This document shows positions 1 through 64,000 of a stretch of DNA of 64,000 nucleotides, in pieces (position 1 is the first letter of the stretch; every line of letters starts with the position of its first letter). Origin of the DNA: a virus; the IMG/VR virus record IMGVR_UViG_3300025141_000046, positions 1-64,000 of that record. One strand, given 5' to 3'. The position numbers were made by a program, and so were the translations under genes. The notes beneath the pieces were generated by a model. The model was not told the origin of the DNA. It was given only the letters and a program-made list of their open reading frames with translations, and searched no databases.

Positions 1-3000
1 CATTGCTGTCATAAGAGATTTTCTAGTCGCTGAGCCATTGTATGCCACTGTCAAAGATGTATCAAATGATCCTGGTGTAATCGTGTGCCTGATTCCGACA
101 ACATAGTAAAAATTATCCATCGTAGTCCCGCTTCCCATGTCAATATAATACTTCTCGCCGTATGTTGTCAGCGGAAAGCCCGCACAAGAGAGAGTAGCGC
201 TAGTCGGTATGACAAAGATGTCTTCCACCTCCGACTGCTGCTTAGCTGTTGATGAATCTTTTTTATTATCAGAGATAGCATTTAAAAGAAGTACTTGATT
301 AACCGCTCCACCTGTATTTGAAGACATGCTGATAGATTTTATATTTGTAAACTGAGTTCCAAATGTAATGGACGGATATACAGACTTAATTGCATCCTTT
401 ATAACTCTTGCTGGGACACCAGGTAGCGATGTTATTATTTGCATCTTGTTTGGCGCTGAGTCTTCTGTGTCGGGTGTCACGTCTTTAATCTCCTCTGTTC
501 CACATTTTTTCTCGAGGTCATCTTGTGCCAATGGTTCTTTGGCAGATTCTCTCGTTGCGTTTTCTTGAGCTCCGTCTATTGTTTCTGTATCTCCGTCTGT
601 TGACGGACTTCTTGATGTGATAGCACCGCCGCTTATGACTTGCTGCAACAGGAGTACAGCGTCTGGTACTCCAGCTTTTGCATCGTAGACGTGAATTCTT
701 AAAACATTTGTAGTAGGCTTTCTAGGCTCACTGTTGTCGTATACGGGAACACACTCTGTTATCATTGCAAGATCAGGAACATCAAACTTTGCCTCCTTGC
801 CCTCCTCAGGGTAGATCCCAGCGAGAACTTTTTGCTTAGCTTTCTCCGGGGCCCCTGTCGCAAAGAATGTCTTTTTCTCCTCTTTAGATTTGCCCTTGAG
901 CTCGGTCTTTATATCGCTGTAATGCTTCGAGAGACCGTAGTTTACATGTGATGGACTTTCTGGACCTCCTGGGTACTTGAAGACTTTTTCTGCGAAAGCC
1001 TTTGCAGATATAGACGGACTTTCTTTTGAAATTTCAGTAATAAGATCAGAAAATCCATCCAGCCGAAAGGTAGCTACGTTTTTATGACACATCGCGCCTG
1101 CATACGTGTTGAAGGGGTAAAATATCATCTGGACCTCGTCGAACTTTCCAATCGCCTGGAGAGGTCTACCGACGTAGGTTAGAAGAACAGCACCGAGAGT
1201 AGGATTATTGCTACCCCGGTTGTTATCTCCTTCCTTTGAGTCTGGATTTGGTTCCTTCCCTTCATTCTTGTCTTTATCTGCTTTCTGCTTCTGGACCTGA
1301 GTCGTATCCTGGCCGTTGTCAAAAATATCAACAGTCTGCAACATTTTCAATTTTTGCTCAAGCTGAGTTCCCAGAGTGTCAAACCTTGTAGTCTTATTTG
1401 TTGAATTTTCCGCAGCCAGTATATCCTTAATAATAGCAACTGACTGTTTAACAAGTGATGCAGCATCAGTTTTTCCGTCTGTCGTATTATCTTTGATCGC
1501 CTGGAGAATCTCTATATATTTGCTTAGCTCTATCTGGGCCACTGGAGACGAAAAATTTCCAACTGCAGCGAAACCCTGCTGGATCTGTGCAAGCTGTGAC
1601 TTTTCTCCTGCTGGTGCCTCATCAAATTCTGGGTCACGGCCCGCTGCTGCTTTGAGCAGATCCTCAGTTATCTGTCTAAAAAAAGGTGCGAGCATAGATG
1701 CAGGAACTGTTGTTACGCCTGATGCTGCTGGCACCATTGTCATCTCTGCTACACCCCTTGATGCTAGCTTTAAAGTTACTCTAACCTGCCCGTCATCAAG
1801 GACATTGAGATCTGCAACCTGAATATTGAACATTGAAATGCATCTAAGTGAGTTTAAAAAATTTGCGTATTCATTCCCAGACTGATATCTAGTCGCCTGT
1901 GGGTGCATCCAGCCGAATTCGATTGTAACACTCGTTCCGGCGAACGTGCTTGCACCGATCAAAGGAGCCATAAACCTCATCATAGATCTATCATGAAGTA
2001 TGAACTCCATAGATGCAGTCTTGTTTGCTAGAGTTGCCAGGCCTAGACCGGTAATATCAACGCTCAACCTCTGAAGAGATGCTATGGGTGCAGCTGGGTT
2101 CAAAGCTGAGACATACCCCTCTCCCCTGTTTCCCATATTATTTAAAGTCTGCGGTGATTGAAATAATTCAATTCCAGCAGTTGAAACATTAGGCAATTCA
2201 ATTGTAACAGAATCTTCCTTGTTGTCGAATGGATTGGGTATGCCTGTGGCAGTACCTGATATATTGTCAAAGTCCCCATAGTCTCTCTCTACTCTCATCT
2301 TGCTTAGGTCTAGATCCGTCGATATACTTTGGAAAGCTTTTAAACCAGACAGATCTGACTCTGATGCTGATTGTGCGAATCCAAATAGTGACATTGGCCT
2401 GGCCGGGGATGTCTCTGATGAAAATACGAGCTTTATGAATGGAACACACTGCGACATTTCAACTGTCGGTATGCTGTTGAAGAAAATGGAGCCTGCTTGA
2501 TTTCTCGAATTACATGGATGGATGCGTATTGAATTAACTAAAATTGCAGATAGGTGTGGATTTTTTAGATTATCCGGGTCACCTACTCCGTTTCCTGTAG
2601 CTGCTATCACCTCCTCTGTCCCAGAGGATTCTTCTGTCTTAGATTCTGATGTGCTTGGCGGTGTTTTCACATATCCACACTGACTTTTCACGCCAACCTT
2701 GTTATCGTTGAGAACAGTCGCATTTATCGGTGAGTTAGGAGATATTTCTGGCTCGAGCTTAATGGAGAATGTTGCATCTAGCTTTGAATATCCTTTGAGC
2801 TCTTTCTCTGCTAATTCTAGCATAGTTTTTGCATGTGTTGCACCAGAACTAGTGTCCAGTATCCACGACTTAAGTTTTCTCTCTAGCTCAGCATCTCCCT
2901 CTCTCTCTGGGATTGGACCCTCTTCCTCTTCTGAGCCGTCATCATACCCTGTCGCATACGCGGAAGCTCCACCGGCCGCGAAGTATCTTGACAGCTCCAT

Positions 3001-3075
3001 AATTGAGCTGTCAAGCCTATTTGATGGAGGCAATTTACTTGCCTTAACTATCGTAAAAAGATCTTTAAATGCCAC
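1..3075 (-). CDS. Baseplate hub-like structural protein (partial, runs off left edge)
   Basis: The frame is open from a GTG at 3075 to the window edge, giving at least 1025 codons with no stop. It was found by direct translation because it has no ATG start. An in-frame TAA lies eight codons upstream of the GTG, so GTG is the only sensible start, and GGGA lies about nine bases ahead of it. The N-terminal part is mixed. Around residues 330-380 it reads FILHDRSMMRFMAPLIG and then IEFGWMHP. The last visible part has IDMGSGTTMDNFYYVVGIRH followed by a beta-rich tail. This end resembles the C-terminal region of hub proteins of large myoviruses (gpD/gp27-type role), which is recalled rather than searched. 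It follows a LysM baseplate protein, which fits a central baseplate position. The exact role is inferred. Confidence 0.6.
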   Translation of the reverse strand, partial: MAFKDLFTIVKASKLPPSNRLDSSIMELSRYFAAGGASAYATGYDDGSEEEEGPIPEREGDAELERKLKSWILDTSSGATHAKTMLELAEKELKGYSKLDATFSIKLEPEISPNSPINATVLNDNKVGVKSQCGYVKTPPSTSESKTEESSGTEEVIAATGNGVGDPDNLKNPHLSAILVNSIRIHPCNSRNQAGSIFFNSIPTVEMSQCVPFIKLVFSSETSPARPMSLFGFAQSASESDLSGLKAFQSISTDLDLSKMRVERDYGDFDNISGTATGIPNPFDNKEDSVTIELPNVSTAGIELFQSPQTLNNMGNRGEGYVSALNPAAPIASLQRLSVDITGLGLATLANKTASMEFILHDRSMMRFMAPLIGASTFAGTSVTIEFGWMHPQATRYQSGNEYANFLNSLRCISMFNIQVADLNVLDDGQVRVTLKLASRGVAEMTMVPAASGVTTVPASMLAPFFRQITEDLLKAAAGRDPEFDEAPAGEKSQLAQIQQGFAAVGNFSSPVAQIELSKYIEILQAIKDNTTDGKTDAASLVKQSVAIIKDILAAENSTNKTTRFDTLGTQLEQKLKMLQTVDIFDNGQDTTQVQKQKADKDKNEGKEPNPDSKEGDNNRGSNNPTLGAVLLTYVGRPLQAIGKFDEVQMIFYPFNTYAGAMCHKNVATFRLDGFSDLITEISKESPSISAKAFAEKVFKYPGGPESPSHVNYGLSKHYSDIKTELKGKSKEEKKTFFATGAPEKAKQKVLAGIYPEEGKEAKFDVPDLAMITECVPVYDNSEPRKPTTNVLRIHVYDAKAGVPDAVLLLQQVISGGAITSRSPSTDGDTETIDGAQENATRESAKEPLAQDDLEKKCGTEEIKDVTPDTEDSAPNKMQIITSLPGVPARVIKDAIKSVYPSITFGTQFTNIKSISMSSNTGGAVNQVLLLNAISDNKKDSSTAKQQSEVEDIFVIPTSATLSCAGFPLTTYGEKYYIDMGSGTTMDNFYYVVGIRHTITPGSFDTSLTVAYNGSATRKSLMTAM

Positions 3076-3091
3076 TTTAAAATATTCCCAT

Positions 3092-3385
3092 CTATCTTAT
3101 TGCTAAAATTTGTCCCAAGTTGGATGGGACTCTAATAATTGTGCCAGGAGGTGATTGAAGACCCCATCCGATACCACTTGCCGCTGCTATTACCCACCAG
3201 TAAATTGAACTACCGTAAAACTCTGCAGAAATATTATCTAATCTCTGCCCTCGCTTAAGCTTTTGTGCCTTAAAGGGTATTGTACCCTGCATAACTCCTA
3301 GATATATCTTATTAGATATTCTCGGATTAGCCTTCCCCTCTCCCTTGTTGATGGGAGCAGCAAATGTGTATCTACCAATTGACAT
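3092..3385 (-). CDS. LysM-type baseplate wedge protein, gp53-like
   Basis: A 97-residue protein with an ATG start and a good Shine-Dalgarno (AAGGGG). The second half is a LysM-like fold: KRGQRLDNISAEFYG, then a Trp-rich YWWVIAAASGI stretch, then PPGTIIRVPSN. This pattern is known from small baseplate proteins such as T4 gp53 and the P2 gpX family, where it helps assemble the baseplate rather than digest the wall. It is about half the length of T4 gp53 (196 aa), so only the core domain is present. It sits between the large 1220-aa tail protein and the hub-like gene, and its stop lies 16 bases before the next GTG. Baseplate assignment is fairly secure; the exact counterpart is inferred. Confidence 0.7.
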   Translation of the reverse strand: MSIGRYTFAAPINKGEGKANPRISNKIYLGVMQGTIPFKAQKLKRGQRLDNISAEFYGSSIYWWVIAAASGIGWGLQSPPGTIIRVPSNLGQILAIR

Positions 3386-3400
3386 TAAATTAACCCCTTT

Positions 3401-6400
3401 TTACTTCTTTAGATTTTGTGAAGCAGCTGACGTTGCTCTTGTATATTTTGCTTTTGCACCTAAGCCGTCATCAGGATTGTAATCGCCTGATACGGCATTC
3501 ATTGTAGCACCTACGTTGTAAATAGGTGCTCTGTTGTATCCACCGTGATCCAGACCTGGCGGCAGATCGTGAATTGGATCAAATGATATTGTTACCTTTG
3601 CGACCTTTGGTGCTCGTGATCCCCACTCTGTTTCCCATGTTACGGTTGGGTCAATCCAGTCGTAGCTTAGGCTTCTTATCACACCTGCGAGACCTCGTCC
3701 GCCTGAATTTTCGAATGCCCTTGTTATTGGATTATTTCTCGGATGGACAAATTCTGCTGCATTTGTAGTTGTTAACTGCAGTGCACTGGCAGGTATTCCT
3801 GTTGTCTTGGATGCATATTCATTAACTGCAACCTGGGCTGCACCTGCAACTGATCCTATTACATCAAGCAGGGTTCCAACTCTAACCATGAATAAAATAT
3901 CAGGATTGGGCATTAGATCCTCGTGTGTAACTAGCATCTTTCCGCTGCCTGCAAGTTTTGGTGCGTCCAAGTCAGCGAATTGAATCTCATACACAGTCTT
4001 TTGTATCACCGCTCCTGACGGGTTTGTAGTTCCTTTGCTGATGTTAGACTTGAATCCCTGCTTAATTGAATCAAAATCTCTCTTATACTTGTCGATAACT
4101 TTCACGCGATACGGTCCCGCTGTTCTAATTCTATTCTTGTTGTCTCCTTTGCAAAGGTATCCTACATCTACAGATGGTTTTAAAATAGGGTAGCTTGTTG
4201 ATGTATACCCACCGCCGCCCTGCCACGCCTTATTTGAAAATCCTGCTACAGCTTGTGCAGCTTCGGATACGGCATCTAAAATTGGATTAGATGTTGAAAG
4301 CAGGTCACCCATATCATCTGGGTTATCTGGGTTTGCCAGCTCCTGTAGTATCAAAGATGCACCAATTGGATTTACAATACCGCTGCCGCCCAAGAATCCC
4401 ATCGCAAGAGAAGCCACAGATCTTATCATGACATCAGCGACTGAGGCTCCTGCATCACCGCTTAGCGGCAGGAGTGCGAGAGGGGATCCAAATGCACTTC
4501 CAAAAATATAGTCAAGCTGAAATTCAACGATGTCTGAATAGCTTTGGCCGAAGAGGCTGATTTTGCTTAAGTTCCCGGCTCCGGATGCTAATCCGCCGCC
4601 TGTGTACGTGTCGTCTTTTATCTCAAACGCCTTAGACCCGACTCCAAACATTCTAGCAAGATTAAATCTCGAGTAGTTTGTCTTGACTACATCACCTATT
4701 CTTAGTCTAATCAATGGTGAAGCACTGATAACCTGACTAAAAGGCTGTACGAAGCTGCTTCCCTCACCGTCTGAAAGCTTTGTCCCGCGTGTCCATTTTG
4801 GATAAACCATGGTAGTTAGTTTATTAATTTTAAACCACATCTCGTCAAAGTCTTCTTTTGACGTAGCAGCTACATAAAAGCTAAAACCAATTGTTCTCTT
4901 TGTATCTTTGTAAATGTAGACTGGATCAACACGACCGTAACCCTGCACAGAGCTAAAGTTAGCTGCGTACCCATCTGACAGGTTATTTAAAAATGCATGA
5001 AATCCAATAAATTCATTTGTCCGAACATCGTGAAAATAGAACGGAACATACTCAGCATCTAGTGTATCCTCCATTTTTCTAGCGACATCTGTCGGTATTC
5101 TCGACCTTGTTGTCTTTCCGCCGTATGTGTTAGTATCGATAAATGATTTTGCCAGGAGGCTTGTTGCTGTATGGCCCTTGATTGGGTTTCCACCGTATGT
5201 AAGATTGTTCATATCTAGCGCTGCCTTCATAACATTTCTAGGAAGAAGGTAAAGAGCTGGAGATGACATACTTCTCCACGCTAGTGATGCTGATGTCTGG
5301 CCGTCTCTACTTCTGCTTTTTGATTGTCTCGTCTGAGGGCCGTCAACAAGCAGGTCAACATTAAAAGGTCTGATGCCGTTTGTTGCCCAGCCTGATTCAT
5401 CATCACCAAAGTCTCCTCCAGTGCTATATAGCACTATATCTCCAATTTCTACAAGTGTTCTCAGGAGAGCTATAATTCCACTTTTTGAAATCTCGGCGAT
5501 CAGATCAGGTAGATTGCTTTGTGTACTCTTATAATCCTGCACCATATCACCGATTGATGATGAGGAAAGTGCAAATTTTTGAAGCATAGATTTTCCGATC
5601 GCGTGCCAGAATCCCGGAGCTTCAGCTACAGTCTGGTATCTACCGACGGTGCCCTGCTCATTTTGTATCGCCTCTGCCTTGCTAGCATCATCAAATTTAA
5701 TTCCAAATAGAGCTAGACAGCCCGCATTGAGACACTCGCTGATCGGATATCTTGTGTTGGGCATCAAATATCTCTGGAATATTTGAATTTTTGCTTTTCT
5801 TGCGAATCTCTTTGCCTGTCCAGCATGCGTTGGGCTTCTTGTTAAGAATGGCATGTCATCAGTTCCGTCACTTTGTAGAGTGTCATTTACAGTTTTGCAT
5901 GCAAATATCATTCCAATTATAACAGCACCGGCACGTGCTCGAATTAACTCAGCAGATCCCTGGTTTGAAAAAGTAAGATCAGGTGTATAGCTTTGACCAT
6001 ATGACGATTGCTTTCCTCCGACCTCGAATGCGCCGCCGGATATGCCCTCTGGAGATCCAAATGCTTCTCTTGCCCTGGGTGCCTTTGGCTTAGTAGGATT
6101 ATTGAAAGCAACATCTGCGCCTGTAACCAAAACAGACTCGTTTTCATAATTAAATTCATTTGGATTAAATGAGCTATCAGGTGATGATCCCCAATCTACG
6201 CCTAGAGATTTTAATATCATTGACCTTGCAACATTCTTTAGATCGTTGTTGATAAAAATACCATCAGCATTTTTATTATAAGTTCCATAGTCTGGCTGCA
6301 CAGTTCGCGTTCCCATTCCCTTGGTACCTCTGCCAAGTCGTGCTGCGTCTACTGGGACTGTAGCCTCAAACGGTGCGAATGCTTTTTCAGACTTTGTATT

Positions 6401-7063
6401 GAACCTATTTCTTCTCTGCAGCATTGACTGAACACCTTCAATTGAATTCTCATCTGCATCTGCAGTGCTAGACTTGACAAATGTCTCACCGATAATATTG
6501 GGCGACGCGTTACCTTCAACTGATGGAAGCAGCCTATTGCCAGTATGTGGCCCTGGTGCTACGTCGTCCTCTGGTATAATTGTGTTTGTTTTTGAAACTA
6601 TTCCAGAGAGATCATCAAAATAACCGCTATCAGAGTACTGGCTAAGTGTTCCGCCCATGCCGTCTCCAGAAGACTCAGACTCGTTGATAAAAACATCCTG
6701 GCCTCCGTTGCTAGCTGCTCTTAGACTTACCGGGACTCCGTCCTTGTCCTTTCTTGATAATGGCATCGCAGCTGTTGCACCGCCCTTTACTACATAGTAG
6801 TTTCTGTACTCCACAAGATCATTAGTCAAATAGTGCAAAAAGTCATTTATCAAACTTTTGCCTGCGTCGGCTGAAGGCTCATTGCTTGAATTGTGACCTA
6901 TTAGAGCCTTTCTAGTTCCCGGATCCATTCCGAGGTCATCGATGCCAGGATCAAGACCATCAGAGTCCCAGTCTTTTATGGTATATGATATCGAGGTTCT
7001 CTGTGCGACAGACTCAGCTGTCACATAATCCGATAAAAAGTCTCCTAATTTTTCCCTAGACAC
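3401..7063 (-). CDS. Very large baseplate/tail structural protein, function unknown
   Basis: A 1220-residue protein starting with GTG at 7063. AAGGAG precedes it at good spacing, inside the end of the upstream gene, which overlaps it by 19 bases. The first 350 residues are low-complexity, rich in Gly, Ser, Asn and Asp. The middle is more compact, with a stretch FYFHDVRTNEFIGFHAFLNN near residue 670 followed by YGRVDPVYIYKDTKRTIGFS and MWFKINKLTTMVYPKW. No catalytic motif is visible. It lies between the tape measure and the LysM and hub-like genes, so a central baseplate or tail-tip component is the best inference. I recall similar proteins in other large myoviruses only as uncharacterised virion proteins, so no T4 name is given. 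Confidence 0.6.
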   Translation of the reverse strand: MSREKLGDFLSDYVTAESVAQRTSISYTIKDWDSDGLDPGIDDLGMDPGTRKALIGHNSSNEPSADAGKSLINDFLHYLTNDLVEYRNYYVVKGGATAAMPLSRKDKDGVPVSLRAASNGGQDVFINESESSGDGMGGTLSQYSDSGYFDDLSGIVSKTNTIIPEDDVAPGPHTGNRLLPSVEGNASPNIIGETFVKSSTADADENSIEGVQSMLQRRNRFNTKSEKAFAPFEATVPVDAARLGRGTKGMGTRTVQPDYGTYNKNADGIFINNDLKNVARSMILKSLGVDWGSSPDSSFNPNEFNYENESVLVTGADVAFNNPTKPKAPRAREAFGSPEGISGGAFEVGGKQSSYGQSYTPDLTFSNQGSAELIRARAGAVIIGMIFACKTVNDTLQSDGTDDMPFLTRSPTHAGQAKRFARKAKIQIFQRYLMPNTRYPISECLNAGCLALFGIKFDDASKAEAIQNEQGTVGRYQTVAEAPGFWHAIGKSMLQKFALSSSSIGDMVQDYKSTQSNLPDLIAEISKSGIIALLRTLVEIGDIVLYSTGGDFGDDESGWATNGIRPFNVDLLVDGPQTRQSKSRSRDGQTSASLAWRSMSSPALYLLPRNVMKAALDMNNLTYGGNPIKGHTATSLLAKSFIDTNTYGGKTTRSRIPTDVARKMEDTLDAEYVPFYFHDVRTNEFIGFHAFLNNLSDGYAANFSSVQGYGRVDPVYIYKDTKRTIGFSFYVAATSKEDFDEMWFKINKLTTMVYPKWTRGTKLSDGEGSSFVQPFSQVISASPLIRLRIGDVVKTNYSRFNLARMFGVGSKAFEIKDDTYTGGGLASGAGNLSKISLFGQSYSDIVEFQLDYIFGSAFGSPLALLPLSGDAGASVADVMIRSVASLAMGFLGGSGIVNPIGASLILQELANPDNPDDMGDLLSTSNPILDAVSEAAQAVAGFSNKAWQGGGGYTSTSYPILKPSVDVGYLCKGDNKNRIRTAGPYRVKVIDKYKRDFDSIKQGFKSNISKGTTNPSGAVIQKTVYEIQFADLDAPKLAGSGKMLVTHEDLMPNPDILFMVRVGTLLDVIGSVAGAAQVAVNEYASKTTGIPASALQLTTTNAAEFVHPRNNPITRAFENSGGRGLAGVIRSLSYDWIDPTVTWETEWGSRAPKVAKVTISFDPIHDLPPGLDHGGYNRAPIYNVGATMNAVSGDYNPDDGLGAKAKYTRATSAASQNLKK

Positions 7064-7296
7064 TTGTTAAGCTCCTTGATACCCTCTGGCGAAAAGAAAT
7101 CATTAATTGCATCGGATAGTTCCTCGTCAGTTTTTTCTGTTGAAGCTTGATCTTGGATATACGATGCAAGCTCTTCAATTGGTCCCAATACTTCTGATGT
7201 GTACCTCTCCAGGTATTCAATCTCTTCCGCTGACAGTCCTTCTGTGAGATTCTTCATCATCGGTGTCTCAAAAACTCTCTCTTTTAAACTTTTCAT
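7045..7296 (-). CDS. Small acidic helical protein downstream of the tape measure
   Basis: An 83-residue, mostly helical, acidic protein that I do not recognise. Its ATG overlaps the tape-measure stop in an ATGA arrangement, and its own end overlaps the GTG of the 1220-aa gene by 19 bases. It is therefore locked into translational coupling at both sides. The N-terminal 20 residues are basic to neutral, and the rest is rich in Glu and Asp, including SAEEIEYLERYTSEVLGPIEEL. The tight packing argues that it is a real gene of the tail cassette. A chaperone or small baseplate part are both possible; the sequence does not decide. Confidence 0.6.
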   Translation of the reverse strand: MKSLKERVFETPMMKNLTEGLSAEEIEYLERYTSEVLGPIEELASYIQDQASTEKTDEELSDAINDFFSPEGIKELNKCLGKN

Positions 7297-9695
7297 GTCG
7301 TTGTCACCAGACCTACTGTGCTGTTATTGCCTTTTGCGCCAGCTAGAACCCCGTCTATGACCAAAGATGCAAGCACCTTCGAATTCACGTCCTTTATCTT
7401 AATTTCATTAGGGTTTACTGTAAGCTGAACTGATACTGGCTCGCCAGAGCCTCTAGCAGTAAGTGCCTGGGTTAGCTTTGCAAGCTGAGCATCTTTTTCA
7501 GCCAAGAGCTTGGCTTGTTCTTGCTTAACTCTAGCTAGCTCATCTACTGGTGCGCCGTCTCCACCTGGTTTTGCGTCCTGCTGGACAACTTCTGGCTTAG
7601 CATCTTTCTCCTTCTCCTTCGCCAGGGCATCTGCGTCCCTCTTTTTTATAATCGACTTGAAGATCTCGTCCTTGTCGCTGCCGCCTGCATATTTCTTGAC
7701 AGCTCCAAGATCATATCCTTCAGACTCGGAGATCTCCTTCAGCCTGGCTTCGAGACCTTTCTGATCACCGCCGTATGCTGCCTTGGCCCTGTTGATGAGA
7801 GATTCTGCAATCTGTGCCTGATCTCTCTCCTTGACATTCTTAAGGTTTGCTGACATCGTGGTCCTGAGTCTTGCTGTTGTCATGCCAAACTTCTCCGTCG
7901 CCTTCCTGACTTCATCGTCTGTTAGATCGGAAAACTGTACACCTGACTGTCCCATCATCTGGCTGACTTTTGACAGTGCAGATTCAGCATTGGCCATATT
8001 TGCTTTATAAGCTTTTTCGCCTTTCTTGCCCATAGATTCGAGAGAGAGCCCCATTGTCTCTGGCAGCTCTTCAATTGCACTAGTGATCGGATCAGTCAGC
8101 AGGTGACTTAACTGGGATGACTGCTGCTTCTCCGTAATTGGGTTATTCTTAATTTCTTTGTGGATCTCGAGTATCACCTTCGCGATTTCTTCAGGAAGTT
8201 TTGCAAAAGCGTCTGCGATTGCCTGGGTGATCTCCTCACCTATTCCAGAGCCGCTGAACTTCTTCTGCATTTCTTCAACTTGTCTCTCAAGGTCTGGAAT
8301 TGGACTATCCGCTTTAAGATTTTTAGCTAGCCGCTGGGAGCTTCTCTCGACACGCGTTTGGAAATCCTGTATCTGTACTGAGTGAACCATCAGGAGTTTC
8401 TGTGAGCTGGCTATTGCGGCCTTGTATGCCTGGTCAGCAGTTCTAGAAACTATGTCATTTGATGTTGTTCCAAATTTTCTCAGCTCAGTTTCGAGCTCTT
8501 CGATGCTCTCCTTTACGCCTCCTATCTCATCATCGGTTGCAGCGTCGAGGTCATCGAGTGATTGATATTCAGCCTCAGGATCAAAGAGTCTCTCGACGGC
8601 TGAGACAGATTTTAGACCGAGCTGCTGCTGAATTAGTCTCTTTTCAGCGAGTGACATATCATCGACTGATTTTCCTGTTGCGATGAACTGATCACGCAGT
8701 GTCTCCATCAGCGCGCCCTGGTCCTCATTTGCCATTCGCATGAGCTCCATTGCGTCCAGCTGGACACCAAATACTGACGTCAGTGCAGAGACTGACTGTG
8801 CTGCTGTCTCAAAGTTGAAGAACTTATCAACCATTCCGTCGAGCTCACCGTAGTCAAGTCCTAGCTGTCTGAGAGAGCCACCTATCCTTGCTGCCTCATC
8901 GACGCTGACATTACCGTATCTCCGTGTGTCAGATATGAGGCCTTCAACTATATTCAGTATCTCCTTTGAGGAGTCACCAGTTTGATCTGCAATTCTTTTT
9001 GACATAATTGCAGCTTCTTGAAGCATATTTGTGTTAGCTTCACCAGTTAGATCAATTTGACGTGATACGAATGTTGAGACTTCTGATGTTGACAGTCCCA
9101 TATTTGTACCAAATGCTGCCATCTCAAGGGCCGTGTCTGCCGATGCATCCTTGAGAAGTCTCAGGCCGTCAGCAGATGATCCCGCCCCTGCGGCCATATA
9201 CTCAAATGCCTTAAATGCTTGTGATGTCTCCCCGAGAAGATTGCTTAAACTTACGCCGAGACCGTCGATTGATGACTTCTGTGTGCCATATATCTTTTCG
9301 TTAAAGTCAAGATATACCTTGCTATATTCATTTGCAAATGTCTTGCCTTCTTGAAACTGCTTGCCGAACCCGCCAGCTAACCCGCCCATCGAGGCTTGGA
9401 GATCATTCATGAACTTGAGGACCTCTGGATCAGTCAAGCCGCTGATTGCGTCACCTGTCTTCTTTACCTCCTCAAATCCCGGAATAGCCTGGAGGCTGCG
9501 TTCGACAACCTTGTCATAAAATTGGCGTGTTGTATTGCCTGCTCCTGATCCAGGTGTTGGAGTTCCCGCACCTGAGGTTGAGTCAGACTGAGTGCCTCCG
9601 CCTGATACTTTTATCTCGCCGCTGCCTAGCGCTTCCTTGACAGCTGCGGCGATGTCGATTCCAATCTGCCTGGCTTGTTGTTCAGTGAATGACAC
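7293..9695 (-). CDS. Probable tail tape measure protein
   Basis: An 800-residue protein starting with GTG at 9695, preceded by GAGGTG. It is dominated by predicted helix with many Ala, Glu, Lys and Gln. A Gly/Ser/Thr-rich linker lies at about residues 30-55, and the last ~45 residues look like a beta-type tail. It has no enzyme motif. Its place fits a tape measure: sheath, tube, gp26-like hub protein and a small chaperone-like gene lie upstream, and baseplate genes lie downstream. Tape measures set tail length at roughly 1.5 angstrom per residue, so 800 residues would imply a tail of about 120 nm if fully extended. T4 gp29, the counterpart, is 590 aa. The role rests on context and composition. 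Confidence 0.65.
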   Translation of the reverse strand: MSFTEQQARQIGIDIAAAVKEALGSGEIKVSGGGTQSDSTSGAGTPTPGSGAGNTTRQFYDKVVERSLQAIPGFEEVKKTGDAISGLTDPEVLKFMNDLQASMGGLAGGFGKQFQEGKTFANEYSKVYLDFNEKIYGTQKSSIDGLGVSLSNLLGETSQAFKAFEYMAAGAGSSADGLRLLKDASADTALEMAAFGTNMGLSTSEVSTFVSRQIDLTGEANTNMLQEAAIMSKRIADQTGDSSKEILNIVEGLISDTRRYGNVSVDEAARIGGSLRQLGLDYGELDGMVDKFFNFETAAQSVSALTSVFGVQLDAMELMRMANEDQGALMETLRDQFIATGKSVDDMSLAEKRLIQQQLGLKSVSAVERLFDPEAEYQSLDDLDAATDDEIGGVKESIEELETELRKFGTTSNDIVSRTADQAYKAAIASSQKLLMVHSVQIQDFQTRVERSSQRLAKNLKADSPIPDLERQVEEMQKKFSGSGIGEEITQAIADAFAKLPEEIAKVILEIHKEIKNNPITEKQQSSQLSHLLTDPITSAIEELPETMGLSLESMGKKGEKAYKANMANAESALSKVSQMMGQSGVQFSDLTDDEVRKATEKFGMTTARLRTTMSANLKNVKERDQAQIAESLINRAKAAYGGDQKGLEARLKEISESEGYDLGAVKKYAGGSDKDEIFKSIIKKRDADALAKEKEKDAKPEVVQQDAKPGGDGAPVDELARVKQEQAKLLAEKDAQLAKLTQALTARGSGEPVSVQLTVNPNEIKIKDVNSKVLASLVIDGVLAGAKGNNSTVGLVTTT

Positions 9696-9733
9696 TTAGT
9701 GCACCTCAAACATTAAATATGCCTTTAAATAGT

Positions 9734-10012
9734 TTATCCGTTATCAAACTTTATATCACGACCTTGTCCAGGTGACATGTCAGATGTCGGACTTATTCCA
9801 AGCTGTTCGTGTATATCACCCATTGGGATATCAACGAGGCCAGATCTATTATCTGATGCCTTCTTTCTAGCGTCAGCCTGTTGCTTAAATTCATCAGATA
9901 TTCTTCTAATAAACCACTTTCTGTAGGGTAGCGGCATTGATCTTACGTCGCTGTAGCTCATATTTAAATGATACTGTAAAAGAAACGCTTCCTCTAGAAA
10001 CGCTTCTCGCAT
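9734..10012 (-). CDS. Tail assembly chaperone-like protein upstream of tape measure
   Basis: From the ATG at 10012 this is 92 residues. The frame is open further upstream to a TTG at 10045, inside the end of the gp26-like gene. I prefer the ATG because it follows that gene's TGA by four bases. The core reads FLLQYHLNMSYSDVRSMPLP followed by YRKWFIRRISDEF. A helix, then a Trp/Tyr-Asp-Val-x-x-Met-Pro segment, then an aromatic-basic helix is typical of small proteins encoded just before the tape measure (gpGT-type chaperones, T4 gp26/gp51 region). The tail is Lys/Asp-rich and disordered. See the separate entry on the seven-T run, which could fuse it to the upstream protein. Confidence 0.6.
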   Translation of the reverse strand: MREAFLEEAFLLQYHLNMSYSDVRSMPLPYRKWFIRRISDEFKQQADARKKASDNRSGLVDIPMGDIHEQLGISPTSDMSPGQGRDIKFDNG

Positions 10013-10016
10013 AGTA

Positions 10017-10820
10017 TCATTCCGGCCAAAAAAAGTTGGCGCCAATAGGAAGCGCCACCTCCCCTTGATGCATGCACTCTGGACACTTCATTAGCACATT
10101 CATATCAATCCCTGGCTCATTATTATTAATAAAATTTCTTAAAGACTTAGAGTCTCGTGCAGGCATCTTTCCAATAAACTGACGAATTGCATTGCCATCA
10201 GTAACACCATCAATTGCAACAATTTGGTATTCTAGTCTAGAAGTTACATCTCTGTCCACACCTTGCCCGCGTGTCATTTTTTTCATTCTGGTGATCATCG
10301 TTGTTCTTTCAGCTTCTTCCTTTCCAGTTAAGAATTTAAAGTGAACTGTCTTTCCTGTCACGGGAAGTGAAAACTCAAAAACATTTCCATCGCTACCGAC
10401 GGGTTCAAGGTCAAGCCGTCTAATTGAAAGGTCAGCCAGATTATAATCCTGAATGCTTCTTGCTGTACACTTTGGACAAGACGTATTAACACTATAGGCA
10501 GCTCCGTAACCTGTGATTCGAATTGCAATCATGATAGCATTTCGATCACCTGACAACAGGTCATCGGGATTTACATTTTTATCCAGGACACACGAAGAAA
10601 GAAGTGCTGATATTACTTTGCCCTGCTTGATTAGTGCAGATGACATTAAAATATCCTCTTCTCTCGCGGTCATTGATTTTATCTGAACAGTTTTTAAGTT
10701 ATGGAGGGGAGAATCTGAAGAATACACTTTTCCCTGCGAGGGTATGGGAACTGATTCAACGGGAACCTCCCAGTCGAATCTTTCTTTAACAATATCTTGC
10801 CTCTCTATAAGGTCACTCAT
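10017..10820 (-). CDS. Baseplate hub protein, T4 gp26-like, with zinc-binding cysteines
   Basis: A 267-residue protein with an ATG start and Shine-Dalgarno TAGGAG. It has the arrangement of the T4 baseplate hub family (gp26-like): an early VPIPSQGKVY, then MTAREEDILMSSALIKQGKV, an alpha-helical middle, and two Cys pairs, C115-x-x-C118 and C246-x-x-C249, that look like one split zinc site. T4 gp26 is 208 aa; this one is somewhat longer. It sits after the tube gene and a terminator and before the chaperone and tape measure, so it probably starts a baseplate transcription unit. In other phages this family acts in hub and tape-measure assembly. Confidence 0.7.
   Translation of the reverse strand: MSDLIERQDIVKERFDWEVPVESVPIPSQGKVYSSDSPLHNLKTVQIKSMTAREEDILMSSALIKQGKVISALLSSCVLDKNVNPDDLLSGDRNAIMIAIRITGYGAAYSVNTSCPKCTARSIQDYNLADLSIRRLDLEPVGSDGNVFEFSLPVTGKTVHFKFLTGKEEAERTTMITRMKKMTRGQGVDRDVTSRLEYQIVAIDGVTDGNAIRQFIGKMPARDSKSLRNFINNNEPGIDMNVLMKCPECMHQGEVALPIGANFFWPE
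10028..10034 (-). other. Seven-T run in overlap of hub gene and chaperone frame (possible slippery site)
   Basis: On the coding strand seven T residues occur four codons before the stop of the gp26-like gene, where the frame of the following chaperone-like gene is already open. The second frame is +1 (equivalent to -2) relative to the first. Programmed frameshifts are known in genes just upstream of tape measures (lambda G-T is -1, Mu-type is -2). The site is seen; its use is inference. Confidence 0.3.
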
Positions 10821-10863
10821 TTACTATCTCCTACTATGAAAAGTACACAAACTTACCGTGCGT

Positions 10864-10900
10864 GTAAATAAAAATAAAAGCCCTGCTTTGGGCAGGGCTT
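10864..10900 (-). terminator. Rho-independent terminator after the tail tube gene
   Basis: A stem of seven G/C-rich base pairs (10880-10886 with 10892-10898), extended by two A-T pairs, encloses a five-base loop. On the minus strand it is followed by a T-rich run down to 10864. It lies 25 bases past the tube stop and before the hub gene, so it should end or thin the sheath-tube transcript. Confidence 0.85.
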
Positions 10901-10924
10901 AAATATTTTCCTAATATAAACTTT

Positions 10925-11416
10925 TTAGTACTGCAAGATGCAGTTATCATATCTTAGAGTCAAATCAATAGTTACGGGCGTGTTGTCCGTATCGTATGTA
11001 AGAGTCTGAAAGTTTACTGAGTTGATCATGGTACCTTTCATGTCCCAGTGCTCTACAACAGTTCCTATCGGATCTAGAAGTTTAATTTGAATATCTCTCT
11101 TGTAAAAGTCAGCATATCCTGCTCTTCCAGACACTGATTCGTAATGAGTTCTGATCCACTCCATAACCTGCTGGGCACCAGATGGTGCTATCGGGTCATA
11201 AAGGGTGATGCTCATTGTCTGAAATTGCATCCTTCCACTCAAGTATCTGTATGAGTTAATAAAAGGAATCGGAAGTTCCTGAAACTGCATTTGCGGTCTA
11301 GCAGCAGTTTTCATTAGGAATGAATCAATACCCTCTATGGCGAAAACCCACCGGAACTGACGCTTGGGTTCGAACTTGTTAGGTAGCATTTCGCTAACTG
11401 AAAGTGTTTCTGCCAT
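10925..11416 (-). CDS. Tail tube protein, gp19-like
   Basis: A 163-residue protein, the same length as T4 gp19. It has the tail-tube pattern: an N-terminal FRWVFAIEGIDSFLMKTAARP strand region, then SGRMQFQTMSITLYDPIAPS, then a C-terminal beta part with TIDLTLRYDNCILQY. It starts at ATG with GGAG ten bases upstream. Tube subunits stack as hexameric rings around the tape measure to form the rigid inner tube that the contracting sheath drives into the host. It lies directly after two sheath genes, as in T4 (18 then 19), and is followed by a strong terminator. Only one tube gene is seen for two sheath genes. Confidence 0.88.
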   Translation of the reverse strand: MAETLSVSEMLPNKFEPKRQFRWVFAIEGIDSFLMKTAARPQMQFQELPIPFINSYRYLSGRMQFQTMSITLYDPIAPSGAQQVMEWIRTHYESVSGRAGYADFYKRDIQIKLLDPIGTVVEHWDMKGTMINSVNFQTLTYDTDNTPVTIDLTLRYDNCILQY

Positions 11417-11465
11417 TTGAATAATCTCCTAGTGTTTCAATCTATAAGTATAACGTTGTTTTATT

Positions 11466-14400
11466 TTAAACACTGTCAAAATTACCTGCGTTAGCAACAG
11501 TAAAATCAAGTGCAATAAACTCTGCTGTCCGAGTGGGCTGCAGATAAATCTTTCCTCTAATTGTGTTATTTTCAATGTCCGCTTGTGTGGTTGTGGTTGT
11601 ATCAATAATAACCTTGTACCTATCAACTCCGCCATTGTCCTGAATTGTCTGCATGATTGGCTTAACTAGTGCATTAAATCTATCAAGCGTTTCCTGCCTG
11701 TTGGGCTCAAAGAGTAGTGAATTAGCAATATTCTTAACTTTTCGTCTGATATCAATCAATAGTCTTCTAACATTGATTCTATCTAGTGCAGATGCATTTG
11801 CCATCAGCGTTTTTTGACCCCAGACAACCGGGTCCTGTCCGACAAACTCAACAAGAGGATTAATTCTCTCTTCATACAGTTTATCTAAGTCATCCCTTTC
11901 AAGGGGAAGTGTGCATGCACTAATGCTAGCGTCTAGCCTTGCTCTTGAAAAACCTGCAGGTGCGTTAAAAGGTTGACCGTAGTAATCATTTCTTGACATT
12001 GCTCCCATGACTGCGACGCTTGGAGGAGCAACTTGCTCTCCTGACCCGTAGCCTATATCAATTACGACATCTGGATAATAAGCAGCTGCAAAAGAGCTAT
12101 CGAGACCCCTAGCAGCAAATCCTGCAGCAGTGTATGTTACACTTGGAATTATTACAGAGCCATCAGCTGCCACTGACCCAGTCATGACAACATTATTCTG
12201 GCTTCTCTGCTCAATATCCATGATATACAAAGCATCAAATCTATTTTCGACTGTACTCATAGCATAGTCAGTAACACTTGAGTGTCTAATTCCCGGGATT
12301 GTTAGCAATTTTACGTCAACGTCTGCTTTGACGCCCATGAGATCAAGTGCCTTTCTATATGTTGCAACTGTTGGTCCAGATACACCGCCTTGATTAATAG
12401 AGTCATCCATCTCTCTCTTGCAAGCTGTCGATGTAAAATCAGCCTTGTCGATGTCGAAAATGTCTGTACCGTCGAATCCCCCTTGCATATAGACTGAATA
12501 TTTTGCGAATGTTCTGTTTCCTGACGTCCTAAGATCATTCACATTCAATGCTCTCATTCCAAAACCTGGTGTAATTGAACCTTTTCGAATGTATGATGCG
12601 CTATGCCAGAAATCTGGATCTGCAATGTCGCCACTAGACCCTGTCTTGATTCTGATTCTCTCTAGCGTGAATATATTATTGTTGAATGCGTCGCAATCTA
12701 AAACCGTACCATTAACTGCTGCAGTGCCTGGATTATCTCCAACAGAGAAGTTGAATGCTCCGGGAGAGAAAGATGGGAAGAACTTTGTTTTTGTCACCAG
12801 CGAAAGGTCTTGACCGCCGCCATTTAGGCTTCGAAGCTTAGTTGATCCATAGGGATCTGTAATTAGAACATTTGCAACTCTCATTTCAAATTGAACACCC
12901 CAAAATAAGTTTGCGTTAGCTAGAATATCTGAAGAATCCCCGGGCGTGCCACGTTTGACATCGTCTCTATACCTTATTGGCGGTTCAGTGATCTCCTTAT
13001 ACGGGGTGGTGGGTACCAGGGCTGCGCCTGACTCTAGGTCTGCGAGAGGTCCGCTACCAGATGTTACAAGGTGATCCGGTCCTCTGAATCCCATGGGGAG
13101 TGCATCGTCAGGAACATTTCCCAACTCTAGCGCTTTTGGAATTTCAACTCTAATGAGTGAGGAGTTTCCAGGAAAGTTTCCTTCAACAACAAGCTTCTGG
13201 CTTCCAGCTGCCTGGTCAAAATCGAAGAATACTTGCTGGTCACCAATAACTCTTCCAATATATTTGTCACTGCCCAGATCTAAATTACACCCAAGGTGAC
13301 CCTCGAGAACTGCTGGAGAATCATCTGTATCATCAAATTCTCTTACAAGAACATCAAAAGTTCCAAACTTATCAGTTGCTGTTGCATTAGCAGGTGAAAT
13401 ATTTACAATAGAGATCTTATACTTTGATGACGGTATTGCACCGTCACCGCGAGCTTTGATTCTAAATAAGTTGTACTTAGTACCTCCAAAATCTTGAGAT
13501 ATAAAGTGAGGTGTTTTTGCTGCAGTAAATCTTTCCTGGAATGATTCGTAGTTAGGAGATACCCCAGCTGTATATGTGTCTCTTGCTTGAGAACCCGTTG
13601 TGATAAATCCGACATCCTCGAGCCTCGAATCTCCGGTGCCCTCTACATCAGCATGGAGAACAACACCGCTACCCGTAATTATAGCAAACCCTGGCGCTAG
13701 ATCATACCAGCTATATAGACAATGACCTTTTTTCTGAAGGAGTGTGGGGTCCTTATTGAGCTTCGTTGGAAAATACATCCCTGAATTTGAATCAAATGAT
13801 GCTGTAATTACATTACTGTTTCCACCATTTGGAATGTGACCGTTAAGAAGCAGTACGAACTCACCATCATGGACCTTGACAGATCCGCTCATCCCACCTT
13901 TCACTGATGCTGCACCCGGGATGGCCTCGTCTGTAACACTGGGTGCATTGGAATTTACTGCATGTGAACATGACAACTGAGGAATGACACCAGAAGGTGC
14001 CATCAATACACCTCTTAAAATAGGGGCAGAGCGGTTTTCTCCAACTATCTGAATATTAGCATCTGAAAATACAGTACTGCCAGCTGACTCTGACATGAAG
14101 CATCCCATGAAATATGTTCTACCTGGTGGAGCGTACGGGTGGGCCAAGCCCACTGCACTGGGATTTGCACCCACAATGCCATCATTTTGAACTAAGTTTG
14201 ATCCAACAGCAAATCCAGCCCGAGTTACCTTTCCAGTTGATGTGCTGCGCTGGTTTCCATCACCAACACCCAATACTCTAAGGTATGTTAGTGCTGTCGC
14301 ATTTCTTAAAAATGTATAAACAGCCATGGGACCGTAGATATCAGGCGGTGTTCTCCCTAGTGTTGCTGCATCAAATTGTGGTGCACCAAAGACGGCTGTA

Positions 14401-14561
14401 TAATCACTAAACGTCCCAAGTGTAATTGGGACAAATGCTGGGCCGTCCGTTGCGACACCTATCACCCCTGCAGGGACACCCATTGGGCCTGTTAGCGTAG
14501 GCTGTGATAGATCCGTCTCGGTGGAAAAAACTCCAGCGCTTTTGTAAACTTTTTCTGACAT
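11466..14561 (-). CDS. Tail sheath protein, paralogue B (gp18-like, enlarged)
   Basis: A 1031-residue protein with an ATG start and GGAG upstream. The N-terminus (KSAGVFSTETDLSQ, then GVPAGVIGVATDGPAFVP) and the C-terminus (a helical region rich in Arg/Asn, then IENNTIRGKIYLQPTRTAEF) are the conserved ends of contractile sheath proteins. T4 gp18 is 659 aa, so about 370 residues are extra, mostly in a beta-rich middle likely to face outward. The next upstream gene is a second full-length sheath of similar build, so the two arose by duplication. It probably polymerises around the tube and contracts on infection. Whether both are used in one tail is unknown. Confidence 0.85.
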   Translation of the reverse strand: MSEKVYKSAGVFSTETDLSQPTLTGPMGVPAGVIGVATDGPAFVPITLGTFSDYTAVFGAPQFDAATLGRTPPDIYGPMAVYTFLRNATALTYLRVLGVGDGNQRSTSTGKVTRAGFAVGSNLVQNDGIVGANPSAVGLAHPYAPPGRTYFMGCFMSESAGSTVFSDANIQIVGENRSAPILRGVLMAPSGVIPQLSCSHAVNSNAPSVTDEAIPGAASVKGGMSGSVKVHDGEFVLLLNGHIPNGGNSNVITASFDSNSGMYFPTKLNKDPTLLQKKGHCLYSWYDLAPGFAIITGSGVVLHADVEGTGDSRLEDVGFITTGSQARDTYTAGVSPNYESFQERFTAAKTPHFISQDFGGTKYNLFRIKARGDGAIPSSKYKISIVNISPANATATDKFGTFDVLVREFDDTDDSPAVLEGHLGCNLDLGSDKYIGRVIGDQQVFFDFDQAAGSQKLVVEGNFPGNSSLIRVEIPKALELGNVPDDALPMGFRGPDHLVTSGSGPLADLESGAALVPTTPYKEITEPPIRYRDDVKRGTPGDSSDILANANLFWGVQFEMRVANVLITDPYGSTKLRSLNGGGQDLSLVTKTKFFPSFSPGAFNFSVGDNPGTAAVNGTVLDCDAFNNNIFTLERIRIKTGSSGDIADPDFWHSASYIRKGSITPGFGMRALNVNDLRTSGNRTFAKYSVYMQGGFDGTDIFDIDKADFTSTACKREMDDSINQGGVSGPTVATYRKALDLMGVKADVDVKLLTIPGIRHSSVTDYAMSTVENRFDALYIMDIEQRSQNNVVMTGSVAADGSVIIPSVTYTAAGFAARGLDSSFAAAYYPDVVIDIGYGSGEQVAPPSVAVMGAMSRNDYYGQPFNAPAGFSRARLDASISACTLPLERDDLDKLYEERINPLVEFVGQDPVVWGQKTLMANASALDRINVRRLLIDIRRKVKNIANSLLFEPNRQETLDRFNALVKPIMQTIQDNGGVDRYKVIIDTTTTTQADIENNTIRGKIYLQPTRTAEFIALDFTVANAGNFDSV

Positions 14562-14595
14562 CTAAATGAACTCCATTCTATAACTTAATTATCGT

Positions 14596-17500
14596 CTAAA
14601 CGAAATCTACACCTGCATTTGTGATGATAAAGTCAATTGCTATGAATTCAACAGCACGTGTTGGAACTATGACAATACGACCATTGAGAATATTGTTCTC
14701 AATATCAAGATCTGTATTGTTTGAAGAATCCATGACAATTCTAAATTGATCAATACCTTGTTGTGTCTGGATACTTGCCAGCAGCGGTGTAACCTCGGCG
14801 ACAAATCTTGCTCTTGTTGCTGGTGTATTTTGCTCAAAGACTAACTTCGTTGCCACATCACCAACAACTCTCTTGACCTCAAGCAACATCCTTCTAACAT
14901 TAACTCTATCTAGAGAGCTCCTTAGAGCCTGCAGCGTCTTCTGGCCAAAGATAACGTATCCTGCTCCTGGGAATGATGCGATTGGATTTATTCTATTTTC
15001 GTACAGGTTGTCTCTATTTTCCTGGTTAAGTCTAACATTCGTGTTTGTAACGAAACCTAATGATCCTCTATTGAATCCAGCAGGTGCGAACCACGGATAC
15101 GAAATACTATCTGTATATGCAAGTGCTCCAATAACTGCAACTGACGATGGAACGTCAACTGGCCTGTTATTAATATCATCAAATATTCTAACATCTGGGA
15201 AGTATGCACCGGCATAGTTGTTATCTATTCCTCGTCCTGCGAAGACCGATGCAGTTTTATCGACGCTAGGTCTATTGATGCTATCTCTAAACAATCTTGC
15301 CTGGTCCGCGTCGTAAGAAGGAACGTCAACTATGTAAAATCCCTTACCATAGCTTCCCAGTCTTAGCATTACATAATCTGTCAATGAAGAATCTCTAATT
15401 CCCGGTATGCAGACGATATTCACACGAGATGACACCTCAGATGTCAATATTCTCGCTGACGCTCTGTATGACTGAACTATTGCACTTTTGGCGCCGGCGC
15501 CAAAGTCATTTACTGTCGTATTTAAGCCAATATCCAGTGTTGCCCCGGATGCATATCCGCCTGTATCTGATGAAGATGACTTATCGTTCATCTTCACCAT
15601 GTTTGAATCAAGGATATTAACTCCGTCAAAGCCTCCGTAAATCATATTTGTGAACTTAGTGTAATCAACAAATTTGTTAAAGTACAGTGATGATGTAAGT
15701 GATGCTAGACTAGCAAATGTAAGTCTGTTATTGTACTCTGATCCATCTCTAATTGTATACAGTGCCGGATCCGGAGATCCATCTCTTATGTATGCTGCAT
15801 CAATAATATGATCAGCTGCTGATCCAGTTATCTGTGAAGTTACAGATCCAACAACATCACCCGTATATGATCCTGTTCCGTTATAGAATGCTACTCTTGC
15901 TAGTGTGAACTTGTTATTATTGAATTTATCAGCACCTGAGCCTGTTGTAAAGACGTCTAGCTTTTGTATTCCTAAAAGCTTAGCATACGAAGTTATAAGA
16001 GGGTTAGTAGTTGATCCCAGGTTTGATCTATAGATAGAATCTGTCCTTGTTGAGCTTGAGACTGCAAGGTGCTCAAATTTAACACCCCAGTACAGACTAG
16101 CATCGACAAGCTCTTCATCACCGCTCTGGCCGGTAAAATCTGGAGTTTTATCAAGAATTCCCCTTGTAACTTTAAATCTTAGCGGAACAGGGGGCACGAT
16201 TGATCCTGTCATAGATTTCGCGCCTCTACTTTGCCACAACAATGTGGCGGCTGCGACTGAGCCCGCGCCAGTACAGGCTGACATTCTTCTAGTATTTTGC
16301 GAAGGTACCGATACACCCTTTATTGCAGTACCGTCATCTGTTAGACAATCACTTGTCTTAATCGATGGTAACCCTCTGAATCCGAATGGAAGAGCTGTGA
16401 TAGGAACCTGACCGGCTTCTAGATCGCTGGAAGCAACAACTCTGACCCTGCTAGATTTATTGGGATACCTGCCAGTTACTACAACTCTCTTTTCACTGTC
16501 AATTTGTGCATCGAAGTTGTAAAATGCTTTCATATCACCGATCTTCTTTGCAACGTAGTCAGCACTTTTTGGATTTAAAGTACACCCTGTATATCTCTCA
16601 ATAACTGATATGCTTCTATCACTGTCTGAAAAATCTCGCACCTCAACAGTAAATGTACCATATGGGTCTTGTTCAGGGCTCAGAGGCATTCTGATATCCC
16701 TGATGGATATCTTGAACGATGTATTTGCGACTGCGCCATCAGAAATTGTCTCGATTCTAAACAAGTCGTATTCTTTATCACCGTATGGTTGTGAGATGAA
16801 GAATGTAGAGGTTGGTGTTTGAAATCTTGTATCAAATCTTCCGAATGCATTGTTGAAAGATACAGATGCTCCTAAGCCGCTAGTTGATGAACCTGCTGCT
16901 GAACCTGACATTAGACAGATTGATCCCGTAACCATGGCCCAGGACCTGGCCACAGATCCCCTATCTACCTCTGCCACCTCATTTTCAACTGCAAAGTCTC
17001 CGTAAAGCAAGTGCTGCTCTTTCTGAAAAAGTTGTGGATCAGTATTTAATATCTTTCCTATGTAAGCGTCATTAGCAGGATCTAGTGATGCCGTATATAT
17101 TCTAACTCCAGCAAAGCCATCTGCAGCTGCAAAACTTGATCCCGCTGTGGATGAAAGAACTAGCTTAAATAGACCTGCAGAGGAAGGCTTTGCAACATCA
17201 TTATTTGTTGCAAGTGTCTCTCCATAAGTTGCAGAAGCATATGTAAGCACTTGAAATCTTGATCCAGTAGGAGTCATAAGCACGCCTCTGACAAGATTTA
17301 CAGTTTGATCAGTAAGGGGCATTGAAGCATTGTCTGTAAAAATTGGATATCCCACAGCTTCAGCTCCAGATACATAGTGTCTTGCAGAGATAAACTGTAC
17401 GCAACCTAATTTTCTGCCTTTGTCATATGCTGGACCTTCTGTCCCTGCCGCTCCGTCGGCCCCTTGAATTACAAAACCTGCACTCTTGACAATTCCCGCA

Positions 17501-17805
17501 CCTTCAGTGAGAGTGATGTCTGTAGACGTTATGTTTGCTCCGGCACCTAAAACTCTGACATACGTCAGCGCTGATCGGTGCTTTAAAAACTCATTAACTG
17601 CATAAGGTCCAAACATGTCAGGATCTAGAGATCCAAACTTATTTTCAAACTCTAAAAATGATCCTACAGTTACCGGAACAAATGCTGGTCCCATTCTGGC
17701 AGTTCCTGCAACTCCAGCAGGTACTCCCGAGACCGACGTTTTTGACTGAGATAGATCTATCTCCCTCTCAAAAAACCCGGGTGATTTAAATGTCTGTTCA
17801 GCCAT
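14596..17805 (-). CDS. Tail sheath protein, paralogue A (gp18-like, enlarged)
   Basis: A 1069-residue protein with an ATG start preceded by CAGGAG. It shares with the 1031-aa neighbour the N-terminal sheath motif (GVPAGVAGTARMGPAFVPVT) and the C-terminal pattern IENNILNGRIVIVPTRAVEF. It also shares large parts of the middle, for example YDLFRIETISDGA here against YNLFRIKARGDGA there, and LPFGFRG against LPMGFRG. The similarity runs through the insertion as well, so the enlargement predates the duplication. The gene follows the gp15-like terminator gene. Contractile sheath function is well supported; specialisation between the two copies is open. Confidence 0.87.
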   Translation of the reverse strand: MAEQTFKSPGFFEREIDLSQSKTSVSGVPAGVAGTARMGPAFVPVTVGSFLEFENKFGSLDPDMFGPYAVNEFLKHRSALTYVRVLGAGANITSTDITLTEGAGIVKSAGFVIQGADGAAGTEGPAYDKGRKLGCVQFISARHYVSGAEAVGYPIFTDNASMPLTDQTVNLVRGVLMTPTGSRFQVLTYASATYGETLATNNDVAKPSSAGLFKLVLSSTAGSSFAAADGFAGVRIYTASLDPANDAYIGKILNTDPQLFQKEQHLLYGDFAVENEVAEVDRGSVARSWAMVTGSICLMSGSAAGSSTSGLGASVSFNNAFGRFDTRFQTPTSTFFISQPYGDKEYDLFRIETISDGAVANTSFKISIRDIRMPLSPEQDPYGTFTVEVRDFSDSDRSISVIERYTGCTLNPKSADYVAKKIGDMKAFYNFDAQIDSEKRVVVTGRYPNKSSRVRVVASSDLEAGQVPITALPFGFRGLPSIKTSDCLTDDGTAIKGVSVPSQNTRRMSACTGAGSVAAATLLWQSRGAKSMTGSIVPPVPLRFKVTRGILDKTPDFTGQSGDEELVDASLYWGVKFEHLAVSSSTRTDSIYRSNLGSTTNPLITSYAKLLGIQKLDVFTTGSGADKFNNNKFTLARVAFYNGTGSYTGDVVGSVTSQITGSAADHIIDAAYIRDGSPDPALYTIRDGSEYNNRLTFASLASLTSSLYFNKFVDYTKFTNMIYGGFDGVNILDSNMVKMNDKSSSSDTGGYASGATLDIGLNTTVNDFGAGAKSAIVQSYRASARILTSEVSSRVNIVCIPGIRDSSLTDYVMLRLGSYGKGFYIVDVPSYDADQARLFRDSINRPSVDKTASVFAGRGIDNNYAGAYFPDVRIFDDINNRPVDVPSSVAVIGALAYTDSISYPWFAPAGFNRGSLGFVTNTNVRLNQENRDNLYENRINPIASFPGAGYVIFGQKTLQALRSSLDRVNVRRMLLEVKRVVGDVATKLVFEQNTPATRARFVAEVTPLLASIQTQQGIDQFRIVMDSSNNTDLDIENNILNGRIVIVPTRAVEFIAIDFIITNAGVDFV

Positions 17806-17866
17806 TAAACAAATCTCCTGTTCTACTCTATACAGATATAACTATCTCTTAAGAGACCAAAAATCT

Positions 17867-19069
17867 CTATTCAGATGTAGGTGAATCTAACGTTGTTTCT
17901 AATTCTTTTGAAATTCGTGAACTAGCTACGGTCTCACCTGCCCTTTCGTTCCTTATTATGATCTTAGATACCTTAATCGTATCAGTATTAGTAAAGGGGT
18001 TTGTAATTGTCTCAACGACTTTGGCGGAATCCTGCCCTCTTTTTAATTTTTCCATTCCCTGGGTCTCAATCTCAGATAGCGTAAACTTATTTTGATCCAC
18101 AACATCATCAGGATTCTTATCATCTGTAAAAACAAATCCGCTTGTTTGATTATATCCAAACTCAATTTGTGTAGCAGACTGATATTTTCTAAATGGTGAC
18201 GGGAGACCGTCTTTTTTTGATGAAAATAGATATCCTGGTACATCAATAGTAAAATTGTACTTTATAATTCTTTCATCTTTGGAAAAATCACTAAAATTAT
18301 CAGATGTAGATAGTGGTGACTTAATAAATGCAACGTATTCCATTCCCGACCTAGTTATCATTTGAAATCCTGTATCCTGGCCCGAAAATCTTGTTAGCAT
18401 GATCTCTATCATCTGGTTCATATTTTGAACATACTGCGTCCAAAATACAACCTCGTAAGAAATCATCATAAAAGTAGGATATGGTGCTGTGATAATTTCA
18501 AAAATATTATCTGTTAGGCTATTATCAAGAGTTGCGACTTGCGAATCAGATAGAAGAGATAGATTTTTTCCATTTCTTCTAGTTGTTAACGTACCAGGTT
18601 TTGCAACATTTCCTGGAAAAATATCTTTCTTGTCAAAGTTCTTTCTACTTGAAACGTTTTTCTGACTTTTTATTCCACCCCTGTTGATAATATTTTGATA
18701 ATTTCTGTCCTTGGGAGAGAGCCTCTTTTTAACAACATATAGCGGTTGATCTCTAAAAGCTATGGGTGTTCCGTACCCGCCCTGCCCAGGAGAAAGATCT
18801 ATGCTTTTTCGGTATATCGCTATTACGGGCAATATAATTGCATTATTTCTGTCTCTTATTGGAGAATTTCTCCTAGTCAGGGCGAATCTTTCACCGGTTG
18901 AGAAAACAACGGGAACTTTTGTTGACTGATCGTCTATCTTAACCTGGAGAGGTAATGTTTTATCGAATAAATCAAAAATGGCCCTATCAATATCCTCTAT
19001 TCCAGATGGCGGTAAGTCAAAATCTTCAGCTTCTGGCAAGTTATTTCTATCATCAAATACGTTAGACAA
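17867..19069 (-). CDS. Tail terminator / sheath-stabiliser-like protein (gp3/gp15-like)
   Basis: A 400-residue protein starting with TTG at 19069 just after GAGGTG. An early region has KVPVVFSTGERFALTRR and IILPVIAIYRKS. A middle region reads YPTFMMISYEVVFWTQYVQN with MNQMIEIMLTRF. These fit T4-like tail-completion proteins that cap the tube and sheath and dock to the neck; T4 gp15 is 272 aa. It lies after gp13- and gp14-like genes and before the sheaths, which is the expected neck-to-tail position. The C-terminal 60 residues are charged and repetitive. gp3 and gp15 cannot be told apart from sequence alone here. Confidence 0.6.
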   Translation of the reverse strand: MSNVFDDRNNLPEAEDFDLPPSGIEDIDRAIFDLFDKTLPLQVKIDDQSTKVPVVFSTGERFALTRRNSPIRDRNNAIILPVIAIYRKSIDLSPGQGGYGTPIAFRDQPLYVVKKRLSPKDRNYQNIINRGGIKSQKNVSSRKNFDKKDIFPGNVAKPGTLTTRRNGKNLSLLSDSQVATLDNSLTDNIFEIITAPYPTFMMISYEVVFWTQYVQNMNQMIEIMLTRFSGQDTGFQMITRSGMEYVAFIKSPLSTSDNFSDFSKDERIIKYNFTIDVPGYLFSSKKDGLPSPFRKYQSATQIEFGYNQTSGFVFTDDKNPDDVVDQNKFTLSEIETQGMEKLKRGQDSAKVVETITNPFTNTDTIKVSKIIIRNERAGETVASSRISKELETTLDSPTSE

Positions 19070-19077
19070 ATTTCACC

Positions 19078-19740
19078 TCAATCCTCCCCGTAGAAAGTGG
19101 ATCCCGCTGGGCCCCCTGCCTTCTCTGTTACACCCTTGGGCCCAGTCAATGGTTTATCTAGGACCCCATCTTTCTGAAGGTCTCTGACGTCCCCTGTTAC
19201 ACCCTCCTGATTGTGTGAATATCCACGCTGCTGATAATAATTTTCCTGGACAGCATCGGGATCACTATATCTTTCATCTGTGGGTCCGAATACATGTGTT
19301 TCGAATTGACCTTTTCTTGCCTGCTTGCCTGTTATAGTTATGAACCCCTTGTGCTCAACTTGTCCGTATATTGTATTTGAATCTGGAACTGTAATGATTT
19401 CAAAAAATACAGCACCATAACTAAAAAAATCACCCTCAACGACTTTAATACCTTTATCTATCATATCTCTTTCTTGAACATACGCTTCTATAGTGTAATA
19501 CTCTTCAGTTCCAAACTTATTAGCCCTAATATCTTGAGGCTGGTACTTAACTAGCGCATCTAGCTTAATAGGATTTTCAAAAACTTTTCTTGTTGATTCT
19601 TCATACACATCATGAACATTTGACTTCGTAGTTGAAATAGGGTAGTAGTATATGTGCTGCCCAATAACATCCTTCACCATCTCTTTTGCAAGATCGTTGA
19701 TAAAGTTAATCTCTCTGGGTGAAATGAAAAGTCTACTCAT
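19078..19740 (-). CDS. Neck protein, gp14-like
   Basis: A 220-residue protein with an ATG start. Its first 150 residues follow the gp14 neck pattern: HIYYYPISTTKSNVHDVYEE, then FENPIKLDALVKYQPQDI, then a beta-rich region with a conserved VEGDFFSYGAVFFEI. T4 gp14 is 256 aa and, with gp13, closes the filled head and forms the tail attachment site. The C-terminal 60 residues are Gly/Pro/Gln-rich and probably disordered. It lies four bases after the gp13-like gene and nine bases before the gp15-like gene. Confidence 0.65.
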   Translation of the reverse strand: MSRLFISPREINFINDLAKEMVKDVIGQHIYYYPISTTKSNVHDVYEESTRKVFENPIKLDALVKYQPQDIRANKFGTEEYYTIEAYVQERDMIDKGIKVVEGDFFSYGAVFFEIITVPDSNTIYGQVEHKGFITITGKQARKGQFETHVFGPTDERYSDPDAVQENYYQQRGYSHNQEGVTGDVRDLQKDGVLDKPLTGPKGVTEKAGGPAGSTFYGED

Positions 19741-19744
19741 TAGC

Positions 19745-20932
19745 CTATCCCATCAATATTGCCAAGCCATTGGGCATTGGAATAAATTTAAGTTGTTTAT
19801 TTATGAACTCAGCTCTTGTTGCTGCTAGCTCCATAAGTTTGTCATAAGTCATTGTTTCTAGCATTTCTTTTATATGTGTAACTAAGTCCTTCTGCTCCTC
19901 TCTACCCTGTGTAATGAGATCTTTTCCGTTAAGCTGTAACTCAGCACCCGGTATCGGAACATTTGAAAATTTAGATCTAACTTGCCCAAGAAGCTCTTTT
20001 GACAGTGCTAGTGTAAACTGTCTAATCCACTGCCTGCCAATGCTATTAATATTTGTGTATGGCAAATTACCAAAAGGCAAATCAGAAAGATTAGAAACTC
20101 CTGAAATTGTACCATCGCTGTATGCCGGATTCAATGGATCAGAGTAAAATCTGACCCTTATCCACAATTTTTTAGGTGTATTTGGATCTACAGAGGGTGT
20201 TGGATAGATTCTTAGACTCTGCCCAGATAATTTATATGAGTAATTTGACCTTCTAACTCTGTTAGATAGGTCTAGCTGACCAGCACGAAGTATGTCTTCA
20301 AATACAGGCAGTACGTAAAAGATTGTTTCCGGTGTAAATGATTCAAAGCTAAATTCATTATTTAGGTAGTTAATTGCGCTTGTGGTGTCAAAAAATCTAT
20401 AAGCTGCTTGGGGATTGAAGTGAAATACTTCGACAACTTGCATCTTGCTTCTCTTTGTGTTTAGACTAGATGAAAATATTAAACTTCCGTCTGATGCTGA
20501 GAGAGTATTGTAAATATTGTAATCTTGTGTTCCAGCCTTTAGCTCAATTGATCCCGATACAGTATTATATGAACCTCCGATACCTGCTTCGAATGAGTAT
20601 GGCTCTGCAAATCTACTCAGATAATCGAGATTATCTCTCGGGAACTTACCTTCTGACCCAGACATAGTCCCGTCTGCGCCAGTTATTGGCATTCCAAGAA
20701 AGTTTACTATTTGTGATCTTGCCTGGTATGTGTTTAGTATTGCACTGAACTCAAGTGTGGCTTCTTCAAATGATGCCCATATTTGCTTTTTTGTCAACTC
20801 TACTGATAAAACATCGTCGCCCAGCTTTCTTTTTACAAATGTAACCATTGAATCAGCTTCAGTTTGAAAACTTGATTCTGGGTCATAAAATCCAAACGGT
20901 GTTGGTTTTGCTGTATTTGCGAAATTTGCCAC
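19745..20932 (-). CDS. Head-completion / neck protein, gp13-like
   Basis: A 395-residue protein starting with GTG at 20932, with GAGG about eight bases upstream. The C-terminal half has WIRQFTLALSKELLGQVRSK, then PIPGAELQLNGKDLITQG, then a helix rich in Glu/Lys. This is the pattern I associate with T4-like gp13 neck proteins (T4: 309 aa). The N-terminal part contains a VTFVKRKLGDD helix and a WASFEEATLEFSAIL helix. It lies immediately after a terminator and starts the neck-sheath-tube unit. The longer middle, with SGS-rich loops, is extra compared with T4. Assignment rests on motif recall and on synteny with the gp14-like gene. Confidence 0.6.
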   Translation of the reverse strand: MANFANTAKPTPFGFYDPESSFQTEADSMVTFVKRKLGDDVLSVELTKKQIWASFEEATLEFSAILNTYQARSQIVNFLGMPITGADGTMSGSEGKFPRDNLDYLSRFAEPYSFEAGIGGSYNTVSGSIELKAGTQDYNIYNTLSASDGSLIFSSSLNTKRSKMQVVEVFHFNPQAAYRFFDTTSAINYLNNEFSFESFTPETIFYVLPVFEDILRAGQLDLSNRVRRSNYSYKLSGQSLRIYPTPSVDPNTPKKLWIRVRFYSDPLNPAYSDGTISGVSNLSDLPFGNLPYTNINSIGRQWIRQFTLALSKELLGQVRSKFSNVPIPGAELQLNGKDLITQGREEQKDLVTHIKEMLETMTYDKLMELAATRAEFINKQLKFIPMPNGLAILMG

Positions 20933-20971
20933 GGAGATGCCTCAAATTTAATTATTATGCTAGTCAAAGTA

Positions 20972-21008
20972 TTTCAAAAAAGAAACCGCACATGCTTGAC
21001 ATGTGCGG
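20972..21008 (-). terminator. Rho-independent terminator after the H1-like gene
   Basis: A nine-base-pair perfect stem (20986-20994 with 21000-21008) around a five-base loop is followed on the minus strand by a T-rich run. It lies 35 bases past the stop of the 77-aa basic protein and ahead of the gp13-like gene, so it separates the head-accessory genes from the neck and tail genes. Confidence 0.82.
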
Positions 21009-21042
21009 CCCTATGCTAGACAACAAAGTCTATTTTTTCATT

Positions 21043-21276
21043 TTATTTTTCTTCTGATTTTTTACTAGACTTCTTTTTGTAAACCTTTTTCTTTGTAGTG
21101 GACTTTTTAGGTTTTTCATCCTGCGATTCGGAATCATCTTCTTCAACTACGACTTCAGCAGGTTCCTTTTCTAGGGCTGGAGCGGGAGCATCTGCGGCCT
21201 TCTGTCTGCCACGTAACTTTCTTGCCTCTCTTGACCATCGCGTGAGCGGGCCTCGTCTAATATGTCTTCTTGCCAT
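21043..21276 (-). CDS. Small H1-like basic protein
   Basis: A 77-residue protein with an ATG start and a strong AAGGAG. The first 26 residues are Arg-rich (RRHIRRGPLTRWSREARKLR), the middle is acidic, and the last 25 residues are almost all Lys, Ser and Thr (KKSTTKKKVYKKKSSKK). This three-part charge pattern recalls bacterial histone-H1-like tails and ribosomal-protein-like extensions. I do not recognise a named family. It lies between a probable capsid decoration protein and a terminator, so it may bind packaged DNA or the inner capsid surface. That is inference; no enzymatic feature is present. Confidence 0.6.
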   Translation of the reverse strand: MARRHIRRGPLTRWSREARKLRGRQKAADAPAPALEKEPAEVVVEEDDSESQDEKPKKSTTKKKVYKKKSSKKSEEK

Positions 21277-21343
21277 TGTAATCTCCTTAGTTCAGCAATA
21301 TTTCTATAATAAGTATTATTCTCGTGTGAAATATTACAAATGA

Positions 21344-21838
21344 CTATATGCTACTACTCATAATAGACCAGTATCCATACTCGCTGAACGACGTAGGCAT
21401 AGATCCAGATGCCGTCTTTCTCCACCTTAGCACAAATCCTTCACCAGGTTTTGTGATCTTCATGTCTCCCGCGGGTGCTACTCCAGCATCTGCGTGAGCA
21501 GCTATGTTTGATGCAGATAGTACAACCTGGCTGCTTGCAGCCTGTGCGGTACCTATTGAGTCAACAAATATCCTGTGAATTAAGCCATCAGGAAGTGGGG
21601 CTCCTGCACGGTCTGGCATGCTAACACCAATTCTGGCATTGAGTGAAGCTGAGATGATTGTGCATGGGACACCCACCTTTGCTGTATAATCACCGGTTGT
21701 AGATAGAACTGTTCCAGATAAGACTGTTGAATTTGTAAATTCTACATAATTTTCAAATTTTGATTTCTGCGTTACGGTAAGTAGATTGCCACCGCCTAAA
21801 GTTATGAACCCATCTTTATTAATTACATTCTTTGCCAT
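21344..21838 (-). CDS. Probable capsid decoration / head accessory protein
   Basis: A 164-residue, beta-rich protein with an ATG start and a near-perfect Shine-Dalgarno (AGGAGG). It has no transmembrane segment or catalytic motif. The N-terminus is short, followed by alternating beta-type segments, and it ends with GFVLRWRKTASGSMP and YGYWSIMSSS. It is the first gene after the major capsid protein and its terminator, the usual place for a decoration or cement protein. The strong ribosome site and AT-rich leader suggest high expression from its own promoter. The role is inferred from position only. Confidence 0.5.
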   Translation of the reverse strand: MAKNVINKDGFITLGGGNLLTVTQKSKFENYVEFTNSTVLSGTVLSTTGDYTAKVGVPCTIISASLNARIGVSMPDRAGAPLPDGLIHRIFVDSIGTAQAASSQVVLSASNIAAHADAGVAPAGDMKITKPGEGFVLRWRKTASGSMPTSFSEYGYWSIMSSSI

Positions 21839-21875
21839 AATTTTCCTCCTAGTGTTAAAATATAAAAGGCATGTA

Positions 21876-21900
21876 CACCTCTTTTAATATATATCAATAT
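21876..21900 (-). promoter_or_regulatory. Candidate promoter for the decoration-like gene
   Basis: On the minus strand an AT-rich stretch reads TTGATATTGATATATATT and then AAAAG, between the capsid terminator and the next gene. It contains a TATATATT element somewhat like the T4 late promoter TATAAATA. It is proposed because the preceding terminator is strong and the following gene needs a start point. No exact consensus match was found. Confidence 0.25.
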
Positions 21901-21940
21901 CAAATCACATATACTGAAAAAAAAATAACAAATTTTTCAT

Positions 21941-21974
21941 AAAAAAAAGGGGCACCTCATTGAGGTGCCCCTTT
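21941..21974 (-). terminator. Strong terminator after the major capsid gene
   Basis: A ten-base-pair G/C-rich stem (21949-21958 with 21962-21971) with a three-base loop is extended by three A-T pairs and followed on the minus strand by a run of T. It lies 22 bases downstream of the major capsid stop. It is the strongest hairpin seen in the window and ends the packaging and head unit. Confidence 0.92.
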
Positions 21975-21995
21975 GACTTTAGCTTAGAACTATTT

Positions 21996-23987
21996 CTAGA
22001 TTACATCTAGATTCAGAACTGTAACTGTACCGTAGAAGTCAGCGCGAACCATCTTCTTACCGTAGCGAGTCATCACGCCCTTACGGGGTGTGAAGTCCTC
22101 TGGAGCGAAGATAGTAGGAGTGACGATGAGTGGCACGTACGGAGCGTAGACGTAACCAGTCTCAAGGTAGCTACCGCCCTTGTACCCAACAAGAACCTTG
22201 TTGCGTGGGAAGTAGGGATCCTTATAGACCGTGAAACGGTTGCTCAAGCTACCGACTGGAGCTGCACCGAGCTGGAAGGGAGAACCGACCTGACCCTGGC
22301 CATCGAGGCTGTAATTGGGCTTGTACAGGACGGATGCTTCGAAGATCGTTGCTATGTCCGGTGAGCAAACAACAAAGTTTGCTGAACCACGAAGAGTCTT
22401 ACGATGAATCTCATTTGCGACGTCAATGATCGTCTCAACAAGTGTCTCGTACCACTCACGGACAGTACCTGTGAAGGTTGGACCAGAAGCAAGTGTGCTA
22501 GAGAGTGTGACCTCAGCGCCTGTCTTCTTGTTAACAAACCTACCAGGTGAACGTGACCAGTAGTAGTTAGCTCCCTTTGCCTGTGTCAGGAGATCATTAA
22601 GGATCTCACGATCAAGCTCAAGTGCAATCTGCTCAGATAGGATCTGAGTTAGCTCAACCTCAGCGTCAAGGCTGTGGTAAGCGTTCAGGTCCTGTGCGAG
22701 TTCTGGTGACCACCGAGCACGTAACTTACGTGTCTCAGCTGTAACAGCGATTGACTCAATCTTGATATCGATCTCAGGAATGTTGACAGCAGGTGTAGCC
22801 TGGAAGTCTGACTCAAAGGTCGGAATTGTCAGGGTTGACCCGTCGGTGTCTGTATTAAGCGTAGGTGCTTGTACGTAGGAGCCTGAGAAACCACTATATG
22901 TAGCATCAAGCACTGTGCTTGAGATATCAGGTGCATAAGTACCTGAAACAATTGTCAGCAAGGCTGCATTACCCGTGTTACGAGTTACCATAGGATCAGG
23001 AGTGAAAACACGTGCGCCAACATCCCAAGTACCTAGCTGGTTAAGACGTCGAATGTTGACGACCTGTCCACCCTGGATACCATCAGAAGCTGAAAGAACC
23101 TTAACAGAAAGACCACCGCCATTCACTGACATTGGTGATGTTGCTGAAGTGTTTCCACCGCTTATTCCGATTAGAGCTACTTCCTTGACAGCTGTAAAGT
23201 CCATCTGCGCTGGGAATACTGTTGCATCCCAGACTAGTGCCTGGAAAAGACCAAGACCCTGGCGGACACCAGCTGAAGAAGCATTATCTTCAATAAGCGT
23301 AGTTATCTGTGGGTCGAACTGCAGAAGCTTACCATCTGATCCCGTTGCCATGAGATACTGGCCACCCGTAAGTGAGCCTGCACCAGCATATGCACCAGAA
23401 GCAAGAAGCGTGAGCCTATCTGCTGCAACTACACCAAAGCCTGTGTTAACTCTAGTGTAAGCAGTTCCTGCAAGATCATAAGGACCACCAACAGCATCAG
23501 AACCTGATCTGACACCCTTGCCCGTGGGAAGGTTGTAGATTGATTGTCCCTGCGTATATGTCTGCTGAGAAGATGCTCCAGCTGCGCCTGTCACCTGGCT
23601 AGAATCTCCACCAACGTTATCACCGTAGGTGTAATCGAGGTAGAAAAGCAGACCAGAAGGTAGGCTCATTGGCTGAATTGAGACGAGATCATTGGCAACT
23701 AAGCCACCGAATACGCGTCGTACGATTGGGAAAGCGATATTCGTGAAACCACGAAGATCTCCTGAGGATGCGGTCGCGCCAGCACCTCCGCCGATTGTTG
23801 ACTGCTCGCGAAGAAGCTGTGCTGCCTGGTTTTCAAGTAGGCGTGCCATATTCTCGCAACGAGTGTCGTTCAATCCACGAAGAAGGCCAGTACGTGTCCA
23901 CTTCTCAGTTAAAAGAGCTGACTGCTGTCCGACGTCACGTTGACGAATTCCTTCAGTAAGCTGATTTAATGTGAATTTTTTAGACAT
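21996..23987 (-). CDS. Major capsid protein, gp23-like
   Basis: A 663-residue protein with an ATG start and AAGGAA upstream; T4 gp23 is 521 aa. The N-terminus shows the gp23 propeptide pattern (LLTEKWTRTGLLRG, then ARLLENQAAQLLREQ), followed by FPIVRRVFGGLVANDLVSIQ and PMSLPSGLLFYLDYTYG, the HK97-fold entry seen in T4-like capsids. The C-terminal half has LELDREILNDLLTQAKG and the FAPEDFTPRKGVMTRYGKKM segment. A probable prohead-protease cut is after Glu61 (LLRE), close to T4's cut after Glu65. The extra ~140 residues lie mainly between about residues 130 and 400. Arginine is encoded almost only by CGN codons, unlike its neighbours, which suggests very high expression. A strong terminator follows. 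Confidence 0.93.
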   Translation of the reverse strand: MSKKFTLNQLTEGIRQRDVGQQSALLTEKWTRTGLLRGLNDTRCENMARLLENQAAQLLREQSTIGGGAGATASSGDLRGFTNIAFPIVRRVFGGLVANDLVSIQPMSLPSGLLFYLDYTYGDNVGGDSSQVTGAAGASSQQTYTQGQSIYNLPTGKGVRSGSDAVGGPYDLAGTAYTRVNTGFGVVAADRLTLLASGAYAGAGSLTGGQYLMATGSDGKLLQFDPQITTLIEDNASSAGVRQGLGLFQALVWDATVFPAQMDFTAVKEVALIGISGGNTSATSPMSVNGGGLSVKVLSASDGIQGGQVVNIRRLNQLGTWDVGARVFTPDPMVTRNTGNAALLTIVSGTYAPDISSTVLDATYSGFSGSYVQAPTLNTDTDGSTLTIPTFESDFQATPAVNIPEIDIKIESIAVTAETRKLRARWSPELAQDLNAYHSLDAEVELTQILSEQIALELDREILNDLLTQAKGANYYWSRSPGRFVNKKTGAEVTLSSTLASGPTFTGTVREWYETLVETIIDVANEIHRKTLRGSANFVVCSPDIATIFEASVLYKPNYSLDGQGQVGSPFQLGAAPVGSLSNRFTVYKDPYFPRNKVLVGYKGGSYLETGYVYAPYVPLIVTPTIFAPEDFTPRKGVMTRYGKKMVRADFYGTVTVLNLDVI

Positions 23988-24034
23988 TTTTTATTCCTTT
24001 TTAGTTAAAATGTGTTAAACAACTTGTGAGTTAA

Positions 24035-25513
24035 TTAGTTTTTAATCCCAGCCAAGATAGCCCAACGATCAATCTCGTTACTGGCTGCCGTAGCAGAAGA
24101 TCTGCCAACAGATCTCGAGGACGATCCAAGAGTTCGTTTTGTTGACTCGCTAAGATTTCTAGACCTGCCTTGTGAGCCAGTCAGAGTCTTATAGATAAGC
24201 TTTACTTCTCTCAAGCTCTTTGCTGCATCAATTGATTCCACCATAGACCTACGCCTAGATGAAGTAACTGACTTATCCTGGAAGAGCTTATTAACATAGA
24301 GTAGCTTAGCGTTAAACAGATTGAGATCTGTCAATTGCTCACGAAGTGTTTCAACTGCACCTCTGTATTCATCGAGCCTCTCTTTTAGAGCAACATTACG
24401 ACGTTGCTCTTTTTTCAATGACTCAGCTAGAGCATTGATCTTAACTTTGTAGACGTCACCCTTTTCAGAGCCGCCACCGAATGGGTTTCCTTTTCCTGAT
24501 CCGCTGCCGCCGAATTGATTTTTCTGGCCTGCTTTTGCGTTTCCTTTACCGCCCCATGAAGCTTCCATAGGATTTGCTCCGCCTTTTGCATCTGCAAGGC
24601 TCTTAGCTTCTCGGACGATTCTTCTAATTCTAGTAAGCTCTTCACGTAAAACGTGTGGATCAACTTCAAATACTTCATCAAGAGATTCTTCTTCAACATC
24701 GAGCTCTTCATCACCAAATTCATCTTCGATGTCCATTGTCTCATCTTCGACTTCAAGGTCTTCATCACCTTCTTCATCATCTACGAGAAGGCGAGCTGTA
24801 ATCATAATATCTTCGGGAAGCTCAACGTCATCACCGAGATCAATCTCTAGCTTGTCTTCATTTAAAAGACCAAGACTCCTAAGAATCTCCTGGAGACTTT
24901 CATCAGTGGCTGAGGCGTCATCCGCATCGACGTCATCTTCCTTCATATAATCAAGTCGACTCTTTGACTGGTCACCTTTCTTGGCACCACCTTCATGCTT
25001 TTCTTTCTCGACCTCTTCCCTTAGAAGGGAAAGGTCGATTTCATAAACTTTTTCTCTTGATGCCATTTGTGTGTTCTCCTGTAAGTCGCTTACATCTTTA
25101 TTTATTTCGCCGGTATTCAAGTTTTTATCAGCGGAGCTTATTTTTTTCGCTGCAGACATAACTAAATCAGCTTGACTCTTATCAAGACTGTTTATAGACT
25201 CAGCAAGTGCGTTTAAAATATCGCCTGAAGAGGACTTGCTACCAATCAGTCCAGCTAGTGATTCTAGAGCTGTCTCGTCAAGTTCAACATTTTCCTCAGA
25301 TGAGAGACCGATTGACTCTGCAATGATATCATTAATACTGCTTCTTTCATCTTGCGTGCTAGTATGCTGACCTTCATTTATAAGCTGATTATCAATAAAT
25401 TCTCTAATTTTCGGCGTGACTGCTTCAACTATAGCATTTTTTGCATTTTGTTCGGCAACCTCTCTAAGCTTCTTAGCTTCAGCTAGAGCTTCCCTATACA
25501 TGTTAGACGACAT
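24035..25513 (-). CDS. Prohead scaffold / core protein, gp22-like
   Basis: A 492-residue protein with an ATG start and AAGGAG. It begins with an amphipathic helix (MYREALAEAKKLREVAEQ), has a very acidic central stretch at about residues 235-290, then a Gly/Asn-rich linker and a coiled coil. The motif NLFNAKLLYVNKLFQ lies near residues 398-412. A Ser/Arg-rich segment follows, and the protein ends WAILAGIK. Acidic plus coiled-coil composition and the place right before the capsid gene match T4-type gp22 scaffolds, which shape the prohead and are then digested by the gp21 protease. T4 gp22 is 269 aa, so this one is larger. Many L-x-E tripeptides could be cut sites. Confidence 0.75.
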   Translation of the reverse strand: MSSNMYREALAEAKKLREVAEQNAKNAIVEAVTPKIREFIDNQLINEGQHTSTQDERSSINDIIAESIGLSSEENVELDETALESLAGLIGSKSSSGDILNALAESINSLDKSQADLVMSAAKKISSADKNLNTGEINKDVSDLQENTQMASREKVYEIDLSLLREEVEKEKHEGGAKKGDQSKSRLDYMKEDDVDADDASATDESLQEILRSLGLLNEDKLEIDLGDDVELPEDIMITARLLVDDEEGDEDLEVEDETMDIEDEFGDEELDVEEESLDEVFEVDPHVLREELTRIRRIVREAKSLADAKGGANPMEASWGGKGNAKAGQKNQFGGSGSGKGNPFGGGSEKGDVYKVKINALAESLKKEQRRNVALKERLDEYRGAVETLREQLTDLNLFNAKLLYVNKLFQDKSVTSSRRRSMVESIDAAKSLREVKLIYKTLTGSQGRSRNLSESTKRTLGSSSRSVGRSSATAASNEIDRWAILAGIKN

Positions 25514-25575
25514 TCTAATATAACTCCTTGAATCTTAATTATTCCACAATTTGTGAAACTTATACTACTATTTAC

Positions 25576-26244
25576 CTACTTTGCCAATAGACTTTCAATC
25601 ATGTGAAGTGTTTTTTTAACTTCAAGCTGCTTGACTAAAAATTGTTTCTCTAGAAAATTTCTCTCATCATCGGAAAAATTTAACAAATCAATGAGTGACA
25701 TAAATCTTATATCATCATCTTCGTCATCTAGCGGTTTTCTGGAATATCCAAACTGTGTACCATCTCCGCCTACCTTACCTGGTCCGGTTCTAGTTGATCC
25801 AAACTCACTTGAAGATCCGCCCGTTGCCATTCCAAGGCCACCAGAATACTTTATCTTTCCGGGTATTGAGACCATTCCCTGCATTGTGGGAATATTTTGC
25901 TCTGCGAATTGGCCCAAGCCAACAGTAGAAAATCTATTATTACTATTTGCATACGAAGACATATCAGCACGTTGTTTAACTGAGTCTGAAGATTTATATC
26001 CTAGATTGACCCTTGCGAAAAAGGCACGGAGATCATCTGCATCATAAAACGGAAGTTCAATTTCTTCATCATCTTCGTCCTCTACTTTTGGAGGATAGAT
26101 TCCTGTTTCCCACCCAAGTTTGTATGTTGATCCAATACCAGTTGAATCTGATGGCAGCTTGGATTGACTTTTACCATACCCCATCCCCTTCCGGGGGTCG
26201 CCAGATGCGGCAACTGGATTATAGTAATGATGGGTCTTTGACAC
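25576..26244 (-). CDS. Head-region protein of unknown function (222 aa)
   Basis: Starts with GTG at 26244, with GGAA about nine bases upstream, four bases after the previous stop. The first half is polar and low-complexity (Tyr, Gly, Ser, Lys) and has an acidic patch DEDDEEIELPFYDADDLRAF. The middle is Gly/Ser-rich. The C-terminal 50 residues form a predicted helix pair (FMSLIDLLNFSDDERNFLEK and following). I do not recognise the family. Its place between the prohead protease cluster and the scaffold suggests a prohead core or internal head protein. Confidence 0.55.
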   Translation of the reverse strand: MSKTHHYYNPVAASGDPRKGMGYGKSQSKLPSDSTGIGSTYKLGWETGIYPPKVEDEDDEEIELPFYDADDLRAFFARVNLGYKSSDSVKQRADMSSYANSNNRFSTVGLGQFAEQNIPTMQGMVSIPGKIKYSGGLGMATGGSSSEFGSTRTGPGKVGGDGTQFGYSRKPLDDEDDDIRFMSLIDLLNFSDDERNFLEKQFLVKQLEVKKTLHMIESLLAK

Positions 26245-26248
26245 CTTA

Positions 26249-26854
26249 TTATTCCGTAGTTTCTGATGCTGCCTTATCTGATGTTGCGTATGATCTCCCA
26301 GAAATGTAGGAGCCCAATGTTACAGATTCTACTTCTTTTGAAGTCACACTTGGATTTGCAATGCTTCCCTGACCTGAGCCGTACTCGCCACCTGCGACGG
26401 GTAATTTCCCATTGATGTCGTCGTGTGGTCCCTGCTTGGCTGCACTAAAGTTTCCAACTCCAGGTGAGGTCAAAGGTGGGATGTAAGGTGTGGTGGGTGC
26501 TCCGGCTCCCTTGCCGAAAGGCAGTCCGTTCTTGGTCTTTTCATTACTGGCGATATCTGGTGCTTTGTCTTGAAGTACAGCACCTTCAGTAAAGTCTGTA
26601 TAGAAATTATCGACACCTAGACCTGTACCGCCCGGGACAACTCCTATACCCGTGCTGGGAGTGTAGTTTTCGCAGACGTTACTATTCAGGAGATTATTAT
26701 AAATCTCCTCTCTATTTTTATCTGTTATTTCTTCTAGGTAGATTGGTGACTCTGGATACGCTGCATTAAGATTTGCCTGAACTCTCATTCCGTAGGTTGC
26801 AGACCCGCGTGATTTAATTCCCTCATCAACAATTACCTGATCTTGTGACGCCAT
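26249..26854 (-). CDS. Head-region protein of unknown function (201 aa)
   Basis: ATG start with a strong GGGAGGAG. The first 70 residues look folded (QVIVDEGIKSRGSATYGMRV, IYLEEITDKNREEIYNNLL). The rest is Gly/Pro/Ser/Thr-rich and likely extended, with PTTPYIPPLTSPGVGN in the middle and a Ser/Thr-rich end. No known domain is visible. It overlaps nothing and lies in the run of small genes between protease and scaffold. It may be a minor head or core component, but nothing in the sequence identifies a partner. Confidence 0.5.
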   Translation of the reverse strand: MASQDQVIVDEGIKSRGSATYGMRVQANLNAAYPESPIYLEEITDKNREEIYNNLLNSNVCENYTPSTGIGVVPGGTGLGVDNFYTDFTEGAVLQDKAPDIASNEKTKNGLPFGKGAGAPTTPYIPPLTSPGVGNFSAAKQGPHDDINGKLPVAGGEYGSGQGSIANPSVTSKEVESVTLGSYISGRSYATSDKAASETTE

Positions 26855-26856
26855 GA

Positions 26857-27102
26857 CTATCTCCTCCCTTTAATTGATCTTTTTAGTTTCTCTCTCAATG
26901 CTTTGTAAACCTCTGCTTTTTTTCTATGCTTGGCTTCTTTAATTCCAAGAACCTTCATGTAGTCAATCTTATGAACAAGATTGTCACCTCCAGACCACAC
27001 GTCTTTGACTGTATCATCTGAGATGAGGCCCTCAGATTCGAGCTTCTTCTTCTCTTCTTTTATAATCTGTTTGATTTTATTTACACTAAGTCTATCGGAC
27101 AT
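26857..27102 (-). CDS. Small basic helical head-region protein (81 aa)
   Basis: ATG start with CAGGAG. It begins with an amphipathic helix NKIKQIIKEEKKKLESEG and ends strongly basic (LREKLKRSIKGRR). The helix resembles the N-terminal I-x-E-E helices of two other small proteins in this window (at 27170-27592 and 36544-36900). It is too short to assign. It could be a prohead core peptide precursor like T4 gp67/gp68; this rests on its size, charge and place beside the protease. Confidence 0.5.
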   Translation of the reverse strand: MSDRLSVNKIKQIIKEEKKKLESEGLISDDTVKDVWSGGDNLVHKIDYMKVLGIKEAKHRKKAEVYKALREKLKRSIKGRR

Positions 27103-27169
27103 CGTATGCTCCTGTCATTAATTATATCGGTAAAAGAATTGTTATCTCTAAAATTAGATAATGAAAAAA

Positions 27170-27592
27170 TTATTTATCACTAAATGCTAGAGACGCCCAA
27201 TTACCAGCTGATTCTCCAAAAAGTGACAGCGGATCTGAAGACGCTGCTGCTCTAGTTGCATGATCTCCTGCCATTGATGAGATGCCTGCTTTTTCAGCAC
27301 TCATTTGATTAAGCATCGTCCTCTGGCTATCAGCAAGTACTTCTGCAAGAATTGGATCATCAGTTAGTGCTCTTGCATTATCTTCTGCACTTGGTCCGGT
27401 GGGAGTCTCGTGATTGTTAAAATCTCTGGACCACGCTGCATGATCAAATCCTACTTTTTTAGACTTTGACTCATTAAGATTTTTTCTTATTCTCTGGTTA
27501 TTTGCATCTAATCCGATTCCCTCTGATAAAATCTCGACGAGACACTCTTTGACAATTTCTTTAAGCTCGGATTTTAATAGCTTGTTACTCAT
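27170..27592 (-). CDS. Possible prohead core or internal protein (140 aa)
   Basis: ATG at 27592 lies inside the last codons of the prohead protease gene, overlapping it by eight bases. The N-terminal helix LKSELKEIVKECLVEILSEG is amphipathic, and LSE-G fits the L-x-E cut type of T4 gp21. If cut there, about 115 residues would remain. The rest is polar and Ala/Ser-rich, with SAEDNARALTDDPILAEVLA. I do not know the family. Overlap with the protease and a plausible cut site suggest a substrate or core protein of the maturing head. Confidence 0.5.
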   Translation of the reverse strand: MSNKLLKSELKEIVKECLVEILSEGIGLDANNQRIRKNLNESKSKKVGFDHAAWSRDFNNHETPTGPSAEDNARALTDDPILAEVLADSQRTMLNQMSAEKAGISSMAGDHATRAAASSDPLSLFGESAGNWASLAFSDK

Positions 27593-28199
27593 TTTCCCAC
27601 GTCAGTATTTCATTAAATATTCTATCAATCCTGTCAGAAGAGTTAAAGTGTTTATCTAGATCTCCCCTGGCAAAATCTTTCCCCTCACTTAGCATAAATG
27701 CACCGGGAGTCGATGGTTCTGAAACCATATCGAAACATATTAGCTGAAAATCATCTTGAACAATCTGATTCCCGCTTTCGTTAATTGTTGATCCTACTCC
27801 CCTTGAAGAAATTCCAAGCGTCACACCGGATTCAACAAGAGCTTGTAATATTTTACCTGCAGGAGTGTCTAGAAGTTCAATGGTTCCAACAACATCATCA
27901 CCATTTAACTGTGCCTCTCTAACTATATGAGATACATTTTTTAACTCAATAACAGAAGTGTCAGGATGATCGCATTCACCGAGTGCCCTATTCTCTGAGA
28001 TAAACTTTTGATAATTTATCATCTCTCTTTCTAAGACAGATCTCGGATAAATTCTACCATTCTGGTTTAGCGTATCGCACCGTTGAAGTACACCGCGGAG
28101 AAATATTTTTCCGTCATTATTCATCTTTGACTCTTTGATAGTCTCAGGCCTGACTGATAAAGGCATCCACTCTGTTAAAAGTTTCATTGGCTTTGACAT
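27585..28199 (-). CDS. Prohead maturation protease, gp21-like
   Basis: A 204-residue protein (T4 gp21: 212). I start it at the ATG at 28199, which overlaps the previous stop as TAATG and follows AAGGAG at seven bases. A longer upstream ATG at 28226 lacks this. The family motifs are visible: FLRGVLQRCDTLNQNGRIYP, a catalytic His in LGECDHPD (His78), and the Ser nucleophile in VTLGISSRGVGS (Ser131 or Ser132). These serine proteases sit in the prohead core and cut scaffold, capsid and themselves. The N-terminal LLTE (residues 7-10) looks like a self-cleavage site and matches LLTE in the capsid protein. Confidence 0.9.
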   Translation of the reverse strand: MSKPMKLLTEWMPLSVRPETIKESKMNNDGKIFLRGVLQRCDTLNQNGRIYPRSVLEREMINYQKFISENRALGECDHPDTSVIELKNVSHIVREAQLNGDDVVGTIELLDTPAGKILQALVESGVTLGISSRGVGSTINESGNQIVQDDFQLICFDMVSEPSTPGAFMLSEGKDFARGDLDKHFNSSDRIDRIFNEILTWENE

Positions 28200-29056
28200 T
28201 ATGTTGACTCCTTGATCTCTTTGCATAGATCTATTAATGTTAAAAATCTAACTATTTTTTGATCATCAAGCTTTCTTTTTGATTCAGATAATATCTGATT
28301 TTTAACTAGATCAATTTTATCTTTTACAATTTTGTTATCAGTAATTTTCTCAAGTTTACCAACAAGAAGAAGTGACTTTTTAGATACCTCGTTGAGAATA
28401 TTTTCTAGATCCTGTGATTCTTTGCTCCCTTCTGACATCGAAGAAAAAGAATATGCTTTTAAAATCTCTCTCTGATCGTGATCAAACTTTTTATTATATT
28501 TTTTATTTATCTTTTCAGACATAATTTTAACAACCAGGCTATCGACATCAGGATTTGTGTGATCTTCAAGATCGATTGGACTCTTTTCCGCTAGTAGATA
28601 GTCTGAAACCTTTGACTCATACAGCGCTATTCTTTCAATATTTGCTGATTCTCCGTCTCGCCAATCATTTAATAGGACTTGAATTGTTGCAAGAGATTTG
28701 TAGTCAGGGACATATCTTCTGTAAAGATTTGAATCCTTGAGAGAATAGTTCATTTCACGAATGAGACCTGATTTTTCCCTCTCTAGGGACTTTAAGTCTG
28801 TCTTTCTTGCGGCGTTTTTTGCTTCACGTAATATTGCATTAGCAACATTTTTATCTGAAACATGTGACTTAGCAAGAGCTCTAAAGAGTCTAAACTCTTT
28901 GTATAGCGTTGTTCCTTTTTTAAATCTTTTTGAAATAATGTTCAAAGTCTTTTGAGCTTCATTAGTATTACCGTTTATTAAACATTCCGATACTCTTCTC
29001 AATAGAAGCTCGTATACTACCCCGACATTTCTTTTTTTGTTGTGAGATTTTGGCAC
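28199..29056 (-). CDS. Conserved-looking protein between portal and prohead protease (285 aa)
   Basis: Starts with GTG at 29056 (GAGGTG upstream), three bases after the portal gene. It is all-alpha and highly charged, with VVYELLLRRVSECLINGNTN at the front and repeated Lys/Glu/Asp-rich helices after it. I recall similar proteins, with an N-terminal Tyr-Glu-Leu-Leu motif, in the same place in other T4-like marine phages, but not with a known function. It is not clearly T4 gp67 or gp68, which are smaller. The stop is fused to the protease start, so the two are translationally coupled. A role in prohead core or portal assembly is inferred. Confidence 0.55.
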   Translation of the reverse strand: MPKSHNKKRNVGVVYELLLRRVSECLINGNTNEAQKTLNIISKRFKKGTTLYKEFRLFRALAKSHVSDKNVANAILREAKNAARKTDLKSLEREKSGLIREMNYSLKDSNLYRRYVPDYKSLATIQVLLNDWRDGESANIERIALYESKVSDYLLAEKSPIDLEDHTNPDVDSLVVKIMSEKINKKYNKKFDHDQREILKAYSFSSMSEGSKESQDLENILNEVSKKSLLLVGKLEKITDNKIVKDKIDLVKNQILSESKRKLDDQKIVRFLTLIDLCKEIKEST

Positions 29057-29059
29057 GAG

Positions 29060-31069
29060 TTACACCTCATTTTCTTCAGACAATAAAGTCTTTTTCTTTT
29101 TTATATGTATGTTTCTCTCAAGAGAGTTTAACGTTGATCTTAATCTATGTGACATTCTATTCTGCACTTCCATTTTTTCACTAACATATTTATTCATATA
29201 TTCAGACTCAGATTCATAAACAGCAGGGAGCTTGCTAGCATTTTTTATTTCTCTAGATATTTCTAAATTTGGATTTGCATCTGCTTTATTCTCAGATGAT
29301 ACCTTGTATTCATCACTGTCCTCTTCATCCTGTACAATTGCTGAATGATCAACAAACGGCTTCTTTCTCTGTCTCTTTCTGTTTGCGTAAGCTTTGTCAT
29401 CAGCTTTTTTGTACTCAGATAATTTTATCCCTAGCGACTTTGTAATATTATCAACTCTCTCTTGGGCTTTTATCGGAGATCTATCATCTGATACGCTTAG
29501 CCTTGTGAAATCGGGCTCAGTTAGAATCTTAAGGTTACCCTGATTCACATTGTCAGAGTCAGAAAGTTCTACTGGAGACTCACCCGGTTCTCCTCCAGGC
29601 ATAGGAATATCGGGCATAGCCGGAGGTTCAATCTCATCAGTATCTTCACCTTGTGGTGTGGGTAATGTTACCGACTCTATTCTTAGATCATCAAGCTTAT
29701 CAACTTCTCTCTGTATTTTAATTTCTTCAATTTGATCATCTGTCATATTGAATAATTTCTTTCTTACCCAGTCGCGACTCACTAGACCCTCAATATTATT
29801 TGCAGTAGTTGCTACATCAAACCTAGTCCTATAGAGTTCTAATTTTTGCTGCTGGGCTATTGTTGATGGATTAGATAACCTGAGTTGAAAATCTAAAAGA
29901 TCTTCTCCTTCGAAACCGTTACAATAAAGGTGTATTATTGCAATTTTATTTAGTTCTGCAACAACAGTTCTCTGAATTCTTGCAATAGTCCTGCTGAATC
30001 TTACATCCTCTTGCGACAGTGTTGCTTTTGCGCCCAGACCTTCATCATATCCGAGATACGCCTTTGGAATCTTTAGAGCGGCAAATAGTTTCTTTTGAAT
30101 ATACTCTACATCTTCAATAGCAGCAGTATTTTGTCCCCCAGCAAGAGAGTCTATCTTAGTTCCAGACTCGCTACCTCGTACTGGAAGGTAATAGTCTTCA
30201 TCAACAGAGAGAGGATTATATCGCAAATCAACACGTCCAGATGTTCTGTCGACGACTTGCGCTTTCTTTAAAGTTGCTTGAACTTGCTCCATGTAATTTG
30301 GAATATCTTCAGGCGGAACATTTCCAACATCAATATAAAAAACTCTTCTCTCAGGTGATCTAACAATTCTATACACGAGCATTGCATCTTCTACAAGTAT
30401 AAGTTGACGCCAGATCCGTCTTGCCGATTCTAAGACTGACGATCCGTATGGTAAGAAAGCATCGTTTCCAAGAACTCTCATGTGTGAAACTTGCCAATTT
30501 TCAAGAATCTGGTTTCCCTGCGTTACCCACCTAAACCTAACTGCCATGGGATCATCTGGATCAAAGCCCTCCTCTCTTTCTATTTCATTTACCGGTATTG
30601 GGAATGCGCTGATGATTCCATGCTCTGGTGATACATCATTGAATAAAAAGAAATCTCCGTACTTACACAAGTTTCTAGCCCAGGCTGTTAAATTAAACTC
30701 TACATTTAATGTGTCATAAAAGAGATCGTGCAAAAGTTTTTCTATGGTGTGATTTTCTGAATACACATGCAAAACTTGGCCATGTTCATCTGCTGCCACT
30801 GTTTCTTCGGAGTAGATATCAAGTGCACTAGATATTTCCGGTGTGTATTCCATTTCGCTGAAATCTGAATATCTTGCCATTCTATCATAAGTGCCATATG
30901 CACTCATTGCACTGCTGTACACGTGGCTCTGGTTTTTTCTAAAGAGCTCAAAAGCTGACGAAGTTTTAATAGAAGAGTCTAGGTTCCTGACCTTTCTTTT
31001 AATAACAGGCCCACTCCTAAACAGTGTTGTGAGCCTTCTAAATAGAGATGTTGCTGGTTCTTCTGCCAT
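29060..31069 (-). CDS. Portal protein, gp20-like
   Basis: A 669-residue protein (T4 gp20: 524). Portal motifs run through residues 70-450: an EYTPEISSALDIYSEE region, then NLCKYGDFFLFNDVSPEHGI, then YGSSVLESARRIWRQLILVE with a MLVYRIVRSPERRVFYIDVG segment, and AYLGYDEGLGAKATLSQEDV near residue 345. The C-terminal 200 residues are an extra, Asp/Glu/Lys-rich and probably disordered tail ending in Lys-rich and acidic stretches. The portal forms the dodecameric ring at one capsid vertex and binds the terminase, whose gene lies 10 bases upstream. Shine-Dalgarno (TAGGATAT) is moderate. Confidence 0.9.
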   Translation of the reverse strand: MAEEPATSLFRRLTTLFRSGPVIKRKVRNLDSSIKTSSAFELFRKNQSHVYSSAMSAYGTYDRMARYSDFSEMEYTPEISSALDIYSEETVAADEHGQVLHVYSENHTIEKLLHDLFYDTLNVEFNLTAWARNLCKYGDFFLFNDVSPEHGIISAFPIPVNEIEREEGFDPDDPMAVRFRWVTQGNQILENWQVSHMRVLGNDAFLPYGSSVLESARRIWRQLILVEDAMLVYRIVRSPERRVFYIDVGNVPPEDIPNYMEQVQATLKKAQVVDRTSGRVDLRYNPLSVDEDYYLPVRGSESGTKIDSLAGGQNTAAIEDVEYIQKKLFAALKIPKAYLGYDEGLGAKATLSQEDVRFSRTIARIQRTVVAELNKIAIIHLYCNGFEGEDLLDFQLRLSNPSTIAQQQKLELYRTRFDVATTANNIEGLVSRDWVRKKLFNMTDDQIEEIKIQREVDKLDDLRIESVTLPTPQGEDTDEIEPPAMPDIPMPGGEPGESPVELSDSDNVNQGNLKILTEPDFTRLSVSDDRSPIKAQERVDNITKSLGIKLSEYKKADDKAYANRKRQRKKPFVDHSAIVQDEEDSDEYKVSSENKADANPNLEISREIKNASKLPAVYESESEYMNKYVSEKMEVQNRMSHRLRSTLNSLERNIHIKKKKTLLSEENEV

Positions 31070-31079
31070 ATTCTATATC

Positions 31080-32708
31080 CTATAGGATCCATTTCCAATC
31101 ATTAAGTATCTTTATTTTATTCTTTATATCCGTACTGTGAATACCTCTTTTAGCAGGCATGCGTGGATCTACACCTTTTCTATCAGTCCCAGGGTTATTA
31201 TGAGGTCTTTCGTCTAAAATTGCATCAGGAATATCATCATACGTAGTTCTTGTAACAGACATAGCTTTTATCATTGAATCATTTAGCGTTTTGCTATCCT
31301 TGCTATATCCCTCAGATGAATCACATATCCATGTACCAATTGCAAGACTCATAACTAGATCATCATTGTGACCCTTCATGCCCTGTGCTTTCTGCCCTAT
31401 CCATATAAATGTCTTAAGCTCTTCATATGTTCTGCTGCTGTAAATTTTTAACATTTTATTTCTTAACATTTCTTCAAGCTTTGTTAAAACTAGAGATCTA
31501 GTTCTACCGCTTGTTGTAAATCCTGCAAGATCAGGACTTGCATCTGGAACATAATCACCAATAAAAATAGCTTTTCTTTTCTTGTAGTATAGATTCGGAT
31601 ATTGAATTTCTTTCATTTTTAATATTGTTGCATATCCGTAAGAATTATTTTCTGGGCATACGACTGCATTATTATATTTTTCGCCATATTCTGCTAGAAG
31701 TTCACCAAGCCTATCTGGCGGAATTTTCCCCTTATACTCTGCGACAACTTCTGACTCTCCTGCGTCAATGACATGAAAAGTTGAATAATCTCTTGAATCT
31801 CCGCGAGAAACATCTGCTGAAATAATATAATCGTGTTCGCTTAGCGGGTACTTCCATGTCCACACTCCATGATCAGGGCCAGACCTTTCAATAGGCTTCC
31901 TTATTAGCTCTCTGATGTACTCTAAATCGTTCTTTGATAGAAAGGTTTCACCGGATGCTGCAAAGTCACAGAGATACTCCTGCGCAATCTGTCTATCAGA
32001 TAGATTTTTTGTTGTTTCGTCAAACCACGAGACATCTCTCTCTGGGTGTGCATCCCAGGGTAGCCTGATTGATTTAAATTCATTTAAACCTGCTTCAGCG
32101 TCTGTGTAAAGCTTGTGATACTGGCCGCCGACACCGTTGGGAGTTGATAGAATTATAACTCTTCCGCCTGTAGAAATAGTGGGATATAAACCCATCCATA
32201 GTGAATCAAAATTCTTTACAAACGCAGCCTCATCAACAATTAGCAAAGAAAGTGCTTCTGACCTACCAGCATCATCAGATGTTGGAATTGCCTTTATGGT
32301 AGAGCCATTGCCAAATTGTAAAAGTTGCTTATTGTTTGAAATTAGCTCAGGTAGAATTATCCAGCTAGGAAGTCCCCTGAGCATTGTCTTAACTTTTGTT
32401 ATGAAGTTTTGAGCTACAGTAAGCTTTGTTGCAATAACAAGTATATTTTTATCTCTTTGATAAAGTGCCATCCAGAGAGAATATGCTGCAACAAGTGTTG
32501 ATAGGCCAAGTTGCCTTGATTTTAAAACTATTGAAAATCGCTCATCGAGAAATGTTTCAATACAATCGTCCTGGAACACGAAGGTGTCAAATTTTATTAG
32601 ACCGCGGACAGGATGTTGTATCTTTACATAATTGTTAAAAAAATAAACCGGGTCCTTACCGCACTTAATAATTTCTTGAACTTGCTTACTTTTTGTCGGT
32701 ACAGCCAT
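31080..32708 (-). CDS. Terminase large subunit, gp17-like
   Basis: A 542-residue protein (T4 gp17: 610) from the ATG at 32708, one base after the previous stop; a TTG three codons upstream is less likely. It has both terminase activities. The ATPase part has Walker A SRQLGLST at about 64-71 and Walker B LLIVDE at about 155-160. The RNase-H-type nuclease has Asp in ISADVSRGDSRD near 299, Glu in VCPENN near 353 and Asp in GHNDDLVMS near 449. It packages DNA through the portal and cuts it when the head is full. No recognisable small subunit is encoded beside it; see the 128-aa gene. Confidence 0.92.
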   Translation of the reverse strand: MAVPTKSKQVQEIIKCGKDPVYFFNNYVKIQHPVRGLIKFDTFVFQDDCIETFLDERFSIVLKSRQLGLSTLVAAYSLWMALYQRDKNILVIATKLTVAQNFITKVKTMLRGLPSWIILPELISNNKQLLQFGNGSTIKAIPTSDDAGRSEALSLLIVDEAAFVKNFDSLWMGLYPTISTGGRVIILSTPNGVGGQYHKLYTDAEAGLNEFKSIRLPWDAHPERDVSWFDETTKNLSDRQIAQEYLCDFAASGETFLSKNDLEYIRELIRKPIERSGPDHGVWTWKYPLSEHDYIISADVSRGDSRDYSTFHVIDAGESEVVAEYKGKIPPDRLGELLAEYGEKYNNAVVCPENNSYGYATILKMKEIQYPNLYYKKRKAIFIGDYVPDASPDLAGFTTSGRTRSLVLTKLEEMLRNKMLKIYSSRTYEELKTFIWIGQKAQGMKGHNDDLVMSLAIGTWICDSSEGYSKDSKTLNDSMIKAMSVTRTTYDDIPDAILDERPHNNPGTDRKGVDPRMPAKRGIHSTDIKNKIKILNDWKWIL

Positions 32709-32709
32709 C

Positions 32710-33096
32710 TTAATCAACTTTGAAAGTTGTAAATCTCCTATAATACGCAGTTCTTTTTGGAGAAAAAGGAGATGCTGTGATCACCTCTATTGAATCATTT
32801 GTATCCAGCTCTTTGCACTTTAGAGCTCTACCAGCTTGTGACTTGAACTCCTTTTTTAACTCCTTAATATACTCCTTGATAATTGCAAAAGATTCATCTT
32901 CAAAAGACTTTGCTTGATCTCTTAGATTTCTATCACTCATAAGGTTGACAATTGTAGTATATGCACACGTTATAGTGTCTCCCTGCACAGAGACATTTAT
33001 ACCAGCTGTAGGTACTTTTTTATTAAGGCCGCCTGGATATCCCCAGGTGTGATTTGTAATTTGCCCCAAATAATTAATTTCTTCTGATGTAAGCAT
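32710..33096 (-). CDS. Protein of unknown function upstream of terminase (128 aa)
   Basis: ATG start with AGAGG about 12 bases upstream. It is mixed alpha/beta: an N-terminal LTSEEINYLGQITNHTWGYP, a beta segment, a Lys/Glu-rich helix FAIIKEYIKELKKEFKSQAG, and a C-terminal strand region with PKRTAYYRRFTTF. It lies directly before the terminase large subunit, where T4 has gp16, but it does not show the helix-turn-helix and coiled coil of small terminases. It could be an accessory packaging protein. Function is unknown. Confidence 0.55.
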   Translation of the reverse strand: MLTSEEINYLGQITNHTWGYPGGLNKKVPTAGINVSVQGDTITCAYTTIVNLMSDRNLRDQAKSFEDESFAIIKEYIKELKKEFKSQAGRALKCKELDTNDSIEVITASPFSPKRTAYYRRFTTFKVD

Positions 33097-33110
33097 TTTT
33101 TTAAAAACCT

Positions 33111-33362
33111 CTAGATGTAATTATCTATCTCATTTAGAATTGAATACACACTTTTCTCATTCTGGATCTTAAATTTTTTAATTTCATCTTTTGACGGACG
33201 CCAGCCTGCTTCCCATTTTTTACGATTTGGCTGGAAAAAAGTAAGCTCGCAGCTTCTACACACGCCTACGAGCATTTTTGATCTATGATCTATAGAATTT
33301 AAACTCAAGACTCCGCAAGTATCACAAAATACTTTTGCTTTATTTTTATACAAATTTGACAT
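33111..33362 (-). CDS. Small zinc-ribbon protein (83 aa)
   Basis: I start it at the ATG at 33362, which lies within the final codons of the SbcD-SbcC fusion gene and follows AAAGGA; a longer reading frame upstream is probably not used. It has two Cys pairs, VFCDTCGV and VCRSCEL, 18 residues apart, making a likely zinc ribbon. A basic-aromatic segment (FFQPNRKKWEAGWRPS) follows, then a helix. No family is recognised. Zinc ribbons of this size in phages often bind DNA, RNA or polymerase. Its overlap with the recombination nuclease links the two in expression. Confidence 0.6.
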   Translation of the reverse strand: MSNLYKNKAKVFCDTCGVLSLNSIDHRSKMLVGVCRSCELTFFQPNRKKWEAGWRPSKDEIKKFKIQNEKSVYSILNEIDNYI

Positions 33363-36300
33363 ATGAATCTTTTCCTTTTTTAATAATTTCAACAGAGTTA
33401 TCAACACAATCTTTGACTGCATCTACATGTGATATTACTATAATATTTCTAAACCACTTTTTTAGTGATTCGAGCAGTCTTGTACACGCCTCTAGATTTG
33501 TTGCGTCTAGTGATCCAAAACCCTCATCAATGATCATCATATTTGTCTTTGTTAAAGATGATGTATTGATGAGAGAAACTCTTATTGCCAAAGACGCAAT
33601 CATTTTTTCCATTCCGGATGCTAACTCAATAACTCTCTTACTATCACCGTAATCTATGTAGACATCAAGTGCATTTGTACTCAAGTCTGTTTCAAGCGTC
33701 ACAGTAAAATCAACGACACCTTGAAGAACTGATTCAATTTCCCTGTTTATTACGGGCAATCTTGACATCATTATTTGGAGCGGTATACCTTTTTTTGAAA
33801 CTGCTTGGGAAAATAAATCATATATTCTCATCTGCCTTTTTAGCTGGTTGTGATTTTCTTTATCATCCTCTAGAGATTTAATTGTAAATTTTAACTTAGC
33901 TATTTTTTCAATTAGTTTAGTTTGTGATTTTTCAAAATTTTCAATTTTTTCGGCAACAGAGTTTATTTTTATCTTGATGTCTGCTACTCCTTCATCCCTG
34001 TGTGTCTCTAGAAATAGAGACATTTTCTCTTTTTCCCTTTCAAGGTCGCCTAGTTTCTCTTTGCTTCTAATGATAGATTCCTCAAGATTAGATTCTTTTT
34101 CAATATCAAGATTTATATTTCCTGAAAGATCTTTTGATTTGAGAAATAGAGCTTCATATTTTCTAATTTTTTCATCTGGATTAATATTGTTAATAATATC
34201 TAGACTTTCTTTGCAATCATTTAATGACTGAAGAGATGCTGCTATTGTCTCCTCTTGTGATTCTATCAGTGCTTTATCTTCATGAGATGACTTGATAAAC
34301 ATGCACGTGGGAAATTTGTCGCCACACGGAACTTGATTAAGTCTTTCTGCAGATTCGTTTAACCTTTTAATATTTGATAAAGATTTTTCATAGTTGCTTG
34401 AAAGTGTAATCAAGCTCTTTTCCATAGCGATCTTTGCGTCTCTTTGATCTTTAAGCTCAGAAATAGAAATCAAATTACAGACAGCATCAATTCTTTTTAA
34501 CTTTTCTTTCTTTTCTATAATCGAGGTAGAAATAGAGATTTTAGTTTCTTCACTAAGCTCAATTTTTTCAACCAGACTCTTTATTTCATTTTTCTTACTG
34601 GAAAGTTCAGAAATAGTATAACAGTTCCTAGATGAAAATCCAAGCTGGGAAATTTGATTTCTCAGATCTGCTAGATCTTCTCTTGAAGATTTAATATTTA
34701 CTTTTAGCTCTTTTAGACTAGACTCTAGCTCTTTTAGTGACACCTTTTCTTCTGATATTTTTAGAGTCCAGTCTTCCTTCTTAATAGATCTAGACAGTGC
34801 CTTGATAGATCCGTAATCCTGTTTGCAAGAATCACTCATTTTTTCAAAAACTTCAAGATCTAAAAATTTTGTTAAAATACTTTTTCTGCTAGTTGAACCT
34901 TCACTAATGAACCTATTCATGTCTCCCTGACACGCGAGTGATGTCATTAAAAAGTCATCAGACGTACCAATCAGTTTTCTTAAAACTTTTTCTGTCTCTC
35001 TTCTCTGCTCTTCTGTTAGATTTTCTTTAACCTCACCATCTTTTGAAAGTTTTTGAAGATCTAGAGATGTCGAAGCATAAACTTCATTCTTTCTAGTTGT
35101 ATGCTTGACTGTCCCCCTGCTTATTCTAAATCTTTCACCATTAAGCTTAATATCAACAGACGCCTTGGCGAAATTTTTTCTACTATTTACAATGTGAAGA
35201 TTTTTTACAGGACCCCTGTCTGTGGTATTAAAAAGACAGTACATAAGTGATCCAATAATTGAAGATTTTCCTTTTGTATTTTTTCCGAATATTCCAGTAA
35301 TTCCTGTATTTTTAGCAAAATCAATTCTATTATCTTTCCCATACGAAAATAGATTATCAAAATTAAAACTTTCGATTCCCCATCTTGCGTTTCTAATAGT
35401 CTCATCATCTGATGCTACTAGGGAAAAATATTTATCAACAAGATCCTTTATATCATCCCTCTCTTCTTGCTCTAGAGAAGATGCCTTGAAATAATCTCTA
35501 AAAAGTGAATAATGTGTCGATATATCACGTAAATTCGAGTCATTCTCGCTGGCAAGGCTAGCAATTTTCTTAGAGCCAGCTTGGTTTTCACTCTTGAAAA
35601 CAACCTCTTCTGCTGCCATATCAGACTTAAGACGTGCTGATATTTCTTGAGAATCAGCTTGGGTGAGCTGCTCTTTTGATCTAATTCTAAACCTAGCCCC
35701 ATCTTGGCATGTAGATGCTAATTGTAATGTATCAAGGACTGTCCCAGCCCAGTCAATTGTAACAAATTGAGAGTAGTGTGGTATTTTATAGAACTTACTC
35801 GTGAACTTGTCACTGCTTTCTATATCCCACAGTAAAAATCCCTTGCCTATATCCTCACCGTAATTTTGCTGAATAGCTGACCCGCAATATGCAATTGTCT
35901 TTTTGCTATCCAGATACTGTCTTCTGTGTATGTCTCCCAAAAGGGAGAACTGAAAGTTCTCAAATAGATCAACTGTTGTGTCGCCTTCGATCTCCCAATC
36001 AATGTCTGTCTTTGATCCCCAAACGGCACCGTGAAAGAGTGCGATATTTACATCTCCGTCAATTGGTCTGACTTTCTGCCAGCCTGCTTCATCAAAGCAA
36101 GAAAAAACACACCAGTTAAAGCCAGGAGTTCCCGTTGGGTACACGCCAGATTCTTTATAGAGATGAATATTCTTATTATCAAGTGCAGATATTATTGGAG
36201 TTATTGCATCCTGGCGATCTTTATTTAGCATTAATCCGTCATGATTGCCTAAAATAATATGAACTGGGCATATCTCTGCCATTGAAGTAAACCACCACAC

Positions 36301-36483
36301 TAGTCTATCAATTAACTCTGGGGATATACCCTGAGTCTTCGAATGAACTATGTCGCCACCAACATAAATTACGTCTGGTTTAAGATTTTTACACTGTTTA
36401 AAAAATTCACTAAAAGATCTTGTATACTCTTCATGTCTAGAAAGACCCCTCCAGTGAATATCAGCAATATGAATTATTCTCAT
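33346..36483 (-). CDS. Single-chain SbcD-SbcC (Mre11-Rad50) recombination nuclease
   Basis: A 1045-residue protein in which two normally separate subunits, T4 gp47 and gp46, are fused. Residues 1-230 are the Mre11/SbcD metallophosphatase with all motifs: DIH (8-10), GGDIV (Asp44), GNHD (79-82), His151 and GDIH (183-186). Walker A GKNTKGKS is at 400-407. A long coiled coil follows, with a hook region bearing C720 and C727. Then comes the signature LASGMEKMIASLAIR and Walker B MMIIDEGFGSLD near the end. It would resect DNA ends for recombination-dependent replication. It starts at ATG with GAGG eight bases upstream. The downstream zinc-ribbon gene overlaps its end. Confidence 0.9.
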   Translation of the reverse strand: MRIIHIADIHWRGLSRHEEYTRSFSEFFKQCKNLKPDVIYVGGDIVHSKTQGISPELIDRLVWWFTSMAEICPVHIILGNHDGLMLNKDRQDAITPIISALDNKNIHLYKESGVYPTGTPGFNWCVFSCFDEAGWQKVRPIDGDVNIALFHGAVWGSKTDIDWEIEGDTTVDLFENFQFSLLGDIHRRQYLDSKKTIAYCGSAIQQNYGEDIGKGFLLWDIESSDKFTSKFYKIPHYSQFVTIDWAGTVLDTLQLASTCQDGARFRIRSKEQLTQADSQEISARLKSDMAAEEVVFKSENQAGSKKIASLASENDSNLRDISTHYSLFRDYFKASSLEQEERDDIKDLVDKYFSLVASDDETIRNARWGIESFNFDNLFSYGKDNRIDFAKNTGITGIFGKNTKGKSSIIGSLMYCLFNTTDRGPVKNLHIVNSRKNFAKASVDIKLNGERFRISRGTVKHTTRKNEVYASTSLDLQKLSKDGEVKENLTEEQRRETEKVLRKLIGTSDDFLMTSLACQGDMNRFISEGSTSRKSILTKFLDLEVFEKMSDSCKQDYGSIKALSRSIKKEDWTLKISEEKVSLKELESSLKELKVNIKSSREDLADLRNQISQLGFSSRNCYTISELSSKKNEIKSLVEKIELSEETKISISTSIIEKKEKLKRIDAVCNLISISELKDQRDAKIAMEKSLITLSSNYEKSLSNIKRLNESAERLNQVPCGDKFPTCMFIKSSHEDKALIESQEETIAASLQSLNDCKESLDIINNINPDEKIRKYEALFLKSKDLSGNINLDIEKESNLEESIIRSKEKLGDLEREKEKMSLFLETHRDEGVADIKIKINSVAEKIENFEKSQTKLIEKIAKLKFTIKSLEDDKENHNQLKRQMRIYDLFSQAVSKKGIPLQIMMSRLPVINREIESVLQGVVDFTVTLETDLSTNALDVYIDYGDSKRVIELASGMEKMIASLAIRVSLINTSSLTKTNMMIIDEGFGSLDATNLEACTRLLESLKKWFRNIIVISHVDAVKDCVDNSVEIIKKGKDSYVKFV

Positions 36484-36543
36484 GATCCTCTTTGGACACT
36501 TGCAATTAAATTATTATACATACACACCAGATGTACAAATTTA

Positions 36544-36900
36544 TTAATAGTCATCCGTGTGCATCTTGTATTCAAGATAATCGTATACAGCACTTATTTT
36601 TTCTGCTGCTCGAGCTATTTTACTCTGCGACCACGGGGGTAAATCATCTTCATCATTAAGCATATCATACAAGCTTTGTGCTTTAGTAAAGATATAATAC
36701 AGGTGCTTTTTAGCGGCGCGGCCTTCACTATCAGATGATTTTACATGACCGTAGCTTAAGTTTCTGCCCGGGTTATCATCGCCAGGGACTTCTCTTTGTT
36801 GAACAATTCCGGGGGAGGCTCTATCTGAAAAAATCGCATCATCCTGTAAAACAGTCATTATTTCTTCATAAATTAATTTTCTAATTTCTGACATTTTCAT
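36544..36900 (-). CDS. Small protein of unknown function (118 aa) between primase and nuclease
   Basis: ATG at 36900 (a second ATG two codons on is possible); upstream GGCGAG gives a weak ribosome site. It opens with an amphipathic helix MSEIRKLIYEEIMTVL, resembling the N-termini of small head-region proteins at 26857-27102 and 27170-27592. The middle is polar, with PGIVQQREVPGDDNPGRN, and the C-terminal half has two helices (AAKKHLYYIFTKAQSLYDML and IARAAEKISAVYDYLEYKM). The location within DNA-metabolism genes suggests a replication accessory, while the N-terminal helix could mark packaging into the head. Neither is shown. Confidence 0.45.
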   Translation of the reverse strand: MKMSEIRKLIYEEIMTVLQDDAIFSDRASPGIVQQREVPGDDNPGRNLSYGHVKSSDSEGRAAKKHLYYIFTKAQSLYDMLNDEDDLPPWSQSKIARAAEKISAVYDYLEYKMHTDDY

Positions 36901-36931
36901 GATTGCTCGCCGTCCTAGCTTATAAATATTT

Positions 36932-37894
36932 CTAAAAAAGAGATCCTGACTTTAAAGATCTTATTTTAAACATTAGGCTTTCATCTCTTGACCAAGATTT
37001 TGACTCTTTTGACATGACAGCGAACTCTTTTTTTGACATTTCGCCTACATCTTTTTTTGTATTGTTTTCTAATATTCTCACACTGCAACCACGCATAGAT
37101 AGATTTTTGGCAATTTTATGAGATTCTAACTTCATATCTTGATCAAGAGCAAGCAAGATAGGAGTTCTATTTTCAATAATCTTTGAATAAAGTCTGCTAG
37201 CCGTAGAAAGTTTTGATCCTAGCAGACAAGTTGAATTTCCGCTCGCTTTCATTAAATCAAAAATGCCTTCAACAAGTGTAAGCTCAGAATTCCAGTCTAT
37301 ATTCATTTCATTAAAAATTATTTCTGTCTTTTTTGCTTTAGAATTTAGATATTTTGGAAAACCCTTTGCATCAATTGACCTTGATACAAAGTAATTCAAA
37401 GATCCAGACAGGTCAAATGAAGGAACTATGACTCTTCTTTTAAAGTATGAGCTTTTACATGTACCAATATTAAAGTACCACATGTCTCTTTGTGTAATAT
37501 TGCGTCTCTTGCAGTATGAGATAACATCTCTAATATCAGGATCAAAACCTTGAAAAGAAGCAAGATGTACAAAATTATCAGGCAGAATTACAAAATATTT
37601 GTCTTCTTCATTCTCAATATTTTTATTTTTTGTCCCAGACGGGAGGCCAAATAATCTCTCAAACTCTTTTGCGTGGGCTCTCGGCCTATGCTTTTTCAAA
37701 ATAAAATATAAATTTTTACTTTTTTCACCACAAATCCAGCAATGACACATCCATGAATCTGTATTGATTGAAAATTTTCCCTTCTTCTCTCCGCATGATG
37801 GACACCCAACTGCTACATTGACTCCGTCTCTAGCAATTTTTAAAGATCCGAAAGACCTTTTTAAAAATTCAATCTTTTCTGTGTGAGATCTCAT
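36932..37894 (-). CDS. DNA primase, gp61-like
   Basis: A 320-residue protein (T4 gp61: 342) with an ATG start. The N-terminus has a zinc-binding domain with Cys31 and Cys34 (GCPSCGEKKG) and Cys/His near 50-55 (MCHCWICGEK). The C-terminal Toprim domain shows Glu209 and Asp213 (LTLVEGIFDLMK) and the LLALDQDMKLE Asp pair near 251-253. It makes RNA primers for lagging-strand synthesis together with a gp41-type helicase, which is not in this window. The upstream gene is the RuvC-like resolvase. The ribosome site is weak. Confidence 0.88.
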   Translation of the reverse strand: MRSHTEKIEFLKRSFGSLKIARDGVNVAVGCPSCGEKKGKFSINTDSWMCHCWICGEKSKNLYFILKKHRPRAHAKEFERLFGLPSGTKNKNIENEEDKYFVILPDNFVHLASFQGFDPDIRDVISYCKRRNITQRDMWYFNIGTCKSSYFKRRVIVPSFDLSGSLNYFVSRSIDAKGFPKYLNSKAKKTEIIFNEMNIDWNSELTLVEGIFDLMKASGNSTCLLGSKLSTASRLYSKIIENRTPILLALDQDMKLESHKIAKNLSMRGCSVRILENNTKKDVGEMSKKEFAVMSKESKSWSRDESLMFKIRSLKSGSLF

Positions 37895-37918
37895 CCGTTT
37901 TAATTTTATAATTTTGAT

Positions 37919-38470
37919 CTATATTTTACAATCTATAATTCCTGCACGAGAAACAATATACGCATCAATCATATCATGTGATCTCGGATCAACAACAATC
38001 TCTCCTTTTCTAGGACCTGATTTTAATTTTTTTTCTGGCCACTTGTAATCTACATTTGTCATAGCCCAGACATAAAGTTGATCCTTAACTGGTAAGCCGC
38101 CGTCTTTTTTTCTTTTTATTTTAATACCAAGTGATTTTCTAGCAGTGTTTACATTAAAAAATATAGGCTCAATATTAAAAATCTCAAAGCACGAAAAAGA
38201 CACTATTCCATTAAACTTTGAAAGAGTTGAAATTGTCCGCGCTGATGAAAATCCTGATCTAAATGATTGAAGATTCTCTTCTACAAATATTTTTTCAATC
38301 TTGTACTTTTTAGATATTGCTGTCAAGACATTCTTTACAGACTCACCTTTTTTAAATATTGATTTTTCCTTGCTTGTATCAATATACCCAGTTTCAACTA
38401 TTTTCTCATTGATGTCGAGCACACACCACCCTGTGCAAGAAGTTGAAATATCAAGGCCAAGTGCAATCAC
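37919..38470 (-). CDS. RuvC-like Holliday junction resolvase
   Basis: A 183-residue protein starting with GTG at 38470, which overlaps the TAG of the preceding structural gene (TAGTG). The RNase-H fold with acidic residues is clear: Asp7 in ALGLDISTSCTGW, Glu64 in KIFVEENLQSFRSGF, and Asp166/Asp169 in SHDMIDAYI. This matches RuvC-family resolvases used by some phages in place of T4 endonuclease VII to trim branched DNA before packaging. It follows a LamG-type structural gene and precedes the primase. Confidence 0.85.
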   Translation of the reverse strand: MIALGLDISTSCTGWCVLDINEKIVETGYIDTSKEKSIFKKGESVKNVLTAISKKYKIEKIFVEENLQSFRSGFSSARTISTLSKFNGIVSFSCFEIFNIEPIFFNVNTARKSLGIKIKRKKDGGLPVKDQLYVWAMTNVDYKWPEKKLKSGPRKGEIVVDPRSHDMIDAYIVSRAGIIDCKI

Positions 38471-40953
38471 TAGAAATCCATCTTAAATCTTAATAGCATA
38501 CTATCATCAACTCTTTTCTTAATAGGTTGCGCAAGATTTGCTCGAGCTATAACATTTAGATTTTCATCGTGGATATTCAGAGAATCTATATACACAAATG
38601 GCCGACCCTCATCTGACGGACTATCTGACGCTGAAAGAGATAGATACGAAGGATTACTAGATGAGTTGAACATTCCTGCAGGTAGCGGGATATTCAGTAT
38701 TGATACATGTGTATTCTGCTCACCCTTCATTTTGATTTCGAAGCAATCTTTACCAAAGTAAGAAAGCGATGGAGATTTAACAATTGCAACACCTTCTTTG
38801 TATAGAATATTACCAACATTTGACCAAACTGGATTTTTACCCTCTGCATCGGATCTATACAGTGCACCGCGACCGTTATCCCTTAGTGTTATTCTTATCT
38901 TGCCATCAGATCCAGTAAGTGAGGGATCAGATACATAGAACGTATCTGTCTGAATCTGGTCTCCGTAGTAAATATTAGATATGTCAAAGAAGCAAATTTC
39001 ATTTGATGATCTATCACGCGTTCTCTGTGCTATTGTTAAAATCGGCCCAGCAGTTCCGCCTGTACTTTCCGGTGTAACACCTGCAAGGAGGCCAGCAATT
39101 GACTCCTTGCTTAGATTATCAGGCAGAGTTGCTGCATCACCGTCTAGAGCTGCATTCATATCTGCAACAGTTGTTGTTGGAAGTCCTGGAAATATCTTTC
39201 CAGACGGAATCATATTTTCTAAAGAAACTATGCTTAAATCCTTTCCTGCATGTTTTCTAAGAAATCTATCTGACACAGTTGAGCTTGATAGAATATACGA
39301 AAAATTAGGATTAAAATTTCCGTTATCGTTTGGCAAAAGTGTTAAATTTCTTTTCTTTATTGATCCAGTGGAGTAAGCATATGTAGTTGCACTTATATCA
39401 ACAACAGTTGTATCAATTGTCGATGCTGTTAAATTTAAGCATCTTGGCATATTGTTTGTAACAAAGTCTTTTACATGATTTTCAAGATTCATTACAAAAC
39501 CGCCTACACCAAAAGAGAAAGTTTCGTTAAACGGCTGTGTCGACTTTACATTCTGTGTCTGAAACGGTGTGATGAGCATGTCTCTCTTTCGAACGTTTGG
39601 GATAAAAAACGGTGGAACATAAAAGAGAAGATTTTTATTACTTTCTGGGGATGATGTTCCTAGAAGAGATATCTCCTCCTTTGAGATGTGTTTATCGTAT
39701 ATTTTTACTTCATGAATTTCTGCGTTTAAAGGATGCCTCATTGTATACACAGGGTCGATATTTGTCCCGAAGGTTAGGGTTGGCTGGACCCCTTCTTTTA
39801 AAGTCTCTAAGTTAAAAAACTTTGCTTCATTGTCACTACCCTCATAATAATTTCCCATAACAAGCGCTGCATTTGAAATATGGGAGGGCGGCATGATAGA
39901 TGAAGACGGAACAACAAACGATGTAGATACTCCATCTATATCTAGACTTCCAGTTCCACTATTATAACTATTAGTACCCCATCTGACAGTGCAATGATGC
40001 CAGTTATTTTTCTTTAATGAATTGTCTCCCGATAGAAAAATAAGATCTCTTGGGTATGTCCCAAGAGATCCATATGCTACTTCACTTGGGGATATATCTG
40101 CACTGTGACTAAGCTGTAGCATTAATCTAAATCCGTCGACCTGACCGCTTGCGTCAACACTGCTTCCAGATACCAGGGAAAGTGCAAAAGTTGATGATAG
40201 ATGTAAAATTGTGCCTGCTTTAAAATCATATCCTTTATCATTAGTATATCTTGGGTTTACATACATGTCTATGGAAAAAGAGCCGGTCGGAGAGTATGGT
40301 CTTGGTAATGCTGAAGATGTTGTAAAATTTTGATAAATTATCGCAGAGTTATCTGGTATTCTTGCTGTAGATCCAATTCCCGGTGCTCCAGATGTTTGCG
40401 GTGCAGAAAAGAAATTTAAGCTGTGATAGTTTGTATATGCCATCTCACAAAGATCGTATCTAGATTCATAAAATGTCATCAAACTATTTCTAATCGCAGA
40501 TTTCTCAATCGCAACATCATTAAGCGAAAATGGCGGGTCAAATCTTGTAATAAAAATCTTTTTTGAACTTGCAATAGGCGCTGGTGACTGATTAACACCG
40601 AGCATATAATTTTCAACCCAAGTTCTAACATCTGCTGTAGTACCGGAAATATTTGCTGCTGATACCTGGTCAATTGCGGTCTTTAGGCTTAGAAGCATTG
40701 TGAAATCTTCGACATTAAACGGTCTAGCACTCGGGCTAGCGTTGATATCATTGCTAGCCTGTCTAGCTACACCAGGTGCTACAAGCTCTTTTATAAAAGG
40801 ACTCGGCCTTCTTCGTAATGGAACTGAACCTGACGTTCCAGGCAAAATGTCTAGTGACTCTATCGGTATACTAGAGCTTAAATAATCCGTTTCAGGGTGC
40901 AGTGTTAACGAAAATTTTTCTACTCTTTCTGGAGGTATTTTAATAATTGACAT
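38470..40953 (-). CDS. Adhesin-like structural protein with LamG/concanavalin fold
   Basis: An 827-residue protein with an ATG start. Residues ~200-435 form a LamG/concanavalin-type jelly roll: YSPTGSFSIDMYVNPRY, then KKNNWHHCTVRWGTN and the closing AEIHEVKIYDKHISKEEISL. Such domains often bind sugars. The C-terminal ~200 residues end with LNIHDENLNVIARANL and a PIKKRV...RFKMDF tail, shared in pattern with the 418-aa neighbour. There is no signal peptide. It probably belongs to the outer baseplate or fibres and may touch the host surface. The following RuvC-like gene starts on its stop codon. Confidence 0.65.
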   Translation of the reverse strand: MSIIKIPPERVEKFSLTLHPETDYLSSSIPIESLDILPGTSGSVPLRRRPSPFIKELVAPGVARQASNDINASPSARPFNVEDFTMLLSLKTAIDQVSAANISGTTADVRTWVENYMLGVNQSPAPIASSKKIFITRFDPPFSLNDVAIEKSAIRNSLMTFYESRYDLCEMAYTNYHSLNFFSAPQTSGAPGIGSTARIPDNSAIIYQNFTTSSALPRPYSPTGSFSIDMYVNPRYTNDKGYDFKAGTILHLSSTFALSLVSGSSVDASGQVDGFRLMLQLSHSADISPSEVAYGSLGTYPRDLIFLSGDNSLKKNNWHHCTVRWGTNSYNSGTGSLDIDGVSTSFVVPSSSIMPPSHISNAALVMGNYYEGSDNEAKFFNLETLKEGVQPTLTFGTNIDPVYTMRHPLNAEIHEVKIYDKHISKEEISLLGTSSPESNKNLLFYVPPFFIPNVRKRDMLITPFQTQNVKSTQPFNETFSFGVGGFVMNLENHVKDFVTNNMPRCLNLTASTIDTTVVDISATTYAYSTGSIKKRNLTLLPNDNGNFNPNFSYILSSSTVSDRFLRKHAGKDLSIVSLENMIPSGKIFPGLPTTTVADMNAALDGDAATLPDNLSKESIAGLLAGVTPESTGGTAGPILTIAQRTRDRSSNEICFFDISNIYYGDQIQTDTFYVSDPSLTGSDGKIRITLRDNGRGALYRSDAEGKNPVWSNVGNILYKEGVAIVKSPSLSYFGKDCFEIKMKGEQNTHVSILNIPLPAGMFNSSSNPSYLSLSASDSPSDEGRPFVYIDSLNIHDENLNVIARANLAQPIKKRVDDSMLLRFKMDF

Positions 40954-40962
40954 GACAAGACT

Positions 40963-42219
40963 CTAGAAGTCGAGCCTCACCCTTATAGTCAAATCCTTCT
41001 CATCGTTTTTCTCTATCGGCCTAGACGTCTTTGCGACTGCGACAAGATTATCATTCTCATCGTAGAGACCAATCGTAGTAATATATGAGAATGGTTTTTG
41101 GGTTTGCTCCTGACCTGGTTCGATAACTTTAATTCTATTTGTTGTTGTATTTACGTATGTCGGATTAGAAGAGTAGTTAAACTCATCGGCCGTAGCCCTG
41201 CAGAAAACAAGGGTAGAGTTAATGTTTGTTAAATTCTGGAATGTAATTGCTGTATTTGAACCTGATGACATTCTACATGACGCAAGGTGGTCAACGATAT
41301 CGTCAATACTAGCAGATGTAAGAAGATCTGGAATAAACTGTGCTCTCGCATTTGTACCAGGGACTATTGGGCCGCCTGTTGGGCCGCCGCCAAGATATCC
41401 TGTGCCTAGACATACCTTCCCGGCTCCAAATAATGCTTCTGTTGTTACAGCTGATATTGTCCCAGATGCATGCTGTGTTCCTGATAATATTTTTGCAAGA
41501 TCAAAAACACTGATGCCATGCTGATAAAACATTAGTCCAACATTTCTAGACGTGTTTGATGCATCTACTATGTTGCCAACCTCTCCTCCGAATGAGCTTA
41601 GGACATTTGTTGATGACCCAACGTCTGTATAGATAGCTGAACCTGATTCTGATGTCTGTGTTAGATTTGGCTTATCTGTATCAATATCATGTGATGCTGT
41701 CTGATAAAATCTCATTGCAAAAGAATCTCTTTTTATCTTGTCTCGAGAGAAAAGACGCTTAAAGGAAATAAACATTGCCTCTTCTATATTGTCAGATGCT
41801 AATGAAGAGCCTATAAACGGTGCAGTAAACCTGCTATTTGAATTACCAAGAAGAAGCTGGGCGAACTGTCTATAGTTTGAAACCTTCTCTCTCATCATTA
41901 GAGACTGAGATATGTATAAGACTTTTCCTGCTGTATCAACTCCAGTCGATGCCGATGCACAGAGCGCTGATCCTGAATATAGTCCGACTGTCATGTCAAA
42001 TACAGCATTTGCAGTTTGCAATGTGTAATCTTGATCAAAGACTGTTTGAAACAAAGAGGATGTAACTCCAGGTCCCACACCTCCTGTGACAAATACTTGA
42101 TATTTTTTTCTTGAAACTGTTCCTGAAATATCTGATTCTATAACATCAACTAGCTGGTTCAAATATGATCTAGTTGACTTAATGTCTGCTGCTGCGTTAA
42201 GCTGTTTATACGTACTCAC
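40963..42219 (-). CDS. Structural protein sharing a C-terminal module (418 aa)
   Basis: Starts with GTG at 42219, with AGGAAC eight bases upstream. The N-terminal helix (YKQLNAAADIKSTRSYLNQL) leads to a beta-rich body. The C-terminus, TTIGLYDENDNLVAVAKTSR, then PIEKNDEKDLTIRVRLDF, matches the C-terminal pattern of the 827-aa gene downstream. No catalytic feature is seen. I do not recognise the family by name. It likely belongs to the same baseplate or fibre assembly as its neighbours, with the shared end as a docking module. Confidence 0.55.
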   Translation of the reverse strand: MSTYKQLNAAADIKSTRSYLNQLVDVIESDISGTVSRKKYQVFVTGGVGPGVTSSLFQTVFDQDYTLQTANAVFDMTVGLYSGSALCASASTGVDTAGKVLYISQSLMMREKVSNYRQFAQLLLGNSNSRFTAPFIGSSLASDNIEEAMFISFKRLFSRDKIKRDSFAMRFYQTASHDIDTDKPNLTQTSESGSAIYTDVGSSTNVLSSFGGEVGNIVDASNTSRNVGLMFYQHGISVFDLAKILSGTQHASGTISAVTTEALFGAGKVCLGTGYLGGGPTGGPIVPGTNARAQFIPDLLTSASIDDIVDHLASCRMSSGSNTAITFQNLTNINSTLVFCRATADEFNYSSNPTYVNTTTNRIKVIEPGQEQTQKPFSYITTIGLYDENDNLVAVAKTSRPIEKNDEKDLTIRVRLDF

Positions 42220-42237
42220 TTAAGGTTCCTCTTATCT

Positions 42238-42945
42238 TTAAAAAACATTCACATTAAAACTTATAAATTGGCCTGAATTATAGCCTGATACTGTTACAAC
42301 CCTCGAAACAACGCTATTGTTTCCTTCAGTGTGTGAATAAGTGTTAAAAATATCCCCTGCAACTTCTTTTACAACGATAGAAAATGTAACCTTTGAAAGA
42401 TTTGCAGAGTCAATAGATGCATTACATGGAATAGTGTATGTTGCAATATTATAATTATCAACAGTATCAGGAATAACATTCTTAACAGTCATAAATGTAT
42501 AATCAAGTGTCACTCTATACGAGTAATCTGTATTGTCAACATCAACTGTTGTTCCGTTTGGTGCTGTCTGTTTGATAGTAACTGACTGTACTGTAGATCC
42601 TCCTACTTTTCCCCTGTACAAGCTCATTGTATTTGATGTAAGGGACGTTTCAAGAGCAAGTATTGGCAAAATATACAAGCTATTATTATTAAGACTCAAA
42701 TTTCTATATTTCACACCTAGATAGCCAGTTGTACATGCCTCAAGAACAGGTGTGTTCTTTTCTATCTTCTCTTTGCCTACAGTTCTTCCAAACTGCTCTA
42801 TAATGCTATAATCAACTTCATCATCAGCGAGAGCAAACTTAGCTATTGAAAAATTTCCAACACCGTTGGCTAGTAGCTCTCTACCCTTATCAGTTAAAAC
42901 AGCGTCTAAAATTATATTATTTGTAGAATGATCTAGGAAACCCAA
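42238..42945 (-). CDS. Structural protein with N-terminal DAV-T-x-x-G module (235 aa)
   Basis: Starts with TTG at 42945 following a perfect AAGGAG, which supports the unusual start. The first 50 residues (FLDHSTNNIILDAVLTDKGR, ELLANGVGNFSIAKFALADD) match the N-terminus of the 389-aa protein at 51921-53090. The rest is beta-rich and ends with an FNVNVF tail. Proteins with this N-terminal module occur among baseplate and fibre genes of T4-like phages of marine type, recalled rather than checked. A structural tail role is the best inference. Confidence 0.6.
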   Translation of the reverse strand: MGFLDHSTNNIILDAVLTDKGRELLANGVGNFSIAKFALADDEVDYSIIEQFGRTVGKEKIEKNTPVLEACTTGYLGVKYRNLSLNNNSLYILPILALETSLTSNTMSLYRGKVGGSTVQSVTIKQTAPNGTTVDVDNTDYSYRVTLDYTFMTVKNVIPDTVDNYNIATYTIPCNASIDSANLSKVTFSIVVKEVAGDIFNTYSHTEGNNSVVSRVVTVSGYNSGQFISFNVNVF

Positions 42946-43005
42946 TTTAAACTCCTTACCTGATTATATATTACGATAATCAACTTCTGTAAATCTATTC
43001 GTTAA

Positions 43006-45027
43006 CTAGAAGATAGTTTTAACTGTTGCTGATGTCATCGGAACATCAGCAACTTCACCTGTTTGATCTGATATAGCTATATCGAACGTTTGTGCATTTT
43101 GTAAATCAATATTAATTATTTGAAGCTTATACATGTCAGAAATTAATCTAAGTGATGTATCTACCTTAACAGAATCTTTCCCTTCACCAGCTGTATTCGT
43201 CTTAAGAACATCATAATACTCTGGGTCAAAAAATACTCTCATTCGTGTCGACTCAGAGCTTTTAATTGTGTCAACAAAAAGATCAGTCTTTAAATATAGA
43301 TTAGGATAAGATTTTGGAGCCCCGGGGGGTGAGATTCTCTTTCTAACAATTTTATTTTTAAAACTATTAAAAGATACTAAAACTTGCTCTGAGTATTCAG
43401 AAGTTAAACCTCGTGCGTCAACGCATGCCATTGCGTAGATATAACTCTCACTTCTTTTAAAGTCGAGGTCCTTATAGTGCTTTCTTGGACCGCGAACTTG
43501 GTAAATCTTTTCAGGCGGTGCTATTTCAAGCGGGACTACTTTTGATGTAGACATATCAAAATCATATTCAGCGAGCAACACAAACGATTCTTCGATGCTT
43601 CCTCTTCTTAGTATTTGATATCTTACAACATCTCTTTGTGGGTTCGTAGGCTCTTCCCAAAATATGTCAAGCGAGTAATCCTGAAAATTATAATTAAATC
43701 TTAGGTTTTGAGGTGGTTCTGGGGGTATTCTTTCAATTGCAACAGTTTGAGTTTTTACGCCTTCTGAGGCCACCATGCTAATTGCAAAAACTATCTCATC
43801 TGGTGTAGCGCCATCTGGATCTATTGCAGATGCTTCATATGCAGTTAAATATAAGACTTTTACGTTATAGAGATATGTTGCACCATATCTTATGTCTGAG
43901 TCTAAAATATTAAAATCTCCGTAGGTATCAATAATAATCGGCTCAAGCTGCCTAGTTGACATCTCGCTGTCTGCTCCAGCCTGTATCTCGGTTTTTTCTA
44001 CATAGTAGCCTATAGGATAAGAAGATTCATCAATTACACTTTTACCTAATGTTGCATCTTCCAATGTTAGTGTATACACGGGCGCCATCTCAAGCTCAAA
44101 CTCAGAAGAATCAACTGCATATGAAGAAGCCTGGGCGACATACATATCCTGAATTAATTTCACGTCAGATTCGACACTCATCAGCTCATCTTGATAAATA
44201 TTTCCCCTGTCCTCTAGGGCACCCAAGACAACATTTGAAATTACTGCATTGTTAATTGAAAATCCAAATTCAACAAATCTAACATCTCTCAGCGCCTCGG
44301 CAATAGTTTCAAATCTCGCATCAGCTGGTGCATAAGCAACACCTTTTGGTTGACTATTTGAAAGAGCCTTTCGAATAGTTGAAGTAGTCTGAGAAGACTC
44401 TGCCATGGGGGAGAAGAACTGACTTGTCAAGTTGGTCATAAACTGACTATCTGTATCAGATTTTGCATATGCATCAGAAAATGTTACAGAGCCCGTAATT
44501 TCATTGTAAAATGTATCATCAACCTGATTATCCTTGAGTATGATTGTTGAAAATCTTGAGTTTGCGATTGCACCTTCAAAAACAATTTTATCTGTCGAGG
44601 TGTTTATTAGTGTTTTTCCTTTTGCTATTGCATAATCCTTAAGAAAGCTATCAGTAGAAAGTGACGGTGGTGGCTGACTTCTTATTTTTAATATTACTGA
44701 CCTTGGAGATTTATTTTGCTTTTTTATAAATTCAACATTCTGGTCACTCGATGCGATATTTACTATTGTTTGTTCACCTGTTGAAACTGTTCTCTCGTCC
44801 CTCGTGTAATAGTTATAGTGAAACTCTGACGAAAGTGAAAGAATTTCAGGAAGGTCAATAAATGTCGGCGGTGATGATGGATATGTAGATGTACTAGTAA
44901 GCCCAAGCTCATCTGAAAGATACTCTGAGAATGATTGAATATCTAAGATTGCTGCATCTGTATACTCTTCTGCGCTAACACTCTTTTCACTTGTATCTGC
45001 ATGAACTGCTGTTTCGTCAGTTGCCAT
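43006..45027 (-). CDS. Baseplate-type structural protein with fibronectin type III domain (673 aa)
   Basis: ATG start with AGGGGAT. The body is beta-rich and negatively charged. A fibronectin-type III-like domain lies at about 434-535: PPEPPQNLRFNYN, SLDIFWEEP, YQILRRGS. FN3 domains are common in phage tail and baseplate proteins that contact surfaces. The N-terminal 250 residues contain no recognised domain. It lies between the TTG-started 235-aa gene and the 1371-aa gene. An outer baseplate or fibre-linked location is inferred. Confidence 0.6.
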   Translation of the reverse strand: MATDETAVHADTSEKSVSAEEYTDAAILDIQSFSEYLSDELGLTSTSTYPSSPPTFIDLPEILSLSSEFHYNYYTRDERTVSTGEQTIVNIASSDQNVEFIKKQNKSPRSVILKIRSQPPPSLSTDSFLKDYAIAKGKTLINTSTDKIVFEGAIANSRFSTIILKDNQVDDTFYNEITGSVTFSDAYAKSDTDSQFMTNLTSQFFSPMAESSQTTSTIRKALSNSQPKGVAYAPADARFETIAEALRDVRFVEFGFSINNAVISNVVLGALEDRGNIYQDELMSVESDVKLIQDMYVAQASSYAVDSSEFELEMAPVYTLTLEDATLGKSVIDESSYPIGYYVEKTEIQAGADSEMSTRQLEPIIIDTYGDFNILDSDIRYGATYLYNVKVLYLTAYEASAIDPDGATPDEIVFAISMVASEGVKTQTVAIERIPPEPPQNLRFNYNFQDYSLDIFWEEPTNPQRDVVRYQILRRGSIEESFVLLAEYDFDMSTSKVVPLEIAPPEKIYQVRGPRKHYKDLDFKRSESYIYAMACVDARGLTSEYSEQVLVSFNSFKNKIVRKRISPPGAPKSYPNLYLKTDLFVDTIKSSESTRMRVFFDPEYYDVLKTNTAGEGKDSVKVDTSLRLISDMYKLQIINIDLQNAQTFDIAISDQTGEVADVPMTSATVKTIF

Positions 45028-45040
45028 TTTATACTATCCC

Positions 45041-48000
45041 CTAAAGCCTTACTAGCTCTGATATATCCAATGGAGAATCTAGCTGTTGCTGCTCTACACT
45101 CGGGTCATCTTCTCTATCCTGTGTATACTCATCAGAATACTCCTCTGGTTTTAAGGATATAGTTGCATAATACTGTGTATACTCTCCGTTTCCATAGACA
45201 GAATCTGATCTTGATGATTCTAGAAACTCTCTCAATTCACTTTCCTTATTTGCCAGCTTAAATGTGTCAGGATCAATCAAAATACAAAATACTCTTTCAA
45301 ATATCTTTGGATATATTATTCTATTTCTATATTTCTGGCCACTCATAAATATTGATCTAGATATTTCTCCCTTGAGTCTATCGTAATTTAATGATGATTC
45401 AACATCTAGATCTACAAATAAAGTTCTAGCTTTTTCAACCATTGTCTGGTATATTATTTCATTTCCTGGGTCTGGACCGTCAAATAAAACATTTCCCTCA
45501 AGGAACGGAAAAACATCTTCATTTAAATCAAATCCAGTAGTTAGCTTCATAAATGTTTTAATGTAATAGTCAATAACATGATTTTCAAACATTATGCGTG
45601 AATCCACACCGAGATCTGTACTAAAATACTTACCTTCAGAAATAATATTTCCCACGTATGTTCCGTTATTTCCCTCAGGGCCATATTTTCTTACTACTAT
45701 TTTTGACATAATCTCATTAAAATCTTGAGGATCAGGAGCTGAAATTGCTGCATCAATATAGCTTGTCCACCACGAAGTTCCCTCTGCTCGTCCGGTAATA
45801 ATAAATTTAGAAGTATCAAAGACGTATCTCTGGGGTGCGTATACAGCGCTTTCATTTAAAAGATCTCTTTTCCAAATAGTAATTTCAATAATATTAGAGT
45901 CTCTATACGAAGTATCACCAGTCTCATCCATCATTCTATTTCTTAGAGCTTCAATCATTCCAGCGGGAACTCCGACCGGAGCAAGAAATCGTCGAGATGC
46001 AAATGAATTTTCTCTTTTTAAAAATTTTGATAATTTTAGAAAACCAGATAGATTTTTAGTCTGATTTACAAGGATTGCCTTCGTAGCAGGAACGTAGCCG
46101 TACTCTCTATTTGGAACTGAAAGTGAGTCATAAAGTGCCCGATTTAGAGATAATTGATCTTTTGTAATTGATAAAAGCGATGCTTTTTGAAAATCAGGAT
46201 CAGATCTAATTGGTCCCAGTGCATTATCAAAGCTATCTGAATCCATGTCTGATGATGACATGGCACTCAGCAAGTTAACAGCAGCGTTAGAAAGTTGATC
46301 AATTCCAGAGGCTGCTAGCAGACATGCAGCCATTCCTGTTTGCTCAGCATATAGTAAATTCTTTTTAAAGCTTTTAAATTTTGACAACCAGGCTTCAATA
46401 GCACCGTAAGACCCGTGGAGCCAAGTCTCAGCGCTTGATGCATAATTATCTACTACTGCGAATCGTTCTGTTTCACTAATGTGATTTCCGCTGGATGACT
46501 CAAGTGTCTCAAGATCAATATCATATGGAAATGCTTTGTGAAAGATATCAACTGCATCACAAAATCCGCACGGGCTTCGTTGATTTACAGCATACAGAAT
46601 ATACACAGACGATGCAGCAAATTCATTTTGAATCTTCCCACCTGAATCTTGGCTTCTGTAAGCTGATGCTTGGAAGTAAACTGAAAGTCTAAACATGTCA
46701 TGCCAGTACTCCTTGCAAACTGCTAGCGCGGCCATTATCTTTGCTTTTTGATCATAACCCCTAGAACTTGTATTCCAAGTATCTGTGAATGATGAATCAA
46801 GAGAATTTGCAACATCCTTGTGATATCTTCTAGTTGCAAAATATGGTGTTAGGAGTATGTTTTTCGGAGCATCGTTAAGAGAGTCACCTCCCCATAGGTG
46901 ACAAACACCTCCCAGCTCATCGACAAGAGTTACAATATCTCTTGTATCACTAGCTACGTCGATACCAGAAGTGTTCCTCTCATAAAATTTATTATCTGTA
47001 CCATCGCCGGGTATTATTCCAGATGAACCCATCGGATAGTAGAAGTAATCACTAGAAGAGCCGCCGCCGCTTGATTGATCCCAAACCTCTTCGTGCTGGA
47101 TGTTACCGTCCGGATGCGCGCCATCGCCATACCACACGACATGACCTGCACCGCTAGCTTCACCTGAATCAAATGAATCGATGATATCTTTTTGCAATTT
47201 TTCTATTGCCTTCCACTCAAGGACATTAGCAGCTTCTTTAAGTGTGCCCTGTGTAATTTTTCCATCCTGATACTCGCAGTATGCAACATTTAATGCTCCA
47301 ACATAGTATGCAATTGTTGAATCTTCTGAGGCCATTGCAGCAACTAAGAATGTAAAAAGATATGAATTTTTAATATCAGATACGTACTCCTGATTCCACA
47401 CGAGACCTTGACCTGTTGAGTCTCTTAGGCCCTTTAAGATATAGTGGTAGAATGTACTTGGCATAATTTTTAAACTTTCTGATTTTTTTTCGTATCCATA
47501 CTGATAAAAAGAATCATCTATGTAGCTATCACTCCCTGGTGTGGGTCCACAAAGTAGACTTCCGTAATCTTTAAGGTTGTCTGCTGCTAGAGATAGTGAG
47601 CCTATTAAGCTTTGAATTCGATCTTTAGCATCGTCGTACTCAAGCGTAGGTATTTCATCACAGTAATATGACCTACCAGTTCGAGATGAAGAAACACCAT
47701 CTGCAAGCTCCGCATTTGTCTGTGTATATGACTCTATTACATCTCTAGTATCGGAGCTTGAAAAATCTCGATTTGGTGTTAGAATATATCTTGTCAGATT
47801 ATCTTCTGATGTGGGTAATTTTTCCAGTATGCTTGATAAGTCTAAAGATGTGGATCTTCCAAAAGATCTTTCTATAAATGTAGATATATCAGATACATTT
47901 GTTGAAGCTCCAGCAAGTGAGCTATTTTTTGAAAAAACTAATGTCTGGAGTGTGTCTAGAGCTGCAAAGCTGCATAAATTTGCTAAAAATGCACCTATTG

Positions 48001-49156
48001 TTTCATTACCCCATCTATTCTCAGACATACCTGATATCATTCCATCGAAATTTCCGCTACTTAGCTCACTTGTGCTGCTAGCAGTAAGTCCCATTGTAGA
48101 TGATATTCCGTCAGTTCCGGAATATGAACTGAACGACGCAATATCTTTTAAAAGAAGCAAAGAGGGCGTAGCAGATTTTATAATATTATATCCTGGCAAA
48201 ACACCCTTGACATAGCTTCCGCTGTCAGTGCCGTACCCTGGCGAAAATTTTAATCCACAAATAGACCCAGCTATGACGTTAAACATTGCAAGCATGTGAA
48301 GTGATCCACTAGATCCGCGAAATTTCGATCGTGATGAAATACTTGTGTGTAGACCGAGAACATCTGTTAGGAAATCAACAAAATTCATTGAAACTGTATA
48401 CGGAACTTGACCTACGTTTGCGTCTACTGAGAGATCAAGTGCTGGAAAATTGGCCAATGCTGCAGTGAAGGCTGGTCGTATAGATGCGTCTACTGTCTGT
48501 TCCACGACGAAGGTGCCGTCTTCAGTGGAGTAGCGGTCCGCTCCATTAAAAATAATATGTGAAGAATTTAAATCTTGAGAGTCAATAAAGCTAGAAATTG
48601 AAAAATAAATAGTTGACAAATAATTCAAAATACTAGAAGCTTGCTCCATATTATCTGTATATTTGCTAATAATTTGATTAGCAAACTCTATATCCTCTGA
48701 AGACATGCTGTCACTTACAATATACTGACCGTTTTCGCTAGATATTCCGAGCATTAATTTAAAATAAGAATCTGCATCACTGTATCTCATTTGCTTAAGC
48801 TGGCACTGGTAGTCATATAGCTCACCGGACGGCGTTATAATATATTCTGCGCCGCTGCCATCGTCAGACCCACGCTCAAGCGGTGCAATATAATTGAACA
48901 TTCCTATAATCTCAGGTCGCTGTGTTGAAAATCCCCTACTGTTTAAAAGAGACTCAAGGTCAGAATTGAGATAGAAAGAATCAGAAGTGCTTGATTGAAA
49001 AGCTACAGTTCCGCCACGAGATTGTACAAGACCTGATTCTTCTATAGGTGACGGATATAAAACTTTATCAGCTGTAGACTGTGCTGGAACTTTTGTATCT
49101 AGCTGGTCAGAATGGCTAGCATCTGGCAAAATACTAATTTTAACTGTTGGATCCAT
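45041..49156 (-). CDS. Very large structural protein of unknown function (1371 aa)
   Basis: The longest complete gene in the window, with an ATG start and AGGGAA. It is mixed alpha/beta with Ser-rich stretches and no visible repeat, signal peptide or catalytic motif. The N-terminal 90 residues look disordered; a stretch SGELYDYQCQLKQMRYSD follows near residue 130. Later segments include YDIDLETLESSSGNHISETE and, near the end, LDVESSLNYDRLKGEISRSI. It lies between the 919-aa and FN3-containing genes and within four bases of the former. It is probably a virion component of the baseplate periphery, by neighbourhood. I do not recognise it. Confidence 0.55.
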   Translation of the reverse strand: MDPTVKISILPDASHSDQLDTKVPAQSTADKVLYPSPIEESGLVQSRGGTVAFQSSTSDSFYLNSDLESLLNSRGFSTQRPEIIGMFNYIAPLERGSDDGSGAEYIITPSGELYDYQCQLKQMRYSDADSYFKLMLGISSENGQYIVSDSMSSEDIEFANQIISKYTDNMEQASSILNYLSTIYFSISSFIDSQDLNSSHIIFNGADRYSTEDGTFVVEQTVDASIRPAFTAALANFPALDLSVDANVGQVPYTVSMNFVDFLTDVLGLHTSISSRSKFRGSSGSLHMLAMFNVIAGSICGLKFSPGYGTDSGSYVKGVLPGYNIIKSATPSLLLLKDIASFSSYSGTDGISSTMGLTASSTSELSSGNFDGMISGMSENRWGNETIGAFLANLCSFAALDTLQTLVFSKNSSLAGASTNVSDISTFIERSFGRSTSLDLSSILEKLPTSEDNLTRYILTPNRDFSSSDTRDVIESYTQTNAELADGVSSSRTGRSYYCDEIPTLEYDDAKDRIQSLIGSLSLAADNLKDYGSLLCGPTPGSDSYIDDSFYQYGYEKKSESLKIMPSTFYHYILKGLRDSTGQGLVWNQEYVSDIKNSYLFTFLVAAMASEDSTIAYYVGALNVAYCEYQDGKITQGTLKEAANVLEWKAIEKLQKDIIDSFDSGEASGAGHVVWYGDGAHPDGNIQHEEVWDQSSGGGSSSDYFYYPMGSSGIIPGDGTDNKFYERNTSGIDVASDTRDIVTLVDELGGVCHLWGGDSLNDAPKNILLTPYFATRRYHKDVANSLDSSFTDTWNTSSRGYDQKAKIMAALAVCKEYWHDMFRLSVYFQASAYRSQDSGGKIQNEFAASSVYILYAVNQRSPCGFCDAVDIFHKAFPYDIDLETLESSSGNHISETERFAVVDNYASSAETWLHGSYGAIEAWLSKFKSFKKNLLYAEQTGMAACLLAASGIDQLSNAAVNLLSAMSSSDMDSDSFDNALGPIRSDPDFQKASLLSITKDQLSLNRALYDSLSVPNREYGYVPATKAILVNQTKNLSGFLKLSKFLKRENSFASRRFLAPVGVPAGMIEALRNRMMDETGDTSYRDSNIIEITIWKRDLLNESAVYAPQRYVFDTSKFIITGRAEGTSWWTSYIDAAISAPDPQDFNEIMSKIVVRKYGPEGNNGTYVGNIISEGKYFSTDLGVDSRIMFENHVIDYYIKTFMKLTTGFDLNEDVFPFLEGNVLFDGPDPGNEIIYQTMVEKARTLFVDLDVESSLNYDRLKGEISRSIFMSGQKYRNRIIYPKIFERVFCILIDPDTFKLANKESELREFLESSRSDSVYGNGEYTQYYATISLKPEEYSDEYTQDREDDPSVEQQQLDSPLDISELVRL

Positions 49157-49159
49157 CTG

Positions 49160-51919
49160 CTATTTCCCTTGATTTGGAATCTTATAATCTATGTTCATAG
49201 GTTTATTCTCTAGTAAGGTTGATGATGTTATTGTTTTTTTAGATATGACATTTCCACCAACCATAACAATGGACGCGAAATAACTTATTGTTCCAATAAA
49301 TTCTTTATTAGTATAATCAATAAACACAATTTTGCCAGTTTGATCACAGTGACATGCGCCGCAGATGAAAGATTGACCATTTTTAACACATGTAATAATA
49401 ATATAATCTATAAGATCTAGCGATGTCGGCTCAGAAGAAGTTACTTTGAATCTTAAGACAGGTGAGCCCTCATTAGATCTCGTAAGTGAAACCCTTGATG
49501 ATGAAATTATATCATAAGATCCTAATGAAATATTCAAGTTCTTAAAGCTGAAATCTCCAGTATTATACTTTTCAAAATCATAATCTTGCGTTGCATTAAC
49601 TGAATTTTCAATTTTTCCTGATGCTAACGCTTTTCCAGAAAAATATTTTTGAATTTTAAAATTATTAAATTGTTCAATTGATTCTGAAGATAAAGCTGAT
49701 GGGCCTGCGGAAGGAGGAGAACGGGCGGCTAGTGTAGAGTAAATTGCAGAATTTTGTACCCTTTGAATGTATGTGGGTATTCTAATCTGGCTCAAGCTGT
49801 TAATAATATTACTATTATATGTTTGTGACATTTCAAAATAGTTTTTAATTTGTTCTGGGCTTGCAAGATAAGCATTAACATAGTATCGATACTTGTTTCC
49901 AACTTGCGGTGGGGTAATAATTGATCCACCATCTACGAAGTCACCAGCTTGGTGGTAACCAAAGAAATCTACTTCTGAAGTTGTTATATTAACTCTTTTC
50001 ACTCCAAATACGACCATATCTGAAAGTGATCCTCTAGTTGCAACAATTGTATCACTAAACAAGCTTGCCATCCCTGACGCCTGTAGTGTGTTATAGACAA
50101 CGTCAGTATTTGTTTCAACAACAGTATAGCCAATTTTGAATCCAACTGCTATAGAGCCGTTTTTATCTCTTGACCTATAAATCTCACCAATATTAACATC
50201 TATAGCATTCAAAGGATCAACCCTTACTATAGAAGATGACTGACGAGAAAATTGGTCAGCGCCATTTTTAAAAAATAATCTTAACCTATAGTCTATGAGC
50301 TTTCCAGGATTTCCAATAGGGTCAACTGTATTGCCAACTCTTCCATTCCTAGCAACTTCTGATTTTTCACTATTTAAAACTACTACCTCTGGTTCACCGC
50401 CTATAGAAAATGATGTTTGATTCGTGTATAGCATAGGTGTATATTCAGTCTCACCCTTTATCTTTCTATAGACTGTGACGCCAGCAACATCATCAGAGTC
50501 AACAAAATATGAAATGAAAACAGCATTTTTTTGGTTAGAAGTGTAAATTCCAGAGTGAACATAGTTAAACATTTCACCGCATATGGAGTCTCCATTTATA
50601 TTCATGATCTTTAAGCCTGCAACAGTTTTAGGTATAGATCTTATAATTACCATTTGAGACTTGCTCATATCAGTAATTTTACTCAGCCTGTAGCATTTTT
50701 GGTCTTTGATCTCTTTGAAACTAGTTATCTCTGATGTGGGCGAAAATTTTGAACTAGCAAGGCTGGTATCATCACTTATTTTTCGCATAGAGAGATCGAT
50801 TGATGATATTTTTTTATCAATGTTTCCAATTATACAGTTGACATATGAGTAATTACTATTCATAGATTTTCTTAAAATTGAAATATTTGGTAGTGACTCT
50901 GGAATATAATAGTTTTCTATATTTATAGTATGCGGAATTGAAAACTCAAACATTTCAGTAGTCAGACCAGACTCTGGGTCCTTTGCAGTCACAGAAAAAT
51001 AAAAAGATTCTAAAGATGAGATTGTATCAGCAAATATCTTAAATACATGTCTAATAGTTTTAATCCTGCCAGACTTTTTTTCCATAACGGCAACGCGGCC
51101 TGTAGAATTTCCAGGAAGTGAATTGATATCTGAAATATTTGACAGAGATAATGTTTCAAATTTGCTACGCATTGTATCTATATTTTTGTGTGGTATATTT
51201 TTCGGATAAAGATTTTCAATATTCTGTTTATACGCTGGAATTTTTGGAGACGGACTTGACAAGCTGCTTACAGAAAAGAATGCACTGGAGGGATCAGCGC
51301 CTAGTGATATTATTTCTCTATAAATGTCAAAAAATTCTCTATTTGACACATTGTCTGGGTTAAATGTAGAAGAGGTCTTTATAGCTAGTCTCTGAGAACC
51401 TTTATTTTTTCTTTTTTCGCTGGCGGGATCTACAAGTGAAATTTTCGCTTTTTTTCCAAAAAGTTCAATATCTGATTTTTTATTAAAATTTCTGCTATTT
51501 GTACCTGCGTGTCTAATGTGCGAAATTAGATCTATTTTTCCTGCGCCCAGTGTTTTAGTTTTCTTGTCATATTTTAGTGCCTCATAAGATTCAGAAGTAC
51601 CACCGTAGAGTGCAGCCATAACATCACTTGCAGCTCTGCTTTCTAACTCTACGAACATTCCCGCTCTTTTTTTAACAGGTGACAGCAGTATTGAAAAATC
51701 AAGGTATTGAATATTAGACTCTATTAACTTTCTTAAGTCAATATTGAAAAATACCTCATACGTGATTGATTTTCTATCGGGTGCAGGTTCAGTTGTTTCA
51801 ACGCCATTCCGAATGATAACTTTGTCAGACTTGATTTTTTCAATATTGACTATCCGGGAGCTTTGACCTGCATATGCAGAAAGAATTCTAGTTTTTTTTG
51901 TGGGTACTAAGATTGCCAT
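49160..51919 (-). CDS. Large beta-rich structural protein (919 aa)
   Basis: ATG start. The first 60 residues are basic with KKTRILSAYAGQSSRIVNIE. The middle and C-terminal parts are beta-rich, with several segments shaped like immunoglobulin/FN3 strands (VISYF-type, VTVYRKIKGETEYTPMLY, YRYYVNAYLAS). A CGACHC cluster near the C-terminus could bind metal. It is one base before the 389-aa upstream gene and three bases after the 1371-aa downstream gene, so the three are likely co-translated. No name can be given; a baseplate or fibre role is inferred. Confidence 0.55.
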   Translation of the reverse strand: MAILVPTKKTRILSAYAGQSSRIVNIEKIKSDKVIIRNGVETTEPAPDRKSITYEVFFNIDLRKLIESNIQYLDFSILLSPVKKRAGMFVELESRAASDVMAALYGGTSESYEALKYDKKTKTLGAGKIDLISHIRHAGTNSRNFNKKSDIELFGKKAKISLVDPASEKRKNKGSQRLAIKTSSTFNPDNVSNREFFDIYREIISLGADPSSAFFSVSSLSSPSPKIPAYKQNIENLYPKNIPHKNIDTMRSKFETLSLSNISDINSLPGNSTGRVAVMEKKSGRIKTIRHVFKIFADTISSLESFYFSVTAKDPESGLTTEMFEFSIPHTINIENYYIPESLPNISILRKSMNSNYSYVNCIIGNIDKKISSIDLSMRKISDDTSLASSKFSPTSEITSFKEIKDQKCYRLSKITDMSKSQMVIIRSIPKTVAGLKIMNINGDSICGEMFNYVHSGIYTSNQKNAVFISYFVDSDDVAGVTVYRKIKGETEYTPMLYTNQTSFSIGGEPEVVVLNSEKSEVARNGRVGNTVDPIGNPGKLIDYRLRLFFKNGADQFSRQSSSIVRVDPLNAIDVNIGEIYRSRDKNGSIAVGFKIGYTVVETNTDVVYNTLQASGMASLFSDTIVATRGSLSDMVVFGVKRVNITTSEVDFFGYHQAGDFVDGGSIITPPQVGNKYRYYVNAYLASPEQIKNYFEMSQTYNSNIINSLSQIRIPTYIQRVQNSAIYSTLAARSPPSAGPSALSSESIEQFNNFKIQKYFSGKALASGKIENSVNATQDYDFEKYNTGDFSFKNLNISLGSYDIISSSRVSLTRSNEGSPVLRFKVTSSEPTSLDLIDYIIITCVKNGQSFICGACHCDQTGKIVFIDYTNKEFIGTISYFASIVMVGGNVISKKTITSSTLLENKPMNIDYKIPNQGK

Positions 51920-51920
51920 T

Positions 51921-53090
51921 CTAATCCATTATTATAGTAAATAAGTTAACAAATGATGGTAAACCGATTGAATTTATAAATATTTTACCCACAAAAAACA
52001 CATCTTTTTTAGGATGGGCAACAGAATCTGTGTCATTAAATGTTCCATAATTTATAACATCGAGCTTTGTTAGCTTTGAAGACATTGAATCCAATTCAAA
52101 CATTTGCATTACAAGATTATTTGTATTAGAAGTTTTATTAAAAAAGACTGATACTCTCTCTCTCGGTAATTCATCTGAAGATATGTTAACAATTGATGCA
52201 TTTACATTTGATGATGCAAGACCAAGTGTGCCTAGAGAGTTGAGTTGAAGATACGGTGCTGGGAGAATAGACACGGACGGTGATATGTCAAAATCAGAAT
52301 CTGGATCACCTGAAACTGCAACTGAGCCTGATTGATCAGTGAATATATTCATGTGTCTTAATATTCTACTAAGCGTTAGAGGATTTGGCCTGTGATACCT
52401 CGTGTAATCACCAAACTTCTTTGTCCTCGGAGGATTTGAAGGCACTTGACTTTCTGATGTGCTTAAAGGCTCAGTAAGCGGTGGGAGATATTTGAAGTTT
52501 ATTGCATCTGATAGTCTCATGTCAAAAAATAAAGGCTCTAGATAATCGACATTTGTCGTTGCTGAAGAAATTCCTTCAATGAATGGAAACTTATTATTCA
52601 TTGTAAAGCTATATCCCGAAGGCTGTATTTCCATTTGGAGATTGTGAGCTTCGTTTGATTCACGAGTACCTAGAGAGTATAGATTTTTGAATCTATCTAT
52701 GGAAGAAGTTATAATTCCCTCTGCGACACTAGCAAATCCTGTTGAGTTTCCTGAATTTGCATACGTCAGTGTACCGCTAACAGATGTTCTTCCTGAAATC
52801 ACACCGTCAGTATTGTAGAATTCACTTCCCTGTACGGGATATCCCAATAGTTTACCGCTATCATCAGATTCCATAACAATTGAGTCATTAATACACTCTG
52901 TCGGGGATTCAAAGTAAAGCCTAACAGTTGCATCAGCTGATCCACTAGCTGCTGAAGCTTCATAGTATGTGTGCTTATCTGAGACACTTGCAAATACGGA
53001 CCTCAAACCTCCGTTCGCTATCTGTCGCTTTCCCTCTTGAGTTATCACTGCATCGATAACTCTAACTTTAGAATCTAATATACCAGACAC
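51921..53090 (-). CDS. Structural protein with N-terminal DAV-T-x-x-G module (389 aa)
   Basis: Starts with GTG at 53090 with GGGTGA upstream. The N-terminus (ILDSKVRVIDAVITQEGKRQ, IANGGLRSVFASVSDKHTYY) matches the first 50 residues of the 235-aa protein at 42238-42945. The body is beta-rich with Ser/Asn loops and ends in IFINSIGLPSFVN. It has no enzyme motif. It probably belongs to the same baseplate or fibre assembly as its neighbours. The shared N-terminus suggests a common anchor point. Confidence 0.6.
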   Translation of the reverse strand: MSGILDSKVRVIDAVITQEGKRQIANGGLRSVFASVSDKHTYYEASAASGSADATVRLYFESPTECINDSIVMESDDSGKLLGYPVQGSEFYNTDGVISGRTSVSGTLTYANSGNSTGFASVAEGIITSSIDRFKNLYSLGTRESNEAHNLQMEIQPSGYSFTMNNKFPFIEGISSATTNVDYLEPLFFDMRLSDAINFKYLPPLTEPLSTSESQVPSNPPRTKKFGDYTRYHRPNPLTLSRILRHMNIFTDQSGSVAVSGDPDSDFDISPSVSILPAPYLQLNSLGTLGLASSNVNASIVNISSDELPRERVSVFFNKTSNTNNLVMQMFELDSMSSKLTKLDVINYGTFNDTDSVAHPKKDVFFVGKIFINSIGLPSFVNLFTIIMD

Positions 53091-53151
53091 TTTTCACCCG
53101 TCATGTTATCTAATTATACTATTTAAAAAATTATTTGAAAATATGAATTTT

Positions 53152-53847
53152 CTATTCAACTGATTTACTCTCTATCTCTTTGATTAAATTTGATATTTCA
53201 ATATCGCTAAGCTTTGTTTCACCCATCCTTTCTAAGAATGCAGATATAACTTTAAGTCTAATATGGGATAATCCAAAACTTTCCCCCCACACCCAGGGAA
53301 GAGATGCTTCCATCTTTGAAATTTTATCTTTTGTTATTTTAATTCTTTCACCTAGCTTTTTGATAATAATCGGTGAATCAATATCAACATCTATATTTAG
53401 ATCTAGCGCGAGATCAATTAGGCTATCGTAAGATTTTCTCTCCATGATAGTAGCAGCTTCTTGAAATATTTTTGATGATTCATTGTCATGATTTTCCTTT
53501 GTAATGTCTGGGTGGGTTCTTCTAGCTATTTTTCTATATAGCTTTTTTGCCCAATTTGGTGTGTGTTTTTCTGGAGTATTTTCTTCAATATTATTAGATA
53601 TATTTTCCCCATTGGGTGGGGGAGTAAAATCTACTATTTTTTTTGTATTTTGCTGTATAGATTGTGACTTTTCAATATCATTGGTATCCTGTAAAAGTTT
53701 ATCAAGTATTATTTTTTTATCCCTTGCCCATTCATTCTCATATTCTGATAGGATTTCGGCCATGTCTACGAGTGTTGATCTATAGAAGCTAAGTTGAGAT
53801 TTTAAATATCTGATTTTTCTTTTTTGATTTCTACTCTTTAATGACAT
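53152..53847 (-). CDS. J-domain (DnaJ-like) protein (231 aa)
   Basis: ATG start. Residues 1-60 form a basic-start coiled coil. A linker follows, then a J-domain-like helix pair with WAKKLYRKIARRTHPDITKE and the HPD tripeptide at 112-114, followed by KIFQEAATIMERKSYDSLID. The remaining ~100 residues are helical. J-domains stimulate DnaK-type Hsp70s, and the HPD motif is essential for that. The protein lacks the Gly/Phe and zinc regions of host DnaJ. It is encoded among fibre and baseplate genes, so it may recruit host DnaK for folding large fibres; that is inference. Confidence 0.75.
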   Translation of the reverse strand: MSLKSRNQKRKIRYLKSQLSFYRSTLVDMAEILSEYENEWARDKKIILDKLLQDTNDIEKSQSIQQNTKKIVDFTPPPNGENISNNIEENTPEKHTPNWAKKLYRKIARRTHPDITKENHDNESSKIFQEAATIMERKSYDSLIDLALDLNIDVDIDSPIIIKKLGERIKITKDKISKMEASLPWVWGESFGLSHIRLKVISAFLERMGETKLSDIEISNLIKEIESKSVE

Positions 53848-53887
53848 TTCTTAAGCTGCCCCTGTAGAAATATTTAGGTAATTTATT

Positions 53888-54370
53888 CTATGCCTCCTTC
53901 TTTTTTCTCTTTGTTTTTTTATTTTTTTCTCTCGATTTGATTTCGACTTTCTCTTCTTGTTTGGCCTCTCTAACTTTTAGCTTATTTTCCGGTCTAGATC
54001 CAATTTTTCTTTTTTTGCCCGGTTTTTCAGATTTGTCGCTGATTGACGCCGACTGTTTCTTCTCATTTTCACATGAAGTATAGATATCAGCTGCTTTTTC
54101 GTAGGCAGTAATTGTTACAATAATATTAGACTCAACCTTGTCAAGATACTCAAATGATTTTCTAATAATATTTGGAAGCTTTGTAAGTGCGGCACCTAGA
54201 GATCTTGCAGGACTATCTGGGTGATCATTTGCCTCAGACCTTATTGCCTGATTTATTTCGCTAGTTATAAAATTAATATGGTGCTCTGAATCAAGCCTTG
54301 CAGTTCTTACTTTGTGAAGCTCAGATTTCATATCGTGTAAAATATCTTCTACTTTATGTAAAAAATCCAT
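53888..54370 (-). CDS. Helical protein with Lys-rich tail (160 aa)
   Basis: I start it at the ATG at 54370, which has a strong AAGGAG at nine bases; an ATG at 54397 lies at the end of the terminator run and is less likely. Residues 1-105 are helical (FLHKVEDILHDMKSELHKVR). The last 50 residues are highly basic with many KK and KR pairs (KKRKIGSRPENKLKVREAKQ and KNKKTKRKKKEA). I do not recognise the family. The basic tail could bind DNA or acidic protein partners. It follows a terminator and precedes the J-domain gene. Confidence 0.5.
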   Translation of the reverse strand: MDFLHKVEDILHDMKSELHKVRTARLDSEHHINFITSEINQAIRSEANDHPDSPARSLGAALTKLPNIIRKSFEYLDKVESNIIVTITAYEKAADIYTSCENEKKQSASISDKSEKPGKKRKIGSRPENKLKVREAKQEEKVEIKSREKNKKTKRKKKEA

Positions 54371-54397
54371 TATCACACTCCTTTTTAAAAAAATCAT

Positions 54398-54439
54398 AAA
54401 ATTATAAGAAAAAGGGACCCCGAAGTTAATCGGGGTCCC
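54398..54439 (-). terminator. Strong terminator after the repeat-rich fibre gene
   Basis: A perfect nine-base-pair G/C-rich stem (54414-54422 with 54431-54439) with an eight-base loop is followed on the minus strand by CTTTTTCTT and further T-rich sequence. It lies 35 bases past the stop of the 792-aa gene, closing that transcription unit. Confidence 0.9.
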
Positions 54440-54474
54440 AAAGAAATTTTATTTAAACTTCTTATGTGAATTTA

Positions 54475-56853
54475 TTACTGCTGGGCAGTTGTCTTGACAA
54501 TTATAACATCATCAGGTACCAATTGGAAGGCGAACCTAAGAATGCCAGGATTTGCTGCAGACTGAACAATATAGTCACCATTTGAAGTCGAGGATCCGGA
54601 AGCCAGAAGCTGACCGTTAACAAAGACATCTGTATTTGCAACTGAAACCTCAACCAGGCTGATACCGTTCTCATCGTAACCCGTTCTATCAACAAGTGCT
54701 GCATCATTCAGCGTGAAGTTTGCGTTTGCAGCAATTGATGACGTAATTACAGCGAGACCTTTAACACCACCACTAGCAGCGCCAGCGAGTGCATTAAGTG
54801 CTCCAACGATTGTGGTGTTATCACTAAACAGAGCCTTTCCGATGAATGTTGTAAACTCACCACCATCAGCTAGCCTTATTTCATCACCTTGCATGTTACG
54901 TGAATCTGCACAACCAAAAGTGATGGCAGAACCAGACATTCCTACACCGATTGATCCAGACAGTCCGACTGAACCGAGTAATGATTGCAACTTAATTGCC
55001 TCTGTAGAATCTCCGCCTGTGTTAACAACGGAATACTTCTCCAGACCTGCGGTGGCTGAAGGTGCTATAACAACTTCGACACCACCAACCTTACCAAGTG
55101 ACACCCCTTTCTCATCTGGGACACTGATCTGGACACCACCGGCGACGGCGTTGAGCTTAATAGCATCGAGTCCAGTACCAGCAGTGTTGGTGAGAAGGAA
55201 CTTCTCACTAGCAGGAGTACCATGAGGTGATAATACCATCTCAACGGCACCAGATTTACCAAGTGCAAGTGTTTGTCCATCAGCCAGGATAGCACCCATT
55301 GTCATTGAACCAGCGGTTGAGTCAAGTGAGACTGCACCGGCTGCATCAAGGTCGAATGAAGTACCAGCATCAACATCAATACCGCCAGCAACTGCAGAGA
55401 GCAAAAGAGCATCCGCTGCAGTACCCGCAGTGTTGATAAGCTGCCACTTCTCATTAGCAGGAGTGCCATGAGGTGAGAATGTCATTTCAACAGCTCCAGC
55501 TTTACCAACTTTTACTGTTTGTCCATCCGCTAGGATAGCACCCATTGTTATTGAAGCAGCACTTGAATCAAGTGCAACAGCACCAGCTGCATCAAGGTCG
55601 AAACCGAGAGCAACATCGACATCAATACCACCAGCAGAAGCACCTAGCTTAATAGCATCGGCACCTGTACCAGCAGCTGTGACTATGACAGATGAATCAT
55701 TGCCACCAACCTGTGCGATGAGGAGGTCTTGTCCAGCACCACTAGAAGTAACAGTAAGGTTAGCAGAAGCACCTGCTGAATCGAGTGATACACCCACTGC
55801 ATCAATAGTAACCGCACCAGAAGCGTCGAGATCGAACGTAGATGAGTTAACGTCAAAAGCAACATCATTTGCTGTACCAATATTGATACCGCCGCCGCCA
55901 TCGAGCCATAGCGCTCCTGTGGAAACAGCAGAAAAATCGCCTGCGGCGTCGATGTCGACACCACCAGCAGAAGCTGTGATATCAATTGCATCAGTACCTG
56001 TACCAGCAGAGTCAAGCTGAAGCTTCTGAGCTCCACCGCCGGCAGCAGCAAGAACTAAGCTCTTGGCTGCAGCTGTAACAGTGAGGTTAGAATCGTCAGT
56101 TGCATCTAGTGATAGCGTAGAAGCATCCCATGAACCAGCAGCTGAATTAATATCAACGGCACCTGTCGTGGTAATATCAACTTCTGCAGCGTTACCAAGA
56201 ATCATGACGCCGTTGTGGCCATCAACGGTTGCAACACCTGCTGCTGCGTCTACAATGAGATTTCCAGCTGTTGTAGTTATGAGTGATGTTGCTCCGCCAG
56301 AGATATTGAAATCTGAAGTTGCATCCACGTCAAGCTTTGCAGTTGCGATCTCAACTTCCCCGTCAGCATCAAGGTCTAGCTGACCGTCTACAGATGAGAA
56401 GACCTTGATATTTGAATCTCTGAACTGAAGCTGTTGAGCGCCTGCGTGTCCAATACGAATATTGGCAGAACCAGTAAGCTGTAGAACGTTTTCACCGTCC
56501 TCGTCATACTCAATAGTAACATCCTGGTCATTACCGAACAGAATCTTTTTATCGTCAGCAATGTAGAAATCACCCCACTCAGCTGTGGCTGAACCGAGGT
56601 TTCGTGTACCCACACCGTCTGGAAGTAGATTCTGATAAAATGTACCAGCAGTAGCATTCGTGAAACCGCTTGCACCAACTCCATTTTTACCGGATAGGCG
56701 ACCAATTGCGCCGGCCATCTCGCCGAGAAGGCCTGCAAGATCTGTCTCTACAACTGCACCAGCATCCGCGGCTGCTGAAGTAGAACCAGAAAAAGCTACA
56801 TCTACAAGTGATCCTGTCACCTGAGGTAGCGTAATTTGTGAAAAATGTGCCAT
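54475..56853 (-). CDS. Repeat-rich beta-helical fibre-like structural protein (792 aa)
   Basis: ATG start with AAAGGAG. The sequence is Ala/Gly/Asp/Thr-rich with short alternating strands typical of beta-helical or beta-prism fibres. It contains an 82-residue tandem repeat (SPHGTPANEKWQLINTAG, DLDAAGAVSLDSTAGSMTMG, ILADGQTLALGKSGAVEM) in at least two clear copies plus older ones. The N-terminal part has FYIADDKKILFGNDQDVTIE. The C-terminal module (TDVFVNGQLLASGS ... DDVIIVKTTAQQ) matches that of the 709-aa neighbour. It has its own leader and strong terminator, so it is probably well expressed. A head fibre, tail fibre or decoration role is possible. Confidence 0.6.
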   Translation of the reverse strand: MAHFSQITLPQVTGSLVDVAFSGSTSAAADAGAVVETDLAGLLGEMAGAIGRLSGKNGVGASGFTNATAGTFYQNLLPDGVGTRNLGSATAEWGDFYIADDKKILFGNDQDVTIEYDEDGENVLQLTGSANIRIGHAGAQQLQFRDSNIKVFSSVDGQLDLDADGEVEIATAKLDVDATSDFNISGGATSLITTTAGNLIVDAAAGVATVDGHNGVMILGNAAEVDITTTGAVDINSAAGSWDASTLSLDATDDSNLTVTAAAKSLVLAAAGGGAQKLQLDSAGTGTDAIDITASAGGVDIDAAGDFSAVSTGALWLDGGGGINIGTANDVAFDVNSSTFDLDASGAVTIDAVGVSLDSAGASANLTVTSSGAGQDLLIAQVGGNDSSVIVTAAGTGADAIKLGASAGGIDVDVALGFDLDAAGAVALDSSAASITMGAILADGQTVKVGKAGAVEMTFSPHGTPANEKWQLINTAGTAADALLLSAVAGGIDVDAGTSFDLDAAGAVSLDSTAGSMTMGAILADGQTLALGKSGAVEMVLSPHGTPASEKFLLTNTAGTGLDAIKLNAVAGGVQISVPDEKGVSLGKVGGVEVVIAPSATAGLEKYSVVNTGGDSTEAIKLQSLLGSVGLSGSIGVGMSGSAITFGCADSRNMQGDEIRLADGGEFTTFIGKALFSDNTTIVGALNALAGAASGGVKGLAVITSSIAANANFTLNDAALVDRTGYDENGISLVEVSVANTDVFVNGQLLASGSSTSNGDYIVQSAANPGILRFAFQLVPDDVIIVKTTAQQ
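55135..55675 (-). repeat. Tandem 246-bp repeat within the fibre gene
   Basis: The unit beginning at 55211 recurs at 55457, exactly 246 bases (82 codons) later. Long stretches are nearly identical in DNA, for example around the GCAGGAGTNCCATGAGGTGA and GATAGCACCCATTGT segments. A partial older copy lies on each side. Recent duplication with limited divergence fits a modular fibre. Confidence 0.8.
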
Positions 56854-56953
56854 TTTTGTTCTCCTTTGTTTGTTAAAATAGGCTTAGGAAAACAACAAAC
56901 TTTGAAGACAACAAAGTTAAAATTTTACAATAAATACAAGCAAAGAGAAAGCG

Positions 56954-56968
56954 AACAATTTTATATAT
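56954..56968 (-). promoter_or_regulatory. Candidate late-type promoter before the repeat-rich fibre gene
   Basis: Just past the preceding stop the minus strand reads CATATATAAAATTG, close to the T4 late promoter TATAAATA. About 105 bases of leader follow before the 792-aa gene. The leader contains a small hairpin (56898-56904 with 56912-56918). The gene also has its own terminator, which makes a separate promoter plausible. Confidence 0.3.
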
Positions 56969-56969
56969 G

Positions 56970-57194
56970 CTATCGATTATGATTTTTTAGCAAAAGTCTC
57001 AAGTTTTTTGAATACATATCATATTTTGTAAATTCTGAGTTTAAATATTCAACTGCGTATGTTTCACACCTGCCATCTGTATTTTCAAATAGTATCTCAT
57101 ATGCTCCGCTACTTCGTGATGCAGATATAAGCTTACCCCCTTTTAACATGATGTAAGAGGCCAATCCGATATCAGAAGTTGAATATTTTTTCAT
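56970..57194 (-). CDS. Small DUF5659-like protein (74 aa)
   Basis: ATG start with AGAGGAG. The pattern YSTSDIGLASYIMLKGGKLI, then a Tyr-rich strand YEILFENTDGRCETYAVEYL and LNSEFTKYDMYSKNLRLLLK resembles the small DUF5659 family found in phages and bacteria, whose function is unknown. Family membership is by memory of the pattern. It sits between two fibre genes; a regulatory or folding role cannot be told apart. Confidence 0.5.
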   Translation of the reverse strand: MKKYSTSDIGLASYIMLKGGKLISASRSSGAYEILFENTDGRCETYAVEYLNSEFTKYDMYSKNLRLLLKNHNR

Positions 57195-57214
57195 TAAAAT
57201 CTCCTCTTGATTAT

Positions 57215-59344
57215 TTAGATGCTAACAACAGTAGTTATAGCATCATCTGTAAGTAGGTCGAAATTAAAGTGGATGCTTCCAGTCTTTGCAGTATTTAGTA
57301 AATAATCTTTTAAAGATCCACTTAGCAGTAACTGCCCGTTTACAAATACATCTACCTTATTGAAATCATAGTTTACATTTGAAAAATTTGCTGATATGTC
57401 ACAGTCTTGTCCTGCACCTATTGGTGAGTTGATGATTCTGATAGATTTTACCCTTTCCTGATTCTTGAAGCCTATTGTAATGCTTCCGTTGGAAGCACTT
57501 GATATGTTTATACCGGCGCCTCCAATAAGATAACTAGAGCCGCCCTGGAGCCTTGTTAGAGAACCTGACAATCCATCGCTTGCGTGTATCGGCCCTTTAA
57601 AGTTGGATCCCCCGTCGGACCCAGTAAAAAATAATGTTCCCGGAGAGCTCAGTGTAATTGTTCTTTTTGTAAGCTCTGCTGATCCAGACATCTTAAGCTG
57701 GCCGCAGGCGCCATTGTGTAGATCAAATAGATCTATAATTCCAGTATAAGATCCAAGCTCTAAAGAGCTGCTAGCAAATACTTTTACTTTTCCTTTGAGA
57801 TTCTGAATTCTTGCAACATCACCCAGTTCTGGATTGATATCCAAAGATCCTGTCACAGCTAGTCCACCTGCCACCTTCAAGGGAGAGCCTCCATGAAGTG
57901 TTCCTGATATTACGACGTCACCACCAAATACTGAGGTGCCTCTTGTTGTAGTTCCTTTTGATCCAGCCGAACCTGATACGAAGAAAGCAATGTCGGAACA
58001 TTTTTCTGGTTGTATTGCTGCGCTGTGCATTCCAGAACCTGAAAGAAAAATCACTTGCCTTTTATTGCTATTGTAATAGTCTCCCATCCTCAAAATTTCT
58101 TCAACTGTTGAGCCATTAAACACGTTAAATACTAAATCGTTAGTATTACCTACATGAACAATAGAGGCTCCGGTGACGCCAGCTGCTCCAGCAAAATCCA
58201 AAGTCCCGTCTTCTGCTTGAGCCTCTCTTTGTATTCTAACTCCAGGGTCTGAATCTTTTATATGAAGTGTGGTTGCTGGTCCATTCAATCCAATTCCAAC
58301 TCTATTTGTATCACCCCTAATATATAGTGTGTTATCATCGCCGCTTGTCTTGACTTGGAAATCTACGTCGCCGCCATCGCCAATTATCACAGTATCTTGA
58401 CTGTGTTCTTTTAGTGTCAGCAATGTTTCATTTCCGGCAGAAAACGTTATTTGATCAGATTCAAATCTTAGAAAAGTGTCTGGATCGTTTTTGTGATAAA
58501 GATACTCACCTAGATGCATGTTGCCTGCAGCACCAAGCGAGCCTGTAATTCCTACGTTTCCAGAAAATTGAGAACCCGTCAGTGTCGCAACGACAGAATC
58601 CAATATATTCAGTGTGTAAGCATTGCCAGCACCAGCATCAACTGATGCTAAACCAATTCCCGGTGTAAAAACTCTTTCGTCAGAAAGTGATCCCGTTGCA
58701 GATAGAACAAGATATTCAGCATTTGGATCTCCTCCGCTGCCGCCGCCCGTGATCTTATCTTTTACAGATGCTCCAATATAGAGAAATGCGTCTACATATC
58801 TTGGATTCTGGTTGCTATCACCTGTTGCCGGTGGGTCCTGTTGGAAAAATATTCCATTAAAATAGTCAAGATTCCAATCTCTTGCATCTAAAACTGGTAT
58901 TTGAGTCTGTACATTACTGGCTGAATGATATGGAATTGATTCATAGTCCATAGAGAATGAAGTGGGAACAAGCTGTAGAGATCCACTTGTAATGTATATG
59001 ATCTGACTATTTAAAAAAGGATATGTACCTTTTTTTGAATTTGAAGAGTTTGCCTCATAGTCATCTGGTAGCTGTAATGAAAACCCATGTCTTCCGCTGG
59101 CTGTATCTGTACCTGGAATAAACGAAGCAGATAGCCTTAAATACTCGACAGCACCGCCAGTTGTAGCATATAGCGATGCCTTGCTCGGATTTGTAGGAAT
59201 TACATCACCAAATATAGTCTCTGATGATAATGTGAGGCCAGTTGGAAGACCTTCATTTGCAAGATCTTTATCATTAGAAGTTTGCGCTTTTCCACTTAAC
59301 TTCTTAATCGATATATTAATTTTAGTGGTATCTGAAAGTGCCAT
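57215..59344 (-). CDS. Tail-fibre-like structural protein (709 aa)
   Basis: ATG start with GTGAG. Beta-rich with many Gly/Ser. Residues around 345 contain TNRVGIGLNGPATTLHIKD, the fibre-type repeat common in phage fibres that precede intramolecular-chaperone or tip domains. A SLTRLQGGSSYLIGGAGINI segment near residue 600 is shared with the 810-aa neighbour. The last 60 residues (VDVFVNGQLLLSGS) match the C-terminal module of the 792-aa gene. No chaperone (S74) domain is visible. Host-contact fibre is the best inference. Confidence 0.6.
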   Translation of the reverse strand: MALSDTTKINISIKKLSGKAQTSNDKDLANEGLPTGLTLSSETIFGDVIPTNPSKASLYATTGGAVEYLRLSASFIPGTDTASGRHGFSLQLPDDYEANSSNSKKGTYPFLNSQIIYITSGSLQLVPTSFSMDYESIPYHSASNVQTQIPVLDARDWNLDYFNGIFFQQDPPATGDSNQNPRYVDAFLYIGASVKDKITGGGSGGDPNAEYLVLSATGSLSDERVFTPGIGLASVDAGAGNAYTLNILDSVVATLTGSQFSGNVGITGSLGAAGNMHLGEYLYHKNDPDTFLRFESDQITFSAGNETLLTLKEHSQDTVIIGDGGDVDFQVKTSGDDNTLYIRGDTNRVGIGLNGPATTLHIKDSDPGVRIQREAQAEDGTLDFAGAAGVTGASIVHVGNTNDLVFNVFNGSTVEEILRMGDYYNSNKRQVIFLSGSGMHSAAIQPEKCSDIAFFVSGSAGSKGTTTRGTSVFGGDVVISGTLHGGSPLKVAGGLAVTGSLDINPELGDVARIQNLKGKVKVFASSSLELGSYTGIIDLFDLHNGACGQLKMSGSAELTKRTITLSSPGTLFFTGSDGGSNFKGPIHASDGLSGSLTRLQGGSSYLIGGAGINISSASNGSITIGFKNQERVKSIRIINSPIGAGQDCDISANFSNVNYDFNKVDVFVNGQLLLSGSLKDYLLNTAKTGSIHFNFDLLTDDAITTVVSI

Positions 59345-59351
59345 TAAATTC

Positions 59352-61784
59352 TCACAGCCACGTTATAGAAACGGTGTTAACATTTCCAGTAAATGAAGCA
59401 TCTGCCTCTATTTTTAACATAATATACTCATTGGAGTCTACGAATACGGTTCCAAATGTTGCATCATTTGTTGCATTTAGCGTGCTATCTAAAGATCCAT
59501 TAAGGCAACCATCACCATCTCCTGTTTGCCCTGTTGAGAATGCAACTGCAAGATCCATCCAGCCAGTAGTCTGATTTCCTGATGTTGTAGGCAGCTTGGC
59601 AAGAACTGAAATATTTCCAGTTCCAAGGTTAGTTCCTTGTGAAACTATAGTTCCAGATCCATTAACTGAAAGTCTAAAATCTGTCTTTGCGCCGCCTGTA
59701 TTGTTTTGAAAATATCTATAAAATGTTCTCTTTCCAGAGCCTATATTGCTATAATTTACATTTTCATCAGGCCCGTTTGAAATTGACCCTCCGTCAGAAG
59801 TGTTTCTAAAATCTCCACTATTTGCCCCTTGCTGTGGCGCACGAAGTCTACTATTGTAAAACATAAGGCCGTCTTCATATCCAACATTTGTTCCGCTCAT
59901 GTGAACAGATGACACCCAGTCATTAGAATTGCTAGTAACGTCTGACTGTGAACCGTAACTTCCAGAAATTTTTCTATAGTTTTCTAATCTAAACGTCTCA
60001 GATGTCGACGTAGAAGTGTTTGATAAGTTATAAAGTAGTATTCCGCTTATCGACTCTGAGCCGCCACTTGAAATATTGGACTTGAGTGGGTGCGGAACAT
60101 TAACGCTTACAGATATAGAATTGTCTAAAATTGGGTCTGAATTTATTGTAGCTGAACCTGTTATGTGAAGAACTTTTTGCTCGTTTTCTCCGTTGCTATA
60201 ATCTATAACAGGGAGAGCCTGTGAGGAGACACTGCAATTAGTTCCATTAAATGTTATGTTATTTTGAGAATAAACATTTCTATATGCGTTTGTGACTCTA
60301 GCCCTGTACTCTGCAGTTCCTCCTGTATTGTATCTTACACCTGATAGTGTATTCATGCCTGTCATAGAAAGTGTATCTAGAGCTGAGCCAGCTGCTGCTA
60401 AGGTATTGTTATCACTATCATTTACCCATTCTACGTAATTGCATGTTGTGTCAACACCTGAGATTGTGTGAACTACTCTTAAATAGTTCCACCCGTTTCT
60501 TTGATCAGATGTTGCGACCGTATAGGTTCCTTGACGGTGCTGGAATGTGTCAAAATTGCTACCATTACTAAAATGACCGGGTGTGGTCACAGAAAGATTG
60601 AACCCAGAACCGTTTCCATTCACAGAATTTCCAGATCCAAATGAGCTGAGATCTACAGAATGAATCTCTGTCGAATTATTGTTCACAAAAAGCTTTAGAA
60701 TCCCCTGATTGCCATTTCCAAAAGAATCAGCTGCGTAATTCGGACTATCTGCCGGAACGTCTGCGTTAAGTGTACCATCTATTACTGTCGCTCCGGTAAA
60801 ACACGCAACGCGCACATCATTACTAACTGTTGTAGAGCTATAGCTTCCATTAATATTAACGTCAGACAGGCTGGAGGCAGGTGATGAAAGAGTGGATGGC
60901 TGAGCATTTATATACCCTACGATCGACTGAGTCGATCCAAATGAAAGATTTGCATTGGCACCCGAATCATTACAGTCTATATCGTCTAGTGATGGTGCTG
61001 CTGCAGGAGCAAGACCCTTCAGCACCTCGTTGAATCTATCAATAGCTGTTCCAACTGGTGTCCCAGAAAAGAAATCAGTAAATAGACCGTCAGAATAAGA
61101 TCCGTCTTCTGCATTTCCTATTGATCCTGTTAGTGCTACTACACCTGCACCTTCATCACTCAGGATTGCCAAATTCGTTACATTAAGCTGCGTTACATTT
61201 CCAACATCAGTAGATCCAGATTTAACGTTAGACCCATTATCTGTAGAAGAAACAGTTATTTGACCAGCTGAACTTGATGATATTGTGACATTGTTTCCTG
61301 CAGCTATAAAAGAAGCACCGCTAGGCAGACGAGTTAGTGAAGCTGAAAGATTGGAAACCGTTAGTGTGTTTGTAGTCTTGTTGAATGTAAAATTAGCGTC
61401 GCCGCCGAATGCTGCGCTGTCATTAAACTGAACCTGTGTATTAGATCCGCCTGGATTTCCAGAACCTCCGCTTCCAAATGCGGTCCATTGCGGATTTAAT
61501 CCGACATTATTTTTAAATTCGAGAGTTCCATTATTATCTCTGAATCCATATCCAGATGTTCCAGGTGCAATTCCAAAATTTATGTAATCACTAGCAGAGA
61601 CAAGAAGGCTTCCTGAGACTGATACATTTCCGTAGACATGGAGTCCCTCTCTAAAGTACGGACTGTCAAGACCTACTTCTGTCCTATTTGGAAATTGTAT
61701 CGAATGAATATTACCCGTTCTGCTCTCTCTAGTGACTAATCTATCAGATTTTTTTAATATTTCATTTTTTACTTTGCTTCCCAT
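59352..61784 (-). CDS. Tail-fibre-like structural protein (810 aa)
   Basis: ATG start with AAAGGGG. The N-terminal part has SGYGFRDNNGTLEFKNNVG and the fibre-type GGSNTQVQFNDSAAFGGDAN, followed by FNKTTNTLTVSNLSASLTRL and SFIAAGNNVTISSSSAGQIT. A further module has SGTPVGTAIDRFNEVLKGLA. The C-terminal half is beta-rich and Asn/Ser-rich without motifs. These elements are typical of long fibres of marine myophages, as I recall. It follows the 724+-residue gene by nine bases. Role: fibre or whisker, inferred. Confidence 0.6.
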   Translation of the reverse strand: MGSKVKNEILKKSDRLVTRESRTGNIHSIQFPNRTEVGLDSPYFREGLHVYGNVSVSGSLLVSASDYINFGIAPGTSGYGFRDNNGTLEFKNNVGLNPQWTAFGSGGSGNPGGSNTQVQFNDSAAFGGDANFTFNKTTNTLTVSNLSASLTRLPSGASFIAAGNNVTISSSSAGQITVSSTDNGSNVKSGSTDVGNVTQLNVTNLAILSDEGAGVVALTGSIGNAEDGSYSDGLFTDFFSGTPVGTAIDRFNEVLKGLAPAAAPSLDDIDCNDSGANANLSFGSTQSIVGYINAQPSTLSSPASSLSDVNINGSYSSTTVSNDVRVACFTGATVIDGTLNADVPADSPNYAADSFGNGNQGILKLFVNNNSTEIHSVDLSSFGSGNSVNGNGSGFNLSVTTPGHFSNGSNFDTFQHRQGTYTVATSDQRNGWNYLRVVHTISGVDTTCNYVEWVNDSDNNTLAAAGSALDTLSMTGMNTLSGVRYNTGGTAEYRARVTNAYRNVYSQNNITFNGTNCSVSSQALPVIDYSNGENEQKVLHITGSATINSDPILDNSISVSVNVPHPLKSNISSGGSESISGILLYNLSNTSTSTSETFRLENYRKISGSYGSQSDVTSNSNDWVSSVHMSGTNVGYEDGLMFYNSRLRAPQQGANSGDFRNTSDGGSISNGPDENVNYSNIGSGKRTFYRYFQNNTGGAKTDFRLSVNGSGTIVSQGTNLGTGNISVLAKLPTTSGNQTTGWMDLAVAFSTGQTGDGDGCLNGSLDSTLNATNDATFGTVFVDSNEYIMLKIEADASFTGNVNTVSITWL

Positions 61785-61793
61785 ATTGCCCCT

Positions 61794-64000
61794 TTATGGT
61801 CCCGGTGTCCAGGGACCAAAGAGCACAGGACCTGTCATGTATGGCGATATTGTTGGTTCTGGTCCAGTAGGCGGAGTCATTGTAGTACCGCTGGATCCGC
61901 CGCTGCCTGGAGTAAATGTTGCTCCTCCGTATGTAAAGCCAGACCCGATCAAGGCTGGTGATGCAGAGATTGCCGAGCTGGTTGAGCTGCTGGTGCTTGA
62001 TGTGAATGTCCCAGGCGCGGTCACGACGGGGATTCCTGGAACCATTGTAACGAGCTCACTACTCACGAGCAGCGGATCCGCTGAAGATCTGTCAGAATAC
62101 GGATATGAAGATGTATACTCAAAGCTAAAGTTAGCAGAATCTGTGGCAAACGGGCTTACTGTAGTTGAACCATTAAGGCTGCTTACAAATTTTACCTGAA
62201 TGGGTGATTCATCAATTGCTGCATTTCTCCCACCCGCTACTGATAGAAAGAACTTCCCATACGGTCTTTGCTCTAGCATATCTCTAATTTGTCCAAACCT
62301 GTCTCTTCTAAATTTTGCAACTGGTTTTGCAAGAACAGGGCTAATCATCCCATATCTTGGCCCGAAAGATCCCGTGATATTATATGAAAATTCGTTCATA
62401 TTAGTCGGTCCTATTTTTGCTCTATACGAAAATCCTCTGTTAAAGAGCGTAACATATGATAGTTTGCTATAATCTGTTGATAAAACTTCTTTCACCCTGG
62501 TTGATGAAAAAGATCCAGATGAGGGTATAAGCCTAAGATAGAAGTTTTGATGTGTGTATCTATCCGGGTTTCCCTTATATGGGTACGCTGTAACTCGGTG
62601 AAGATTTGCAACGTCTGCATAAATCCTGTGTGTAAATGTTCCAGATGAAATTTTCCAGGCTCTTATAAAGTTAGTCTGATCTCTCTCGGCAAAATCCACT
62701 ACATCGGGAGCCATGCTGTCGTAATATGTCTCGATCATATCTGGGAATGATACAAATCTCTGAAGTGAGACGATATTGCTAGCTCCCATCACAGCAGAGG
62801 TTTTCTTTGTAACGAAGTGTGGATCTCCCGCGAGCTCTTTTATATTTCTATTCCATATCACAAAGTCATTGTCATCATCTCCGATAAAGGACGCAGGTGA
62901 TCCGACTTTATTATCTGCTGTCGGGGATGAAATAACACTGGGATTTGTTGATGCTCCGTCGATACCTCTTCTATTTTTTGAGTGAAGTGAGACTACTGAA
63001 CGTGCTGTTCTAAACCCAGCATCTGTATTAATTCTATTAAATGATGGTTCTGCTAGCGGAACACTATTTGAAAAATTGAGCGCATTTTGTGAAACGTTAA
63101 GTTTACCATATACAAAATTATCAACATAAGATCCCGAGAGATCGAGCCTGCTGGCAATATCAAACTGATCTAGTACACGTCTTGTACCGATTGCCTCATG
63201 AATTGCATTTGATGTAAGTCCTTGATTTGTCGTAACCAGGACTTCGCTGTTTAGCTTGACCTGGCTACCAAAGAGAGTCAGACTCGCACTACCGGTCAAA
63301 ATCTTCATAAAGGATCCTGACATGCAACCTAGAATTTCCATAGGTGACAATGATCTGTAAAATCCAAGGTCACGGCCAGCATCTACGGGTGTTGCACGAC
63401 CAATATAATTAGTCATTGTCCCAGGTCCACCTCCAGCGAGGCCACTCGATGAGCATGGCAGCATAGATATGCCAGCATCGATGCCAAGTATTAACTCATC
63501 ACCTGGCTGAAAAAGGTATGGTGACACCTCAGACGAGGGTCTTGCACCAAAGAGAATTGGATAGGAAGGTGTGCCAGAGATACCCCAGTCGTGGCCAGTA
63601 TATCCTAGCATTCCTATGCTTGATAGATTGCTATTTATAGTCCCATCACTATCTTGAAGTGAGTGAAGGTCATCTCCGTCTATATTAAATTTGCCAGCGC
63701 CCAGATATGTCTTAAATTGTCTCGGGTCTCTCACAACACTGTCAGAGCCTACAGACTTCATAGTATCCCGTATGTAGGATGGAGCCTTATTGGATGATGT
63801 AAGCGCAAAGGGCACTAATCCCGCTGCGAGCTGGTCACCAGCGATGAACACATCTTCATTTGAAACAACTGTATTTATTGTACTATTGGCAGTCAAGCTT
63901 GAAGAAGGTATTTGATCACCGCCCTGCCACCAGTCCTGTGTTATTACTGATCTCTGCGTTGGATTCAAGAACCCAGTATTAGATGTTCCAGAGCCCTTAA
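61794..64000 (-). CDS. Large structural protein, partial at right edge
   Basis: The frame is open to the window edge, ten codons beyond a TTG at 63968 that could be taken as a start. The upstream codons (KGSGTSNTGF) look like ordinary coding sequence, so the gene most likely begins outside the window. At least 735 residues are visible. The body is mixed, with many Ser, Gly and Pro. The last 60 residues are Thr/Gly/Pro-rich (PTGPEPTISPYMTGPVLFGP). I do not recognise a family. It heads the cluster of fibre-like genes, so a virion structural role is inferred. Confidence 0.55.
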   Translation of the reverse strand, partial: KGSGTSNTGFLNPTQRSVITQDWWQGGDQIPSSSLTANSTINTVVSNEDVFIAGDQLAAGLVPFALTSSNKAPSYIRDTMKSVGSDSVVRDPRQFKTYLGAGKFNIDGDDLHSLQDSDGTINSNLSSIGMLGYTGHDWGISGTPSYPILFGARPSSEVSPYLFQPGDELILGIDAGISMLPCSSSGLAGGGPGTMTNYIGRATPVDAGRDLGFYRSLSPMEILGCMSGSFMKILTGSASLTLFGSQVKLNSEVLVTTNQGLTSNAIHEAIGTRRVLDQFDIASRLDLSGSYVDNFVYGKLNVSQNALNFSNSVPLAEPSFNRINTDAGFRTARSVVSLHSKNRRGIDGASTNPSVISSPTADNKVGSPASFIGDDDNDFVIWNRNIKELAGDPHFVTKKTSAVMGASNIVSLQRFVSFPDMIETYYDSMAPDVVDFAERDQTNFIRAWKISSGTFTHRIYADVANLHRVTAYPYKGNPDRYTHQNFYLRLIPSSGSFSSTRVKEVLSTDYSKLSYVTLFNRGFSYRAKIGPTNMNEFSYNITGSFGPRYGMISPVLAKPVAKFRRDRFGQIRDMLEQRPYGKFFLSVAGGRNAAIDESPIQVKFVSSLNGSTTVSPFATDSANFSFEYTSSYPYSDRSSADPLLVSSELVTMVPGIPVVTAPGTFTSSTSSSTSSAISASPALIGSGFTYGGATFTPGSGGSSGTTMTPPTGPEPTISPYMTGPVLFGPWTPGP

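Follow-up and report, generated by a model that had tools for sequence, protein, structure and literature searches.

Two diverged, very large tail sheath genes in tandem in a clade of environmental phages

Contractile tail sheaths are usually regarded as polymers of a single protein, and in T4 one gene, encoding the 659 aa gp18, provides it. PaBG and the jumbo phages of the Lupandier group have been described as having a two-component tail sheath (Kurochkina et al., 2018, as cited in PMC7412058), and PaBG gp213 and gp76 are both among the virion protein bands (PMC7412058). Adjacent sheath paralogs in one cluster are also found in AFP (Afp2, Afp3, and Afp4) and PVC (Pvc2, Pvc3, and Pvc4) (PMC9230969). 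In the PDB, Afp2 and Afp3 are both present in the helical sheath entries 6rbn and 6rc8 of AFP, while Afp4 is present just in 6rao and 6rgl. PVC is a counter-case, as only Pvc2 is present in the helical entries 6j0b and 6j0c and the extra paralogs Pvc3 and Pvc4 are confined to the baseplate entry 6j0n. The Halobacterium phages phiH and ChaoS9 (Myohalovirus) have two sheath proteins per genome (PMC9230969).

We analyzed a stretch of 64,000 nucleotides (the window), which is positions 1 to 64,000 of the 93,274-base IMG/VR virus record IMGVR_UViG_3300025141_000046. The original prediction for this DNA had proposed two adjacent, full-length, oversized sheath genes with common N- and C-terminal sheath motifs, followed by a single tube gene, and all of this was borne out. 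The upstream copy, A (1069 aa; 14596..17805, - strand), matches phrog_23 over residues 2-1068 (E 1.3e-58), and the tube-proximal copy, B (1031 aa; 11466..14561, - strand), matches the same family (E 2.3e-52). The two are separated by 34 nt with a TGGAG ribosome-binding-like site (14562..14595, - strand), and this gap was found to be about 20-60 nt in nearly all relatives. An HMM of the N core gave 138 and 110 bits for the pair, N core and C core were present together, and both proteins have the conserved C-terminal domain of the gp18-like contractile tail sheath family. The Pfam match to this domain (PF17482) was above the cut-off for B and just below it for A, for which both Pfam sheath matches were just under the cut-off. 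Identity between A and B is 38% over residues 1-485 (N part) and 558-1065 (C part) of A.

The two genes lie in a block on the - strand with the order terminase, portal, protease, major head protein (21996..23987; phrog_138, E 1e-73), gp13-like head-tail adaptor (19745..20932; phrog_211, E 4e-11), a neck protein in the gp14 position (19078..19740), gp15-like tail sheath stabilizer (17867..19069), A, B, tube, and hub. The neck protein is assigned by gene order only; it has no family match and is a conserved neighbor in relatives. The stabilizer matches PF16724 just below the cut-off (E 6e-5) and has a conserved position before A in relatives. The gp19-like tail tube protein (163 aa; 10925..11416, - strand; phrog_4542, E 9.7e-25) is encoded by a single copy, as no second tube gene was found in the whole record, and it is followed by the baseplate hub protein (T4_baseplate, PF12322; 10017..10820, - strand). 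Homologs of gp13, gp15 (with the match just below cut-off), gp18, gp19, hub, head, portal, protease, and terminase are thus found together, and A and B are two intact tandem sheath genes with a single tube gene in a T4-like virion module. At 38470-63968 of the window, also on the - strand, about 10 mostly large proteins (up to 1371 aa) had no confident or informative PHROG match.

A and B have the N- and C-terminal core in common with T4 gp18, and T4-like sheaths were their best Foldseek and phmmer matches; gp18 differs in being encoded by one gene and in its length. The AlphaFold monomer models were of low confidence (pLDDT 57 for A and 63 for B), and in Foldseek both were nearest to the T4-like sheaths 9mkb, 9f4a, and 9ev2, followed by haloarchaeal and eCIS sheaths. 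The window carries two full sheath paralogs as in the PaBG-type two-component sheath. PaBG is similar in having two such paralogs per genome by duplication (38% identical), but its genes are located far apart (46.8-48.3 kb and 165-167 kb) and encode 528-547 aa. That A and B stem from PaBG's (Lupandier group) own duplication was rejected, since PaBG213 and PaBG76 pair together and outside A+B in the tree. AFP and PVC have small sheaths (354-451 aa) and are not phages, whereas A and B group with phage sheaths. An AFP/PVC-type eCIS, that is a cluster without head genes, was likewise rejected because the window encodes a major head protein, portal, protease, and terminase. The phiH and ChaoS9 sheaths, set beside A and B by description, differ in length and identity (about 430 aa, 52% identical). 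Among the nearest named isolates by sheath sequence, Microcystis phage Mel-JY01 and the Flavobacterium immuto phages share the order sheath-tube-hub with this phage, but their sheath is single and has 812 or 709 aa. From these isolates, Bacteroidota and cyanobacteria would be first candidates for the hosts. No isolate carrying both A and B was found in the phage collection searched.

The history of the pair was assessed by trees of the conserved core, for which 100 N-terminal and 295 C-terminal residues of A were used. A and B formed separate clades in the first tree (99.7/100 and 99.2/99, SH-aLRT/bootstrap), in the second tree (100/98 and 100/100, bootstrap/SH-aLRT), and in the widest tree (A 100/100, B 100/100, A+B 100/99). 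In the widest tree the stem branches of A and B were of similar length, and the sister of A+B, at 99/92, was a group of phages with a single sheath of 811-1086 aa, mostly about 1000 aa. The enlarged middle segment of A, residues 485-774 (15484..16353, - strand), has a homolog in B and was detected in all 20 B proteins tested. At E<1e-3, the 68 single sheaths sampled from smaller-sheath groups gave no match to it. A weak match was found in 15 of 19 other single sheaths, most of which belong to the enlarged sister group (about 955-1086 aa). Because of this sister group and the homology of segment 485-774, the analysis supports that the sheath was enlarged first and duplicated once afterwards, before the A/B clade radiated. 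The proposed order of enlargement before duplication therefore stands for segment 485-774, but not for the middle taken as one block. The stretch 336-478 is old and common to single sheaths, and the additions in A and B flank it on either side.

Viral contigs and genome contigs were scanned with A or with B as the only query, which yielded approximately 200 sheath-gene loci. With such queries, viruses that have just one of the two genes should have turned up if they were common. After removal of near-copies, a second sheath gene followed A in all 70 A copies with readable downstream DNA (400 bases or more), and a sheath gene preceded B in all 64 B copies with readable upstream DNA. Both copies are retained across relatives, as the original prediction had asked of a phylogeny. 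Six loci initially flagged as having A without B were checked against trees and loci; five belonged to single-sheath groups and one was the second copy of L199. The order gp14-gp15-A-B-tube-hub was found in nearly every locus of the A/B clade with enough flank, and a few loci had extra genes around the tube. Three loci with the pair, L145 (305 kb contig), L146 (109 kb contig), and L144, are in MAGs named Methylococcaceae, Halobacteriovorax, and Flavobacteriales, the binning of phage contigs being unreliable.

If one copy were a functionless duplicate, arisen recently or by an assembly artefact, it would be bound to decay. Decay of one copy in relatives was looked for and not seen: the only frame-broken copies, which would fit such redundancy, were B of L075 and A of L179. 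Both, however, come from short contigs, and L075 has a broken tube gene as well. The pair is present in dozens of independent contigs, including contigs of 145-369 kb, its members are diverged to about 38% identity and constrained, and intact co-retention was observed across the clade. We consider redundancy very improbable.

For L011 and L013, the closest usable pair of loci, dN/dS was about 0.07 for each copy with dS near saturation, which indicates that A and B are both under purifying selection. Residues were compared across a set of 34 A, 34 B, and 88 other sheaths, with the enlarged single sheaths brought in as a second step. The changes confined to A are the loss of R819, which all outgroup sheaths have, including that of T4, and a change from V/I to F at position 11. 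Those confined to B are R931 to L or M, R/W998 to L, Y864 to F, and a fixed R at position 978 (all in A numbering). N1029/N1030 was dropped as a B-derived change; the nearest outgroup has T there, so the change could not be polarized. As each copy is without core residues that its partner keeps, the copies appear not to be interchangeable, and each is likely to be specialized and no longer replaceable by the other.

These observations bear on whether A and B could be alternative sheaths, a virion being built with only one of them according to host or conditions. In favor of this, the N and C cores are complete in both, and either protein might therefore assemble by itself. Against this, the genes form one tight cluster with the short gap described above, no T4-type late promoter motif (TATAAATA) was found between them (the count of this motif in the window was not above chance), and no recombinational switch was seen. 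Each copy has also lost core residues kept by its partner, and loss of a single copy, which should be tolerated by such phages, was never seen. We find this explanation improbable, if less so than redundancy. Two sheath states, another outcome that had been considered for this locus, found no evidence in the analysis.

A division of labor by place was also considered, with the shaft built from one copy and the other copy limited to one or a few special rings next to baseplate or neck, which seems to be the role of Pvc3 and Pvc4 alongside Pvc2. The distribution of Pvc3, Pvc4, and Afp4 over the PDB entries speaks for such an arrangement, and so does a divergent sheath-like gene after the tube in L034, L048, L195, and L196, which indicates that extra paralogs occur nearby, perhaps with another role. 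Codon adaptation to the major head protein was, however, equal for A (0.503) and B (0.511; p=0.24, 11 genomes that are not phylogenetically independent), just below that of the tube (0.529) and above those of gp13 (0.459) and gp15 (0.455). This suggests that A and B are both abundant, although codon adaptation reflects copy number only weakly. Such resemblance to a major virion protein is not what one would expect of a ring protein present in few copies. Clear ribosome-binding sites precede both A and B in most relatives, and the similar stem branches of A and B also argue against a ring role for one of them. We regard this arrangement as unlikely, though less so than the two preceding ones, and both copies being in the shaft is the more likely alternative.

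We propose that A and B are probably the subunits of one and the same contractile sheath, a hetero-oligomer that surrounds a tube of a single protein, and they most likely co-assemble as an obligate two-component sheath. This is based on reciprocal monophyly, co-retention, purifying selection, matched codon adaptation, complementary core changes, and the precedents of PaBG and AFP. A sleeve of two proteins is probable because the pair is ancient and both copies were kept in every relative examined. The best explanation is that the pair works like the PaBG and AFP sheaths, yet is neither PaBG's duplication nor an eCIS. A single message would give A and B in similar amounts, and the two would take different places in the shaft, as alternating rings or alternating subunits. 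A would be the constant mechanical partner, B the partner that in relatives usually bears extra domains on its outward face, and contraction would occur by the usual sheath mechanism. Of the three outcomes originally suggested, a mixed sheath is thereby best supported.

Display of two surface domains, the remaining outcome, fits in part, as it is mostly in B that a variable insert is found; the display would be asymmetric, and the B of the window is without a large insert. The length of A is nearly constant across relatives, while that of B ranges from 968 to 1630 aa. The variance lies in one segment, A 88-338 and the B equivalent, with standard deviations of 15 residues for A and 156 for B. 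B was more than 80 aa longer than A in 16 of 40 complete pairs, and the reverse was found in one; the A of L193, with 1302 aa, shows that A also can be enlarged. The inserts of relatives are 120-575 aa long and follow B residue ~171-175. The corresponding site in this phage (approximately 14037..14051, - strand) is empty, the variable segment having 257 residues in B versus 251 in A. The B inserts gave no significant match in Pfam, PDB, or phage sequences. They are probably surface-exposed, because they lie outside the core and by analogy with T4 gp18.

Separate sheath duplications were found in other lineages: PaBG, L129 (recent sister copies), L113/L130/L131, L199, and LR756508. A module of about 112 residues was shared by four B inserts and by the second copy of the independently duplicated L129 sheath, and the second copies of L113 and L130 have an insert of about 226 aa at the same junction as the B inserts. 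It is possible, if rather doubtful, that sheath duplication in these phages repeatedly yields a constant and a carrier subunit, the second, tube-proximal copy taking up variable beta-rich surface domains at one fixed site. The tail would then be a half-density display lattice in which the unloaded partner safeguards contraction. The pattern would have arisen independently at least three times, in the duplications A/B, L129, and L113/L130, and a third sheath-derived protein, strongly divergent and encoded next to the tube, would have been added in one subclade.

What is new here is an ancient pair of very large sheath genes, arranged in tandem and found throughout a clade, the repeated independent duplication of the sheath in related phages, and the tendency of the second copy to take up variable sequence at one site. 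In a clade of environmental phages, some with contigs above 200 kb, two diverged sheath subunits have been maintained from a time before the clade radiated, and the sheath was also duplicated independently in several further phage lineages. The pair makes it possible to test how a two-protein sheath is ordered, how it contracts with asymmetry, and whether one partner is a carrier for surface display.

In L199 (5693-11528), beside the A/B clade, the two copies of a sheath pair are each other's closest kin, which may reflect an independent duplication or gene conversion. The third, strongly divergent sheath-like gene was found between tube and hub in one subclade (L034:10511-13726, L048:17654-21349, L195:8062-11376, L196:3150-6377, and L197:3166-5889). 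In L034 and L048 it was at first taken for a middle-domain-only protein; this was dropped, as profile comparison revealed divergent N and C sheath cores (97-98% probability in hhalign), and on that comparison it is counted as a third sheath paralog. A mirror image of the window's arrangement, with one enlarged sheath gene and two tube-like genes side by side after it, was found in L211 (3292-4534), L224 (9548-10658), and L233 (8497-9784). Small genes inserted near the tube gene in L024 (15094-15339) and L029 (9710-10423) have at their start or end a recurring helical peptide (e.g., KLTIEQLKRMIKEAV), reminiscent of the capsid-targeting peptides of T4-like internal proteins.
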